The position numbers and the translations under genes were made by a program. A stretch of 52,901 bases of DNA from Meiothermus sp. (GTDB lineage Bacteria > Deinococcota > Deinococci > Deinococcales > Thermaceae). The stretch is taken from the NCBI RefSeq assembly GCF_025060375.1, contig NZ_JANXCG010000084.1, positions 1 to 52,901 of the forward strand. The letters are read 5' to 3'. Shown here piece by piece: positions 1 through 52,901 of this stretch (positions are counted from its first letter, which is position 1; each line of letters starts with the position of its first letter). Below the pieces are notes generated by a model, which saw only the letters and a program-made list of their open reading frames with translations, was not told where the DNA came from and made no database searches.

Positions 1-2324
<2,324 letters not shown>

Positions 2325-2332
2325 AAAGCGCC

Positions 2333-3568
2333 CTAGAGCACGCCCTCAAAGGCCACCCGGGTGGCCTCCAGAGCCCCGGCCAGCGCCGCCAGGGCCTCCT
2401 CAATGTGGGCCCTCTCCACGATAAGAGGGGGTTCCAGGCGCACCACCTTGGGGTTGTTGAGGCCGAAGGCGGTGATCACCCCTCGAGCGGCCAACTCGGC
2501 CACCACCACCGCCCCAATATCGGCGTCAGCAAATTCCAAACCCAGCATGAGGCCTCGGCCCCGCACTTCCTGAATGAACTCAGGGAAAGCCCGCTGCAGC
2601 TCCAAAAGGCCCTGCATCAGGTAAGCCCCCATCTCCAAAGCGCGCCCGGGCAGGTCCTCCTCCACAATGACCTCCAAGGCCGCCAGGGCCGCTGCTGCCG
2701 CGAGGGGGTTGCCCCCAAAGGTAGAGGAGTGGATGAGAGGCTGATCTTTGTAGATGGCAAAGACCTCTGGGCGGGCCAGGGTGGCCGAGATGGGCATCAC
2801 CCCACCCCCCAGGGCCTTAGCGCTTACCAGAATGTCCGGCTCAACCGCCTCCCAGTTCACCGCCCAGAGCTTTCCAGTGCGGCCCAGGCCGGTCTGCACC
2901 TCATCGGCGATGAGCAGCACCCCACGTTCCCGGGTGATGCGCCGTAACTCCCGGAGGTACCCCTCGGGCGGCACCCGGATGCCCCCCTCGCCCTGGATGG
3001 GCTCCACAATCACCGCCGCGGTGTCGGAATCAATGGCCTGGGCCACCGCCTGAGCATCGCCAAAGGGCACCACCTTCACCCCAGGCAAAAGGGGACGGGC
3101 CGGGGCCTGGTAGGGCTCGCGTGGGGTGACGGAGAGGGCACCAAAGGTTTTGCCGTGGTACCCTCCCTCGGTGGTGATAAAGCCGGGCTTCCCCGTGTAA
3201 AAGCGGGCAAATTTGAGCGCGGCCTCTACCCCCTCGGCCCCGGAATTGCCAAAGTAGACCATGGAGAGCGGCCCTGGGGCCAGCTCAGCCAGCCGGGCGG
3301 CCAGACGGGTGGTGGGCTCGGAGACCAGAACCCGCACCGACATGGGCATGCGCGCAAGCTGCCGCTCCACCGCGGCCACCACCTTGGGATGGCGATGGCC
3401 CAGGGAAAGCGTACCGTAGAGGCCCAAAAAATCCAGGTAGCGCTTGCCCTCGGTGTCCCACACGTACACCCCTTCAGCGTGGGACTCCACCTTGTCCAGG
3501 CCGGTAAAGCGAAGAAGCCCCGCCAAACCAGGGTTGATGTGCCGCTCAAACTGTTCAAAGAGGGTCAT
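2333..3568 (-). CDS. Class III PLP aminotransferase (acetylornithine/ornithine/4-aminobutyrate type)
   Basis: This cytosolic PLP enzyme transfers an amino group, probably from the omega position of a basic or gamma amino acid, to a 2-oxo acid. The fold-type I class III pattern is complete over 411 residues: a Gly/Ser PLP-phosphate region (NSGAEGVEAALKFAR), the Asp motif LLIADEVQTGLGRTGK, and the PLP lysine in SAKALGGG near residue 251. An in-frame extension to 3634 exists, but the ATG at 3568 gives the natural start (MTLFEQFERH) and has a -10-like TAAACT (3580-3585) 11 nt upstream. It is divergent from the Wzz-like gene and sits directly before rnr. Sequence alone does not separate the ornithine, acetylornithine, putrescine and GABA substrates. 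No other arginine or polyamine gene is adjacent. Confidence 0.85.
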   Translation of the reverse strand: MTLFEQFERHINPGLAGLLRFTGLDKVESHAEGVYVWDTEGKRYLDFLGLYGTLSLGHRHPKVVAAVERQLARMPMSVRVLVSEPTTRLAARLAELAPGPLSMVYFGNSGAEGVEAALKFARFYTGKPGFITTEGGYHGKTFGALSVTPREPYQAPARPLLPGVKVVPFGDAQAVAQAIDSDTAAVIVEPIQGEGGIRVPPEGYLRELRRITRERGVLLIADEVQTGLGRTGKLWAVNWEAVEPDILVSAKALGGGVMPISATLARPEVFAIYKDQPLIHSSTFGGNPLAAAAALAALEVIVEEDLPGRALEMGAYLMQGLLELQRAFPEFIQEVRGRGLMLGLEFADADIGAVVVAELAARGVITAFGLNNPKVVRLEPPLIVERAHIEEALAALAGALEATRVAFEGVL

Positions 3569-3612
3569 GCTCGGGCTAGAGTTTACCACGAGCAAGCCCT
3601 CAAAGATTCTGT

Positions 3613-3618
3613 TAGAAT
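3613..3618 (+). promoter_or_regulatory. -10 box of the Wzz-like gene, leaderless
   Basis: TAGAAT ends 9 nt before the ATG at 3628, which leaves no room for a Shine-Dalgarno leader. No convincing -35 was found. The divergent aminotransferase has its own -10-like TAAACT at 3580-3585. Confidence 0.5.
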
Positions 3619-3627
3619 GCCGCGAAG

Positions 3628-4599
3628 ATGCCAAGCGAAACGCAAGCTCCCGATGAGGTCTCGCTGAGAGAAATCTACCTGATGCTCAAACGCCGGGCCT
3701 GGCTGGTCCTGGGGTTGCCTCTAGGGCTGGGGCTGGCCGTCCTGGCCTTCAGCCTGCTGTGGCCCAAGACCTACACCAGCCAGGTGGTGGTCAGCCTCTC
3801 CCTTTCCAACCAGTCTAACCAAGGCCTGCTCAACAACCTGCCTTCCCTACCCGGGCTGGCCCAGGGGTTCGTGGACCTTCAGCAAACCCGCCTCCTGGCC
3901 GACCAGCTCGGGGTCGACGACCCCAGCCGCTACTACCGAGCCCGCTTTGACGAAAAACGGGGTCTGCTCTTCCTCACCGCTCAGGGCCGCACCCCTCAGG
4001 AGGCCCACAAGCGCGCCGAGCGATTCCTCCAGGTGGCCCGAGGCTACCTGGAGCAAACCCTTCTGGAAGGAGCCCGAGCCAACCTCCAGGCCGCCCTAAC
4101 CCAGGCCCAATTTGACCTCAAGGCGGCCCAGGACGGCCTAAAGGGCATCCAGGCCCAGCTCGCCCAAGCCCCCGACCGCTTCAGCACCGACCCCTCCCTG
4201 GCCGCAGCCCTCGAGGCGCGGGGAAATGACCCTCAGACCGCCCGCAGCCCCACCCCCGCCTACACCAGCCTCAGCCTGGACGAGTCCCGCCTGCGCTCGC
4301 AGATTGCCCAGCTCGAGGCCCGCATTGCGGTGCTCAGCGAACTTCTGAAAAATCCCAGTTCCATCAGTCGGCTTGTCAGCCAAGCGCTTCTTGTTCAGGT
4401 GCTCGTACCCCCTGCCGAGCCCCTGCGGCCCAGCTTCCCCAGGCCCGCCCTATTCACCGCATTGGCGGTGGTCCTGGGATTTGTTCTGGGGGCGATGGGG
4501 GCCTTGGTGATCGAGGCCATCCAACCCCCCGCTGGCCCCTCCGGGGCGGAGGAGTTTAGCGGCAGGAAAGCCCAGCAGCCCCCTCGTCCATCTACGTAA
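3628..4599 (+). CDS. Wzz/chain-length-determinant-like membrane protein
   Basis: A two-pass inner-membrane protein with the architecture of polysaccharide co-polymerases (Wzz/Wzc N-terminal domain), which help set the length of surface polysaccharide. In 323 residues there is a cytoplasmic N-terminus with the typical [14 protein letters not shown] opening, TM1 at about 27-47, a large periplasmic part with a helical coiled-coil-prone stretch (about 130-255), and TM2 at about 272-295 preceded by a Pro-rich turn ([12 protein letters not shown]). The C-terminal tail is short, with no tyrosine-kinase domain. No glycosyltransferase is next to it, so which polymer it serves is unknown. Its last 8 bases overlap the end of the convergent prs gene. 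Confidence 0.75.
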
Positions 4600-5533
4600 A
4601 GAGCGAGGAAACCGACTCACCCCGGTGAATCCGCCAGATGGCCTCGGCAAAAAGCGGCCCCACGCTGAGCTGCTTGATCTTCTGGCTCGCCTGGGCCCGG
4701 TAGGCACAGGTGTTGGTGGCCGCTACCTCCGCAATGGGCGCTCGCTCAATTCGCTCAATGGCCGGCCCCACGTACACCCCGTGGGTGAAGGCCGCGTAGA
4801 CCGCTTCGGCCCCATGCTGTACCAGAAGCTCAGCGGCCTGCACCAGGGTGCCGGCAGTGGAAACCTCGTCGTCCACGATCAGGGCGGTCTTGCCCCGAAC
4901 ATCCCCTACGAGGCCCCTCGAGGTCACCTCTGTATCCGAGAGGCGCTGTTTGTCAATAAAAGCGATGGGTAAGGCCAGCCTGCGGGCAAGCGAGCTGGCC
5001 CGTTTCAGATCGCCCGCGTCTGGGGCCACCACCACAGCGTTTTCCAGGCCCTCCAGCCGGGTAGCAAAGTAGTTAGCGATGACCGGCTCAGCCGAGAGGT
5101 GGTCCACCGGAACCTTGAAGAAGCCGTGCACCTGGGCTGAATGCAGGGTCATGGTCAAGACCCGGTCGGCCCCGGCGGTCTGGATCAGGTCGGCCACCAG
5201 CCGAGCGGCAATGGAGATGCGCGGGGCGTCCTTTTTATCGCTGCGGGCATAGGCATAGTAGGGGATCACCGCCGTGACCCGGGCTGCGCTGCTGCTTTTG
5301 GCAGCATCTATCATCATCAGCAACTCCACCAGGTGGTCCTGCACCGGCGGCGTGAGGGACTGGATAATAAAAATGTCCCCTTCCCGCAGGCTCTGCTCGT
5401 AGCGAACAAAGAGGCAGTCGTTGGCAAAACGCTGGGTGGTGCTCCTCCCCAGAGGTATTCCCAAATTATCTGCGATTTCCCGGGCTAGCGCGGGGTTGGA
5501 TTGGCCGCTGAAGACCATCAAGGGTCGCTCCAT
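4592..5533 (-). CDS. prs: Ribose-phosphate pyrophosphokinase (PRPP synthetase)
   Basis: Makes PRPP from ribose 5-phosphate and ATP for purine, pyrimidine, His, Trp and NAD synthesis. 313 residues, the family's usual size. Conserved features are [11 protein letters not shown] at the N-terminus, the ATP/ribose region with [18 protein letters not shown], the [12 protein letters not shown] motif, and a PRPP-binding loop reading [12 protein letters not shown]. That loop differs from the DDxxDTAGT of many class I enzymes. An in-frame extension reaches 5608, but the ATG at 5533 gives the conserved start [17 protein letters not shown] hexamer just upstream on the minus strand could be its -10. It is divergent from the PLD-like gene and convergent with the Wzz-like gene. 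Confidence 0.95.
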
Positions 5534-5592
5534 AACCGCCTGAAAGCATAGCAGACAATTCCCCGGGCCGGGTTGTAGAGTAGGCACCTGCC

Positions 5593-6672
5593 ATGCAGCG
5601 GTATCCACGACCCACCCGCAGACGCCGCCAGAGGGAGTGGGGTGCGGCGTTCCTCCTGGTCGGCCTGCTCGTATACCTCCTTTGGCAGAACCTTCCCCAA
5701 GCTATACCCCCAGTCTACCGGGCAGAAGGGGGGCTGGAGCTGTACTTTGCCCCCCAACAGGGCCCTGCGGCCAAACAGCGCCTGATCGAACTCCTAGACT
5801 CGGCCCAGCAGCAGGTTGAGGTGGCCGTTCTGGAGCTGGAGGACCGCGAGATCGGCCAGGCCCTGCTACGGGCAGCCGAGCGGGGCGTGCGGGTGCGGCT
5901 TTTTGTTGAATCAGACTACCGCCGTGAGCTGCGGGAGAGCCTGGGCGTCCCCAGCCAAAGCCAGGAGCGCTGCGAAACTTTGAGGCAGGTTGCAGTCTGC
6001 TATGACGGCCGCGACAACGCCCTAATGCACCACAAGTTTGTGCTGATTGACCAAAAAGGGGTCTGGACGGGCAGCAGCAACCTGACCTGGAACGCCTTTG
6101 AGCGCAATGATGAAAACAGCCTCTGGCTGCCTGTGGAAGGGCTGGTAGCAGCCTACCGGGCAGAGTTCGAGGCGCTTTTCTCCGGTCAGGAAAGCGGCCT
6201 AGGCCACCCCGCGCGCTTCCAAGTAGGGTCCACCCAAGGCACCGTCTATTTCAGCCCCGCTGGAGGGCACCAGGGACGGGAAGCCATTCTCAAGGTTCTG
6301 GAGGGCGCCCGCCAAGAGGTTCTTGTGGCGGCGTATGTCCTCACGGATGAGCGCGTGGTGGAAGCCCTGGTGAGGGCCCATCAGCGGGGCGCAGAGGTAC
6401 GGGTGGTTATAGACGGCCGCAACCTGGTCAACTCCCGCACCGGGCCCTTGAGAAGGGCCGGTGTGGATGTGCGCCAGGACGGGAACCCCTACACCATGCA
6501 CCACAAGGTAATGGTGGTGGACGGCACCTGGGTGGTTACAGGCAGCTACAACTTCACCAATTCAGCCTTCCGGCGCAACAACGAAAACCTACTGGTCCTA
6601 AACGGTCCAGAACTGGCCCAACGCTACCGGCAGGAGGTAGAGCGGATATGGCGAGCTGGGAAACCCCTATGA
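5593..6672 (+). CDS. Membrane-anchored phospholipase D-like protein, two HKD motifs
   Basis: PLD-superfamily enzymes cleave or transfer phosphodiester bonds through a His nucleophile; bacterial members include phospholipases, cardiolipin synthases and nucleases. In 359 residues both HxKx4D motifs are intact: H146/K148/D153 (in MHHKFVLID) followed by GSSN, and H303/K305/D310 (in MHHKVMVVD) followed by GSYN. The N-terminus is Arg-rich, then one hydrophobic segment (about 16-34), so the catalytic part should lie outside the membrane. There is only one TM, unlike classic cardiolipin synthase. The short single-domain halves with [13 protein letters not shown] resemble the Nuc/PLD-like endonuclease branch. 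The substrate cannot be decided from sequence. It overlaps maf by 4 nt (ATGA), which suggests translational coupling. A weak TAGAGT -10 lies at 5576-5581. Confidence 0.85.
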
Positions 6673-7247
6673 ACCTCCCCACCTTAGTGCTGGCCTCGCA
6701 AAGCCCCCGCCGGGCTGAGCTGCTGAGGCGGCTCGGCCTGCCCTTTGAGATGGTCCCGGCCCACCTGGACGAGGGCAGGCTATCCCACCTCCCTCCGGCA
6801 GCTATGGCCCGGGCCCTGGCGGTGGAAAAGGCTCGAGCCGTCCAGAGGCCGGGCCGCTGGGTGCTGGCCGCCGATACGGTGGTGGCTTTGGGCCAAGAAG
6901 CGTTGGGCAAGCCCCGGGACACCGCAGAAAACAGGGCCTTCCTGCGCCGCCTCTCAGGACGCACCCACACCGTCCACACCGGCTTCGCCCTCCTAAGGCC
7001 GGATGGCCACCTGCACAACGAGGTGGTGGAGGCCCAGGTAACCTTTCGCACCATAGGGGAGTGGGAACTCGACTGGTACCTGCAAAGCGGCGAGGGCCTG
7101 GACAAAGCCGGGGGTTACGGGGCTCAGGGGCTGGGTATGGTCTTCATTGAAAGCATCCAGGGCGACTTTTACACCGTAATGGGATTGCCCGTGAGCCGGG
7201 TCTGGCAGCGCCTACTGGAGTACGGCTATTTCGCATCCTTGGCCTGA
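6669..7247 (+). CDS. maf: Maf-family nucleoside triphosphate pyrophosphatase
   Basis: Maf proteins hydrolyse non-canonical or selected (d)NTPs to the monophosphate and affect septation when overexpressed. In 192 residues the signature LASQSPRRAELLRRLGL is at the N-terminus, ADTVVALG near residue 70, and DKAGGYGAQGLG with the GLPV motif near the C-terminus. The latter fits the dTTP/UTP-preferring branch better than the m7GTP branch. The start chosen is the ATG at 6669, which overlaps the stop of the PLD-like gene as ATGA; an in-frame ATG at 6648 would force a longer overlap. It lies upstream of mreC, a neighbourhood known for maf in many bacteria. Confidence 0.92.
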   Translation: MNLPTLVLASQSPRRAELLRRLGLPFEMVPAHLDEGRLSHLPPAAMARALAVEKARAVQRPGRWVLAADTVVALGQEALGKPRDTAENRAFLRRLSGRTHTVHTGFALLRPDGHLHNEVVEAQVTFRTIGEWELDWYLQSGEGLDKAGGYGAQGLGMVFIESIQGDFYTVMGLPVSRVWQRLLEYGYFASLA

Positions 7248-7311
7248 ACTTTCACTGAGAAAAGCCGCTCCTAGGTTAGACTCTTGCGGGGCATGGCCCC
7301 AGAGGTACCCC

Positions 7312-8103
7312 ATGAGCGACACCCTGGCCCGCCGCATCCTGCTGGTAGGACTCCTCGTTCTTGGGGTCTTGCTGGCCACCCTTACCCGGCAGTCCGCCCC
7401 CACCCTGCCGGGGGAGTTCGCTGCCCGCACCGCACCCCTATTCGGCCTCTCCTTCAGGCTGGGGCAGAACCTAAGAGCCGGCCTGGCAGCCTTTTTTGAC
7501 CGGCGCGACCTACGGGCTGAACTCCGCCGGACTCAGGCTGAGCTGATGCAGCTAAAACAGGAAAACCAGCGCCTTGTGCTGGAAAACCGCAGGCTGCAGG
7601 CGACCTTAAGGGTGCAGGCAGGTCAGGGTCTAGGGGTGGCCGCGGTGGCCCCGGTGGTAGATGAGGACCCCTCGGGTCTCTACCAGCGCATTTTTCTGGG
7701 GGCTGGCTCAGCCCAGGGGCTCCGGGTGGGCATGCCGGTGACCGCCCCCACCGGGCTGGTGGGCATCATCACCGAGGTCACCCCCAACCAAGCGGTGGTG
7801 CGCACCATCCTTGACCCAGAGTCACGGGTGGGGGTGCGCCTGGCCAACGGGCCAGGGCGGGGCATCGCCTACGGGGCCCCACCCCGAATGCTGCGGGTGG
7901 AAATCGCCCCCGAAGCTGAGGTCAAACCTGGGGACAAGGTGGTCACGGGCGCCCTGCAAGGCCTCTACCCAGCTGGCATCACCGTAGGGACGGTGGTACA
8001 GGTGCTTCCCCACTCGCCTGGAGCCCTGAAAAAAGTGCTGCTGGTGCAGCCTGCAGTCCAGCTATCCCTGCTGGAAGAAGTGCAGGTGCTCAAACCCCTC
8101 TGA
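7312..8103 (+). CDS. mreC: Rod shape-determining protein MreC
   Basis: MreC is a bitopic membrane protein of the elongasome that links the MreB cytoskeleton to PBP2 and helps switch on side-wall synthesis. In 263 residues there is a short cytoplasmic start, a TM at about 7-27, a coiled coil (about 65-100, RAELRRTQAELMQLKQENQRL), then the periplasmic beta domain with GLVGIITEVTPNQAVVRTI and the closing GTVVQVLPHSPGALKKVLLVQP. The ATG at 7312 is preceded by AGAGGT with 5-nt spacing. It is first in the mreC-mreD-PBP2 order; mreB is not in the window. Confidence 0.93.
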   Translation: MSDTLARRILLVGLLVLGVLLATLTRQSAPTLPGEFAARTAPLFGLSFRLGQNLRAGLAAFFDRRDLRAELRRTQAELMQLKQENQRLVLENRRLQATLRVQAGQGLGVAAVAPVVDEDPSGLYQRIFLGAGSAQGLRVGMPVTAPTGLVGIITEVTPNQAVVRTILDPESRVGVRLANGPGRGIAYGAPPRMLRVEIAPEAEVKPGDKVVTGALQGLYPAGITVGTVVQVLPHSPGALKKVLLVQPAVQLSLLEEVQVLKPL

Positions 8104-8196
8104 GCACCTGCGCGTCCCGAATCCGCCAAACGCCCCCAAGGCCCAGGCTTCCCGTGAGACCCCAGATAGGGGAAAATCGGGCCAAGAGCGCTTGGT

Positions 8197-8670
8197 ATGC
8201 TATTCCTGATCATTATCATTCTCCTAGCCTTTTTGCTGCAGAGCCTCGTCTCGGGTCTACTGGGCGACAGCCTGGTTCCCCCCGACCTCATCTACCTATG
8301 CGCCCTGCTGCTGGCCGCCCGCACCCCTCCTTACGCAGGGCTTCCCCTGGCCTTTGCCGTGGGGGTTCTTCAGGACCTGCTCTCGGCAGGGTACCCGGGG
8401 CTGCACGGGGTAGGTCTCCTATTCGCCGCCTATGGCTACTACCGGCTTTCCAGGCTGGTTCATTGGGATGAGCCGGTTGGGCGGATGGTGATTCTGGGTG
8501 GAAGCTATCTGGCCAAGTGGATCGGCCTATGGTTGGTGGCATTCTGGATGCGGTTGGAAGCCTTCAACCCTCTCACCCTGTGGCCGGTTATCCTACCGGA
8601 GATGGTCCTGACGCTGCTGGCGGCCCCGTTTTTCTTCGGGATTTTCCAGCGGTGGAAGCCAAGTCCGTGA
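8197..8670 (+). CDS. mreD: Rod shape-determining protein MreD
   Basis: MreD is a small polytopic membrane partner of MreC and PBP2 in side-wall peptidoglycan synthesis. 157 residues, almost entirely hydrophobic, with about five membrane segments; the motif PDLIYLCALLLAARTPPYAG is the best-conserved part. Recognition rests on size, topology and position between mreC and the PBP2 gene. The 93-nt gap after mreC is unusual for this operon. It holds no ORF and no obvious hairpin. Confidence 0.85.
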   Translation: MLFLIIIILLAFLLQSLVSGLLGDSLVPPDLIYLCALLLAARTPPYAGLPLAFAVGVLQDLLSAGYPGLHGVGLLFAAYGYYRLSRLVHWDEPVGRMVILGGSYLAKWIGLWLVAFWMRLEAFNPLTLWPVILPEMVLTLLAAPFFFGIFQRWKPSP

Positions 8671-8679
8671 TGGGGGTGT

Positions 8680-10431
8680 ATGAACGGGCGGGTCTGGATC
8701 CTGCTGGGGTTTTTCTACGCCCTGCTCCTGGTCTTCGTAGGGCGTCTGTGGCAACTCCAAGTCCTCCAGTACGAGCAGTACGCCACCAAAAGCCAGGGCA
8801 ACTACCTCCGCACCGAGACCATCCTAGCCCCCCGGGGCAGAATCCTGGACCGAAACGGCCAGGTCATCGCCACCAACCGCCTGGCAGTGGACCTGCTTTA
8901 CCTGGGCGGCGAGGTGCACCTAAAAGAGCGCCTTCTGGCCCTCACCGGTCTCAAGGAGCTGCCCAAGACAGGACCGGTAGAGCTCATGACCAACATCCCT
9001 GAGGCGCTGGTGCCCACCCTGGCCGAGCTGAGCGCGGTGGAACCCAACCTCAAGCTTCTGGAGCGCATTGAGCGGGTCTACCCCAACCCCATCTCGGGGC
9101 CGGTGATCGGGTACACTGCCCTGCCCAACCAGGCGCAGCTCGAGGAAGGCTACGCTCCAGAGGAGCTGGTGGGCGTAGCAGGCCTCGAGGCAGCCCTAGA
9201 AGGCCACCTCAAGGGCATCAAGGGGGTGGTACTGGTCGAGGTGAACGCCAGGGGTCAGCGGGTTCGCTTCCAGGAGCTACGCGAACCCCAGTCGGGCAGC
9301 GACGTCTACCTGACCATTGACCTTCCGCTACAGCGGGCGGCCGAACGCGCCTTGGAAGAGGCCGTGGCCGACATCAACCGCATCCGCCAGCGCAACGGCC
9401 TTCCGCCCGCGAGGCAGGCCAAGGGTGCCATCGTAGCCCTAGACCCTCGAAACGGGGAGGTGCTGGCCATGGCCACCTCGCCCAGTTTCGACCCCAACCT
9501 GTTTGGCCGCAGACCAAGGCCCAGCGACAAAATCCGAGCGCTTTTCAGCGACCCCGACCGTCCCACCCTAAACCGCGCGGTAAACGCCTACCCTCCCGGC
9601 TCTACCTACAAACTGGTGAGCTCGAGCCTGGCCCTGGAAAGCGGCTACGTAACCCCCAGCACCACCTTCCGCTGCAGCCCCTACATCGTCTACGGCGGTA
9701 TCCGGCGCAACTGGGCCCGCTACGACATGGGGATGATGACCGTCAAGGAGGCCATCGCCCAAAGCTGCAACACCTGGTACTACCAGATGGCCCTGCTGGA
9801 CCCCATTGGGATGGTGGACAGACTGCACAAGCGGGCCCTAGAGCTAGGGCTAGGGCGCCCCACCGGTCTTGAGATCGGGGAACAAACCGGCGTCGTGCCC
9901 TCTTTGCAATGGAAGCGGCAAAACATCCCCAAAGACCCGCGCTGGTGGCCGGGAGAAACCCTCTCCATCGTGATCGGGCAGGGCTACAACAAGGCCACCC
10001 CTGTCCAGATTGCCCGGATGCTGGCCACCATTGCCCAAAACGGCCGGCAACCCGAGCTTCACCTGGTCCGCCGGATTGGGAACCAAGAGGTCCGGCGGCC
10101 CGTCGCCTCGGTGAGTGGGCGCTACTGGAGGGAGCTACAGGAAGGGTTGCGCAGAACCGTAACCTGGGGCACCGCACGGCACGTGCTGGCCGAGTTCCCA
10201 GTGGCCACTGCAGGGAAAACCGGAACTGCCCAGAACGAGACCCTGACCCCAGGCCTTGAGCACGCCTGGTACATGGGCTATGGCCCAACCGACCCCGCTG
10301 ACCCTCGGCCTCCCCTGGTGGTGGTGGCTTTCTTCGAAAACGGCGGCGAGGGGAGCGGGGTGGCCCTGCCCGCCGCGCGCAAGGTCATGGCTGCTTACTG
10401 GAAGGTAGGAACAGCCTTCGAGACCCACTGA
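8680..10431 (+). CDS. mrdA: Penicillin-binding protein 2, elongasome transpeptidase
   Basis: The class B PBP of cell elongation: it cross-links peptidoglycan together with RodA and MreCD. In 583 residues there is an N-terminal TM (about 5-22), the pedestal/dimerisation domain starting with the conserved LAPRGRILDRNG, then the transpeptidase with SxxK at Ser308-Lys311 (PGSTYK), the SxN motif in QSCNTWY and the KTG motif in AGKTGTAQN. The ATG lies 9 nt after the mreD stop. The last 47 bases overlap the end of the convergent carotenoid desaturase-like gene. Confidence 0.95.
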   Translation: MNGRVWILLGFFYALLLVFVGRLWQLQVLQYEQYATKSQGNYLRTETILAPRGRILDRNGQVIATNRLAVDLLYLGGEVHLKERLLALTGLKELPKTGPVELMTNIPEALVPTLAELSAVEPNLKLLERIERVYPNPISGPVIGYTALPNQAQLEEGYAPEELVGVAGLEAALEGHLKGIKGVVLVEVNARGQRVRFQELREPQSGSDVYLTIDLPLQRAAERALEEAVADINRIRQRNGLPPARQAKGAIVALDPRNGEVLAMATSPSFDPNLFGRRPRPSDKIRALFSDPDRPTLNRAVNAYPPGSTYKLVSSSLALESGYVTPSTTFRCSPYIVYGGIRRNWARYDMGMMTVKEAIAQSCNTWYYQMALLDPIGMVDRLHKRALELGLGRPTGLEIGEQTGVVPSLQWKRQNIPKDPRWWPGETLSIVIGQGYNKATPVQIARMLATIAQNGRQPELHLVRRIGNQEVRRPVASVSGRYWRELQEGLRRTVTWGTARHVLAEFPVATAGKTGTAQNETLTPGLEHAWYMGYGPTDPADPRPPLVVVAFFENGGEGSGVALPAARKVMAAYWKVGTAFETH

Positions 10432-11884
10432 TCCCGGCTCGAGCCAGCACCAACGCCGCCACCCGCTCACCCCCCATGGCCACCGCTGGAACCGACTGCC
10501 CGGGGAAAATGGTCTCCCCTACCCGCCACAGGTTGGGGTAGGGGGTGCGGGGGCTCAGGGTTCGCAAGGGATGCACCTGGGGGTACCCGCCCACCCAGCC
10601 GTCTTGCCGGCCCGTGTAGAACTCAAAGGTGTGGGGTGTAGCCCCCAGAATGAAGCGGGCAGCCGATCTGAAGCCCGGTATGAGCCGCTCCACCTGGGCC
10701 TCCACGCGGGCCTGCCAGAGGGCCTTTCTGCGAAGGTACTCCTCACGGGAAAGCCCACGCCAGACCGAAAGCGGGGTGTGCACCGAGGCCGAAAGCACCC
10801 GAAAACCCGGTTGACCCCGCTCAGGATCGCCCGGCTCAGAGAGGCTCACAAAAACCCAGTCCCCATCCCCAGCCCACTGGCGGTAGGGGGCCCCTGGGGG
10901 TACCTGGGCTTCGGGCAGCACCGCGTGGAGGACGAATGCCCCCCAGGCGTCCGGGGGCGGGGTGGCCTCCCCCCTCTGCGGCAGCAGGGCGGCCAGGTCG
11001 CCAGGGGTCAGGTTGGCCACGAAGAGCTCGGCCTCAACAACCTCCCGCTCCCCCCTGCGCCGCCCCCCCAGCACCACCTCCACCGCCCGCACCTGCCCTC
11101 CTCGCACCACCAACCGCTCCGCCCGGTGCCGGTAGAGCACCCGCCCCCCGTGGCGCAGCACCGCCTCGGCCAGGGTCTCGGCCACCGCCCCCATCCCCCC
11201 CAAGGGCAGCGCGGGACCCCGGTGGGGCAGGTCCAGTGCGGCAGCGGCGAAGAGGGCATAGGTGCGCTGGCTGTCGGCCTGAGCAGCAATCAGTAGCTGC
11301 GCGTCCAGAAAGCGGCGGAAAAGCGCGTCCTCAGGCGCATAGGCAGCAGCCCGACGGAACAGGTCGGGTAGAAGCCCTAAGCGTTCGGATGGGCGCTCCC
11401 AGAGCCAGGCCCAAGCTCTCCGGAGCAGGGCCAGCCCTTCCGCAACATCCGAGGGGGGAAAGGGCAGGCCCGGGGCAAGCCGCCACAGGGCCTCGGCCCG
11501 CCGGGCCTGCCAGCCCCAAAAGGGCCTCACCTCTGGACCAAAGGCCTGAAGCTGGGCCTCCAGTTCAAACCCCCGCCCCACCGGCCGCATCACCCGCCGC
11601 CCGTCCGGCAGCCACACCTCCATCAAGGGAGCCCCCTCCGGCAACCGCCGAACGGGAAAGCGCACCCCCAGGAGGGCCTCGAGCCGGGCGAACACCCCCT
11701 CCTGGTCAAACCCTGCCAGCAAGGTGGCCCCCGCATCAAAGCGGAACCCCTTGTGAAAGAAGGTTCCTGCAGACCCCCCAGGGTAGGTGTGCCGCTCCAG
11801 AACGGTGACCTCCAGGCCCGCCTTCGCCAGCAGGGCGGCGGCGGTCAGCCCCCCCACCCCTGCGCCGATCACCACCGCCCGCAT
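10385..11884 (-). CDS. Carotenoid desaturase/isomerase-like FAD oxidoreductase
   Basis: A two-domain flavoprotein of the phytoene desaturase (CrtI/CrtD/CrtO, CRTISO) superfamily, in 499 residues. The ADP-binding Rossmann motif VIGAGVGGLTAAALLAKAG stands at the start. A second conserved element sits at the C-terminus (RVGETIFPGQSVPAVAMGG), where these enzymes close the FAD site. Thermaceae are usually carotenoid-pigmented, which makes a carotenoid role plausible, but no other crt gene is in the window, so the exact step (desaturation, isomerisation, ketolation) is open. The gene is tail-to-tail with PBP2 (47-bp overlap) and follows two peroxiredoxin genes after 5 nt, suggesting one transcript. 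Confidence 0.8.
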   Translation of the reverse strand: MRAVVIGAGVGGLTAAALLAKAGLEVTVLERHTYPGGSAGTFFHKGFRFDAGATLLAGFDQEGVFARLEALLGVRFPVRRLPEGAPLMEVWLPDGRRVMRPVGRGFELEAQLQAFGPEVRPFWGWQARRAEALWRLAPGLPFPPSDVAEGLALLRRAWAWLWERPSERLGLLPDLFRRAAAYAPEDALFRRFLDAQLLIAAQADSQRTYALFAAAALDLPHRGPALPLGGMGAVAETLAEAVLRHGGRVLYRHRAERLVVRGGQVRAVEVVLGGRRRGEREVVEAELFVANLTPGDLAALLPQRGEATPPPDAWGAFVLHAVLPEAQVPPGAPYRQWAGDGDWVFVSLSEPGDPERGQPGFRVLSASVHTPLSVWRGLSREEYLRRKALWQARVEAQVERLIPGFRSAARFILGATPHTFEFYTGRQDGWVGGYPQVHPLRTLSPRTPYPNLWRVGETIFPGQSVPAVAMGGERVAALVLARAGISGSRRLFLPSSKQP

Positions 11885-11889
11885 TGGGT

Positions 11890-12387
11890 CTAGCGTCTTA
11901 GCGTGCGGACGTAGGCCAGGACCGTATCGGCATCCCTAAAGGGGTTCACGCTGCGCCAGACCCGCTCAATGCGGCCCTTTGGGTTGACCAGGATGGTGTC
12001 CCGGTTGTAGAAGCCCCCAAAACCCCCCACCCCAAACAGCCGGGCTAGGGTTCCATCCTTGTCGGGCAGCATGGCCCCCTTTAGGGCCATCCTCTCTATG
12101 AAGGCGCACTGCTCAGCGGCCGGGTCGGCGCTCACCCCGAACACCTCCACCCCCAGGGCCTGAAACTGCTCGTAAAGCTCAGCATAGCGCTTGCCCTGGG
12201 CGGTGCAGCCCGGCGAGCTAGCTTTGGGGTAGAACCAGAACAGGAGGTAGCGCCCTTCCCGGGCCAGGGCCGCCAGGTCTACGGTGCGGCCGTAGGAGTC
12301 CTGTACCCGGGGCAGGTTCACGGGGTCGCCCGGCGAGAGGGCCCAGGCTGAGAGGGAAAACACGCACAGACAGAGCAACCAACGCAC
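11890..12387 (-). CDS. Peroxiredoxin (BCP/PrxQ type), probably exported
   Basis: Thiol peroxidase of the AhpC/TSA superfamily, reducing H2O2 or organic peroxides. The thioredoxin-fold motif FWFYPKASSPGCTAQGKR holds the peroxidatic Cys; a second Cys in AEQCAFIER, 33 residues later, matches the helix-3 resolving Cys of some PrxQ enzymes rather than the C-x4-C of E. coli BCP. The start chosen is GTG 12387, which gives a signal peptide (VRWLLCLCVFSLSAWA) and clears the upstream stop; the in-frame ATG at 12486 would overlap the neighbour. It is a clear paralogue of the next gene and lies in an apparent operon with the flavoprotein downstream. Confidence 0.85.
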   Translation of the reverse strand: MRWLLCLCVFSLSAWALSPGDPVNLPRVQDSYGRTVDLAALAREGRYLLFWFYPKASSPGCTAQGKRYAELYEQFQALGVEVFGVSADPAAEQCAFIERMALKGAMLPDKDGTLARLFGVGGFGGFYNRDTILVNPKGRIERVWRSVNPFRDADTVLAYVRTLRR

Positions 12388-12433
12388 ACCCCTAGACTGC
12401 CGCAAAATGCCCCAAGCAGCTGTAGGCCAGGCT

Positions 12434-12919
12434 TCAGGTAGGAGCCTGCCGCCTGGCCCTGAGGTAAGCCAGTACCTCCTCCGCATCGCGGAAGGGATTC
12501 ACGTTGCGCCAGACCCGCTCAACCTTCCCCTCCGGGTTGATCAGGATGGTGTCCCGGCTGTACAGACCCAGCAGGGCCCCTACCCCCAGGAATCCCCCTA
12601 CCCCAAAAGCCCGCCCCAACGCTCCCGAGCGGTCGGGTATCATCCGCCCCTGCAGGGCCAGGCGCTCAATGAAGCGGCACTGCTCGGCGGCTGGGTCAGC
12701 GCTTACCCCAAACACCTCGGCCCCCAGCCTTCTGAACTCCTCTTGCAACTCAGCATAGCGCTTTCCCTGGGCGGTGCAGCCGGGGGAATGGGCCTTGGGG
12801 TAAAACCAGAGCACGATGTAGCGGCCCTGCCGCACCAGCTCGGCCAGGTCCACGGTCTGCCCATGGGCATCCTGCACGCTGGGCAAAGGCGCGGGGTCAC
12901 CAGGTTTCAGCCTTGCCAT
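12434..12919 (-). CDS. Peroxiredoxin (BCP/PrxQ type), cytosolic paralogue
   Basis: Second peroxiredoxin, 161 residues, highly similar along its whole length to the preceding entry: the same SPGCTAQGKRYAEL active site (Cys48), VSADPAAEQC (Cys81) and VNPFRDAxxVLAY end. It lacks a signal peptide, so it should be cytosolic. It has a short extra loop (FLGVGALLGLY) where the paralogue has a gap. The start chosen is ATG 12919, with a -10-like TACCCT ending 6 nt before it (leaderless). An in-frame ATG at 12952 is the alternative. The tandem arrangement suggests a local duplication followed by different targeting. Confidence 0.87.
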   Translation of the reverse strand: MARLKPGDPAPLPSVQDAHGQTVDLAELVRQGRYIVLWFYPKAHSPGCTAQGKRYAELQEEFRRLGAEVFGVSADPAAEQCRFIERLALQGRMIPDRSGALGRAFGVGGFLGVGALLGLYSRDTILINPEGKVERVWRNVNPFRDAEEVLAYLRARRQAPT

Positions 12920-12976
12920 ACCCCAAGGGTAGGGGCTACCCCACCTAGCCATGGTGTCTCCGGGAACAAGGTCGGT

Positions 12977-15007
12977 TCAGCTAGAGGGCTGGGCCGATAG
13001 TCCAGTGCGGGCACTGCGCTCAGTCAGCAAAACGTTGTGCCACAGGGCAATACCACGCAAGGGCGCATAGACCTCGAGGCTGGGAAGGCTCTGACCATCC
13101 ATCCTAACGCGATGTATCTTGCTACTGCCCCTGCGGATGGCGTACAACACGTCCCCCAGCACCACCATCTCCACCTGGCTGGCGGGGTCCTCTCCCTCGG
13201 CCACAGGCAGCGGGAGCGAAAGCAGCACCTCGCCCTCTAGGGAGAGCTGGCGAACCTTTTGGCTGTCCGCATCGTAGATGAGGAGCTGCTCGTCGGGGGT
13301 CAGGCCAAGGCCGCCCAGAACCCTGAGTTCCTGGGACTCACGGCTCTTGCGAAAAGCGTAGCGCGACACGTACCGCCCATCCAAGGAAAGGCGCTGCACC
13401 TGGCGGTTTCCGTAGTCCAGAACGAAGATGTAGCTCGAGCTAGCCAGAATCGCACGAGGGGACTCAAAGGTCCCCCGGCCCTGGCCCACACCACCAAAGC
13501 GGGCCACCGGCTTGCCCTCTCGGTCAAAACGGGTGATGGTGCAGGCCTCTCCGTCCAAAACCAGAAGACCATCTGGCAAAGGGGCCAAGGAAATGGGGTA
13601 TAGAAGCTCCCCCAGCTTCATTCCGTACGGCCCTATGGACTGCGTAACCTCCCCCTCCACATCGAAGCGATGCAGCAACCGGGTAGCCCCACCTCCGTAC
13701 TCAAAGAGGCTGATCCAAAACCCCCCCTCCGAGTCCACCGCTACGGACAGGGGTGGGGAGGAAAACATCCCCCGCCCGCTTCCCACACCGCTCCACATCC
13801 GCACCAGGGTACCGCTGGGGTCCATCAGGCGCAGGGTCCCCTTCTTGGTCTCTACTGCCAGGGCCAGGTACACCGGGGCCACCAACCCTGGGTCTTCCTG
13901 CCAGTTGCCCCGCAGCACATCCAGGACGGCTTCCAGCCCTGGCCTTTTCTCAGGGTCCTTCTCCAGCATCCTGTAGACCAGGTCGGAGAGGACCTGGGGA
14001 ACCTCGGGGTTGAGCTGCTTGGGGGGTGGCGGCATCTGGGTGATCTGCTGGTGGATGACCGCCTCGTAGGCCCCTTGGAAAGGCGGCTGTCCGCAAAGGG
14101 CCTCGTAGAAGACCACCCCTAGGCTGTAGATGTCGGACCTGTGGTCAATACGCTGGCCCTTGGCCTGCTCAGGGCTCATGTAGACAGGGGTTCCAATGCG
14201 GGCCCCCGTGATGGTCAGCCGAGTAAGAACCTTCCCCGCGGCAATACCGAAATCCATCAGGCGCACACCTCGAGGGTCCACACTGCCATCCTCCCGCACC
14301 GCATTCCTGAGCACCATGATGTTGCCCGGCTTGATATCGCGATGGATGATGCCCTGGGCATGGATGTGCTGCAGGGCCTCCGCCACCCGGATCATCACCT
14401 CCACCAAGCTCCTGATGCCCAGGCGCCGCCCCTCAATGAGGCGGTCTAAACCCTCGCCCTCCAAAAACTCCATAGCGATGTAGTGGGTATCGCCCTGGTT
14501 GCCGTGATCGTAGACCTTGACGATATTAGGGTGATCCAGGCGGGCCAGAAGCTCGGCCTCTCGGTGAAAGCGGCGTACAAACCGGGGGTCACCCACATAC
14601 TTTTCCTGGGGAATTTTGAGGGCTACCAACCGGCCGTCCCTCTTGCTACGGGCCTTGTACACTGTGGCCATGCCCCCGATGCCCACCTTCTCCTGAATCT
14701 CGTAGAGGGCCTCCAGACCGGCTACGCCGCTAAGGGAAACCCTAGGGTCGGCTTTTGCCTTAGCAGGCTTTCTGTTGGGCCTGGAGCGGGGCCTACGAGG
14801 CCTGTAGGAAACCCATCCGGAGCGGGGTAGCCACATCGCCCCAAGACCCAGCAGCAGGGGCACGGCCAGCACCCAGGGCACCGCCCCCAACACCGCCACC
14901 CCCCCCAGCACCAACGCCAACAGAAGCAGCACGGCCCAGTTCAAACCGGCACGCAGCAGGAGTGCCGTGGTAATCCCTACCAGCAGAAGGGCAATCAGGT
15001 AGCTCAT
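12977..15007 (-). CDS. Membrane Ser/Thr protein kinase with C-terminal NHL-type propeller
   Basis: Hanks-type kinase, 676 residues. The order is unusual: three or four TM segments at the very N-terminus (about 2-70), a basic linker rich in Arg and Pro (about 72-95), then the kinase domain (about 100-365) with GIGGMATVYKA, the VAIK-like lysine in LVALKI, HRDIKPGN (catalytic Asp224), DFG and GTPVYMSPEQ. Repeats resembling NHL/beta-propeller blades (GRGTFESPRAILASSSYIFV, LDYGNRQVQRLSLDGR) fill about 400-670. No TM lies between kinase and propeller, so both should be cytoplasmic. The ATG at 15007 overlaps the PP2C stop (ATGA), so the pair is coupled. The substrate is unknown. Confidence 0.9.
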   Translation of the reverse strand: MSYLIALLLVGITTALLLRAGLNWAVLLLLALVLGGVAVLGAVPWVLAVPLLLGLGAMWLPRSGWVSYRPRRPRSRPNRKPAKAKADPRVSLSGVAGLEALYEIQEKVGIGGMATVYKARSKRDGRLVALKIPQEKYVGDPRFVRRFHREAELLARLDHPNIVKVYDHGNQGDTHYIAMEFLEGEGLDRLIEGRRLGIRSLVEVMIRVAEALQHIHAQGIIHRDIKPGNIMVLRNAVREDGSVDPRGVRLMDFGIAAGKVLTRLTITGARIGTPVYMSPEQAKGQRIDHRSDIYSLGVVFYEALCGQPPFQGAYEAVIHQQITQMPPPPKQLNPEVPQVLSDLVYRMLEKDPEKRPGLEAVLDVLRGNWQEDPGLVAPVYLALAVETKKGTLRLMDPSGTLVRMWSGVGSGRGMFSSPPLSVAVDSEGGFWISLFEYGGGATRLLHRFDVEGEVTQSIGPYGMKLGELLYPISLAPLPDGLLVLDGEACTITRFDREGKPVARFGGVGQGRGTFESPRAILASSSYIFVLDYGNRQVQRLSLDGRYVSRYAFRKSRESQELRVLGGLGLTPDEQLLIYDADSQKVRQLSLEGEVLLSLPLPVAEGEDPASQVEMVVLGDVLYAIRRGSSKIHRVRMDGQSLPSLEVYAPLRGIALWHNVLLTERSARTGLSAQPSS

Positions 15008-15762
15008 CTGAACCTCGCCGCAACCACCGTGATGTTGTCGGTCCCCCCCCGCATCAAGGCCTTGCCCACCCAGTTCTCCAAGGAGGACTGCAGGTCGTTG
15101 CCGAGGGTCCACTCCTCAGGAGGCACCAGCCCGTACAGACCATCCGTAGCCAGCACCAACACCTCGCCCGGGGCAAAGCTAACCGAAAATATGTCGTAGC
15201 GCACCTCAGCCAAGCCCAGGGCTTGGGTCAGCATATGCTTCCAAGGATGGTCCTTGGCCTGGTCAGGGGTAAGGGCCCCCTGGCGCACCTGCTGGGCCAC
15301 CCAGGAGTGGTCCTGGGTGAGCAGCGTCCAGCGCCCTGAGGAGTAACGGTAGGCCCGGGTATCCCCCACATGCCCCACCACCGCCTGCCGGTTCCACTCG
15401 GTGAGCAACACCGCGGTGAGGGTAGTACCCATGCCCTTGCGCGAGGGCACCCGTTCACCCTCCTGCAGGATGCGCCGCTGGGCCAGCTTGAAGGCTCGGT
15501 CCATGACCAGCGGGAGCCCTATCCCAGGCCTCCCAGTAGCGGTGTGCTCCGCGTAGGACTTGGCGGCCACGCTAACCCCCTCGATGGCCAACTTGCTGGC
15601 CAACTCCCCAGCCTCGGCCCCACCCATGCCGTCGGCCACCGCCAGCAAAACCAGGTAGCCCAAAGGGGTGGGGTGGACCGCAACCCGGTGGAAGTCCTCG
15701 TTGCTCCGACGACGACGTCCGATGTTGGATTCTGTGGCAATTTCCAGCCGGGCCAGCCGCAT
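15004..15762 (-). CDS. PP2C-type protein phosphatase
   Basis: PPM-family Ser/Thr phosphatase, the usual antagonist of a Hanks-type kinase. In 252 residues the metal-binding motifs are in place: RRSNEDFH near residue 20, LAVADGMGGAEAGE near 42, GTTLTAVLL, VGHVGDTRAYRY, ATDGLYGLV and GGTDNITVV at the end. No TM, so cytosolic. It is first in the phosphatase-kinase pair with a 4-nt overlap. The start at ATG 15762 lies 8 nt after a -10 box shared with the divergent gene at 15785. Confidence 0.93.
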   Translation of the reverse strand: MRLARLEIATESNIGRRRRSNEDFHRVAVHPTPLGYLVLLAVADGMGGAEAGELASKLAIEGVSVAAKSYAEHTATGRPGIGLPLVMDRAFKLAQRRILQEGERVPSRKGMGTTLTAVLLTEWNRQAVVGHVGDTRAYRYSSGRWTLLTQDHSWVAQQVRQGALTPDQAKDHPWKHMLTQALGLAEVRYDIFSVSFAPGEVLVLATDGLYGLVPPEEWTLGNDLQSSLENWVGKALMRGGTDNITVVAARFR

Positions 15763-15769
15763 GACACCT

Positions 15770-15776
15770 TATAATA
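15770..15776. promoter_or_regulatory. Shared bidirectional -10 box between PP2C/kinase and the 595-residue gene
   Basis: TATAAT at 15770-15775 on the plus strand ends 9 nt before the ATG at 15785. Read on the minus strand, shifted by one base, it is TATTAT (15776-15771), ending 8 nt before the ATG at 15762. The divergent starts are only 22 nt apart. No clear -35 was found on either side. Both messages would be leaderless, and the two initiation complexes could not sit there at once. Confidence 0.6.
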
Positions 15777-15784
15777 CCCCCTGA

Positions 15785-17572
15785 ATGAAGCCGGGTTTGG
15801 TTGAATTACTCGAGCTCTACGAGTACAAGGTGGACGATCTGGTGGCCGGCCAAGAGCCCAAGGGTGGGATGGCCGGCCTGACCCGGCTGCGCCAGGCCCT
15901 AATCCAAGCCAATCTACCTGGCCCCCTGGCCAAGAAGTTCCGCGACATAGATGCCCGCTTCAAGGCCCACCGCCTGGGGTACAAGACCACCGTGGAAGAA
16001 GGCCCCACCTCCGATCTGGGGGCCATCCTCGTAGAAGAGGAGCCCAACCCCCCAGACCCTGAGCGCCAAACCCTGGAAAAGCTGGCCGAGGCGGTGTACT
16101 GGGCGCGGCTGGAGCGCGAGATGGGCCGGGTAGCCAAAACCCTCAACCAGGGCAAGCGCGATGAGCTTAGGCTGGTCTACGCAATCCTGCAGAACCTCGA
16201 GGCCTACGCCAAAAACCCCCTTTTCACACAGGACTACAACCTTTCCCGGTTTACCCTGGCCCACCCCATTCCGAGCGTCTCCGACCCCCTGGTCCGCATA
16301 GACGACCCCTCAACCGCTCAAAGTCTCCTGCTGGAGCTTTTCCGTGAAGCCTTCTCCATCGCCGAAAGGCTCCACCTTCCCCCTGAAGAGACCGTACCCT
16401 ACCTGCGCCGCTTCGCCCGAAGGGTATTGGAGAGCGAGGGCGCCCTGAAAAGCCCCCTTCGCGGCCCCAGCCTAGAGAGCCTCCGCAGGGCCCTGGAGGA
16501 GGCCCACCGGCAGGGGCTGAGCCCGGCAGAGATTCGAACCTTGGAGGAGCGCCTTCAGGCTGCGGCGGCGGAGGAGCGTCGGCTGGCTTTGGTCATGGAG
16601 GAGGACCGGGTGCGCTTCTCAGCCGCCATCGAGCGGCTTTCCAACCTGCTCTCCCGCTACCTCCCCAGCCCTCGAGGGGAGGCGAGCTGGCCCCAGCTCC
16701 CCCAGAAGATTCTGGGCAGCCCCAACCCAACCTACGCGCTCTCCGAGGTCCCCCCAGAGGCCAAGGCCCTCAGCCTGCGCCTGATGCCCCTGCGCTTTAC
16801 CCTCGGGGGCTACCAGGTGGCCATCTCCCAAGCAGGCCCGGTCTTTTCCGTCAGCGTGGAAGGGCAGGAGCGCATCTTGGAGGGGAACGCCGCTTTCAGC
16901 CTCACCCTGCCCAACGCAGAGATGCGCGGGGTGCGCTACCAAGACTACCTTCACCTCTGGCTGGAGCCCCGAGAGGCGGCCACCCTTTCCAGCCTTCTAG
17001 CCGAAGGCCGGGTGCTGGCCCACCTGATGTGGCCGGAAAACCACTACGCCTACCTGCGCTTGCTCAGGGCTCTTTCGGCCAGGTTCAAGGGTCCGGTCAA
17101 CTACGCCGCCTTCCAGCCGGAATCAGCCAGCAAGTACGCTGAGGCCCCCATAGACAACCTGCAGGAGTTCGCCCGAAAGGGGCTCGAGGTTGTCCGCGGC
17201 CGCATCCAGCGCCACTCGAGCTGGGCCGCTTACCTGAGCGAGGTGGCCCAGGGGATGGGGCTGGAGGACTACGCGCAGGTTCTCTACATTGAACTCTCCG
17301 AATGGCTGGGCTTCAGCCCACCCTCGAGGGACACCCTAGGGCAAGGGGCAGGCTCTACCACCGTGAGCGAGGCCCCCAGCACCATCAAAGCCGGAAGCAC
17401 GGCGCTCTCCCTGCGCTACCAGGACGGCGTAATCTATGTCTCCTCCACCGGCCTGGTGCCCCGTAAGCTGGCCGACCTGCTGGTCTGGGTGGTCCCCGAA
17501 GGAGGGCTGGTGCTGGCCCGGGAAGGCGCCCGGGTAGCTTACAACCTAATCCTCATTCCGCCAAGGCAATAA
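15785..17572 (+). CDS. Unknown 595-residue protein divergent from kinase/phosphatase
   Basis: I do not recognise a family. No signal peptide, TM segment or cysteine is visible, so it is probably cytosolic. Residues 1-120 and 190-310 look helical and charged, with a Glu/Arg-rich stretch (about 230-290) that could form a coiled coil. The middle (about 335-400) looks beta-rich (FTLGGYQVAISQAG, VFSVSVEGQERI). Residues about 517-541 form a Ser/Thr/Gly-rich linker (GSTTVSEAPST) before a final beta-like segment. Its head-to-head position with the PP2C/kinase pair, sharing one -10 box, suggests a substrate or partner of the kinase; that is inference. Confidence 0.75.
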   Translation: MKPGLVELLELYEYKVDDLVAGQEPKGGMAGLTRLRQALIQANLPGPLAKKFRDIDARFKAHRLGYKTTVEEGPTSDLGAILVEEEPNPPDPERQTLEKLAEAVYWARLEREMGRVAKTLNQGKRDELRLVYAILQNLEAYAKNPLFTQDYNLSRFTLAHPIPSVSDPLVRIDDPSTAQSLLLELFREAFSIAERLHLPPEETVPYLRRFARRVLESEGALKSPLRGPSLESLRRALEEAHRQGLSPAEIRTLEERLQAAAAEERRLALVMEEDRVRFSAAIERLSNLLSRYLPSPRGEASWPQLPQKILGSPNPTYALSEVPPEAKALSLRLMPLRFTLGGYQVAISQAGPVFSVSVEGQERILEGNAAFSLTLPNAEMRGVRYQDYLHLWLEPREAATLSSLLAEGRVLAHLMWPENHYAYLRLLRALSARFKGPVNYAAFQPESASKYAEAPIDNLQEFARKGLEVVRGRIQRHSSWAAYLSEVAQGMGLEDYAQVLYIELSEWLGFSPPSRDTLGQGAGSTTVSEAPSTIKAGSTALSLRYQDGVIYVSSTGLVPRKLADLLVWVVPEGGLVLAREGARVAYNLILIPPRQ

Positions 17573-17619
17573 ACCTTTGTCCTCTCCACCCCACCCAACG
17601 GTTTATGATTGGGGCACAC

Positions 17620-18816
17620 ATGTGGAGCGCATTGGGGCACCCTGGATTCCGCTGGTTATTCATCTCTAGCTTCATCTCCACCATTGGCAGCAAGATTCAC
17701 CGGGTGGCCCTGCTCTTCGTAGCCTATCAGGAAACCCAAAACGCGGTCTGGGTCTCCCTCATCCTAGGGGCTCAATTCGTGGCCAGCGCGCTGCTGGGGC
17801 CCTTGCTGGGCCCCCTAGCCGACCGCTACGACCGTCGGGTTCTGATGGTCATCGCCGACCTGGCACGGGCGTTTTTGGTGGCCTGTATACCTCTTTTCGC
17901 CATGGACACCATGCCCCTGCTGATGCTCATAGCCTTCTCCATGGCGGCCCTGGAGGCCCTGCACTACTCGGCCAGCCAAAGCGCCATTCCCGAGCTGGTG
18001 CCCGAATCCTCCCTGGACGCCGCCAACGGCCTGATGACCTTTGTGGCCCGTTTTGCCGACGTGACCTTTGTAGCCCTAGCCGGGGTGCTGGTGGCAAATG
18101 TGGGCCCGGCTCCAGCCTTCTGGATTGACGCTACCTCCTACCTGATCTCCTCCGCCTTCCTCGCCCTCCTCCCCCCCCTGCGAGGCAAGGATGGCCGGGG
18201 CAATTACTTCGCCTCGGTGGTCACAGGTCTGCAAATCCTGTGGCAAAACCCGGTGCTCTCCCGCACCGTCGGTACGCTGGCCCTGGCCGCAGCCTTTGGC
18301 TCGGTAGAGGCTGCCCTGGGAATCGTATACGCGGTGGGCGCGCTGAAAGTGGGGGTCCAGGGGTTTGGGGTTCTGGAGGCCCTGATGGCCGGGGGAGCCA
18401 TCCTGGGGCTGTTCGCGACCATGCCCCTTATCAGGCGCTTCTCAAGAGAAGCCGTCTTCCTGGCAGGGCTCGGGGCTTTTGGGGTCTTTATGGCCTCTAC
18501 CGGGCTTTTCCCTCACCCCCTCTGGGCCGGGGTGGCCATGCTGGCCCTGGGCTTTCTGAACACCATGTTCATTGTACCGGCCCGTTCCATCATCCAGCTC
18601 GCCGCCCCCAGCGAGGTGCGGGGGCGAGTTATGGCCGCCTTCGGGGCAACCATGCAAAGCGCCGTGCTTATGGGCACCTTTCTGGCCGGGGTACTCGAGC
18701 CCCGTCTGGGCGTCCTGGCGGTGCTGTTCCTCTCAGGGATGGCAGTTTCCCTCATCGCGCTCACCGTGCGCCTCCGGGGGGGTATCCCCCGGCCTTCCCA
18801 ACAGGAGGCCGCCTAG
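17620..18816 (+). CDS. MFS transporter (MFS_3/EntS-like)
   Basis: Inner-membrane major facilitator, probably an exporter. 398 residues with about 12 hydrophobic segments; the loop 2-3 signature LADRYDRRVLMVIADLARA is clear, and ARSIIQLAAPSEVRGRVMA in the second half is typical of the MFS_3 group that includes EntS-like exporters. The start chosen is ATG 17620, with TATGAT (17604-17609) ending 10 nt upstream; an in-frame ATG at 17605 lies inside that box and is unlikely. The substrate is not predictable from the neighbours. Confidence 0.88.
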   Translation: MWSALGHPGFRWLFISSFISTIGSKIHRVALLFVAYQETQNAVWVSLILGAQFVASALLGPLLGPLADRYDRRVLMVIADLARAFLVACIPLFAMDTMPLLMLIAFSMAALEALHYSASQSAIPELVPESSLDAANGLMTFVARFADVTFVALAGVLVANVGPAPAFWIDATSYLISSAFLALLPPLRGKDGRGNYFASVVTGLQILWQNPVLSRTVGTLALAAAFGSVEAALGIVYAVGALKVGVQGFGVLEALMAGGAILGLFATMPLIRRFSREAVFLAGLGAFGVFMASTGLFPHPLWAGVAMLALGFLNTMFIVPARSIIQLAAPSEVRGRVMAAFGATMQSAVLMGTFLAGVLEPRLGVLAVLFLSGMAVSLIALTVRLRGGIPRPSQQEAA

Positions 18817-18853
18817 GGCCCATGCAATAATAAGGGTGCCTTTGGAGGGGTAA

Positions 18854-19168
18854 ATGAACCTACAGAAAATCATGAAAGAAGCCCAGAGGGCCCAGCGCAA
18901 AGCAGCCGAGGTGCAGGAACGGCTGGCCCAGATGAGCGTGGTGGGCAGCGCTGGGGGTGGGTTGGTGGAAATCACCGCCAACGGCCACGGGCAAATCCAG
19001 GGGGTTCGACTCAAACCCGAAGCTCTGGACAAAAGCGACCTTGAGGCCCTAGAAGACCTAATCCTGGTAGCTATCCAGGACGCCCAAAAAAAGGCCCACG
19101 ACCTCTCCGAAAGGGAGATGAGCCGGGAGCTGGGGGGCATCGGCAGCCTGCTTGGAAAGATGTTCTAG
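18854..19168 (+). CDS. ybaB: YbaB/EbfC nucleoid-associated protein
   Basis: Small dimeric DNA-binding protein that coats the nucleoid. In 104 residues the conserved opening NLQKIMKEAQRAQRKAAEVQERLA, the central GGGLVEITANGHGQIQGVRL and the C-terminal helix are all present. A strong Shine-Dalgarno (GGAGGGG) precedes the ATG. It lies directly upstream of recR with a 15-nt gap, the ybaB-recR order found in a great many bacteria. Confidence 0.93.
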   Translation: MNLQKIMKEAQRAQRKAAEVQERLAQMSVVGSAGGGLVEITANGHGQIQGVRLKPEALDKSDLEALEDLILVAIQDAQKKAHDLSEREMSRELGGIGSLLGKMF

Positions 19169-19183
19169 AAAACTCGGGGCCCC

Positions 19184-19768
19184 ATGCGCTATCCCGAGAA
19201 ACTCCTCAAGCTGGTGCGGGCCCTGGCGGCCCTGCCCGGGGTAGGGCCCAAGAGCGCCCAGAGGCTGGGGCTCTTCCTGGTGCAAAACCCCGAGGCCCGT
19301 GCGGCCCTGATCGGCGGCCTGGAGGCAGCGCAGGCCCTTCACCCATGCCCAGCCTGCGGCAACCTGGCCGAGGACGCCCTCTGCCCTATCTGCGCGGACC
19401 CTGAGCGGAACCGAAGGGTTATCTGCGTAGTGGAGACCATTGCCGACCTGATGGCCCTCGAGCGCAGCGGGGAGTACGCCGGGCTCTACCACGTGCTGGG
19501 AGGAGCCCTGAACCCCTTGGAGGGCATCGGGCCGGAGCAACTCTTCTTGGAGCCGCTTTTCGGGCGGCTCGAGGGGGTGGAGGAGGTGATTCTAGCCACA
19601 AGCATGACCGTGGAGGGAGAGGCCACCGCGGCCTACCTGGCCGAGCGGCTCAGCGCCCGCGGGGTGCGCTCCAGCCGCCTGGCCTACGGGCTTCCGGTAG
19701 GGGGCAGCCTGGAGTACGCCGACGAGGTAACCCTGGCTCGAGCCCTGGAAAACCGACGGGGCTACTGA
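19184..19768 (+). CDS. recR: Recombination protein RecR
   Basis: RecR works with RecO (and RecF) to load RecA at single-stranded gaps. 194 residues, the normal length. It has the N-terminal helix-hairpin-helix (LAALPGVGPKSAQRLGLFL), a four-cysteine zinc motif (CPACGNLAEDALCPIC, about 57-72), the Toprim domain with CVVETIADLMALERSGEY, and the C-terminal Walker B-like region. Downstream of ybaB in one transcript. Confidence 0.96.
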   Translation: MRYPEKLLKLVRALAALPGVGPKSAQRLGLFLVQNPEARAALIGGLEAAQALHPCPACGNLAEDALCPICADPERNRRVICVVETIADLMALERSGEYAGLYHVLGGALNPLEGIGPEQLFLEPLFGRLEGVEEVILATSMTVEGEATAAYLAERLSARGVRSSRLAYGLPVGGSLEYADEVTLARALENRRGY

Positions 19769-19870
19769 GCATCCCGAGTAACGCCCCTCGGTGCAATTTT
19801 CCCACACCGCCGTCGGGTGGCTGTGCTAGGCTAGACCCCGTATGGTTTGGAGCAACCCACGGAGCGCGGT

Positions 19871-20203
19871 ATGAGGATGCTCGAGAGCCTCTCTATGGCC
19901 GGGGTGCGGCAGGCCGTGCTGGCCAGCCAGGATGGCCTGGTGATAGAGAGCACGGGCAAGACAACCCCTGAGCCTGAACTGCTGGCTGCCGAGCTAGCAG
20001 CCTTGGCCCGGGCCAGCCGAACCCTTACCCGACACCTGGGGGGCGAGCTGCGCCGCTTCACCCTGGCCACGGAGCACCGCGAGGTGTTGGTGGTGGTGTT
20101 CAACGGGTACTGCCTGGGGGCGGTCGTAGAGAAGGGCAGCGACCGCAAGAGCATTGGTCAGGAGCTGTCCAGGCTGGCCCTACGACTGGCCCAGAGCCTT
20201 TAG
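19871..20203 (+). CDS. Roadblock/LC7-domain protein 1
   Basis: A single roadblock/LC7 fold, 110 residues: helix, the strand pair AVLASQDGLVIES, helix, then RRFTLATEHREVLVVVFNGYCLGAVVEKG. Roadblock proteins dimerise and in bacteria often regulate small Ras-like GTPases (MglB acts on MglA). The ATG at 19871 is preferred over an in-frame TTG at 19847 because GGAG lies 6 nt before it. It opens a tight three-gene operon with a second roadblock gene and a DUF3467 gene; no GTPase gene is next to it. Confidence 0.82.
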   Translation: MRMLESLSMAGVRQAVLASQDGLVIESTGKTTPEPELLAAELAALARASRTLTRHLGGELRRFTLATEHREVLVVVFNGYCLGAVVEKGSDRKSIGQELSRLALRLAQSL

Positions 20204-20207
20204 GAAT

Positions 20208-20561
20208 ATGGTACAGGAAGTGCTGAGCGAGCTACAGGCCACCAAAGGGGTGCTGGCCTCTGCGCTGGTCGCGGAGGATGGGTTTGTGGTGGAGAGCACC
20301 CGAACGGAAAGAGCCCCCGACCTGGACTTCTTGGGAGGTGCAGCCTCCACTGCGCTGGCCTCAGCGCGGGCCCTCTCCCAGGAGCTGGGCCGCGGCGATG
20401 TGGAGGAAGTCATGGTAGAGTACCCCGAGGGGCCGGTTCTGCTGGTCCCCCTCGAGGGTGGATACCTGCTGGTGGTGCTGATGGACACCATGCAAAGCCT
20501 GGGCCGGGTGCGCTTCCAGCTCAAAAAAAGCGTTCCACGCCTCAAGGAGGCCCTAAGGTGA
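20208..20561 (+). CDS. Roadblock/LC7-domain protein 2
   Basis: Second single-domain roadblock protein, 117 residues, starting 4 nt after its neighbour. The pattern ASALVAEDGFVVES, then PVLLVPLEGGYLLVVLMD, matches the fold; sequence similarity to protein 1 is modest, so the pair may form a heterodimer. An upstream in-frame start at 20154 would overlap gene 1 and is rejected. The DUF3467 gene starts inside its stop codon. Confidence 0.82.
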   Translation: MVQEVLSELQATKGVLASALVAEDGFVVESTRTERAPDLDFLGGAASTALASARALSQELGRGDVEEVMVEYPEGPVLLVPLEGGYLLVVLMDTMQSLGRVRFQLKKSVPRLKEALR

Positions 20562-20848
20562 GCGACGTTCAGGTACCCGAACTACGCGTAGACATAGACC
20601 GCGAGACCGCACTAGGCAAATACGCCAACTTTGCCATCTTCTCACACCAGAAAAATGAGTTTTACCTAGACTTCGCCCTGATGCAACCAGGCAGCCAGCC
20701 CAATCAGGTGGTGGCCCTGGTAACCAGCCGCATCATCACCAGCCCCCAACACGCCAAGGCCCTCCTGCGCAGCTTGGCCGAGAACATCCAGCGCTATGAG
20801 GAGACCTACGGCGCCATCCCGGAGCCTGGAGATGCCTCAAAAGCCTGA
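20558..20848 (+). CDS. DUF3467 family protein
   Basis: 96 residues, matching the DUF3467 pattern: KYANFAIFSHQKNEFYLDF, a middle strand VVALVTSRIITSP, then QHAKALLRSLAENIQRYEETYG. The family's function is not known to me. The start is GTG 20558, overlapping the stop of roadblock gene 2 as GTGA, so the two are translationally coupled. It abuts the convergent moaB gene with no base between the stops. Confidence 0.85.
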   Translation: MSDVQVPELRVDIDRETALGKYANFAIFSHQKNEFYLDFALMQPGSQPNQVVALVTSRIITSPQHAKALLRSLAENIQRYEETYGAIPEPGDASKA

Positions 20849-21361
20849 CTAGCGGGCCACCTCCCAGGCCAGGTGCTCTAGCTCGGGCTTTATAAGCTTG
20901 GTCCAGGCCACCTGCACCGCATTGGGCGAGCCCGGGGTGGAGATGACCACCCGTCCCCGGTAGGTACCCGCGGTGGCCCGGGAAAGCATGGCCGCAGCGC
21001 CCACCTCCTGATAGGAAAGCATCCGGAAGAGCTCCCCAAAGCCCGGCATGGGCTTCTCAATCTTCCGGGCCAGCACATCGTAGGTGGTATCCCGCGGAGC
21101 GATGCCGGTACCGCCGTTGAACAGGATAATCTGCGCACCCGCTTGGACCATCTCCTCCAAGGCCGCGGCCACCTGCTCCGGTTCGTCTTTGATGATGCGG
21201 TAGCCCACCACCTGGTGGCCCAGGCGCTCAACCTCGGGTTTTAGATAGTGGAAGTTGGTATCGGTCTCGGGGGTACGGGTATCGGAAACCGTCACCACCG
21301 CCACCCGCACCGGCCCTCTGGCCCTGGCAATTTCCCTGTGCTTTGCGCTGCTCTCGGACAT
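20849..21361 (-). CDS. moaB: Molybdenum cofactor biosynthesis protein MoaB
   Basis: MoaB/Mog-type protein binding molybdopterin, 170 residues. Conserved elements: [15 protein letters not shown] at the start, [19 protein letters not shown], the [15 protein letters not shown] helix, and the [13 protein letters not shown] region. In bacteria that lack Mog, MoaB can do the adenylylation. It is divergent from moaA, and TAAGAT (21368-21373) ends 6 nt before the ATG, so it is probably leaderless. Confidence 0.92.
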
Positions 21362-21390
21362 GCCCCTATCTTAAAAGGGGTTCGGCCAGC

Positions 21391-21430
21391 TTGAAAAACC
21401 CGAAGTCGTGTTGTAAAACTGTGCAACACG
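21391..21430 (+). promoter_or_regulatory. moaA promoter with overlapping inverted repeat
   Basis: TTGAAA (21391-21396), a 17-nt spacer and TAAAAC (21414-21419) form a good promoter. A perfect 7-bp inverted repeat, CGTGTTG (21407-21413) and CAACACG (21424-21430) with 10 nt between, brackets the -10 box and the likely start site near 21426. The position suits an operator. A GGAG follows before the GTG start at 21440. Confidence 0.6.
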
Positions 21431-21439
21431 GAGGCTCAG

Positions 21440-22414
21440 GTGAGGCTCACCGACCGGTACGGACGCATCATTAAGGATTTGCGCCTCTCCGTTACGCCGC
21501 GCTGCAACCTGCGCTGCCTGTACTGCCAGCCCCTGGGCTACGAACAGGCCGAGCCCCCAGGGGTTATCACGGTGGAGGAGACCCGCCTGTTCCTCCAGGC
21601 TATGCAGCAGCTGGGTCTGGAGTCGGTGCGCTTTACGGGGGGAGAGCCCCTGGTGCGCAAGGAGCTACCCCAGATGATTGCAGCAGCTGCGGAGCTGGGA
21701 ATTCCCGACATCGCCATCACCACCAACGGGCTGCTCTTTGCCCGAAAGGCCAAAGAGCTGGCGGCAGCGGGCCTCAAGCGCATCAATCTCTCCATGGATG
21801 CGGTGACCCCGGAGGTCTTCCGGTCCATGACCCGAGGGGGCCAGGTGGAGAAGGTCTGGGAGGCCATAGAGGCCGCCTGGGCGCTGGGAATACGCCCGGT
21901 CAAGATCAACGCGGTGATGATCCGCGGTATGAATGAGGGCGAGGTCATTCCCCTGGCCTCGCTCTCCCTCGAGCACCCCCTGGAAGTGCGCTTCCTGGAG
22001 TACATGCACCTGGACAACTCCGAACCCGGGCTCTACCGCAGCCGCTTCATCCCTGGCGCCGAAACCAAAGCCCGGATTGAGGCCCACTTTGGCCCCCTGG
22101 AGCGGGTGGAAAACGACCCCAGTGCCCCGGCCCGGGTCTACCGCATCCCCGGAGCGGCAGGAACGGTAGGCTTCATCAACCCGGTCACCGAACCCTTCTG
22201 CTCCAACTGCTCCCGGCTTCGACTAACCGCGGACAAGAAAATCCGCCCCTGCCTCCTCACCGAACTGGAGATGGACATCGCCTGGGCCTTTGAAGCCCCT
22301 AATCCAATCGAGGCCCTGATAGATGCAATCCTGGTTGCCACCAACCGGAAACCAGCCTTTGGAAATACCCTGCCCACCCTGCGGGAGCGGGTGATGGTGG
22401 GCATCGGAGGCTAA
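21440..22414 (+). CDS. moaA: GTP 3',8-cyclase MoaA
   Basis: Radical SAM enzyme for the first step of molybdopterin synthesis, acting with MoaC. 324 residues. The N-terminal cluster motif CNLRCLYC is preceded by LRLSVTPR; the SAM/substrate region GGEPLVRKELPQMI follows. The C-terminal second cluster has CSNCSRLRLTADKKIRPC (three Cys). The C-terminal Gly pair of MoaA is present as GIGG. The start is GTG 21440 with GGAG upstream. moaC is not in the window. Confidence 0.95.
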   Translation: MRLTDRYGRIIKDLRLSVTPRCNLRCLYCQPLGYEQAEPPGVITVEETRLFLQAMQQLGLESVRFTGGEPLVRKELPQMIAAAAELGIPDIAITTNGLLFARKAKELAAAGLKRINLSMDAVTPEVFRSMTRGGQVEKVWEAIEAAWALGIRPVKINAVMIRGMNEGEVIPLASLSLEHPLEVRFLEYMHLDNSEPGLYRSRFIPGAETKARIEAHFGPLERVENDPSAPARVYRIPGAAGTVGFINPVTEPFCSNCSRLRLTADKKIRPCLLTELEMDIAWAFEAPNPIEALIDAILVATNRKPAFGNTLPTLRERVMVGIGG

Positions 22415-22474
22415 ACGCCGGATAACGCTCCTAGAAACGAACCCCCCGCCGTCCACGCAGCTAAATTGAAGACT

Positions 22475-24052
22475 ATGAGGAGGCGGTTTTGGCCACTTTT
22501 TCTTCTAGCAGGCCTCCTAACCGGTTGCCCAGCCCCCCGCGCAACCATTGACCCTCAAGGCCCCATCCAGGCCTGGGCCACGGGCTCCCTCGAGCGCATC
22601 CGGCCAGAGGAACCGCCCCGTCCCCTGGAACCCTTCACGCTCTATGCCGCACGGGGCGAGGTGGAGTCGTTCCAGGTGGTGCTAAGCGGCCCCAGAGGGG
22701 TCAGAAATGCCCGCCTGGAGTTCTCCGCGCTCAGGGGCCCTGGAGGGGCGGTCATCGGGACAGAACACCTGAGCCTCTACCGGCAGCACTACGTGGAGGT
22801 GCGTGAGCCCAGCCCTAGCCTGGAGGAGGGGAACCGCTCGCAGGGAGCAGGCTGGTACCCCGATGCGCTAATCCCCTTTGAGGCCCCAGGCGGACGCTAC
22901 CGGGCGGTTCCGGTGGATGTAAGCCCAGGGCGCAACCAGCCCTTCTGGGTGGATATCGCGGTGCCCCGCGGGGCACCGGCGGGGACCTACGAGGGCAGCT
23001 ACCGCATTCTGGCGGAGAACGGAAGCCTGGAGGGGCGTATCCGTCTGGTCGTATGGGGCTTCGAGCTGCCCTTGCGGCCCAGCCTCTACTCCTTTGTCCC
23101 CCTTTGGCGGACGAAGAGCAAAGCTGCTCGGCTCGAGCTGCTCAGGCATCGCTTGATGCCAGGACGGGTTGAACCAGAAGAGGCCCTGGAGTTCGCCCGC
23201 AATCACGGCCTCAACAGCATTGACCTGGGGTTTTGGAGTGGGGCCAACGCCCACACCTGCCGGGCCAAACCCGCCCCCCCGGTGGCCGAACTGGCCGCGG
23301 CCAAGGCCGCCCGACAGGTGGGGGTGCCCATCTACAACTTCACCTTTGACGAGCTAGACGTCTGTCCTCAGAGCCTACTGCCCGAAATCCGGGCCTGGGC
23401 GGCCAACCTGCGGGCAGCCGGTGTGCTCCATCTGAGCACCCTCTCCCCCCGCCCGGAGCTCCTAGACGACGGCAACGGCCGGCCGCTGGTGGACATCTTT
23501 GCCATCAACGCCGAGATGTACGAGGAAGCCCAGAAAAACGGCCTATGGGAAGCCGCGCGAAGCAAGGGCAGTAGCTTTTGGTACTACACCGCCCTAATCA
23601 ATCCCAAGACCCCCTACGCCCCCCAGTGGCTCCTTGACTACAGCCCCCTCAACTGGCGAATATCCACAGGGTTTTTGGCCCACAACCTTGGCTTCAGCGG
23701 AGTCCTAGGCTGGGCAGCGGACCACTACGACCCCGACCGGGGCCAGGACCCCTGGACGGATGTGCGCTACTTCAATGCGGGGCGCGCCTACAACGGGGAC
23801 GGCCTCTGGTTCTACCCGGGGCGCGAGGTGGGCTGGCCCGACCGGGTGGTGCCCTCCATCCGGGCCAAGTGGCTGCGGGATGGGGTGGAGGACTACGAGT
23901 ACCTCCGGCTGTTGCGGGAGCGGGGCCTAAGCCTACGGCTGGACGGGCTCGAGCAGGCCATGGCCCGGAGCATGCGCGACTGGCAGAAGGACCCTGCAAC
24001 CTTGGAGGCCGTCCGCCGCAGGATCGGCGAGGTCCTGAGCCAGGGCCGCTAG
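22475..24052 (+). CDS. DUF4091 (GH123-like) lipoprotein
   Basis: A secreted lipoprotein of 525 residues with lipobox LLTGC near residue 19. The N-terminal half is beta-rich (residues about 40-190), and the C-terminal half has a barrel-like region ending in the DUF4091 signature GDGLWFYPG and KWLRDGVEDYEYLRLL, shared with glycoside hydrolase family 123-like proteins. A carbohydrate-related role is therefore possible but unproven. The start is ATG 22475: TAAATT (22462-22467) ends 7 nt upstream. The in-frame TTG at 22466 overlaps that box and is rejected. Its end overlaps the convergent argB by 4 nt. Confidence 0.82.
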   Translation: MRRRFWPLFLLAGLLTGCPAPRATIDPQGPIQAWATGSLERIRPEEPPRPLEPFTLYAARGEVESFQVVLSGPRGVRNARLEFSALRGPGGAVIGTEHLSLYRQHYVEVREPSPSLEEGNRSQGAGWYPDALIPFEAPGGRYRAVPVDVSPGRNQPFWVDIAVPRGAPAGTYEGSYRILAENGSLEGRIRLVVWGFELPLRPSLYSFVPLWRTKSKAARLELLRHRLMPGRVEPEEALEFARNHGLNSIDLGFWSGANAHTCRAKPAPPVAELAAAKAARQVGVPIYNFTFDELDVCPQSLLPEIRAWAANLRAAGVLHLSTLSPRPELLDDGNGRPLVDIFAINAEMYEEAQKNGLWEAARSKGSSFWYYTALINPKTPYAPQWLLDYSPLNWRISTGFLAHNLGFSGVLGWAADHYDPDRGQDPWTDVRYFNAGRAYNGDGLWFYPGREVGWPDRVVPSIRAKWLRDGVEDYEYLRLLRERGLSLRLDGLEQAMARSMRDWQKDPATLEAVRRRIGEVLSQGR

Positions 24053-24798
24053 CCCAGCAACCGGGTCCCCAAGGTGCCCTCCAACAAGCCCTGCAGCACC
24101 CCAGGTCCCCCCTTGGCCACAGCGGCCCACGGGGCTCCCCGGGCCAGGGCGTTCAGGGCTGCCTCCACCTTGGGAATCATCCCCCCCGAGATGACGCCTT
24201 GGTCCATCAGCACCCGCACCTCTGCCCGGCTTAGGACGGGGAGGCGGCTGGAAGGGTCTTTGGGATCGCGCAGCACCCCCTCCACATCGGTCAAAAAAAC
24301 CGCCGGCAGACCCAGTGCCCCGGCAACAGCCCCCGCAGCGGTGTCGGCGTTGATGTTGAGCGGCCCTACCTCGTCTAGCCCGATGGGGGCCACCAAAGGG
24401 GTCACACCCGCCTGGAGCATCTGCTCGAGCAAGGTGGCCCTAACCCGCTCCACCTCCCCCACCCTCCCCAAGGCCTCGTCCACCACCCGGGCCTGCAGCA
24501 TCAGGCCATCCCGCCCCGAAAGGGCCACCGTGGGCCGCCCCCGGCGGGAAAGGCCCGCCGCCAGCTCCTTTCCCAAAGTGGTGAGGACCATCTCCACCAG
24601 TTCCATCTGGTCGGGCGGGGTTACCCGCAAGCCCCGCTGGAAGCGGGTCTCAAAGCCCATCCGTGCAAGCCACTCGCCTATTCGGGGCCCCCCTCCATGG
24701 ACCAGAACCAGCGGGCCTGGATAGCCGGCCAGCTCGTCCAAGAGTTCCCCTGCCTCTCTAAGGCTGCCTCCGATTTTGACCAGCAACGCTTGCGCCAT
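24049..24798 (-). CDS. argB: Acetylglutamate kinase-family amino acid kinase
   Basis: Phosphorylates N-acetylglutamate in arginine synthesis, or, for the LysZ form in Thermaceae, the LysW-linked aminoadipate in lysine synthesis. In 249 residues: LLVKIGGSL at the start, LVLVHGGGPRIGEWL, the NINADTAAGAVAGAL motif and KVEAALNALARG near the end. The ATG at 24798 is preceded by TATGAT (24806-24811), 7 nt away, so leaderless; in-frame codons further upstream are not needed. Whether this copy is ArgB or LysZ needs a tree. No lysW or argC neighbour is in view. Confidence 0.85.
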   Translation of the reverse strand: MAQALLVKIGGSLREAGELLDELAGYPGPLVLVHGGGPRIGEWLARMGFETRFQRGLRVTPPDQMELVEMVLTTLGKELAAGLSRRGRPTVALSGRDGLMLQARVVDEALGRVGEVERVRATLLEQMLQAGVTPLVAPIGLDEVGPLNINADTAAGAVAGALGLPAVFLTDVEGVLRDPKDPSSRLPVLSRAEVRVLMDQGVISGGMIPKVEAALNALARGAPWAAVAKGGPGVLQGLLEGTLGTRLLG

Positions 24799-24813
24799 GC
24801 GGCCCATCATAGC

Positions 24814-24842
24814 TTGACACCACCCCAAGCCGGTGTTACCCT
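24814..24842 (+). promoter_or_regulatory. Promoter of tRNA-Val
   Basis: A perfect -35 TTGACA (24814-24819), a 17-nt spacer and TACCCT (24837-24842), 13 nt before the mature tRNA 5' end at 24856. It overlaps the divergent argB promoter region. Confidence 0.7.
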
Positions 24843-24855
24843 TACTTCTGCGTTT

Positions 24856-24930
24856 GGGCGATTAGCTCAGCGGGAGAGCACACGCTTCACACGCGTGGGG
24901 TCGTAGGTTCAAATCCTACATCGCCCACCA
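24856..24930 (+). tRNA. tRNA-Val (anticodon CAC)
   Basis: 75 nt including an encoded CCA. Acceptor GGGCGAT pairs with ATCGCCC; D arm GCTC/GAGC; anticodon stem CACGC/GCGTG with loop TTCACAC (anticodon CAC, reads GUG); T arm GTAGG-TTCAAAT-CCTAC. All stems close. Confidence 0.97.
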
Positions 24931-24945
24931 GTACCAGGAAGCGAA

Positions 24946-24982
24946 GACTCCGGGGCCAGCCATCCCCGGAGTCGCGCTTTTG
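24946..24982 (+). terminator. Rho-independent terminator after tRNA-Val
   Basis: Perfect 10-bp stem GACTCCGGGG (24946-24955) and CCCCGGAGTC (24964-24973) with an 8-nt loop, followed after GCGC by a short T run (24978-24981). Confidence 0.8.
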
Positions 24983-25092
24983 AGGCCTCCCCGCACCCTG
25001 CCACTGCTCGGCCCGTTGCCCGGCGCTGGGGCGGTGGGGCTGACCTTGCAGGGCAAAACGCTGAGCGTCCGATGTAGCCCTCCCTGGCCGGC

Positions 25093-25458
25093 CTACCTCA
25101 GGTTCAGGGGAGGGCAGCCGTCGAGCTGTACGGCCGTGGCCGGCCCTGGGGTGCGCACCCGGTACTCGCCCGCGCTGCCGGCCTCGGTGGTGGAGGCGGT
25201 TACGTTGCCCTGGTCAGTGTAGACCAGGATGATGCTGGCTGAGCCGGTTATGCGCAACCGCACCTCGTAGTTGCCTATGGTCACCTGTTCAATCCGGCCA
25301 GAGCAGGCTGGGGCACTGAGCTGTACAGGCCTAGCTGCCGGGGATGGTGCAGCCTCCTCTGTCGGCTGCGGGCTGGGCCGCAGGGCCAGCCCGCCAAAGT
25401 AGGCCAGGATGCCCACACCGATCAGCAGACGCAGGAGGTTGAGCCTTCTATCGTCCAT
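25093..25458 (-). CDS. Small membrane-anchored protein of unknown function
   Basis: 121 residues. A positively charged start (MDDRRLNLLR) is followed by one TM at about 10-28, then a Pro/Ala-rich linker (about 28-48) and a small extracytoplasmic beta-rich domain with two cysteines (PACSGRIE and DGCPPLNLR) that could form a disulfide. I do not recognise the family. It lies downstream of the orphan response regulator on the same strand, with a 177-nt gap between them. The 160 nt before it, up to the tRNA-Val terminator, hold nothing I can name. Confidence 0.6.
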   Translation of the reverse strand: MDDRRLNLLRLLIGVGILAYFGGLALRPSPQPTEEAAPSPAARPVQLSAPACSGRIEQVTIGNYEVRLRITGSASIILVYTDQGNVTASTTEAGSAGEYRVRTPGPATAVQLDGCPPLNLR

Positions 25459-25635
25459 AGCCCATCTCCCTCAGGCTAGCAAAGGCCTTAGGGGAGGGCG
25501 GTCCAAGTGCCGACGACCGCAGTAAGGGCAGCGGCAAACGGACAGCCTGAGGCCCCTCTTCCCCTCCAGAATTCGGGCCGTACGGGTGGCCCCGGCACAA
25601 GCGCGGTGTTGGCGGGCAGGAACCCAGCCACCTTC

Positions 25636-26319
25636 CTAATCCTCCCTCAAAACGTAGCCAATTCCGCGCACGGTGTGGATCAAGCGGCGCTCCCCCGCCC
25701 CTTCGAGCTTCTTCCTCAGATAACCGATGTAGACGTCCACCACGTTTGATCCGCCCTGGTAGCCCGGCCAGACCTTCTCCTCAATCTCAAAGCGGCTGAA
25801 GACCTTGCCGGGGCTCTTGGCTAAGAGCTCCAGGAGTTCAAACTCCTTGTTGGAAAACTCAATGCGCCGGCCACCCCGGTAGACCTCGCGTCCCTCGAGG
25901 TTGATGATCAGGTCAGCAACGCGTATCTCCCCGGTGATAGCTGGGGTAACCCGGCGCAGGTGGGCCCGGATACGGGCCAGGAGCTCCTCGATGGAAAAGG
26001 GCTTGACCAGGTAGTCGTCCGCACCGGCGTCCAGCCCCTCCACCTTGTCCTCCACCCGGTCCTTGGCCGTGAGGATGATGATGGGCACGTTGGAGGTTTT
26101 TCGGATGCGCCGGGCCACCTCCAGCCCATCCATCACCGGCAGCATCAAGTCCATCACCACCAGGTTGGGGTTGGTTTCGCGAAAGCGGGAGAGGCCGGTT
26201 ATGCCGTCGTAGGCTACCTCGGTTCGGTAGCCTTCAGCCTGCAGCTCGAGCTCAATAAACCGGGCGATGTCCTTCTCGTCCTCAACAATCAGAATCAGGG
26301 GTTGTTCGATGGCTTCCAT
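25636..26319 (-). CDS. OmpR/PhoB-type response regulator, orphan
   Basis: Two-component transcription factor, 227 residues. The receiver domain (1-120) has the acidic pair VEDEKD, phospho-acceptor Asp in [12 protein letters not shown], the Thr in ILTAKD and the Lys in [13 protein letters not shown]. The winged-helix domain ends in [16 protein letters not shown] and [13 protein letters not shown]. No histidine kinase gene is adjacent, so its partner is elsewhere. A -10-like TACCCT (26326-26331) ends 6 nt before the ATG, and a 12-bp palindrome lies just upstream of that. Confidence 0.93.
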
Positions 26320-26338
26320 ATGGACAGGGTAGCCGGGG

Positions 26339-26350
26339 TTCTCATGAGAA
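26339..26350. promoter_or_regulatory. 12-bp palindrome upstream of the response regulator -10
   Basis: TTCTCATGAGAA is a perfect palindrome, 8 bases upstream of the -10 box at 26326-26331. It could be an operator for the regulator itself or for another factor; this is inference from position and symmetry only. Confidence 0.35.
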
Positions 26351-26416
26351 GGGTGGCCCTGAAAGTAATTTTTCTCTAATCTCGCCGCATGAGATGAGCG
26401 AAGGAGCCTGCAGGCC

Positions 26417-28666
26417 TCAACCGGAACCCCTCAGGTGCACCACCGTAACCCCGTGCCCCCCTTCATAGGGCATGGCGTCGTGGTAGTGTTCCACCCGCCG
26501 GTCCCGCCGGAGAAACTCCCGCAGGGCGCTGCGCAGAGCCCCGGTTCCTTTGCCGTGCAGCAGGCGCACCGGGGTGGTAGCGGTGGCCTGGGCCTCATCC
26601 AGGTAGTCGTCCACCGCCAAAAGCGCCTCTTCCACCGTGAGGCCCCTCAGGTCAAGCTCCGAGGCCACCCGGGCTTTACGGGAGGCCGAGGGCTGACGGG
26701 CCGGCCCCGCTGGTGCCGCTGGTCTCAGGGAGGCCAACGGCACCACCAGGCGCACCGCGCCAAGCTGCACCAAGGCTTCCTCCCCGCGCAGCTCCACAAT
26801 CCGGCCCGGCCCATAGGAGGGCACCAACACCTGGCTGCCCACCTGCCAGACCGGCGGGGCAGCGGTGGAGGAGTCCTTGGGGCGGTAGCGGTCGCGCAGG
26901 GCCAGGAGCTCCTGCAGCGCCCGGCCCTGCCCCTGAGCCTTGGCCCGCTCGCGGACCCCTTGGATGCGCTCCTGGGCCTCCTTGACCAGCCGCAAAGCCT
27001 CTGCCCGGGCCTCCTCCAAAAACCGCTCCCGCTCGGCCTCCAGCTCGGCCAGCCGGTGGGATAGGGCCTGGGCCCTCTCCTCGGCCAAGGACCGCTCGGC
27101 CTCGGCCGCCTCTCGAGCCTGCCGCAGGGCTTCCCGCTCCTGCTCCAGCAGGGCCAGCAGGCGTTCAAGCCGCCCCCCCTCAGGCCCCAAGAGGGCCTCG
27201 GCCCGCACCATCACCGCCTCCGGCAGGCCCAGCCGCCGGGCAACGGAAAGGGCATAGCTGCGCCCCGGGACCCCGACCACCAGGCGGTAGGTAGGGCGCA
27301 GATGGGTCAGGTCAAAGTGCATGGAGGCGTTGACCAACCCCGGGGTATCCTGGGCAAAGGCCTTGAGGGGTGAGAGGTGGGTGGTGATGAGGCCCCGCAC
27401 CCCCCGGGCCAGAAAAGCCTCCAGAATGGCCTGGGCCAGCGCAGCTCCCTCCTCTGGGTCGGTGCCCGAGCCCAGCTCATCTATGAGAACCAGGCTCTGC
27501 TCGCTGGCTGAGTCCAGCACGGCCTTGAGGCGAACCAGGTGGGCGGCGAAGGTGGAGAGGCTCTCCTGGATGGACTGGCGGTCGCCGATGTCCACGAAGA
27601 TGCGGTCGGGGAAGGCCAAGTCGGCCTCCTGGGCAGCCACGTAGAGGCCGCAGCAGGCCATGAGCACCGCCAGGCCCAGGGTTTTCAAAAGCGCGGTCTT
27701 ACCCCCCATGTTGGGGCCGGTAAGCAGCAGGATGCGCCGCTCCCCATCCAGCTCGAGGTCGTTGGGCACCGGGCTGGCTATAAGGGGGTGGCGGCCCCCC
27801 TTGAGCCGGTAGCGCCCCTCGGCATTCAGGCGGGGCCGGGTAAGCCCCCAGTCCTCTGCCAGCAGGGCCGCCGCCCGGACCACGTCAAGCGCCTCCAGGG
27901 CGCCTAGGGTTGAGTCCACTTCCGCATCCTGGGCGAGCAGGGCGGAAAGCTCAAAGAGCACCCGACCTACCTCCGCCTCCTCCTCAAGCCGCAGGCTCGC
28001 AAGCTGGTTGTTGAGCGGGACCACCGAGGCGGGCTCGAGGTAGAGGGTCAGGCCGGAGTCGGACTGGTCAAGGACAATGCCCGGAATCCGGTGCTGGAAG
28101 CTGGCCTTCACCGGAACAACGTAGCGCTCCCGCCTTTGGGTAATGAACCGCTCCTGAATCGCCTCTGGATAGCGGTCCATCAGGACCATAAGCCGCTGCT
28201 GTATCTGCTCGCGCAAGGGGTTCAGCTTGCGCCGAATCTCCCGAAGGCGGGGGGTGGCCTCGTCGCGGACATCACCGGACTCGTCCAGGCACTCCTCCAC
28301 ACGCCGAAGGAAGTAGGCGTGCTCCCCTATGCTCTGGGCGATGCGGCTGAGGTGCTCCCCCACCGCCAGCAGCTCGTGCTTGAGGTTCACGGCCGCCTCC
28401 AGGCTGGCCGCCACCTCGCGGAGTTGCGCCCCTTCTAGCCGGAGGCCCCTCCGGGCGGCCTCCAGCGCCGGCCTCAGGTCAGAAAGCCCTCCCATGCGGT
28501 AGGGGTAGGCCAGCGCCTCGGCCACGGCCGCCTGCTGGGCCAGGGCTTCCTCCAGGCTCCCTTTGGGCTCGAGGGACAGGAGGGCCTCCCGGCCCATGAG
28601 GGTGGAGGCCCGCTCCGCCAGGGCCTCGCGAACGCGGTGAAAGTCCAGGCTTCCCAGCAGCTCCAT
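26417..28666 (-). CDS. mutS2: MutS2 endonuclease/ATPase
   Basis: MutS-family ATPase without mismatch-recognition domain I; it restrains recombination and in some bacteria rescues collided ribosomes. 749 residues. N-terminal clamp/core start [14 protein letters not shown]; ATPase with Walker [16 protein letters not shown], then [33 protein letters not shown] and the [11 protein letters not shown] His; a long charged coiled coil (about 515-600); and a C-terminal Smr nuclease domain with [11 protein letters not shown] and [11 protein letters not shown]. The ATG at 28666 lies 12 nt after TATACT (28679-28684); a longer in-frame start at 28708 would include that box. Divergent from the LptA-like gene. 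Confidence 0.95.
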
Positions 28667-28732
28667 AGCCAAAGGACCAGTATAGCCGAGCGGCATTACC
28701 CTACTCATCCAAGGCGTGCCATAATGCCATTC

Positions 28733-29725
28733 ATGCGCTGGGCATGGTGGCTGGCGGGCTTGCTGCTCCTTCTTGCCCTAGCCCAGCCCGAGGCCGAGCC
28801 CGCCTTCCAGACCACCGCCGAGATTGAGCGGCGGGGAAAGCGAATCGTGGTGGTCAAGACCGGCCCCGACAACCCCCCGGCCATCATCGAGCTGCGCGAC
28901 CTGTATGGGGGAGCCATCACCGCCCTGGACCCGGAGAAGAAGACCCTAAGCCTGGGCGATAAGGTCTTCCTCACCGACGCCCTGACCCGCTACTGGCTGG
29001 AGGGCAAACCCGCAAAGTTCTCCGACCTCCAGGTGGGGCAGGAGGTGCGGCTCGAGGCTGCCGAGCAAAACGACGGCAGTCTGAAGGCTTTTGACGTGAG
29101 GATTGGCGCCAGGCCTGAGGGCAAGGCCCTGACCCGCTCCCTTTTCGCCGACCCGCCGCCTTTCCGGGTCCAGATTACCTTTGGGGAAGATGCGCGGGCC
29201 TATGGGGCCATTGCCCGGGTGGAGCAGGTCCGCGAGGTGAACGACCACGTCTACCTAACCGGGGGCACCGCCCGCTACATCGAGGAGGAGGACCGGCTCG
29301 AGCTGGACCTCAAGCCCGAGCCCCGGGCGGTAGAGGTGCAGCAGGGAAAGAGCCGGGCCTGGGGCAGTCGGCTGGACTACGACAACCAAAGCGGGGAGGC
29401 CCAGGTCGCGGGGCCCATTGAGCTCGAGCGGCAGGGCGAAAAACCCTTGAAAGGCAGCGCCGAGCGCATGGTCTACAACGTGGACGACGAAATCCTGCGG
29501 CTCCTTGGAGGGGTGCGGCTGGTGCAGGAAGGGCGCACCACCACCGCAGCCCTTGCCGTGGTGCAGGAAAAAGACCGGGTCGCCTTTCTCTACGGCACCA
29601 AGGAGAAGCCCGTGCGCAGCGAGAACAAAGACGGTTTTGTGGAGGGCGGAAAGCTGCTTTACAACCTAGACAGCGGCGACGTGGTGGTGCTGGAGGGGGT
29701 CAGGGGAGAGTTCCAGGAACCCTAA
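28733..29725 (+). CDS. LptA/OstA-like exported protein
   Basis: 330 residues with a signal peptide (MRWAWWLAGLLLLLALAQ). Repeated beta-strand pattern typical of OstA/LptA-like proteins that bind or shuttle lipid-linked envelope material: GSRLDYDNQSGEAQVAGPIELERQ, GSAERMVYNVDDEILRLLGGVRLVQ and EGGKLLYNLDSGDVVVLEG. Thermaceae have a diderm envelope but no classical LPS, so the cargo is uncertain. The start is ATG 28733, 7 nt after an extended -10 (TG at 28717, CATAAT at 28720-28725). The upstream ATG at 28724 lies inside the box and is rejected. Confidence 0.8.
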   Translation: MRWAWWLAGLLLLLALAQPEAEPAFQTTAEIERRGKRIVVVKTGPDNPPAIIELRDLYGGAITALDPEKKTLSLGDKVFLTDALTRYWLEGKPAKFSDLQVGQEVRLEAAEQNDGSLKAFDVRIGARPEGKALTRSLFADPPPFRVQITFGEDARAYGAIARVEQVREVNDHVYLTGGTARYIEEEDRLELDLKPEPRAVEVQQGKSRAWGSRLDYDNQSGEAQVAGPIELERQGEKPLKGSAERMVYNVDDEILRLLGGVRLVQEGRTTTAALAVVQEKDRVAFLYGTKEKPVRSENKDGFVEGGKLLYNLDSGDVVVLEGVRGEFQEP

Positions 29726-29780
29726 CGGCTTTGCAACAGGAACCATAGAGGCCGCAGCACTTTGGGGGTAGACTACAGGG

Positions 29781-30998
29781 GTGAAAAACCTAGAAAGCCA
29801 CCTTCAGGGTCGCTTTGCCACCCGCACCCAACGCATCCAGGCCTCGACCATCCGAGAAATCCTAAAGCTCACCCAAGAGCCGGGCTTTATCAGCTTTGCC
29901 GGGGGGCTGCCCGCTGCCGACCTGTTCCCCATCGAGCGCATCGCCGAGACCACCCAGCGCATCCTGCTGGAGCACGGCCCTCAGGCCCTGCAGTACAGCA
30001 CCACCGAGGGCTACCTGCCCCTCAGGGAGTGGGTCGCAAGCCGGATGCCCGGAGCGAGGGACGAAAACGTGCAGATCGTCTCGGGCTCGCAACAGGGCCT
30101 AGACCTCTTTGGCAAGGTCTTCATAGACCCCGGTTCAAAAGTCCTGGTTGAGGCCCCTACCTATCTTGGGGCCCTGAGCGCCTTCAACCCCTACGAACCC
30201 CAGTACATCTCGGTTGGCATGGACGAGGAAGGGCTGAGGCTGGACGAGCTCGAGGCCGCCCTCGAGGCCCACCGCCCCAGGTTCATGTACGTCATGCCCA
30301 CCTTCCAGAACCCCTCGGGCCGCCTGATGGGCCTGGAACGGCGCAGGGCCATCGTGGAACTGGCCCGCAAGTACCAGACCCCCATCCTGGAAGACGACGC
30401 CTACGCCGAACTCTACTTCAGCGGCCAGCCCCTCCCCACCCTCTACGCCCTGGACCAGGAGCTGGGCGGGGGCAACGTGGTCTACCTCTCCACCGCCTCC
30501 AAGACCCTGGCCCCGGGGCTCCGGGTGGCCTGGGTGGTGGGCCCCAAGCCGGTCATCCAGAAGATTGTGTACGCCAAGCAAGGGGCCGACCTGCACTCCC
30601 CCACCCTCAACCAGATGCTGGTCTACGAGCTGGTGCGGGACGAGGGGTGGTACCGGGGCCAGATTGAGCGCATCCGCCAAACCTACCAGACCCGGTGCAG
30701 CTGGATGCTTTCGGCCCTGCAGAAATACATGCCCGAGGACATGGGCTGGATTGTGCCGCAGGGGGGGATGTTCTTTTGGCTGACCGCTCCCGAGGGGTTG
30801 GATAGCCTGGAGCTCCTGAAGCAGGCGGTGAGGGAGAAGGTGGCCTTTGTACCGGGCCAACCCTTCTTTGCCGACAGCAGCGGGAAGAACACCCTGCGCC
30901 TCTCGTACTCCAGCGCCACCCGCGAGCAGACCGAGGAGGGCCTCCGGCGCCTGGGCCGGGCGGTGCACAGGATGCTGGGGCGGGCGCCGGTGGGGTAG
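29781..30998 (+). CDS. PLP aminotransferase, LysN-like (2-aminoadipate type)
   Basis: Class I/II aminotransferase, 405 residues. It closely follows the Thermus LysN pattern: RIQASTIREILKLTQEPG, ISFAGGLPAADLFP, ALQYSTTEGYLPLREWV, VSGSQQGLDLFGKVF, the PLP lysine in TASKTLAPGLRVAW, then KQGADLHSPTLNQML. LysN converts 2-oxoadipate to 2-aminoadipate in the aminoadipate lysine pathway and is known to accept several amino acids; a broad branched-chain or aromatic specificity cannot be excluded. The start is GTG 29781, 6 nt after TAGACT (29769-29774). No other lysine gene is beside it. Confidence 0.85.
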   Translation: MKNLESHLQGRFATRTQRIQASTIREILKLTQEPGFISFAGGLPAADLFPIERIAETTQRILLEHGPQALQYSTTEGYLPLREWVASRMPGARDENVQIVSGSQQGLDLFGKVFIDPGSKVLVEAPTYLGALSAFNPYEPQYISVGMDEEGLRLDELEAALEAHRPRFMYVMPTFQNPSGRLMGLERRRAIVELARKYQTPILEDDAYAELYFSGQPLPTLYALDQELGGGNVVYLSTASKTLAPGLRVAWVVGPKPVIQKIVYAKQGADLHSPTLNQMLVYELVRDEGWYRGQIERIRQTYQTRCSWMLSALQKYMPEDMGWIVPQGGMFFWLTAPEGLDSLELLKQAVREKVAFVPGQPFFADSSGKNTLRLSYSSATREQTEEGLRRLGRAVHRMLGRAPVG

Positions 30999-31075
30999 CC
31001 CCTGGGGCAGCCCCTCGGCCCAGGCCCAGCGGAACCCTCCCTTTTGCTGTGCGCTGTCAAAGCACGAACAGGCCC

Positions 31076-31810
31076 CTAGCCGGTGCAGGAGAGGCCCACG
31101 GTCCGGTAGAGGGCCTCGAGCTCCTGCGGCTCCAGGGCTCGAGCCATCCCTGGAGAGAGGTCGGCAGGCAACTCCAGCGGGCCAAAGGAAATGCGGCGTA
31201 GGTAGAGCACGCGGTTTCCCCGAGCTGCAAACATCCGCTTCACCTGGTGAAAACGCCCCTCGAGCAGGACCAGCTCCACCCTCCGCGGGTCTGGGCCGAG
31301 CCGAAGCTCGGCTGGCTTTAGGGGCTTGCCATCCAGCAAAAGCCGTCCAGAGGCGAAGGCCTGGACATCCTCGAGGGTAGCAGGGGCCTCGAGCTCCACG
31401 TAGTACCGCTTGGACACCTTCCAGCGGGGGTGGGTCAGCCGGTGGGCCAGCTCGCCATGGGTGGTGAGGAGCAAAAGCCCCTCAGCGTCCTTGTCCAAAC
31501 GCCCCACGGGCATCCAGTCGGGGCGCTGCCAAGGAGGGGGGAGGAGGGCGGTGACCGGCACACCCTCCCTCTCCCGGGTAGAGGTGATGCAGCCAGCTGG
31601 CTTGTTCAGCAAGAGGTGAAAGTACCGGCGGTAGACCAAAGGGGCTTCGTCCACCTCTATGCGAACCCGCTCTGGGTCAAGCTTGCAGGATGGGTCGCGC
31701 ACCACCTGGCCGTCCACCCTAACCCGGCCCGCCCTAGCCATGCGGCGGACCTCGCTTCGGCTGCCCACCCCCAGGTGGCTCAGCACCTTGTCCAGGCGCT
31801 CCTTAGCCAC
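31076..31810 (-). CDS. rsuA: Pseudouridine synthase, RsuA family
   Basis: Isomerises a uridine in rRNA, most likely 16S U516 in E. coli numbering. In 244 residues: an N-terminal S4 RNA-binding domain (ERLDKVLSHLGVGSRSEVRRM, about 4-60), then the catalytic domain with the active-site Asp in VGRLDKDAEGLLLLT and the GRFHQVKRMFAARG motif. RsuA, RluB and RluE share this layout, so the site is inferred. It starts 2 nt after the ferredoxin reductase stop and is probably translated from that transcript. Confidence 0.88.
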   Translation of the reverse strand: MAKERLDKVLSHLGVGSRSEVRRMARAGRVRVDGQVVRDPSCKLDPERVRIEVDEAPLVYRRYFHLLLNKPAGCITSTREREGVPVTALLPPPWQRPDWMPVGRLDKDAEGLLLLTTHGELAHRLTHPRWKVSKRYYVELEAPATLEDVQAFASGRLLLDGKPLKPAELRLGPDPRRVELVLLEGRFHQVKRMFAARGNRVLYLRRISFGPLELPADLSPGMARALEPQELEALYRTVGLSCTG

Positions 31811-31812
31811 TG

Positions 31813-33183
31813 TTAGTCCTGCAACGCCTCGAGCATCTCCTCTACGCTGGTCAGCTTAACCCTAGGGCGGCCCTGGGCCTGGCCTCGCTGGGTCTCCAGC
31901 GCATCCAGCCTCAGCCAACCTTCCAGGCTCACAAACCGCACCCCCCGCTCCCGCAAAAGCCTGGGCACCGCCTCGAGGTTCGGCTCCTGGGCCAGCGGCA
32001 GGTAGGGGACATCCTCCAAGAGGAGCTTTACCGTCTCCGCTGCATCGGCCTTGTTGGTGCCTATCACGCCGTTGGGACCCCGCTTGATCCAGCCCGCGGT
32101 GTACTCCCCTGGGGCCACCGCCCCGTCCCGCAAAACCCGACCGCTCTGGTTTGGGATGATGCCCCTGCGCTCATCGAAGGGCACCCCCGGCAACGGCACT
32201 CCCCTGTAGCCCACCGAGCGCAGCACCAGGCCTACCTCAAGCTCCTCGTACACCCCGGTGCCCACCGCGTTCAGGTTCTCGTCCAAGCGGTTCCTCTCCA
32301 GACGAATCCGCTCCACCCGGCCCTGGCCCAAGATAGCTACCGGCGAGACCAAGAAGCGGATGTGCACCCGGCGGGGCTTCCCTGAAAGGGGCCGCGCGGC
32401 AAACTCCCGCAACACCTCCAGGTTCTTGAGCAAGCTTGGCTGGTCGGCGATGGAGGCCGCACTTCTCTCGTCAAGCTCCAGCTCCTCGGGGCGCACCACC
32501 ACATCCGCGTTGAGCAGCTCCCCCAGCTCGCGGAGCTCCTTGGTGGTGAACTTGGCCTGGGCCGGACCCCGCCGACCCAGCATGTAGATATCGGTAACCC
32601 GGCTCTCGGCCAGCACCGGCAGGGCGTGGTCAGCGATATCGGTGCGGCCCAACTCCTCCACCGACTTAGCCAGGATGCGGGTTACGTCCACCGCGACATT
32701 GCCCACCCCCACCACCGCCACGCCGCGCGCATCCAGCCGCATAGGCAGGCCCCTGTAGTCGGGATGGCCGTTGTACCAGGCCACAAACTCCGTGGCCGAC
32801 AGGCTTCCGGGCAGGTCCTCCCCGGGGATGTTCAGGTGGCGGTCGCTCGAGGCGCCCACGGTATAGATCACCGCATCGTAGTGGCGGCGCAGGTCTTCAT
32901 AGCTCAGGTCACGCCCAAAGGCTACGTTTCCGAAAAAGCGCACCTTGGGGTCTTGAAGTACCTTCTGCATGACCTTGGTGACCGACTTGATGGTCTGATG
33001 GTCGGGGGCTACCCCATATCGAACCAGACCAAAAGGTGTAGGTAGGCGGTCAAAAACATCCACCCGCACGGGCACCTCACCTTGCTTGATTAGGGTCTCG
33101 GTGGCGTAAATACCCGAAGGCCCTGAGCCAATCACGGCCACCCGTAGGGGGCGGTCCTCACCAAAGCGGTTCTGGTCCGGCAT
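31813..33183 (-). CDS. Ferredoxin-NADP+ reductase, adrenodoxin-reductase type (FprA-like)
   Basis: Flavoprotein moving electrons between NADPH and ferredoxin. 456 residues: the FAD Rossmann motif VAVIGSGPSGIYATETLI at the N-terminus, then the typical FDRLPTPFGLVRYGVAPDH, the NADP Rossmann motif VAVVGVGNVAVDVTRIL, MLGRRGPAQAKFT, and the closing GWIKRGPNGVIGTNK. A good Shine-Dalgarno (GGAGGA) precedes the ATG. TATGAT (33253-33258) suggests a start site about 63 nt upstream, so unlike many genes here it has a leader. The C-terminal 70 residues after the core are extra, with unknown role. It is upstream of rsuA in one operon. Confidence 0.92.
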   Translation of the reverse strand: MPDQNRFGEDRPLRVAVIGSGPSGIYATETLIKQGEVPVRVDVFDRLPTPFGLVRYGVAPDHQTIKSVTKVMQKVLQDPKVRFFGNVAFGRDLSYEDLRRHYDAVIYTVGASSDRHLNIPGEDLPGSLSATEFVAWYNGHPDYRGLPMRLDARGVAVVGVGNVAVDVTRILAKSVEELGRTDIADHALPVLAESRVTDIYMLGRRGPAQAKFTTKELRELGELLNADVVVRPEELELDERSAASIADQPSLLKNLEVLREFAARPLSGKPRRVHIRFLVSPVAILGQGRVERIRLERNRLDENLNAVGTGVYEELEVGLVLRSVGYRGVPLPGVPFDERRGIIPNQSGRVLRDGAVAPGEYTAGWIKRGPNGVIGTNKADAAETVKLLLEDVPYLPLAQEPNLEAVPRLLRERGVRFVSLEGWLRLDALETQRGQAQGRPRVKLTSVEEMLEALQD

Positions 33184-33447
33184 CGAAGCTTCCTCCCAAG
33201 GGGAATAGAGGCCCGCCCGCCTGCGCTTGGGGCTAAGGCCACCCAGCAGGCCATCATAGCGTAAGCGCTCCGGAATGGAAGTATCTGGGTGTCGCCGCTC
33301 GCGGTGGAGCGGGGTCTAAAGCCAGCCCAAACCGGCAGGCTAGGGCAAACATGGGTGGGGGGACGGAGCCGCCCCTCCCCGTCTCCCTGCACCTCAGCTG
33401 CGGGGCACCCTTGGTTGGGCCAACGCTTTTCGGCCCCCCGGCACGCC

Positions 33448-33666
33448 CTACAGCTTCTCAAAGGCCTCGAAGAATTCCTCTCTGGAGGGAAGGGTTACCA
33501 GCCCTTTTAGGTAAAGCTCCCACACAGCATCCACCCCCGCCACCCGCTGGAGCTGCTCGAGCGAAACCTCCAGGTCGTGATCGGGAAGATGCACCCAGAC
33601 CCGGTCCATGGTGCCCGGAACCCACTCACACTGGATACCCAACCTCTGCACCCGCTCAGCTGTCAT
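33448..33666 (-). CDS. Small protein of unknown function (72 residues)
   Basis: Acidic, Trp- and Val-rich small protein without signal or TM (ends in LPSREEFFEAFEKL). Start ATG 33666 with GGGAGGG 6 nt upstream. I do not recognise the family. The ORF is the only sensible reading of this stretch and has GC-rich third positions. The 264-nt gap after it (33184-33447) holds the fprA promoter near 33253-33258 and nothing else I can name. Confidence 0.6.
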   Translation of the reverse strand: MTAERVQRLGIQCEWVPGTMDRVWVHLPDHDLEVSLEQLQRVAGVDAVWELYLKGLVTLPSREEFFEAFEKL

Positions 33667-33778
33667 AACTACCCTCCCACAAAGCCCCCTTCTTGAGTCC
33701 AGTCTGGCCTTACTTGACTCTTTTTGTAAAGAGAAAAATGTCCTACCACGGGCCCGGAGGGGTTAAGATACGGGGGTC

Positions 33779-34573
33779 ATGGTTGCCATAGACCTAACCG
33801 GCAAGAGGGCCCTGGTCATGGGGGTTACCAACGAACACAGCCTGGGCTGGGCCATCGCCCAGAAGCTTCGTGCCGCCGGCGCCGAGGTGGCTTTCAGTTA
33901 CCAAGGTGAGCGGCTGCGGGAAAAGCTGGAAAAGCTCACCGCAGACTACCCCAATCGGCGTCTCTACCAGGTGGACGTTACCGACGAGGCCGCCCTAAAG
34001 GCCATGTTCGCCGACCTGGCGGCCGCCTGGGGGGGGCTAGACTGTCTGGTGCACTCCATCGCTTTCGCCCCCAGAGCGGCTATGGAAGGGCGCTTCATAG
34101 ACACCACCGCTGCCGACTGGAACACTGCTCTACAGGTCTCGGCCTACTCCCTGGTAGCCGTGGCCCGCGAGGCCGAACCGCTCTTACGGGAAGGAGCAAG
34201 CCTGGTCACCCTCACCTACTATGCTTCGGAAAAGGTAGTACCCCGGTACAACGTCATGGGCATTGCCAAAGCTGCCTTGGAGGCCAGCGTGCGCTACCTG
34301 GCCTACGAGCTGGGGAGAAAAAACATCCGTGTCAACGCCATAAGCGCCGGTGCTGTACGGACTGTAGCCGCCATGAGCATCCCCGGATTCCGCAAAATGG
34401 TGGCCAAATACAGCTCCACCGCCCCCCTGGGCCGAATGATCACCCACGAGGAAGTGGGCAACCTGGGCCTTTACCTGCTCTCCCCGTTGTCCAGCGGTAC
34501 CACCGGGCAGACCATCTACGTGGACGCGGGCTACAGCATCATGGGAATGAGCTTTGAGGAAGAGGGCAGCTAG
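33779..34573 (+). CDS. fabI: Enoyl-[acyl-carrier-protein] reductase FabI
   Basis: Last reductive step of each fatty acid elongation cycle, NADH-dependent. 264 residues, short-chain dehydrogenase fold: KRALVMGVTNEHSLGWAIA at the nucleotide site, LVHSIAFAPR, and the catalytic Tyr-x6-Lys in YNVMGIAKAAL with the second Tyr upstream in LTYYASEK. The end GTTGQTIYVDAGYSIMGM is typical of FabI. The start is ATG 33779; TAAGAT (33764-33769) ends 9 nt before it. Confidence 0.95.
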   Translation: MVAIDLTGKRALVMGVTNEHSLGWAIAQKLRAAGAEVAFSYQGERLREKLEKLTADYPNRRLYQVDVTDEAALKAMFADLAAAWGGLDCLVHSIAFAPRAAMEGRFIDTTAADWNTALQVSAYSLVAVAREAEPLLREGASLVTLTYYASEKVVPRYNVMGIAKAALEASVRYLAYELGRKNIRVNAISAGAVRTVAAMSIPGFRKMVAKYSSTAPLGRMITHEEVGNLGLYLLSPLSSGTTGQTIYVDAGYSIMGMSFEEEGS

Positions 34574-34576
34574 CCC

Positions 34577-34948
34577 TCAGCGACGCTTGCGACCTCCCTT
34601 CCCCCCTGGCTTCTTTCCCCCACCCCCGGAGCCGCGCAAAAAGCTCTTGAGCTTGTTCTCAAACTCGGGGGCCTGGCGGGGCAGACGCTTGGGCCGAGGG
34701 GGTTCAACCGGAGCCGGGGTCAGCTCCTTGATAGAAAGGTCGAGGCGACCCCTCTCGTCGCGGCCGAGGACCAGAACCGAAACCACGTCCCCTTCCTGGA
34801 GGTGGTCCCGGATGTTGCGCACGAACTGATGGGCGATCTGGGAAATGTGCACCAGGCCCGACTCCCCGTTGGGGAACTCTACAAAAGCGCCAAAATCGGT
34901 AATCCGAGTAACTCGGCCTTCCACGATGGCTCCGGCTTCAAGCTCCAT
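34577..34948 (-). CDS. S1-domain RNA-binding protein with basic tail
   Basis: 123 residues: one S1 OB-fold domain (about 4-75; GRVTRITDFGAFVEFPNG, GLVHISQIA, VLGRDERGRLDLSIKEL), a Pro-rich linker, then a Gly/Lys/Arg tail (GSGGGGKKPGGKGGRKRR). Resembles the general stress protein 13/YugI type, thought to interact with ribosomes or RNA. GGAGGAG lies 7 nt before the ATG. An extended -10 (TATAGT, 35025-35030, preceded by TGG) suggests a leader of about 70 nt. It is convergent with fabI, 3 nt apart. Confidence 0.85.
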   Translation of the reverse strand: MELEAGAIVEGRVTRITDFGAFVEFPNGESGLVHISQIAHQFVRNIRDHLQEGDVVSVLVLGRDERGRLDLSIKELTPAPVEPPRPKRLPRQAPEFENKLKSFLRGSGGGGKKPGGKGGRKRR

Positions 34949-35024
34949 TCAAAGGCTCCTCCAGCACCGCGCGAAATCCCAAAACAACTGCATGGGCAAG
35001 CTGTGGGGGATTCACGGTGCCCTC

Positions 35025-35030
35025 ACTATA
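35025..35030 (-). promoter_or_regulatory. Extended -10 of the S1-protein gene
   Basis: On the minus strand TGG is followed by TATAGT, about 75 nt before the ATG at 34948. No clear -35, as is usual for an extended -10. Confidence 0.45.
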
Positions 35031-35099
35031 CCACTCCCCGCACCTCTGGAAAGGGCCAGGGTCATTTTGTAACGTATTTAAAACACACAACCAAAAAAG

Positions 35100-35119
35100 T
35101 GATATACTCCTGACAGGAG
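35100..35119 (+). promoter_or_regulatory. Acyl-CoA dehydrogenase promoter with 13-bp palindrome over the RBS
   Basis: TGA plus TATACT (35103-35108) make an extended -10. CTCCTG-A-CAGGAG (35107-35119) is a perfect 13-bp palindrome around a central A, near the expected transcription start. Its right arm is part of the Shine-Dalgarno AGGAGG of the gene at 35130. Confidence 0.55.
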
Positions 35120-35129
35120 GAAACCCACC

Positions 35130-36314
35130 ATGACCGCCGAACGCCCCCGGGAGCTTTGGTTTGAGCTGGACTCAGAGGAGCGCCAGATCATCGGCGCGCT
35201 GCGCGAATTCCTTCAGGCCGAGGTAGCCCCCACAGCAGCCGAACGGGATGAGAGCGGGGCTTTCCCCTTTGAAATCGTGCGCAAGCTGGGGCAGATGGGG
35301 GTGATGGGGGCGCAGGTGCCCGAGAAGTACGGAGGTGCAGGGCTTCCCACCCGCGTCTTCGCACGGATCGTAGAGGAAATCGCAGCGGTAGATGGCTCGC
35401 TGGCCCTTACCGTGGCCTCCCACAACAGCCTCTGCGTGGGTCACATCCTCCTGGCAGGCAACGAGGAACAAAAGCGGAGGTTCCTACCCCCGCTGGCCTC
35501 CGGCGAGGTCCTCGGGGCCTGGGGGCTGACCGAACCAGGCAGTGGCTCCGACGCGGCGTCCCTGCGCACCCGGGCCGAGGAAACCCCCGAGGGGTTCGTG
35601 CTCAACGGAAGCAAGCAGTTCATCACTCAGGGCTCGGTGGCCGGTGTGTACGTGATCAACGCCCGCACCGACCCCGCTCCAAACCCTCAGAAGAAGCACC
35701 TGGGGATTTCGGCCCTGGTCTTCAGCGCCCCCGTTGAGGGCCTAAGGGTGGGGCGCAAGGAGAGAAAGCTGGGCCTCAACGCTTCCGACACGGCTCAGCT
35801 CATCTTTGAAAACCTGAGGCTACCCAAGGAGGCCCTGCTGGGGCAGCGCGGCAGAGGTTTTTACGATGTAATGAAGGTGCTGGAAGGGGGGCGTATCGGA
35901 ATCGCGGCCATGGCCGTAGGGCTGGGGCGGGCCGCCTTGGAGTTTGCAGCCAAGTACGCCCTGGAACGTGAGCAGTTTGGTCGGCCCATCGCCGAATTCC
36001 AGGCCATCTCCCACAAACTGGCCGAGATGGAGACCGAGCTAGAAGCCGCCCGCCTGCTCTACCTTAGAGCCGCTGAGCTTCGCGATGCGGGAAAGCCCTA
36101 CGGCCATGCCGCGGCCCAGGCCAAGCTCTTTGCCTCCGAAGCAGCGGTGCGGGCCTGCGACGAGGCCATCCAAATTCTAGGAGGCTACGGCTACACCAAG
36201 GAGTATCCGGTGGAACGCTACTGGCGGGACGCCCGTCTGACCCGCATTGGCGAGGGCACCAGCGAGGTTCTCAGGGTTATCATCGCCAAAAACCTGCTGG
36301 AGCGCTACCGCTAG
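35130..36314 (+). CDS. Acyl-CoA dehydrogenase
   Basis: FAD-dependent dehydrogenase of beta-oxidation or branched-chain amino acid breakdown, 394 residues. N-terminal helical domain with [11 protein letters not shown]; the middle beta domain [17 protein letters not shown] with [11 protein letters not shown]; the C-terminal helical domain with [42 protein letters not shown] and the catalytic-base region [11 protein letters not shown]. Chain length and substrate cannot be read from sequence. A strong Shine-Dalgarno precedes the ATG, and a palindrome overlaps it. pyrD follows after 28 nt with its own -10. Confidence 0.93.
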
Positions 36315-36342
36315 GGTCCTTCGGTGGGTGCTATGCTCTAGC

Positions 36343-37437
36343 GTGTACGCGTTCCTCAGACCCTGGCTTTTCCGGCAAGACCCTGAAACCGCGCACGACC
36401 GGGTGCTCGAGGGGCTGGCCTGGCTGGCCCGAAGAGGCCCCCTGTTGAGGCTGGTTCAGCGGCTGTTCTCGTTGCAGGATGAGCGTCTTGAGGTAGAGGC
36501 TTTCGGCCTGCGCTTTCCCAACCCAGTGGGGCTGGCGGCCGGTCTGGACAAGAATGCCCTGGCCCTGCGGGCCTGGCCCGCTTTGGGGTTTGGCTTTGTG
36601 GAAATAGGCTCGGTCACCGCTTTGGCACAGCCCGGCAACCCCAAGCCCCGCCTCTTCCGCCTACCCCAGGAGGAGGCCCTGGTCAACCGGATGGGCTTCA
36701 ACAACGACGGTGCGGAGGCCCTGGCCCAGCGGCTCGCAGCCTGGCAGCAGGCCTACGGCAAGCTTCCGGTACCCTTGGGCATCAACCTGGGCAAGTCCAA
36801 GGCCGCGCCCCTGGAGGAGGCCGCGCAGGACTACCTGAGGAGCCTGGCCTTGCTGCTGCCCTACGGCGACTACTTTGTGGTCAACGTAAGCTCCCCCAAC
36901 ACCCCGGGCCTGCGTAGGTTGCAGGAGAAGGAGCTGTTGGCAGAGTTGCTGGGAACGCTGAGCGGGTTTTTGCAAGGGCGCAAACCCCTTCTCCTCAAAA
37001 TCTCCCCGGACCTCACCTGGCCCCAGATAGACGAGGTGCTGGAACTGGCCGAGCGGTTTGGCCTCTCGGGCCTCATCGCCACCAACACCACCACCCAGCG
37101 GGAAGGGCTGAAGACCCCCTACCCGGAAGAGGGAGGCCTCTCAGGGCGCCCCTTGGCCCAGCGGTCGCTGGAGGTGTTGCGCTACCTGAACAAGCAGCTG
37201 GGGGGCCGTATGCCCATTGTCTCGGTGGGGGGCATCTTCACCCCAAAGGACGTTTGGGAGCGGCTCGAGCAGGGGGCCACGCTGGTGCAGGTGTACACCG
37301 CCTTGGTCTACCGAGGCCCCTCTTTGCCCAAGCAGCTGTGCAGGGGGCTTCTTCACCTCTCAGAAGGGGCCCCTATTGGGGGTCTGCTAAACCGCCCAGC
37401 CATCCCCGAGGCAGACCCTAAACAGCACGGCTATTGA
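36343..37437 (+). CDS. pyrD: Dihydroorotate dehydrogenase (quinone), class 2
   Basis: Oxidises dihydroorotate to orotate in pyrimidine synthesis, passing electrons to the membrane quinone pool. 364 residues. The N-terminal amphipathic membrane helix region of class 2 (LRPWLFRQDPETAHDRVL) is present; FMN-barrel motifs are NPVGLAAGLDKN, FVEIGSVT, NRMGFNNDG and the catalytic Ser in NVSSPNTPGLR. The start is GTG 36343, 5 nt after an extended -10 (TGC TATGCT, 36332-36337); a longer in-frame reading from 36247 lies inside the upstream gene and is rejected. Confidence 0.94.
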   Translation: MYAFLRPWLFRQDPETAHDRVLEGLAWLARRGPLLRLVQRLFSLQDERLEVEAFGLRFPNPVGLAAGLDKNALALRAWPALGFGFVEIGSVTALAQPGNPKPRLFRLPQEEALVNRMGFNNDGAEALAQRLAAWQQAYGKLPVPLGINLGKSKAAPLEEAAQDYLRSLALLLPYGDYFVVNVSSPNTPGLRRLQEKELLAELLGTLSGFLQGRKPLLLKISPDLTWPQIDEVLELAERFGLSGLIATNTTTQREGLKTPYPEEGGLSGRPLAQRSLEVLRYLNKQLGGRMPIVSVGGIFTPKDVWERLEQGATLVQVYTALVYRGPSLPKQLCRGLLHLSEGAPIGGLLNRPAIPEADPKQHGY

Positions 37438-37462
37438 TTACTTATCCAGGGCATATGAGAAT
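37434..37462 (+). promoter_or_regulatory. Probable promoter of the HtrA-like protease gene
   Basis: TTGATT (37434-37439), a 17-nt spacer and GAGAAT (37457-37462); start site near 37469. The -35 overlaps the pyrD stop region. Confidence 0.4.
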
Positions 37463-37477
37463 GAGGGCGGTTTGCCG

Positions 37478-38536
37478 ATGATGCGTCCCCTCCTCATCCT
37501 CACCTGGGCTCTCTCCATGGCCCTAGCCCAACCCCCCCGCCTGACTACCCCTGAGGAAGTGGCCCGGGTGGAGGTAATTCGCAGGGCCCTGCCGGCCGTG
37601 GTCAAGGTCACCGGCATTCTGCGGGACCCGCAAACCGGAAACGAAGGCCCCACCAACGGCTCTGGCTTTTTCTACGCACCCAACCGCATCATCACCAACT
37701 ACCACGTCGTTCAAGACCTGCGGGACATCACCGTAGAACTCTTCGATGGGCGGAGCTTCCCTGCCCAAATTTTCGCCGTGGACAAAGGCATAGACATCGC
37801 CATCCTGAGCGTCCAGGGAGTAACCGCTCCAGCCCAACTCGCCTTCGGCAGCTCCCAAAATCTGCCGGTGGGGATGGGCCTGGTGGTGATCGGTAGCCCT
37901 TTTGGCCAGCGCAACCTGGCCTCCTACGGAATCCTAGCCGGTGTTGGCCCCACCACGGCAGAGAAAAACGACCTCGACCCTGAGGTAGGTTCGGAAATCG
38001 GCGACCTGCTCTTTACCGACGCGCGAATCGTGCAGGGAAACTCCGGGGGGCCGGTTCTCGACCTGCAAGGGCGGGTGGTAGGCGTGGCCAACGCTACGCT
38101 GGGCGACCTGAGCGGGGTGGGCGGGGTGGGGGTGGCCATTCCCGCTGACCTGGTTCGGCAAAGCGTGAGCGACCTCGAGCGCTTTGGCGTACCCCAACGC
38201 GGCAACTTGGGCGTGACCCTGCGCAACCTGGACGAGCTCGACCCCCTCCTCCTGGGCCGGGTCGGGCTGCTCTCCACCCGCGGAGCCATGATTGAAAAGG
38301 TGGAGCCTGGCGGACCGGCAGCCCGGGCTGGTCTGCGCGCGGCCGAGCGAGACTCGAGGGGCCGGCTGGTCAGCCTGGGAGACATCATCCTGGCCATCAA
38401 CGGCCGCACCGTCCGCAACGCCAGCGAGATCACCCAGACCATCGCTCGCTTTCGGCCGGGGGATCGGGTCAACCTCACCGTCTGGCGCAACGGCCGGCGC
38501 CTGGAGGTAACGGTGACCATGATTGCCCGACGCTAG
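37478..38536 (+). CDS. Secreted HtrA/DegP-like serine protease with one PDZ domain
   Basis: Envelope quality-control protease, 352 residues. A signal peptide (MMRPLLILTWALSMALA) leads to a trypsin-like domain with the triad His in ITNYHVV, Asp in DKGIDIAIL and Ser in VQGNSGGPVL, and one PDZ domain at about 245-350 (GAMIEKVEPGGPAARAGLR, LGDIILAINGRTV). No TM anchor is needed beyond the signal, so it is periplasmic. ATG 37478 or the next codon ATG 37481 can start it; an in-frame TTG at 37472 is less likely. The downstream kinase gene begins 43 nt after it. Confidence 0.92.
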   Translation: MMRPLLILTWALSMALAQPPRLTTPEEVARVEVIRRALPAVVKVTGILRDPQTGNEGPTNGSGFFYAPNRIITNYHVVQDLRDITVELFDGRSFPAQIFAVDKGIDIAILSVQGVTAPAQLAFGSSQNLPVGMGLVVIGSPFGQRNLASYGILAGVGPTTAEKNDLDPEVGSEIGDLLFTDARIVQGNSGGPVLDLQGRVVGVANATLGDLSGVGGVGVAIPADLVRQSVSDLERFGVPQRGNLGVTLRNLDELDPLLLGRVGLLSTRGAMIEKVEPGGPAARAGLRAAERDSRGRLVSLGDIILAINGRTVRNASEITQTIARFRPGDRVNLTVWRNGRRLEVTVTMIARR

Positions 38537-38579
38537 CCCCCGCTTGACAGCCCCGCCACCAACCGGGAGGCTATGGGGC

Positions 38580-39179
38580 GTGTACGTCGCTGTTGAGGGC
38601 ATCATTGGCGTCGGAAAGACCACCTTGGCCCGCCTCCTGGCCCAGCGGCTAGGCGCCGAGAGCCTGCTGGAGGTGGTGGAGGAAAACCCTTTCCTGCCCC
38701 TCTTCTACCAAGACCCCCCGCGCTACGCCTTCAAAGCCCAGGTCTTTTTCCTCCTCTCACGCTACAAGCAGCTCTTACCCCTGGCCCAACCAAGCCTTTT
38801 CGTGCGGGGGGTGGTGGCCGACTACCTCTTCGACAAAGACGCCATCTTCGCCTCCATAAACCTCAACGGCGCAGAGTGGGAGCTCTACCGGGAGCTGTAC
38901 AACAGCCTCTCCCTCAAGCTACCCACCCCAAACCTTACCCTCTACCTGAGGGCACCCCTTCCCGTTGTCCTAGAGCGCATCCGCCGGCGGGGACGGGCCT
39001 TTGAGGAGGGGATATCCCCCACCTACCTGGAGCGCCTTCAGGAGGCCTACGAGCAGCACTTTGCCACCTACCCCCATCCCCTGCTGACGTTGGACACCGA
39101 GACGCTCAACTTCGCCGAGCTGGAGAGCGACCGGGAGTGGGTTGTAGGAGAGGTACAGCGTCGTCTGGGTTGGTCTTAG
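38580..39179 (+). CDS. Deoxynucleoside kinase 1
   Basis: Phosphorylates deoxynucleosides (dGuo/dAdo/dCyd type) to feed salvage into dNTPs. 199 residues with P-loop GIIGVGKTTLARLLA near the N-terminus, EENPFLPLFYQDP, QVFFLLSRYKQL and the LID Arg-rich RIRRRGRAFEEGI. Where the other copy has QDRTIYEDA it reads ADYLFDKDA; I recall this DY variant from a subgroup of bacterial dNKs. The start is GTG 38580 (VYVAVEGIIG) with GGGAGG upstream; an in-frame TTG at 38523 would overlap the protease gene. It is paired with a second dNK gene 7 nt downstream. Confidence 0.88.
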   Translation: MYVAVEGIIGVGKTTLARLLAQRLGAESLLEVVEENPFLPLFYQDPPRYAFKAQVFFLLSRYKQLLPLAQPSLFVRGVVADYLFDKDAIFASINLNGAEWELYRELYNSLSLKLPTPNLTLYLRAPLPVVLERIRRRGRAFEEGISPTYLERLQEAYEQHFATYPHPLLTLDTETLNFAELESDREWVVGEVQRRLGWS

Positions 39180-39186
39180 GGGTCCT

Positions 39187-39807
39187 ATGTACGTTGCCAT
39201 CGCGGGCAATATCGGTTCCGGCAAGTCTACCCTCACCCAGCTCCTGGCGGAGCGCTACGGGCTCCACCCTGTCTACGAAGCGGTAGATGAAAACCCTTAC
39301 CTGAGCGATTTCTACGCCGACATGGGCCGCTTCGCCTTTCACTCCCAGGTCTTTTTCCTGGCAAAGCGGCTCAAGCAGCACTTAGAGGAGATCAACCCGG
39401 CCCAGCACGTGGTTCAGGACCGCACCATTTACGAAGACGCCTTCATATTCGCCCAAAACCTCAGGCTTCAGGGGTATCTTACCGAGCGGGACTGGCAGAC
39501 CTATCTGGCCCTGTACGAGGGCATCGCCCCAGCCCTGCGCAAACCCGACCTTCTAATCTACGTCCGGGCCTCGGTGAAGACCCTGAAGGCCCACATCGCC
39601 CGGCGGGGGCGGGCCTACGAGCAGAGCATACCGGAGGCCTACCTGGCCTCGCTCAACCAGCTCTACGAGGCCTGGATAACCGCTTACGACCTCTCTCCAG
39701 TGCTGGTGGTCTCTACCGACACCATCAACTACGCCGATGACCAGGAAGCCCGGGAGCTGTTGTTCCGTACCCTAGAGGCCTGGGGGCTGAGCCGACCCCT
39801 GGTCTGA
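39187..39807 (+). CDS. Deoxynucleoside kinase 2
   Basis: Second dNK, 206 residues, related to but clearly diverged from its neighbour: P-loop GNIGSGKSTLTQLLA, DENPYLSDFYADM, QVFFLAKRLKQH, the DRS-type motif QDRTIYEDAFIFA and the LID HIARRGRAYEQSI. Tandem dAdo/dGuo kinase pairs are known in other bacteria, where the two subunits can form a heterodimer with split specificity; that may apply here. The last 36 bases overlap the end of the convergent patatin gene. Confidence 0.9.
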   Translation: MYVAIAGNIGSGKSTLTQLLAERYGLHPVYEAVDENPYLSDFYADMGRFAFHSQVFFLAKRLKQHLEEINPAQHVVQDRTIYEDAFIFAQNLRLQGYLTERDWQTYLALYEGIAPALRKPDLLIYVRASVKTLKAHIARRGRAYEQSIPEAYLASLNQLYEAWITAYDLSPVLVVSTDTINYADDQEARELLFRTLEAWGLSRPLV

Positions 39808-40629
39808 GCCGTCCAGCAGTAGCTCGCGAATGGCCTCCAGTGCGCCTTCAGCCGCAGACTCACCATCTCGGATGGCCTGCTCGAGCTGCTGAAAGCTAAA
39901 AAGACCAATCCCCTCTAGCCTAGGCCGCAGCACCAGGTCCGGGCGGGCAACCGCCAGCTTTACCTCAGCCAACCGGATCTGCATGATCTCCACCGCCCGG
40001 TAAACGTTCTGAATGGGGTTGGACTCAATTCCTCGGCGAAAAACCCGTTCCCACCAGGTTTTCTTGTGCGGTTGCTCGCGCAGAACCTGGAGGGGGGTCA
40101 CGTCCACCGCAATCACCCGCTCAGCCCCCAAGAAGCGCACCAAGTCCACGGGAATCTGGTTGAGGATACCCCCATCGGCCAAAAGCTGGTGGTCTACCCA
40201 TATGGGGTTGATGGCGCCGGGGTAAGCGATGGAGGCTCGGATAGCTTGAAAAACATCCCCCTGGCGGAAGTAAACCTCGGTACCGGTAACCAGGTCGGTG
40301 GCGGTAATGCCCAGGGGGATGGGAAAATCCTCTATCCTCCGGGGCAGCAAGGGCTCCAGCACCCGCACCAGCTCGCTGAAGTTGAGCATGTCGTCAAAGG
40401 GATTGATGTCCAGGAAGCGCCAAAAAGAGGTCTGCGAAAGCAGTTCCTGTACCCTATCGGCGCTGTGGCCCGCCGCGAAAATCGCGGCCATAATGCTGCC
40501 CATGCTGGTGCCAGCGATGGAACAGGGCTTGAAGCCCTCCCGTTGCAACACCCGCATGACCCCGATGTGGGCATAGCCCCGCGCGCCCCCACCCCCCAGC
40601 GCCAACCCAAAACGCCTGCAACTATCCAT
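39772..40629 (-). CDS. Patatin-like phospholipase (RssA/NTE type)
   Basis: Ser-Asp dyad lipid acyl hydrolase, 285 residues. Oxyanion motif GLALGGGGARGYAHIG, nucleophile GTSMGS (GxSxG), catalytic Asp in LLADGGILNQIP. No signal or TM, so cytoplasmic or peripheral on the inner membrane. The start is ATG 40629 with GGAGG upstream; an in-frame TTG at 40638 is less likely. The substrate is not known. Confidence 0.92.
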   Translation of the reverse strand: MDSCRRFGLALGGGGARGYAHIGVMRVLQREGFKPCSIAGTSMGSIMAAIFAAGHSADRVQELLSQTSFWRFLDINPFDDMLNFSELVRVLEPLLPRRIEDFPIPLGITATDLVTGTEVYFRQGDVFQAIRASIAYPGAINPIWVDHQLLADGGILNQIPVDLVRFLGAERVIAVDVTPLQVLREQPHKKTWWERVFRRGIESNPIQNVYRAVEIMQIRLAEVKLAVARPDLVLRPRLEGIGLFSFQQLEQAIRDGESAAEGALEAIRELLLDGSDQGSAQPPGL

Positions 40630-40665
40630 GCCCAGCAACCTCCATGCTTGTGCACCTGAAAACCG

Positions 40666-41859
40666 CTACCGTGGCTGGAGAACCAGGGTATAAGCGTAGC
40701 TGTGGCTCTGGCCTGGGGCTAGGGCAAAGCGCAGGCGGTAGCCCTCGGGCAGGCGCTCCAGGCCGTCGGCCTCGAGCTCAAAAGGCTGGGGAAAGACCTC
40801 TTGTATCTCCACCTCTAGGGGGTAGGCCTTCGGGTTGCGAACGGCGGTGGTCACCCGGAAGCGGTTGCGGGCCACTTCCTGCACCTGCCGGCTAGCCCGT
40901 CCCTCCGGGTCAGGACCGAGCACGAGAACCACCGACGCCCCCCTAGGGGTATCCCCCAAGGCGGCCTGCCCCACAAAAACCCCTCGCTCCCAAAGGCTCA
41001 CCACCCCAGCGGCCAGACCCTGGGGCGCCACAAAGCGGAAGCCTCGGTTGAAAAACAGCTCCCGGCCAGTGCTGAAGCCCGTCTGCAAGCGCCAGACGTA
41101 GACCGGCTGCACCTGGGCCTGCAGGAAGGGCAGCTCGGTGACCCCGGGTCCTACCTCTACCTCCCCGGGGAGGCGGTACCGGTAGGTGCCAGCCACCTCC
41201 CCCAGATCCTCCGCCATGACCGGAGCGGCCCGCAGCACGGCAGCCCCAGCGAGCTCCCCCTGCACCAACGGCACCTGCCCCGCAACCAACTCGGTGCGGC
41301 CCAGCCGCAAAGGGTAGCCTAGGGTGTTGGTTAGAGCAGCCCACCCCACCAACACCCCGTCCTCCAAGGAGTAGCGCGGGCTCCAACTCAGCCCCCGTGT
41401 CAGGTAGGCCAGCACCGCATCCCCACCTCCCCGGTAGCGGAAGACCACCCTTGGGCCCGGAGGGAGGCTAAAACCCCCGGGGTCAGGGTAGGCCACCACC
41501 CCAGGCAGGCCTACCAAGTAGCGCCCTTCGTAGAGGTAGAGGTTCTGCTGGGCACTCACCAGGGTGGCGCGACGCCACTGCCCCTCCCAATAGAACTGCA
41601 CCTCCTTACCCACGTAGGCCTCTAGAGGGCTTGACTTAGCCGGCTCCCTTACCCAACGGGAGAGCTCCTCTACCCCCAAAAGGCGTAGCGTGCCCGGCAC
41701 CAGGCTCTCAAATAGGGCCGCCCCCGGCTCCCAGACCCACTCCCTGGGAGGCAGGTTTTGCGGCTGCCGCAGCTCGGCAAAACCCTTGTATACCGAGGCT
41801 TCCTGACCCTCTGCAAACCCCACCGCAGCCACCAACAGGCAGAACCAAACCCGCCGCAC
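40666..41859 (-). CDS. Exported protein, DUF4139-like
   Basis: A secreted protein of about 397 residues. A signal peptide (RRVWFCLLVAAVGFAEG) is followed by a beta-rich body. The segment YLTRGLSWSPRYSLEDG and the closing YRLRFALAPGQSHSYAYTL resemble DUF4139 proteins (mucoidy inhibitor A-like), whose function is not known to me. The start is uncertain: GTG 41859 lies 6 nt after TTAACT, and an in-frame TTG at 41883 gives an N-terminal extension. The gene lies 36 nt upstream of the patatin gene on the same strand. The 134 nt before it, up to the ABC operon end, hold no gene. Confidence 0.65.
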   Translation of the reverse strand: MRRVWFCLLVAAVGFAEGQEASVYKGFAELRQPQNLPPREWVWEPGAALFESLVPGTLRLLGVEELSRWVREPAKSSPLEAYVGKEVQFYWEGQWRRATLVSAQQNLYLYEGRYLVGLPGVVAYPDPGGFSLPPGPRVVFRYRGGGDAVLAYLTRGLSWSPRYSLEDGVLVGWAALTNTLGYPLRLGRTELVAGQVPLVQGELAGAAVLRAAPVMAEDLGEVAGTYRYRLPGEVEVGPGVTELPFLQAQVQPVYVWRLQTGFSTGRELFFNRGFRFVAPQGLAAGVVSLWERGVFVGQAALGDTPRGASVVLVLGPDPEGRASRQVQEVARNRFRVTTAVRNPKAYPLEVEIQEVFPQPFELEADGLERLPEGYRLRFALAPGQSHSYAYTLVLQPR

Positions 41860-41993
41860 AGGGCTAGTTAACCACCACAGCAAGAGGCCCGCGTGAGAGG
41901 GAGCTCAAAACTCCCCTTACCGTACGCCCCCACAAACTAAGCCCGCTAGCAACCCACCTTCGGCGGACAGGGCGCTGCAAATGGGGGCTGGCG

Positions 41994-43004
41994 CTAGCTA
42001 AGGCCCGGTATGTCGTCGCGAATGCAGGCCTTGAAGTGACCGGGGGCCACCTCCTTCAGCTCAGGCACCACCTGGGCGCACTCGGAAATGGCGTAGCGGC
42101 AGCGGGTACGAAAAACACAACCCGAGGGGGGGTTGATGGGGCTCGGGATATCCCCCTGAAGTACGATGCGCTCCCGCCTCAAGGTGGGGTCGGGCATGGG
42201 AATTGCCGAGAGCAGGGCCTCGGTGTAGGGGTGGCGGGGGTTGCGGTAGAGCTCCTTGGAGGTGGCCAGCTCCATGATCTTGCCCAGATACATCACCGCC
42301 ACCCGGTCGGAGATGTACTCCACCACCGCCAGGTCGTGGGCAATGAAGAGGATGGTCAGGCCAAGCTGCTCTTTGAGGTCCTGCAGGAGGTTCACCACCT
42401 GGGCCTGGATGGAAACATCCAGCGCCGAGACCGGCTCGTCAGCCACAATGAACTCAGGGCGCACCGCCAGGGCCCGGGCGATTCCGATGCGCTGCCGCTG
42501 CCCACCGGAAAACTCGTGGGGGTAGCGGCGCACATGGTCGGGGTTTAATCCCACCATTCGCAAAAGCTCCGCCACACGCTCGGTCCGAGCTTTGGGGGAG
42601 TTCTCGAGGTTGTGGATTACCAAAGGTTCGGCGATGATGTCCCCCACCGTCATGCGCGGGTTGAGGGAGGCAAAGGGGTCCTGGAAGATGATTTGCATCT
42701 TGCGCCGGTAGGCCCGGAGCTGGTTCTTGGGAAGGTGGGTGATGTCCACCCCATCAAAGCTAATGGCGCCCTCGGTGGGCTCAATAAGGCGCAAAATGGT
42801 CCGGCCCACGGTGGTCTTGCCCGAGCCTGACTCCCCTACCAGGCCCAGCACCTCCCCCTTCCTCACCGCGAAGCTCACGTCGTTGACCGCCTTGACGTGG
42901 GCCACCACCCGGGAGAGCACCCCTCCCCGGATGGGAAACCACTTTTTGAGGTGTTTCACCTCTACCAAGGGTTTGGTGGCCACCTCAGGAGCAACCGCGC
43001 TCAT
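41994..43004 (-). CDS. Oligopeptide/dipeptide ABC importer, ATP-binding protein (OppF/DppF type)
   Basis: One of two ATPases of a peptide-type importer. 336 residues: Walker [15 protein letters not shown]-loop [16 protein letters not shown], signature [15 protein letters not shown], Walker [15 protein letters not shown], and the C-terminal oligo-HPY domain ([18 protein letters not shown]) with four cysteines ([14 protein letters not shown] and KACIRDD) that may hold an iron-sulfur cluster as seen in this family. The ATG at 43004 overlaps the stop of the partner ATPase as ATGA. Last gene of the operon. Confidence 0.93.
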
Positions 43005-44029
43005 GCCTCCACCGCCTCTCCCCGCTCAATCTCAGCCCAGCGCACACAACGCACCATATGGCCGCCGCCCGCGTCCTGAAGCACGGGTATCTCCTGGTCG
43101 CAAAGGCCCGGCTTGTAAAACTTGCAGCGGGGGTGAAACGCGCACCCTGGCGGCAGGTCCAAGGGGTTTGGCACGTTACCCGGAATGGCCTCCAGCCGCT
43201 GCTGGTGGTCTGCCGCCAGATCGAGCCGGGGTACCGAGTTCAGAAGGCCCATGGTGTAGGGGTGCAGGGGCTTCTTGAAGGTAGGCACCACATCGGCCTC
43301 CTCTACCGCCCGACCGGCGTACATCACCACCACCCGGTCAGCCATCTCGGCCACCACCCCCAGGTTGTGGGTGATGAAGAGAATGCTCATACCAATCTCT
43401 TCCTGAAGCTTCTTCATCAGCTCCAGAATCTGGGCCTGGATGGTCACATCCAAGGCCGTGGTGGGTTCATCAGCGATGAGGAGGGAGGGGTTGCAGGAGA
43501 GGGCCATCGCGATCATCACCCGCTGGCGCATCCCCCCTGACATCTGATGGGGGTAGTTGGCTAGGCGCTTCCTGGGCTCGGGGATGCCCACCAGGTCAAG
43601 CATCTCGGCGGCCTGCTCGAGGGCCTCCTTTCTGCTTTTACCCTGGTGCAGCACGATGGCCTCAGCAATCTGGTCGCCCACAGTGTAAACCGGGTTCAGG
43701 CTGGTCATGGGCTCTTGGAAAATCATGGCGATATCGTTGCCCCGAATCCTCCGCATGGTGGCCTCATCTTCCTTGGCCAGGTCGCGCAGCTTTCCATCCT
43801 TGCCGCGAAAGAGCATCTGACCACCCACAATCTTCCCCGGCGGGGTGGGAATCAGGCGCATCATCGCCAGGCTGGTTACCGACTTACCTGAACCCGACTC
43901 CCCTACCACCGCCAGGGTCTCCCCCTTATTGATGTGGAAGGAAACCCCATCCACCGCCTTCACCACACCGTCGTCGGTGAAGAAGTGCACCTTTAGGTCT
44001 TTGACCTCAACCAGTCTGTTCTCGTCCAT
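43001..44029 (-). CDS. Oligopeptide/dipeptide ABC importer, ATP-binding protein (OppD/DppD type)
   Basis: Second ATPase, 342 residues: Walker [17 protein letters not shown]-loop [16 protein letters not shown], signature [15 protein letters not shown], Walker [15 protein letters not shown] and the oligo-HPY domain ([31 protein letters not shown]). The ATG at 44029 has GGGAG upstream; the in-frame TTG at 44041 is rejected. TATAAT at 44052-44057 (minus strand), between this gene and the permease, could be an internal promoter. Confidence 0.93.
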
Positions 44030-44060
44030 TCTTACTCCCAAACGTCAGGTCATTATATCC

Positions 44061-45629
44061 CTACACCTTGGTGCGCGGGTCCAACGCGTCGCGAAGACCA
44101 TCGCCCAAAAAGTTGTAGGCCAGCACCGCCAAAAGGATGAACACCCCTGGTATCAAAAGCCAGGGTCGCTCAGTAAAGGCAGTAATGCCGGTAGCCTGAG
44201 CCTTGGAGAGCATGAGCCCCCAGGAGGTGGCTGGCTCCTGAATACCCAACCCCAGGAACGAAAGGCCTGACTCTCCCAGGATAAACCCAGGAATCGCCAG
44301 GGTGACCGCCACGATCAGGTAAGTATAGGTCCCCGGAAGCACGTGCCGAAGAACGATGCGGGCATCTCCAGCCCCAAGGGCCTGGGCAGCCTGGGCGTAC
44401 TCCATCTCCCGAAGTTGCAGCACCTGGCTGCGGATAATCCGGGCCAGCCCCCCCCAGTTCACAAAGGAGAGAATGGTCACTACCAACACAAACCGCACCG
44501 CGGGAGGCACCTCCATGGGTATGAGCACCGAGAGGATGATAAGCAAGAACAGGTCAGGAATGGCCGCCAGCACCTCCACGGTGCGCATGATAATCGTGTC
44601 CAGGTCGAACTCCACCCGCGGCCAGAGCAGCACGTAGCCGATGGCCGCGAGCAAAACCGCCCCAACCAGTCCGGCCAGGACCGCCTCCAGGCCGCGGCTG
44701 GTCTGCAAAAAGCCGTAGACCGTAATCCAGACCAACCAGGCCACCCCCACCCAGACCAAAAGCCAGAGCAAGGCTCGAGCCAGATGGCTGCGCCAGACCA
44801 GAAAGTAGAGCAACATACCCATCAGCGCTGTACCCACAACCAAGCCTAAGCCAGCTAGGGCTAGGGTGCTCACCCGCTGCAGGTCGGGGCGGATGTACTG
44901 CTGGTAGCCCTGGCCCATGGCCCACACTAGCCCCAAAAGGAGCAGGAGGCCCAGCAGGGCCATCAGGTGATCCACCGGGCGATTGGCCCGGATAAAACGC
45001 CAGAACTGGGGGTTCAGAACCCCGATGCTGAAGGTGACTGGACGACCCGCGTAGTACCCCGCAAGGCTGCCCATGAAAATGCCGATGATGAGGGCCAAGG
45101 CTACCGCAAAAATACCGATGGTGAGGCTAATGCGCGCCCCAAACCAGATGCGTCCCCAGATGTCCCGGCCAAAATCGTCGGCACCCCACAGGAAGAGCTT
45201 GGCCTTATCCTCCAGAAGCCACGGCCCCCCGAAGAGGTGTAGGTTGGAGGGAATGACCCCCAAGAACCGGTAAGGTTCACCCTCTACAAAGAAGTAGATG
45301 GGGTAACGCCCCTTTTCACAATCCGTGATGACCTCAACCTTGAAGGTCTCGGGATTCCTGCGCCGTTCTGAAGCGCAGACATAGGGGCGGGTTAGGCGCC
45401 CGTTCTCGTCTCGCCAGAAAATCTGGGTAGGGGGTGCGTAGGAAAAGTCCCGAAAACTCTTCTCCTCGGGATAGGGTGCCAAAAAATCGGCGAACAAAGC
45501 CCCTAGGTAGAAGACCAAGAGCACCGCTGCGCCCAGTCGGGCCAGGGGATGCCGCTTGAAGCGCACCCAGGCTTGCTGGAAAAAGCTTCGGCTCTGAGCA
45601 GAAGTGTTAGCTTTGCTATGGTTCGGCAT
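44061..45629 (-). CDS. ABC importer permease (OppC/DppC type) with large membrane insertion
   Basis: Permease of the peptide importer, 522 residues against about 290-330 for a normal OppC. The ends are ordinary: TM1 at about 33-50, LWGADDFGRDIWGRIWFGARISL, core TM to 190, and from about 342 on DTIIMRTVEVLAAIPDLFLL, the EAA loop YAQAAQALGAGDARIVLRHVLP and the LGLGIQEPATSWG end. Two parts are extra: an enlarged periplasmic loop (about 52-147, with two Cys), and an insertion at about 197-341 holding four more hydrophobic segments, placed where the family has a short GYYGGxxD turn. An even number of TMs keeps the topology. The reading frame is intact. Confidence 0.9.
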   Translation of the reverse strand: MPNHSKANTSAQSRSFFQQAWVRFKRHPLARLGAAVLLVFYLGALFADFLAPYPEEKSFRDFSYAPPTQIFWRDENGRLTRPYVCASERRRNPETFKVEVITDCEKGRYPIYFFVEGEPYRFLGVIPSNLHLFGGPWLLEDKAKLFLWGADDFGRDIWGRIWFGARISLTIGIFAVALALIIGIFMGSLAGYYAGRPVTFSIGVLNPQFWRFIRANRPVDHLMALLGLLLLLGLVWAMGQGYQQYIRPDLQRVSTLALAGLGLVVGTALMGMLLYFLVWRSHLARALLWLLVWVGVAWLVWITVYGFLQTSRGLEAVLAGLVGAVLLAAIGYVLLWPRVEFDLDTIIMRTVEVLAAIPDLFLLIILSVLIPMEVPPAVRFVLVVTILSFVNWGGLARIIRSQVLQLREMEYAQAAQALGAGDARIVLRHVLPGTYTYLIVAVTLAIPGFILGESGLSFLGLGIQEPATSWGLMLSKAQATGITAFTERPWLLIPGVFILLAVLAYNFLGDGLRDALDPRTKV

Positions 45630-45638
45630 CCCAACCCC

Positions 45639-46835
45639 CTAGCTATAGCGGATGCGCGGGTCTACCCAGGCCAGGAGCAGGTCGGAAATGACGTTTCCAA
45701 CCATCAGGAGCACCGTGGTAATGGTGATGAGGCCCATAATCACGTAGACATCGATGGCCGATATGGCCTCCAGCAAGGCCGGCGTAATGCCCGGCCAAGC
45801 CATGACCACCTCCACCAGGCCCGCCCCGCCAATAAGGCCCGGCAACAGCCCGCCAATCCCTGCAATGAAGGGTATCACCGCGTTCCGAAGAGCATGCTTG
45901 TAGATAACCACCCGCTCCGAGAGCCCCTTGGCCCGGGCGGTGCGAATGTAGTCCTGGGAGAGCACATCCAGCATCTGCCCCCGCATGACCCGCATCAGCC
46001 CAGCTAGACCTGAGGTGCCCACCACGATGACCACCGGGAAAGCATGCCACAGCACGTTGGTGACCCGGGCCCAAAGGGGCGACTCGGTGTAGGGCAGACG
46101 TTCAGGCAGGCCCGGCCCTTGCAGAAGCGGCGCCAACATCAACAGGCTGCTCACGCCAAACAGCACCAGGCCCAACCACACACCGAAGGTAGGGGTCTGG
46201 CCGCGGCGGCTACGCAACCAGAAGAGAGTCCCGTAGACCAGGGTACCCACAAGGGCAAAAGGGAAGAGCCACTGGGCAGCACGGGTCATATTGCCCAGAT
46301 GCAGGAACTCGTTGGTCATCCCGCCAATGGGGAGGATGCGCATGTCGGTCAGGTCATTGAGCCAGACTGCCAGGAAGAGCATGATAAGGCCGAAGAAAAA
46401 GTTGGGAATCGCCAGCCCCAAAAAGGCCAACACCGTAAAGATGCGGTCGGGCCAGGTGTACTTGTGAATCGCCGAATAGACCCCGATGGGAATAGCGATC
46501 AGGTAAATCATCAGGGTAGCCAGCACCACCAGCACCATAGAGTTCAAAATGCGCTGGCCTATCACGCTCCACACGTCGGTTTTGTAGGAAAGGGAGAGGC
46601 CCAAATACCCTTGAAAAATTCCCGAGAGCCACTTGGCGTACTGAACCGGCAGAGGCTGGTCAAGGCCAAGCTGCTGGCGCAGATTGGCAATGGACTCGCG
46701 GTCCTGGGTGGGGTCGAGCTCGAGCCGGGTCACAAAATCACCCGGCGCCAGCTGAATCACCAGAAAGGCCAGCAGGGTAGCCCCAAAAAAGGTGGGGACG
46801 AGCTGGAGCAACCTTCGCACGACGTAACCAAACAT
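45639..46835 (-). CDS. ABC importer permease (OppB/DppB type) with two extra TM segments
   Basis: Partner permease, 398 residues against about 310-340 normally. N-terminal signature MFGYVVRRLLQLVPTFFGATLLAF, GLDQPLPVQYAKWL, core TMs, EAA loop YIRTARAKGLSERVVIYKHALRNA and the end VDPRIRYS are all standard. The insertion at about 175-260 carries two additional hydrophobic segments (about 187-206 and 217-237) between the LPIGG turn and the HAFPVVIVVG helix. Nine nt upstream of the OppC-type gene. Confidence 0.9.
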   Translation of the reverse strand: MFGYVVRRLLQLVPTFFGATLLAFLVIQLAPGDFVTRLELDPTQDRESIANLRQQLGLDQPLPVQYAKWLSGIFQGYLGLSLSYKTDVWSVIGQRILNSMVLVVLATLMIYLIAIPIGVYSAIHKYTWPDRIFTVLAFLGLAIPNFFFGLIMLFLAVWLNDLTDMRILPIGGMTNEFLHLGNMTRAAQWLFPFALVGTLVYGTLFWLRSRRGQTPTFGVWLGLVLFGVSSLLMLAPLLQGPGLPERLPYTESPLWARVTNVLWHAFPVVIVVGTSGLAGLMRVMRGQMLDVLSQDYIRTARAKGLSERVVIYKHALRNAVIPFIAGIGGLLPGLIGGAGLVEVVMAWPGITPALLEAISAIDVYVIMGLITITTVLLMVGNVISDLLLAWVDPRIRYS

Positions 46836-46851
46836 AAGACCTCAGCACGAA

Positions 46852-46879
46852 GGCAAGGGGTGGAGGGCCACCCCTTGCC
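46852..46879 (-). promoter_or_regulatory. Perfect 12-bp stem-loop between binding-protein and permease genes
   Basis: On the plus strand GGCAAGGGGTGG (46852-46863), loop AGGG, CCACCCCTTGCC (46868-46879): a fully matched stem inside the 56-nt gap between the binding-protein stop and the permease start. No T run follows on the minus strand, so a processing or stability barrier, or a partial terminator, is likelier than a full terminator. Confidence 0.7.
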
Positions 46880-46891
46880 CCCAGGAGATGC

Positions 46892-48625
46892 CTACTCCTT
46901 GGCAAAAACCGTCTCGATGTAGGGGGCCTGGCCGACGATGGAGTTGATCTGCTCCTTGGGGAACATCCCGCCCAGCCGGGTCAGGCGGGCCGGGTTGTAG
47001 GCCGGGGCCACGGTGTAGATGATGGGCAGGTTCTCCGCCACTACCCGCTGGAACTGAACATAAATCTGCCGACGTTGGGCCTGGTCGAGGGTGGTCGCGC
47101 CCCGCTTCATCAGGGTGTCGATGAGCACCTCGAAGGCCTCCACCTTGGCCGGGCGCTTACCGCCTACGCCCAGGTTCCACATGTGCAGGCTACCGTCCAG
47201 CTCCCAGACGTTGCGGCTAAAGGCCGGCTCGATGCCCCCAGTGAGGCCGATCAGGATGGCGTCAAACTCGCGCGTGCCGTCGGCCGCCGGGCTGGTGAGC
47301 TGGCGCACCAGCTCGTTGAAGTCGATGGGCCGGTACTCCACCTTAACCCCGATCTTGCGCGCCTCGTCGCGGAAGATCTGGGCGATACGCTCCCGCACGG
47401 TGTTGCCCTGGTTGGTCACCAGGTTGAACTCCAGCACCCGGCCCTGGGCGTTCACCAGCCAGCCGTCGCGGTTCTTAGTGCGGAAGCCTAGCTCCGCCAG
47501 CAGCTGCTGGGCCCGCTGGGGGTTGAACTCGTACTTGGGCACATCATCGGTGAAGAAGGCCTTGTTGGGGATGGAGATGGGGCTCCACTGGGGCTGGCCC
47601 AGGCCGCCTAGGGCCACCTCGATCATGGACTTCTTGTCCATCAGGTGGGCCATGGCCCGGCGGAACTTGACCTGGCGGAAGAGGTTTTCCTTGAAGGGGT
47701 CCTTGTGGTTCCAGTTGAAGACGATGAAGTTGGTGCCCAGGGTCACATCCACGTTGGGGAAGATTTCAGCCCGCAGACGGCCAGCGCGGATGCGCTCCAG
47801 CACCTGGGCCACCTGGTCAGCGTTGGCCGCCGCAAAGGTATCCGCATCCCCGGCCAGGAAGCGGGCCAGCTGGGCGTTCAGGTCAGGCACGATCTGCACC
47901 GTGTAGCGCTCGAGGTAGGCCACCGGGTTGTTGCGCTCATCCACGCCCCAGTAGTTGGGGTTGCGCACCAGCACCACCCGCTCGCCCTTTACGTAGCTCT
48001 CCAGCTTGAAGGGGCCCCCCGAGACAATCTGGGCCGGCGGGGTGTCCAGGTTCCACAGGGCCTGGAGTTGCTGAACCCCAGCCCGGTAGGCCGGCTCAAA
48101 GATGTGCTGAGGCACGATGTACCAGCCTTGGATGAGGGCAGGCGCGTAGGGCTTGGGGAAGTCAGCCCGAACGGTGTACTGGTCAACCTTGGTCCAGCGA
48201 ATGGGCTGGCCGTCCAGGATGAAGCTACTGCGGGCATTGGAGTTAACCCGCTGGTCGGCGTGCACGGTCGCGCTAAAGATCACGTCATCAGCGGTGATAG
48301 GCCGCCCATCCGACCAGCGCGCCCCCTCGCGCAATCGGAAGATGACCGTAAGGCCGTTGTTGCGAATCTCCCAGGACTTAGCCAACCGACCTTCTGGGGC
48401 CTGGGTATAGGGGTCGTAGGAGGTGAGGTAGGGCAGGAAAAGCGAGATGATGTCGGTGGAAGAGGTTTCCCGAGCCACGAAGGGGTTCCAGGTGCGGGGG
48501 TCAGAGATAGAGGTGATCCGGTAGGCGCCACCCTGGCGGCCTATCTCGGTACCCTTGAAAACCTTGGGCTGGGCTAGGGCCGCCCCAGCCAGGACCAACA
48601 AGCCTAGGAAAAGGATTTTTCTCAT
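46892..48625 (-). CDS. Peptide-type ABC importer, extracytoplasmic binding protein
   Basis: SBP_bac_5 family binding protein, 577 residues. Signal peptide MRKILFLGLLVLAGAALA, ending in Ala with no lipobox, so a soluble periplasmic protein. Family motifs: LAKSWEIRNNGLTVIFRLREGARWSDGRP (split by the usual D/G turns), TADDVIFSA, GPFKLESYVKGERVVLVRNPNYW, and VKFRRAMAHLMDKKSMIE. First gene of the importer operon, with AGGAGG before the ATG at 48625. Substrate unknown; the family takes peptides, nickel, opines or sugars. Confidence 0.93.
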   Translation of the reverse strand: MRKILFLGLLVLAGAALAQPKVFKGTEIGRQGGAYRITSISDPRTWNPFVARETSSTDIISLFLPYLTSYDPYTQAPEGRLAKSWEIRNNGLTVIFRLREGARWSDGRPITADDVIFSATVHADQRVNSNARSSFILDGQPIRWTKVDQYTVRADFPKPYAPALIQGWYIVPQHIFEPAYRAGVQQLQALWNLDTPPAQIVSGGPFKLESYVKGERVVLVRNPNYWGVDERNNPVAYLERYTVQIVPDLNAQLARFLAGDADTFAAANADQVAQVLERIRAGRLRAEIFPNVDVTLGTNFIVFNWNHKDPFKENLFRQVKFRRAMAHLMDKKSMIEVALGGLGQPQWSPISIPNKAFFTDDVPKYEFNPQRAQQLLAELGFRTKNRDGWLVNAQGRVLEFNLVTNQGNTVRERIAQIFRDEARKIGVKVEYRPIDFNELVRQLTSPAADGTREFDAILIGLTGGIEPAFSRNVWELDGSLHMWNLGVGGKRPAKVEAFEVLIDTLMKRGATTLDQAQRRQIYVQFQRVVAENLPIIYTVAPAYNPARLTRLGGMFPKEQINSIVGQAPYIETVFAKE

Positions 48626-48708
48626 GATGCCTCCTGTACCATTCAAGGCTAAACTACACCACCCTCGCTCTCCGCAAACGGAACTGAAGCGAGCATGGAC
48701 TTGGTACA

Positions 48709-48737
48709 AAGCTATACAGCCACTTCTTGACTGTCAA
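48709..48737 (-). promoter_or_regulatory. Probable promoter of the importer operon with palindromic -35
   Basis: On the minus strand TTGACA (48737-48732), a 17-nt spacer and TAGCTT (48714-48709); TATAGC with a 15-nt spacer is the alternative. TTGAC-T-GTCAA (48727-48737) is an 11-bp palindrome around the -35. The leader to the ATG would be about 80 nt. The rest of the gap from 48626 to 48797 shows nothing else. Confidence 0.5.
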
Positions 48738-48797
48738 GGGCTCAACGCGGAATTTGCGACCAATGAGCATCCACCAAACGGTGGATAGGGCAAGGCC

Positions 48798-48845
48798 AAA
48801 AAGCAGAGCCCCCCTTCAGGTACAGGAGGTCTGCTGGAGGGGGGC
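48798..48845 (-). terminator. Rho-independent terminator after secG
   Basis: On the minus strand GCCCCCCTCCAG (48845-48834) pairs with CTGAAGGGGGGC (48819-48808), 12 bp with one mismatch. The T run reads off 48802-48798. Confidence 0.8.
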
Positions 48846-48850
48846 CTTGG

Positions 48851-49078
48851 CTAGCGCTGGAAGTAGCGAAAGGAAAAGGCCAGGAGGACGAATATAGCCC
48901 CAAGAATGATGGTGATGCGGTAAAGCCCACCGGTCACCCCGCGGGTGCTGAAAAGGTCGGTGGCGCCACCAAACATGTCCCCTGCCCCTTGCCTGGGCTC
49001 TTGGGAAAGCACCAGGTAGACCAGAAAACCGGCCACCACGATGTAGAGGAATATCAGGGCATTCTGCAGCAGTTCCAA
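48851..49078 (-). CDS. secG: Preprotein translocase subunit SecG
   Basis: Small auxiliary subunit of SecYEG. 75 residues with two TM segments (about 7-24 and 51-71) around a cytoplasmic loop with the family's Gly-rich SQEPRQGAGDMFGG and GATDLFSTRGVTGGLYRIT. It follows tRNA-Leu by 16 nt on the same strand and is followed by a terminator, so a shared transcript from the tRNA promoter is likely. Confidence 0.93.
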   Translation of the reverse strand: MELLQNALIFLYIVVAGFLVYLVLSQEPRQGAGDMFGGATDLFSTRGVTGGLYRITIILGAIFVLLAFSFRYFQR

Positions 49079-49094
49079 CGCGCGCCTCCTCGTT

Positions 49095-49180
49095 TGGTGC
49101 CGGGAGTGGGACTCGAACCCACATGGCTGCTAACCGCCCGATTTTGAGTCGGGTGCGTCTACCGATTCCGCCATCCCGGC
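49095..49180 (-). tRNA. tRNA-Leu (anticodon CAA)
   Basis: 86 nt including encoded CCA. Acceptor GCCGGGA/TCCCGGC, class II long variable arm (GCGGTTAGCAGCCAT region), anticodon stem CCCGA/TCGGG with loop CTCAAAA (anticodon CAA, reads UUG), T loop GGTTCGAGTCC. Confidence 0.97.
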
Positions 49181-49192
49181 AAACCGGCAAGT

Positions 49193-50587
49193 CTAGACTA
49201 TAGCCCCTTTTGCCCTCCTGCGCAAGCCAACCAGCCCAAGGAGCCCAGCCAGCCCGACCGCCCAGTCGCCCAGGCGCACGTAGGGGGTTTGAGCCTGCCG
49301 ATAGGCAAAGCTACTCCCCAGAAAACCAGCCTGGCGCTGGGGAAGCCGCGCCGTCACCCGGCCATAGGGGTCCACAACGGCGGTCACCCCGTCGTTTCCC
49401 GCCCTGAGAAGCCAGCGGCCCGTCTCGACCGCCCGTAAGCGGCCCATCTGAAAGTGCTGCAGGCCGCCAAAGCTAGGGCCATACCACGCGTCGTTGGAGG
49501 CCAGCACCAGTACCTCAGCACCCTGCAGGACCAGGGCCCGGGCCACCGAGGGGAAAACCGACTCGTAGCATATGAAAGCCCCATAGCGTCCCAGAGGAGC
49601 GTACCCCTGGCCCGGGGTTCGCCCCACCAGCTCCCCTTCAAAGCCCAGCGCCCGGAAGAAGAAGCGATACAGGGGACGCAAAGCCTCATCCCAAGGAAAA
49701 CGCTCGCCAAAGGGTACCAGCCGATTTTTATCGTACTGATAGACAATTCGAGCCTCCTTGAACAGAACTATTCGGTTGGAAAAGCCGGTCTCAAGGCCGC
49801 TCAAAAGCTCGCGGGGACCCAGCAGGAGGGCCAAACCGGGGGGCAGGTGGGCCACCGCGGTCTCAGGCCAGACCACCACCGCAGCCTCGGGGTAGGCCCG
49901 CAGGCCCTGACGGGTGAGTTCTTGATAGATCTCCTCGGCAGGGAAGCCCTCGAGCTTCCTCAAAGGGTTGATGTTGCCCTGCACTAGCAAGGCGGTTTGG
50001 TTGCCTACCTCCTGGGGCAGCGGCCAGAACCAAAGCGCCCCCCATACCCCCAGCACCCCGACCAGCCCAAGCCCTGCCCGGGAGAAGAGCACCCCCTCAG
50101 CCCAGAGGCGCCCTCCCCAGTAAAGCAAGCCCAGCGCGACCCCCAGCACCCCCAAAGAGAGCAGATAAACCCCTCCCAAAGCGGCCAGCATCCGCCCTGG
50201 GGCCTCCACCAAGGCGTAGCCCAGAAACCCCCAGGGAAAAGCCAGCTCGCCTAAAGAAGTAAGGTACTCCTGCACCACCCAGAGCCCGGCTCGAGCCAGC
50301 GGCCGGCCCCGCGTAAGCCCGAATACCCCAGCCCAAAGGACAGCCTTGACCAGAACCAGGGGCAGGTAGGGCACTGCCCCCCAAGGGGTCTCAAAGAGCA
50401 GCACAAAGCTCAAGGGAAGCCATACCAGGTGTACCCCCCAGAACCCCACCCCTGCCCAGAACCCAAAGCCGAGCCCACCCCAAAACAGCAGACCCGCCAA
50501 GGGCAGAGGGGCAAGGAAGCCCAGGGGGCTTGGGGGAAGGCAAAGGGCCAGACCCCCACCCAGCAACAACGGAACCCAAAGGCGCAC
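49193..50587 (-). CDS. lnt: Apolipoprotein N-acyltransferase
   Basis: Adds the third acyl chain to lipoproteins on the periplasmic face of the inner membrane. 464 residues: about six to seven TMs in the first 200 and one at the end, flanking a nitrilase-type domain with the triad Glu in VVWPETAVAHLP, Lys in YDKNRLVPFGERFPW and Cys in FICYESVFP. The start is GTG 50587, 6 nt after TATGCT (50594-50599), so leaderless; an in-frame extension to 50665 crosses that box. The promoter of tRNA-Leu lies inside its last codons. Lipoprotein genes at 22475 and 52315 (minus) are possible clients. Confidence 0.92.
   Translation of the reverse strand: MRLWVPLLLGGGLALCLPPSPLGFLAPLPLAGLLFWGGLGFGFWAGVGFWGVHLVWLPLSFVLLFETPWGAVPYLPLVLVKAVLWAGVFGLTRGRPLARAGLWVVQEYLTSLGELAFPWGFLGYALVEAPGRMLAALGGVYLLSLGVLGVALGLLYWGGRLWAEGVLFSRAGLGLVGVLGVWGALWFWPLPQEVGNQTALLVQGNINPLRKLEGFPAEEIYQELTRQGLRAYPEAAVVVWPETAVAHLPPGLALLLGPRELLSGLETGFSNRIVLFKEARIVYQYDKNRLVPFGERFPWDEALRPLYRFFFRALGFEGELVGRTPGQGYAPLGRYGAFICYESVFPSVARALVLQGAEVLVLASNDAWYGPSFGGLQHFQMGRLRAVETGRWLLRAGNDGVTAVVDPYGRVTARLPQRQAGFLGSSFAYRQAQTPYVRLGDWAVGLAGLLGLVGLRRRAKGAIV
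49197..49225 (-). promoter_or_regulatory. Promoter of tRNA-Leu inside the 3' end of lnt
   Basis: On the minus strand TTGCGC (49225-49220), a 17-nt spacer and TATAGT (49202-49197), 16 nt before the tRNA 5' end at 49180. The lnt stop codon (49193-49195) is just downstream of the -10. Confidence 0.65.
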
Positions 50588-50697
50588 GGCCCAAGCATAA
50601 ACGACCCCCACCCTCAGCGCGCCACATGACGGGGACTGCTCAGGTGCAGATATGAGCGAGGGCAAGGGGAGCTTTCGTGGCAGAATGGCTAACAGCC

Positions 50698-51408
50698 ATG
50701 CGCATAGGAATTATCGCTGAAATTCACGCCAATCTGCCGGCCCTCGAGGCCGCCTTGGAAGCCCTGCGCAAAGAAGGGGTGGAGCAGGTGCTGGCGGTGG
50801 GGGATCTGGTGGGGTATGGGCCCCACCCCCGGCAGGTCATCCGCAAACTGGACCGGGAGGGCATTCCCTGCGTTCCTGGAGCAGCCGACTTGCGGGTGGC
50901 CTACCCCCTTCCCACCCACCGCCGCGAGGGCATCGCCGAGGTAACCATTGCCTGGACGCGCGAACAGCTCAGCGAGCGAGAAGTGGGTTTCCTGCGGAAC
51001 CTGCGCCTGCGCCACCGCTGCGAAACCCCCGGGGGTCGCCTCCTGGTCTTCCACGGGTCACCCGAAGACCCTGAGCAGAAAATAGACCTGAACGAGGCCC
51101 ACCCCCAGGAAATCCTCGGGATGCTGGAGCGCATCCGCTCCCGCTACGCGGTGGTGGCAGGGAAGCACATCCCCTTTCGCCGGGCAGTGCACAAAGGGCT
51201 GGTCTTCGACCCAGGATCGGTGGGGCTCAGCCTCGGTGGGGAGCCCGGAGCCGACGTGCTGATCCTAGAGGACGACATCCATGGGGAGCTGCTGAACCGC
51301 TTCCTCAAACTCCCCTACGACTACGGGCAGGTAGCCTTCGACCTCGCCGCTTGGGAGCTTCCCGAGGTGTTGATTGAGGTGGTGCGGCAGGGGCGCTTTC
51401 CCCAATAG
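50698..51408 (+). CDS. Metallophosphoesterase-like protein with degenerate metal site
   Basis: 236 residues of the calcineurin-like/YfcE fold: MRIGIIAEIHANLPALEAAL, AVGDLVGYGPHP, LLVFHGSP and GKHIPF stand where active relatives have SDxHGNLPAL, GDxVGYGP, HGSP and GHTHIPF. Several ligands are changed: the first Asp is Glu8, GNHD is G61-A-A-D64, and GHTH is shortened to GKH. His10, Asp36, His119 and His157 remain. It may be a binding protein or have altered activity. The start is ATG 50698; an in-frame start at 50677 would put extra residues before the conserved first strand. Confidence 0.8.
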   Translation: MRIGIIAEIHANLPALEAALEALRKEGVEQVLAVGDLVGYGPHPRQVIRKLDREGIPCVPGAADLRVAYPLPTHRREGIAEVTIAWTREQLSEREVGFLRNLRLRHRCETPGGRLLVFHGSPEDPEQKIDLNEAHPQEILGMLERIRSRYAVVAGKHIPFRRAVHKGLVFDPGSVGLSLGGEPGADVLILEDDIHGELLNRFLKLPYDYGQVAFDLAAWELPEVLIEVVRQGRFPQ

Positions 51409-51462
51409 ATTTTGTAGTCTCGGTGCAACTTCCAGGGCCGAAGGAGGTATAAATTGTGGCCC

Positions 51463-51780
51463 ATGACCAAAAACGAAGGGCCCACCCTGGAGGCTCTCCT
51501 GGAGCTCCTGGGCCAGCGCGGCGTGTACACCATCCTGCGCGCGCTGCGGGATGGCCCTCTGCGCTTCGGGAGCCTTCAACAGGCTACCGCCCTGCCCCCC
51601 CGCAGCCTCTCCCTGAGGCTCAAGGAGCTGGAGGAGCTGGGCCTCATCCGCCGCACCGAGCACCCCGAGGTGCCCCCCCGGGTGGACTACGCCCTCACCG
51701 CCAGAGGCCAGGGCCTGCAACCTGCCCTGGAAGCCCTGGCGGCCTGGGAGGCCCAGGCTAGCGGGGCTCGCTCAGGGTGA
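51463..51780 (+). CDS. HxlR/MarR-type winged-helix regulator
   Basis: Transcription regulator, 105 residues. LELLGQRGVYTILRALRDG, LRFGSLQQATALPPRSLSLRLKELEELGLI and the wing RRTEHPEVPPRVDYALTARG match the HxlR family pattern, with LSLRLKELEELGLI as recognition helix. No cysteine in the usual sensing position is seen. TATAAA (51448-51453) ends 9 nt before ATG 51463, suggesting a leaderless message. AAGGAGGT just upstream would instead suit the in-frame TTG at 51454, so the start is open by three codons. Its end overlaps the convergent lipoprotein gene by 23 nt. Confidence 0.85.
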   Translation: MTKNEGPTLEALLELLGQRGVYTILRALRDGPLRFGSLQQATALPPRSLSLRLKELEELGLIRRTEHPEVPPRVDYALTARGQGLQPALEALAAWEAQASGARSG

Positions 51781-52315
51781 AACGGCGTTCCTCCTCTGCC
51801 ACCACCCGCGTGCCCTCCAGCACCAGCCAGCGCAGAGCGTAGGTGCCGGGCACCGCAGGCGGCTCGAAGCGGTAGAGCAGCTCGAGCCAGGTGCGGTAGC
51901 GGAAGGACTCCAGCCCACGGGCATCCCGCTCGAAGGGGCCGCACTGCAACTTGTACACAGCCCTCTCCAGGCTCACCCCAAAGCCCGGGGGAGCCGACAG
52001 CACCTCCAACCGCACCTCGGGCGCCGGGCGCTCGTGCTGGCTTCCTTGCCGGCAGCGCACCAGGGCATCGGGGAAGGGAGGGGCGATGCGCTCCGGGAAG
52101 CCAAGCTCGAGGCTGAAGTACACACCAAAGGTCAGGGCACTCGCGTGGGTCCTCCATCGCCGCTCCTCGTAGCGGCGCAGACCGTACAGGGGAGCCCCAG
52201 CTGGGCTCGTGAAGACGGGGAACTCGTCCAGGTCGTAGGGATAGTAGGGGGCACTGCCCAGAGGTGTGGGAGCACAGGCCGCAAGCAGCAGAACCAGCAG
52301 GTGCACCCTTCGCAT
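51758..52315 (-). CDS. Lipoprotein of unknown function
   Basis: 185 residues. Short signal with lipobox LLAAC (Cys at about 14), then a Tyr/Pro-rich segment (PYYPYDLDEFPVF) and a beta-rich domain with two further cysteines (VRCRQG, LQCGPF) that may pair. I do not recognise the family. TAGGCT (52322-52327) ends 6 nt before the ATG, so probably leaderless. Confidence 0.7.
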   Translation of the reverse strand: MRRVHLLVLLLAACAPTPLGSAPYYPYDLDEFPVFTSPAGAPLYGLRRYEERRWRTHASALTFGVYFSLELGFPERIAPPFPDALVRCRQGSQHERPAPEVRLEVLSAPPGFGVSLERAVYKLQCGPFERDARGLESFRYRTWLELLYRFEPPAVPGTYALRWLVLEGTRVVAEEERRFTLSEPR

Positions 52316-52317
52316 GC

Positions 52318-52330
52318 CCTTAGCCTAAGG
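52318..52330. promoter_or_regulatory. 13-bp palindrome covering the -10 of the lipoprotein gene
   Basis: CCTTAG-C-CTAAGG, a perfect inverted repeat around one base. It contains the -10 hexamer TAGGCT of the minus-strand lipoprotein gene. A bound repressor would block it; inference from position. Confidence 0.4.
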
Positions 52331-52361
52331 CTCGGGCAGCTTAGTTGCATGACAGGCTGGC

Positions 52362-52901
52362 TCAGGCCGCCGGGTAGACCTCGAAGATGCCAGCAGCCCC
52401 CATCCCCCCGCCGATACACATGGTCACCATGCCCAGCCCGCCCCCGCGCTTCCCCAGCTCGTGCACAAGCTGGGTAGTCAGCTTAGCCCCGGTGGCCCCC
52501 AGGGGGTGGCCCAGGGCGATGGCCCCCCCGTTGACGTTCACCACCTCGGGGTTCATCCCAAGCTCCCGCATGACTGCCAGCACCTGGGCGGCAAAGGCCT
52601 CGTTGAACTCGATGAGCTTCAGGTCTTCCAGCCGAACCCCGGCCTTGGCTAGGGCCTTAGGTACCGCTTTGATGGGCCCTACCCCCATGATGTCGGGCTC
52701 AACACCCCCCGTAGCAAAGGAGACAAAGCGGGCCAGCGGCTTCAGGCCTAGCTCCTGGGCCTTCTCCCTGCTCATCACCAGCAGGGCCGCCGCTCCATCG
52801 GAGTAGGGCGAGGCGTTGCCGGCGGTCACGGTGCCGCCCTCCTTGAAGGCCGGCTTGAGCTTAGCCAGGCGCTCTAAGGAGGTGTCGGCCCGGGGCAGCT
52901 C
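52362..52901 (-). CDS. Thiolase (acetyl-CoA C-acyltransferase), N-terminal part beyond window
   Basis: C-terminal 179 residues of a thiolase, which either condenses two acetyl-CoA or cleaves 3-ketoacyl-CoA. Visible motifs: [32 protein letters not shown], the His motif [17 protein letters not shown] and the second catalytic Cys in [14 protein letters not shown]. The first catalytic Cys lies outside the window. The frame is open through the window edge. Confidence 0.95.

Follow-up and report, generated by a model that had tools for sequence, protein, structure and literature searches.

A conserved orphan protein and a PP2C phosphatase–Hanks kinase pair that appear to share one divergent promoter box in Meiothermus

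Introduction

Genes for PP2C-type phosphatases and Ser/Thr kinases are known as neighbouring pairs, for example PrpC/PrkC and PstP/PknB. In the window analysed here, a stretch of 52,901 nucleotides from a Meiothermus sp., such a pair lies head to head with a gene for a 595-residue protein, here called X, and a single candidate -10 box stands between the two directions. The locus raises the question of whether X belongs with the phosphatase and kinase, and of what the shared box does for the three genes.

Results

The phosphatase–kinase pair and its divergent neighbour

The three genes are as follows.

12977..15007, minus strand: Hanks-type Ser/Thr kinase, 676 aa (Pfam Pkinase, E 5e-54)
15004..15762, minus strand: PP2C-type phosphatase, 252 aa, with an ATGA overlap with the kinase gene (Pfam PP2C_2, E 6e-14)
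15785..17572, plus strand: X, a conserved protein of 595 aa without known family (no family match; homologues in 96/111 genomes of the order)

The gene order and the translational coupling of phosphatase and kinase described in a first-pass annotation were borne out by the sequence and its open reading frames, as the start codon of the kinase gene (ATG) overlaps the stop codon of PP2C, an overlap shared by 17/17 genomes of the genus. The divergent ATG codons, at 15762 for PP2C (minus strand) and 15785 for X (plus strand), leave 22 nt between them.

The kinase has a hydrophobic N-terminus (approximately residues 2-60), a kinase domain (residues 102-362) and a C-terminal NHL-like propeller (NHL-type scyF match at 395-552, E 8e-9). 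HRD and DFG motifs are present, the Pkinase domain scores 183.8 bits against a Pfam cutoff of 31.7, which places the protein among the Hanks-type kinases, and the best PDB match is PknB (E 3e-49). Against the PASTA kinase family NF033483, however, it reaches 298 bits where the cutoff is 450, with the match confined to residues 101-356, and Pfam gave no PASTA match. Likewise, the phosphatase belongs to the PP2C superfamily (52.6 bits against a Pfam cutoff of 24; metal-binding motifs DGMGG, GDTR and GGTDN; PDB match 5d2u, E 4e-35) but scores 183 bits against a curated cutoff of 230 for the Stp1/IreP equivalog NF033484. The pair therefore resembles Stp1/IreP-type phosphatases and PknB-type kinases in its adjoining genes and catalytic motifs, and differs in that both proteins fall under the curated equivalog cutoffs and that the kinase carries an N-terminal hydrophobic part and a propeller instead of PASTA domains. 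Within the same phylum, RqkA (DR2518) of Deinococcus radiodurans is also a Ser/Thr kinase with a C-terminal propeller, of the PQQ/WD40 type (PMC11007091), whereas the propeller here looks NHL-like, a comparison made by description.

Beside the kinase gene, at 11890-12952 of the window on the minus strand, lie two overlapping, related peroxiredoxin-like open reading frames in tandem, which are Bcp-type by resemblance; related genes also adjoin the kinase gene in genera g4 and g2.

Linkage and joint absence of X and the paired phosphatase

We read adjacency from gene coordinates across the genomes of the order. Of the 111 genomes, 96 encode X, 33 of them in family f3 and four in f5. It can be seen that the head-to-head order, whose conservation had been set as a test of the proposed module, held in the Thermaceae-like families, where 49/49 (f1), 7/7 (f4) and 2/3 (f2) of the genomes that carry X have it next to PP2C in divergent orientation, but did not extend to f3 (0/33) or f5 (0/4), in which the two genes are unlinked. 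In f1 the block onward to the MFS, YbaB, RecR and roadblock genes is often common to the genomes as well, and adjacency in that family is therefore weak evidence by itself. In f2, the trio alone is retained, and the genes that otherwise flank it in this window are missing from its surroundings. A small unannotated open reading frame follows X in f2 and f5 genomes (L051:8100-8513, L054:6260-6646 and L056:7834-8184), one copy of which has a sub-threshold Pfam match to SAD/SRA (E 2.9e-4).

Taking as the paired phosphatase any PP2C match with E below 1e-50, we found both X and the phosphatase in 90 of the 111 genomes, X only in 6, the phosphatase only in 2 and neither in 13; because genomes are not independent samples, these counts describe an association and are not a test. 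A tree of 38 PP2C rows separated the paired clade from the clade of the second PP2C with 99/97 support, and every low-scoring match that was tested fell in the latter. The kinase is kept in most of the genomes that are without both X and the paired phosphatase. In genus g19 of family f4, PP2C and X are both absent and the kinase gene stands head to head with the MFS gene in 6/6 testable genomes (L157:4983-8146, also L161-L166), the rest of the block (YbaB, RecR and roadblock genes) being intact in L157; this loss is most simply one joint deletion. X and the paired phosphatase are also jointly missing from f3 genera g11, g29 and g31, in a family where the genes are not neighbours, and since g11 stands apart from g29/g31 in the kinase tree, with moderate support (89/92), these absences are probably separate events. 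Of the six genomes with X only, three are g14 genomes without the paired phosphatase and the other three are MAGs, for which a missing contig is possible. In the kinase tree the branches of lineages without both proteins look long, as relaxed constraint or simply fast-evolving genomes would give.

A potential explanation that would not need to invoke any shared function is that X has an unrelated job in a block that has merely escaped rearrangement, the shared promoter being a by-product of the symmetry of -10 elements, which readily yields bidirectional promoters (PMC12825309). The absence of linkage in f3 and f5, the synteny that often continues downstream of X in f1, and a g19 loss that one deletion could account for all fit this explanation. 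It accounts less well for f2, where the trio has stayed together without its other flanking genes, and for the joint absences in the unlinked f3 genera. We consider inheritance of neighbours a serious possibility, if a somewhat improbable one. The earlier proposal that the three proteins work together thus gains indirect support from the co-occurrence counts and from g19, with the three g14 genomes as counter-cases.

Protein X has no recognised family and a duplicated beta-domain

Profile, PDB-sequence and fold searches agreed with the original description of X as a protein of no recognised family: there was no match in Pfam, NCBIfam, PHROGs, PADLOC, PDB or BFVD, no homologue among plasmids, and no Foldseek match against PDB or BFVD at E<=0.001. 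The best profile match, to a stretch of SRPK2 (E 0.005), covers a helical region and was taken as chance, and weak PH-like and WD40-like fragments among the Foldseek results were disregarded. A search of genome contigs with the single protein did not reach beyond close relatives, most of them Meiothermus. In G039, a single-contig genome of 2,269,167 bases, X falls into two frames (L050:5673-7479); it is also split in G070, and in G074 it is truncated.

An AlphaFold2 model of X (mean pLDDT 86.5; pTM 0.54, at which the relative placement of domains is uncertain) has helical N-terminal parts, a long helix at 247-292 and a helical part at 397-508 between two small beta-domains. The features of the C-terminal half are as follows.

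16760..16969, plus strand: beta-domain A, residues 326-395, eight predicted strands (AlphaFold2 model)
17312..17344, plus strand: flexible linker, residues 510-520, with T517 in SRDTLG (low pLDDT)
17345..17554, plus strand: beta-domain B, residues 521-590, eight predicted strands (AlphaFold2 model, hhalign)

The two beta-domains have the same strand pattern and align with each other by hhalign at E 5.7e-4, where control pairs gave 0.06-0.24, and B is therefore probably a duplicate of A. The Ser/Thr-rich linker that had been placed at residues 517-541 is for the most part predicted beta-strand of the C-terminal domain; what survives of it is the segment at about 510-520, modelled with low confidence and so probably flexible, together with the motif around T517. 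This motif, SRDTLG here and PPTRETLGG in most rows of f1 and f4, is lineage-specific: the pattern [ST]R[DE]TLG is absent from g2, f2, f3 and f5 in the alignment. The locus is not mentioned in the accessible portions of the Thermus phosphoproteome papers, and the search for evidence that X is phosphorylated found none.

Two duplicated small beta-domains on helical arms, with a conserved flexible threonine motif, could suit a phospho-dependent scaffold of the kinase pair, in the role that FHA proteins have near actinobacterial kinases. We think this improbable, as Pfam searches found no FHA domain in any of the 36 X family members searched, the fold searches gave no match, and the FHA signature residues were not seen in the X alignment.

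A shared -10 box between X and the phosphatase gene

The elements between and around the divergent starts are as follows.

15763..15784, no strand: divergent intergenic region, 22 nt (sequence, cross-genome comparison)
15770..15775, plus strand: TATAAT, predicted -10 of X, start site ~15782 (present in all 17 genomes of the genus, and in g2 and f4)
15771..15776, minus strand: TATTAT, overlapping TATAAT; predicted -10 for PP2C and kinase, start site ~15764 (sequence)
15709..15838, no strand: excess synonymous conservation over approximately 18 codons to either side (kinase start as control)

The shared TATAAT/TATTAT box that had been noted in the gap was confirmed, and both it and the 22-nt spacing are kept in all 17 genomes of the genus, among which protein identity falls as low as 65%, from which we conclude that the box is not there by chance. 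The hexamers end 9 nt before the ATG of X and 8 nt before that of PP2C, and start sites placed 7 nt past each hexamer would give leaders of 2-3 nt, so that leaderless messages, as first suggested, are a reasonable prediction. A sigma-70 consensus scan of the locus gave no -35/-10 pair, and a consensus scan for terminators found none. When the background of the box in the genome was estimated by pattern search, only one of 12 exact TATAAT-N4-10-ATG sites had a long divergent open reading frame (252 codons) with its ATG within 10 nt, and this was the present locus. The second PP2C gene of the genome (G000:C2:18924-19655) also appears to begin shortly after a TATAAT.

Synonymous conservation was in excess next to the box. 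The 12-codon windows starting at codons 1-7 ranked 1-15 of 592 in X and 3-12 of 240 in PP2C; those of the kinase, as control, ranked 115-234 of 245, with no excess at this internal start. The MFS start was unsuitable as a further control because its position varies. One alignment row (L002), which ran in the wrong orientation, was disregarded. This excess indicates extra constraint on DNA or RNA around the shared box, a measure by which promoter flanks and leaderless-start constraint are not separable.

Outside the genus the arrangement is graded. Genus g2 has the same box with 24 nt between the genes; family f4 keeps the box, with the PP2C start some 15 nt further off behind AAGGAG; and in the g5 genomes the spacing remains at about 20-25 nt and the box is altered. 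In f2 the starts lie about 97-233 nt apart, and in genus g4 they lie 141-143 nt apart, so that sharing of the box is dispensable. A box shared over several genera with wider spacing in one offers a natural series bearing on the purpose of bidirectional promoters.

Both halves of this arrangement are known separately. Bidirectional promoters have start distances of about 10, 18 or 23 bp, and overlapping -10 boxes with starts 18 bp apart form the commonest class (Warman et al., PMC12825309); the box described here has this geometry by prediction, with hexamers overlapping on both strands, starts 18 bp apart and two mRNAs, and differs in that there is no recognisable -35 on either side and both messages are predicted to be leaderless. 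In Deinococcota, a -10 motif that functions without a -35 adjoins the start codon of about 30% of ORFs (Zhong et al., PMC12340547), and both genes here have a TANNNT a few nucleotides before the start without a -35 and so conform to this leaderless class; what differs is that one box serves two divergent genes, and that paper uses neither the word 'bidirectional' nor the word 'divergent'. On the sequence, one box thus appears to serve X and the phosphatase–kinase pair in opposite directions; this is a known kind of two-way promoter, a conserved combination of two known elements, and is therefore not evidence of a switch.

The first-pass annotation had proposed such a switch, in which polymerase would use the box in one orientation only, so that strong expression of X would silence the kinase operon, and strong expression of the operon would silence X. 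The overlap of the hexamers and steric exclusion are real, and in E. coli a factor that activates transcription one way can repress it the other way (PMC12825309), but repression of the partner required that one side be strongly activated, 5/5 bidirectional promoters tested in E. coli had too little basal activity for polymerase competition (PMC12825309), neither a -35/-10 pair nor an activator site was identified here, and the geometry is ordinary and is given up in g4 and f2, which together leave the switch very unlikely.

Discussion

The explanation that we favour is a leaderless bidirectional promoter combined with X as an accessory of the PP2C-kinase pair. The overlapping -10 hexamers would form one promoter giving two messages, one for PP2C and the membrane-anchored kinase and the opposite one for X, at presumably low expression; rather than acting as a toggle, it would keep the genes together and their expression in rough ratio. 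X would be a cytosolic accessory protein, adaptor or substrate, whose link with the phosphatase would be closer than that with the kinase; T517 may be a phosphorylation site in most lineages of f1 and f4. We give this explanation as a whole an even chance of being right. Its promoter half is well supported by the sequence and the literature; the evidence for the accessory half consists solely of conservation and co-absence.

In its favour we counted, for the promoter, the conserved box and spacing, the synonymous constraint on both flanks, the 18-bp geometry, the lack of basal competition in the five promoters tested elsewhere and the Deinococcota -10 motif, and for X, the adjacency in f1, f4 and f2, the trio kept in f2, the co-occurrence table, the split between paired and second PP2C and the joint loss in g19. 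Against it we counted the unlinked X of f3 and f5, X without the paired phosphatase in three g14 genomes, the possibility that the g19 loss is one deletion of neighbours, the f1 synteny to RecR, and the lack of the T517 motif in g2 and outside f1/f4. We conclude that X is a deeply conserved orphan that probably belongs to the same signalling pathway as the phosphatase–kinase pair, probably as an adaptor or substrate.

A bolder reading, which we regard as rather unlikely, is that X represents a new class of PP2C/Hanks-kinase partner of which no member has been described before. Soluble and carrying duplicated small beta-domains, X would anchor or regulate the phosphatase, be switched by phosphorylation at the RxTLG linker, and have its ratio to the pair set by the conserved leaderless bidirectional promoter. 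The linkage of X to the phosphatase, and their joint absence, provide a first handle on the function of an unannotated protein found in 96/111 genomes. If X is indeed a partner of the phosphatase, Ser/Thr phosphorylation signalling in the Thermus and Meiothermus lineage would gain a further component.
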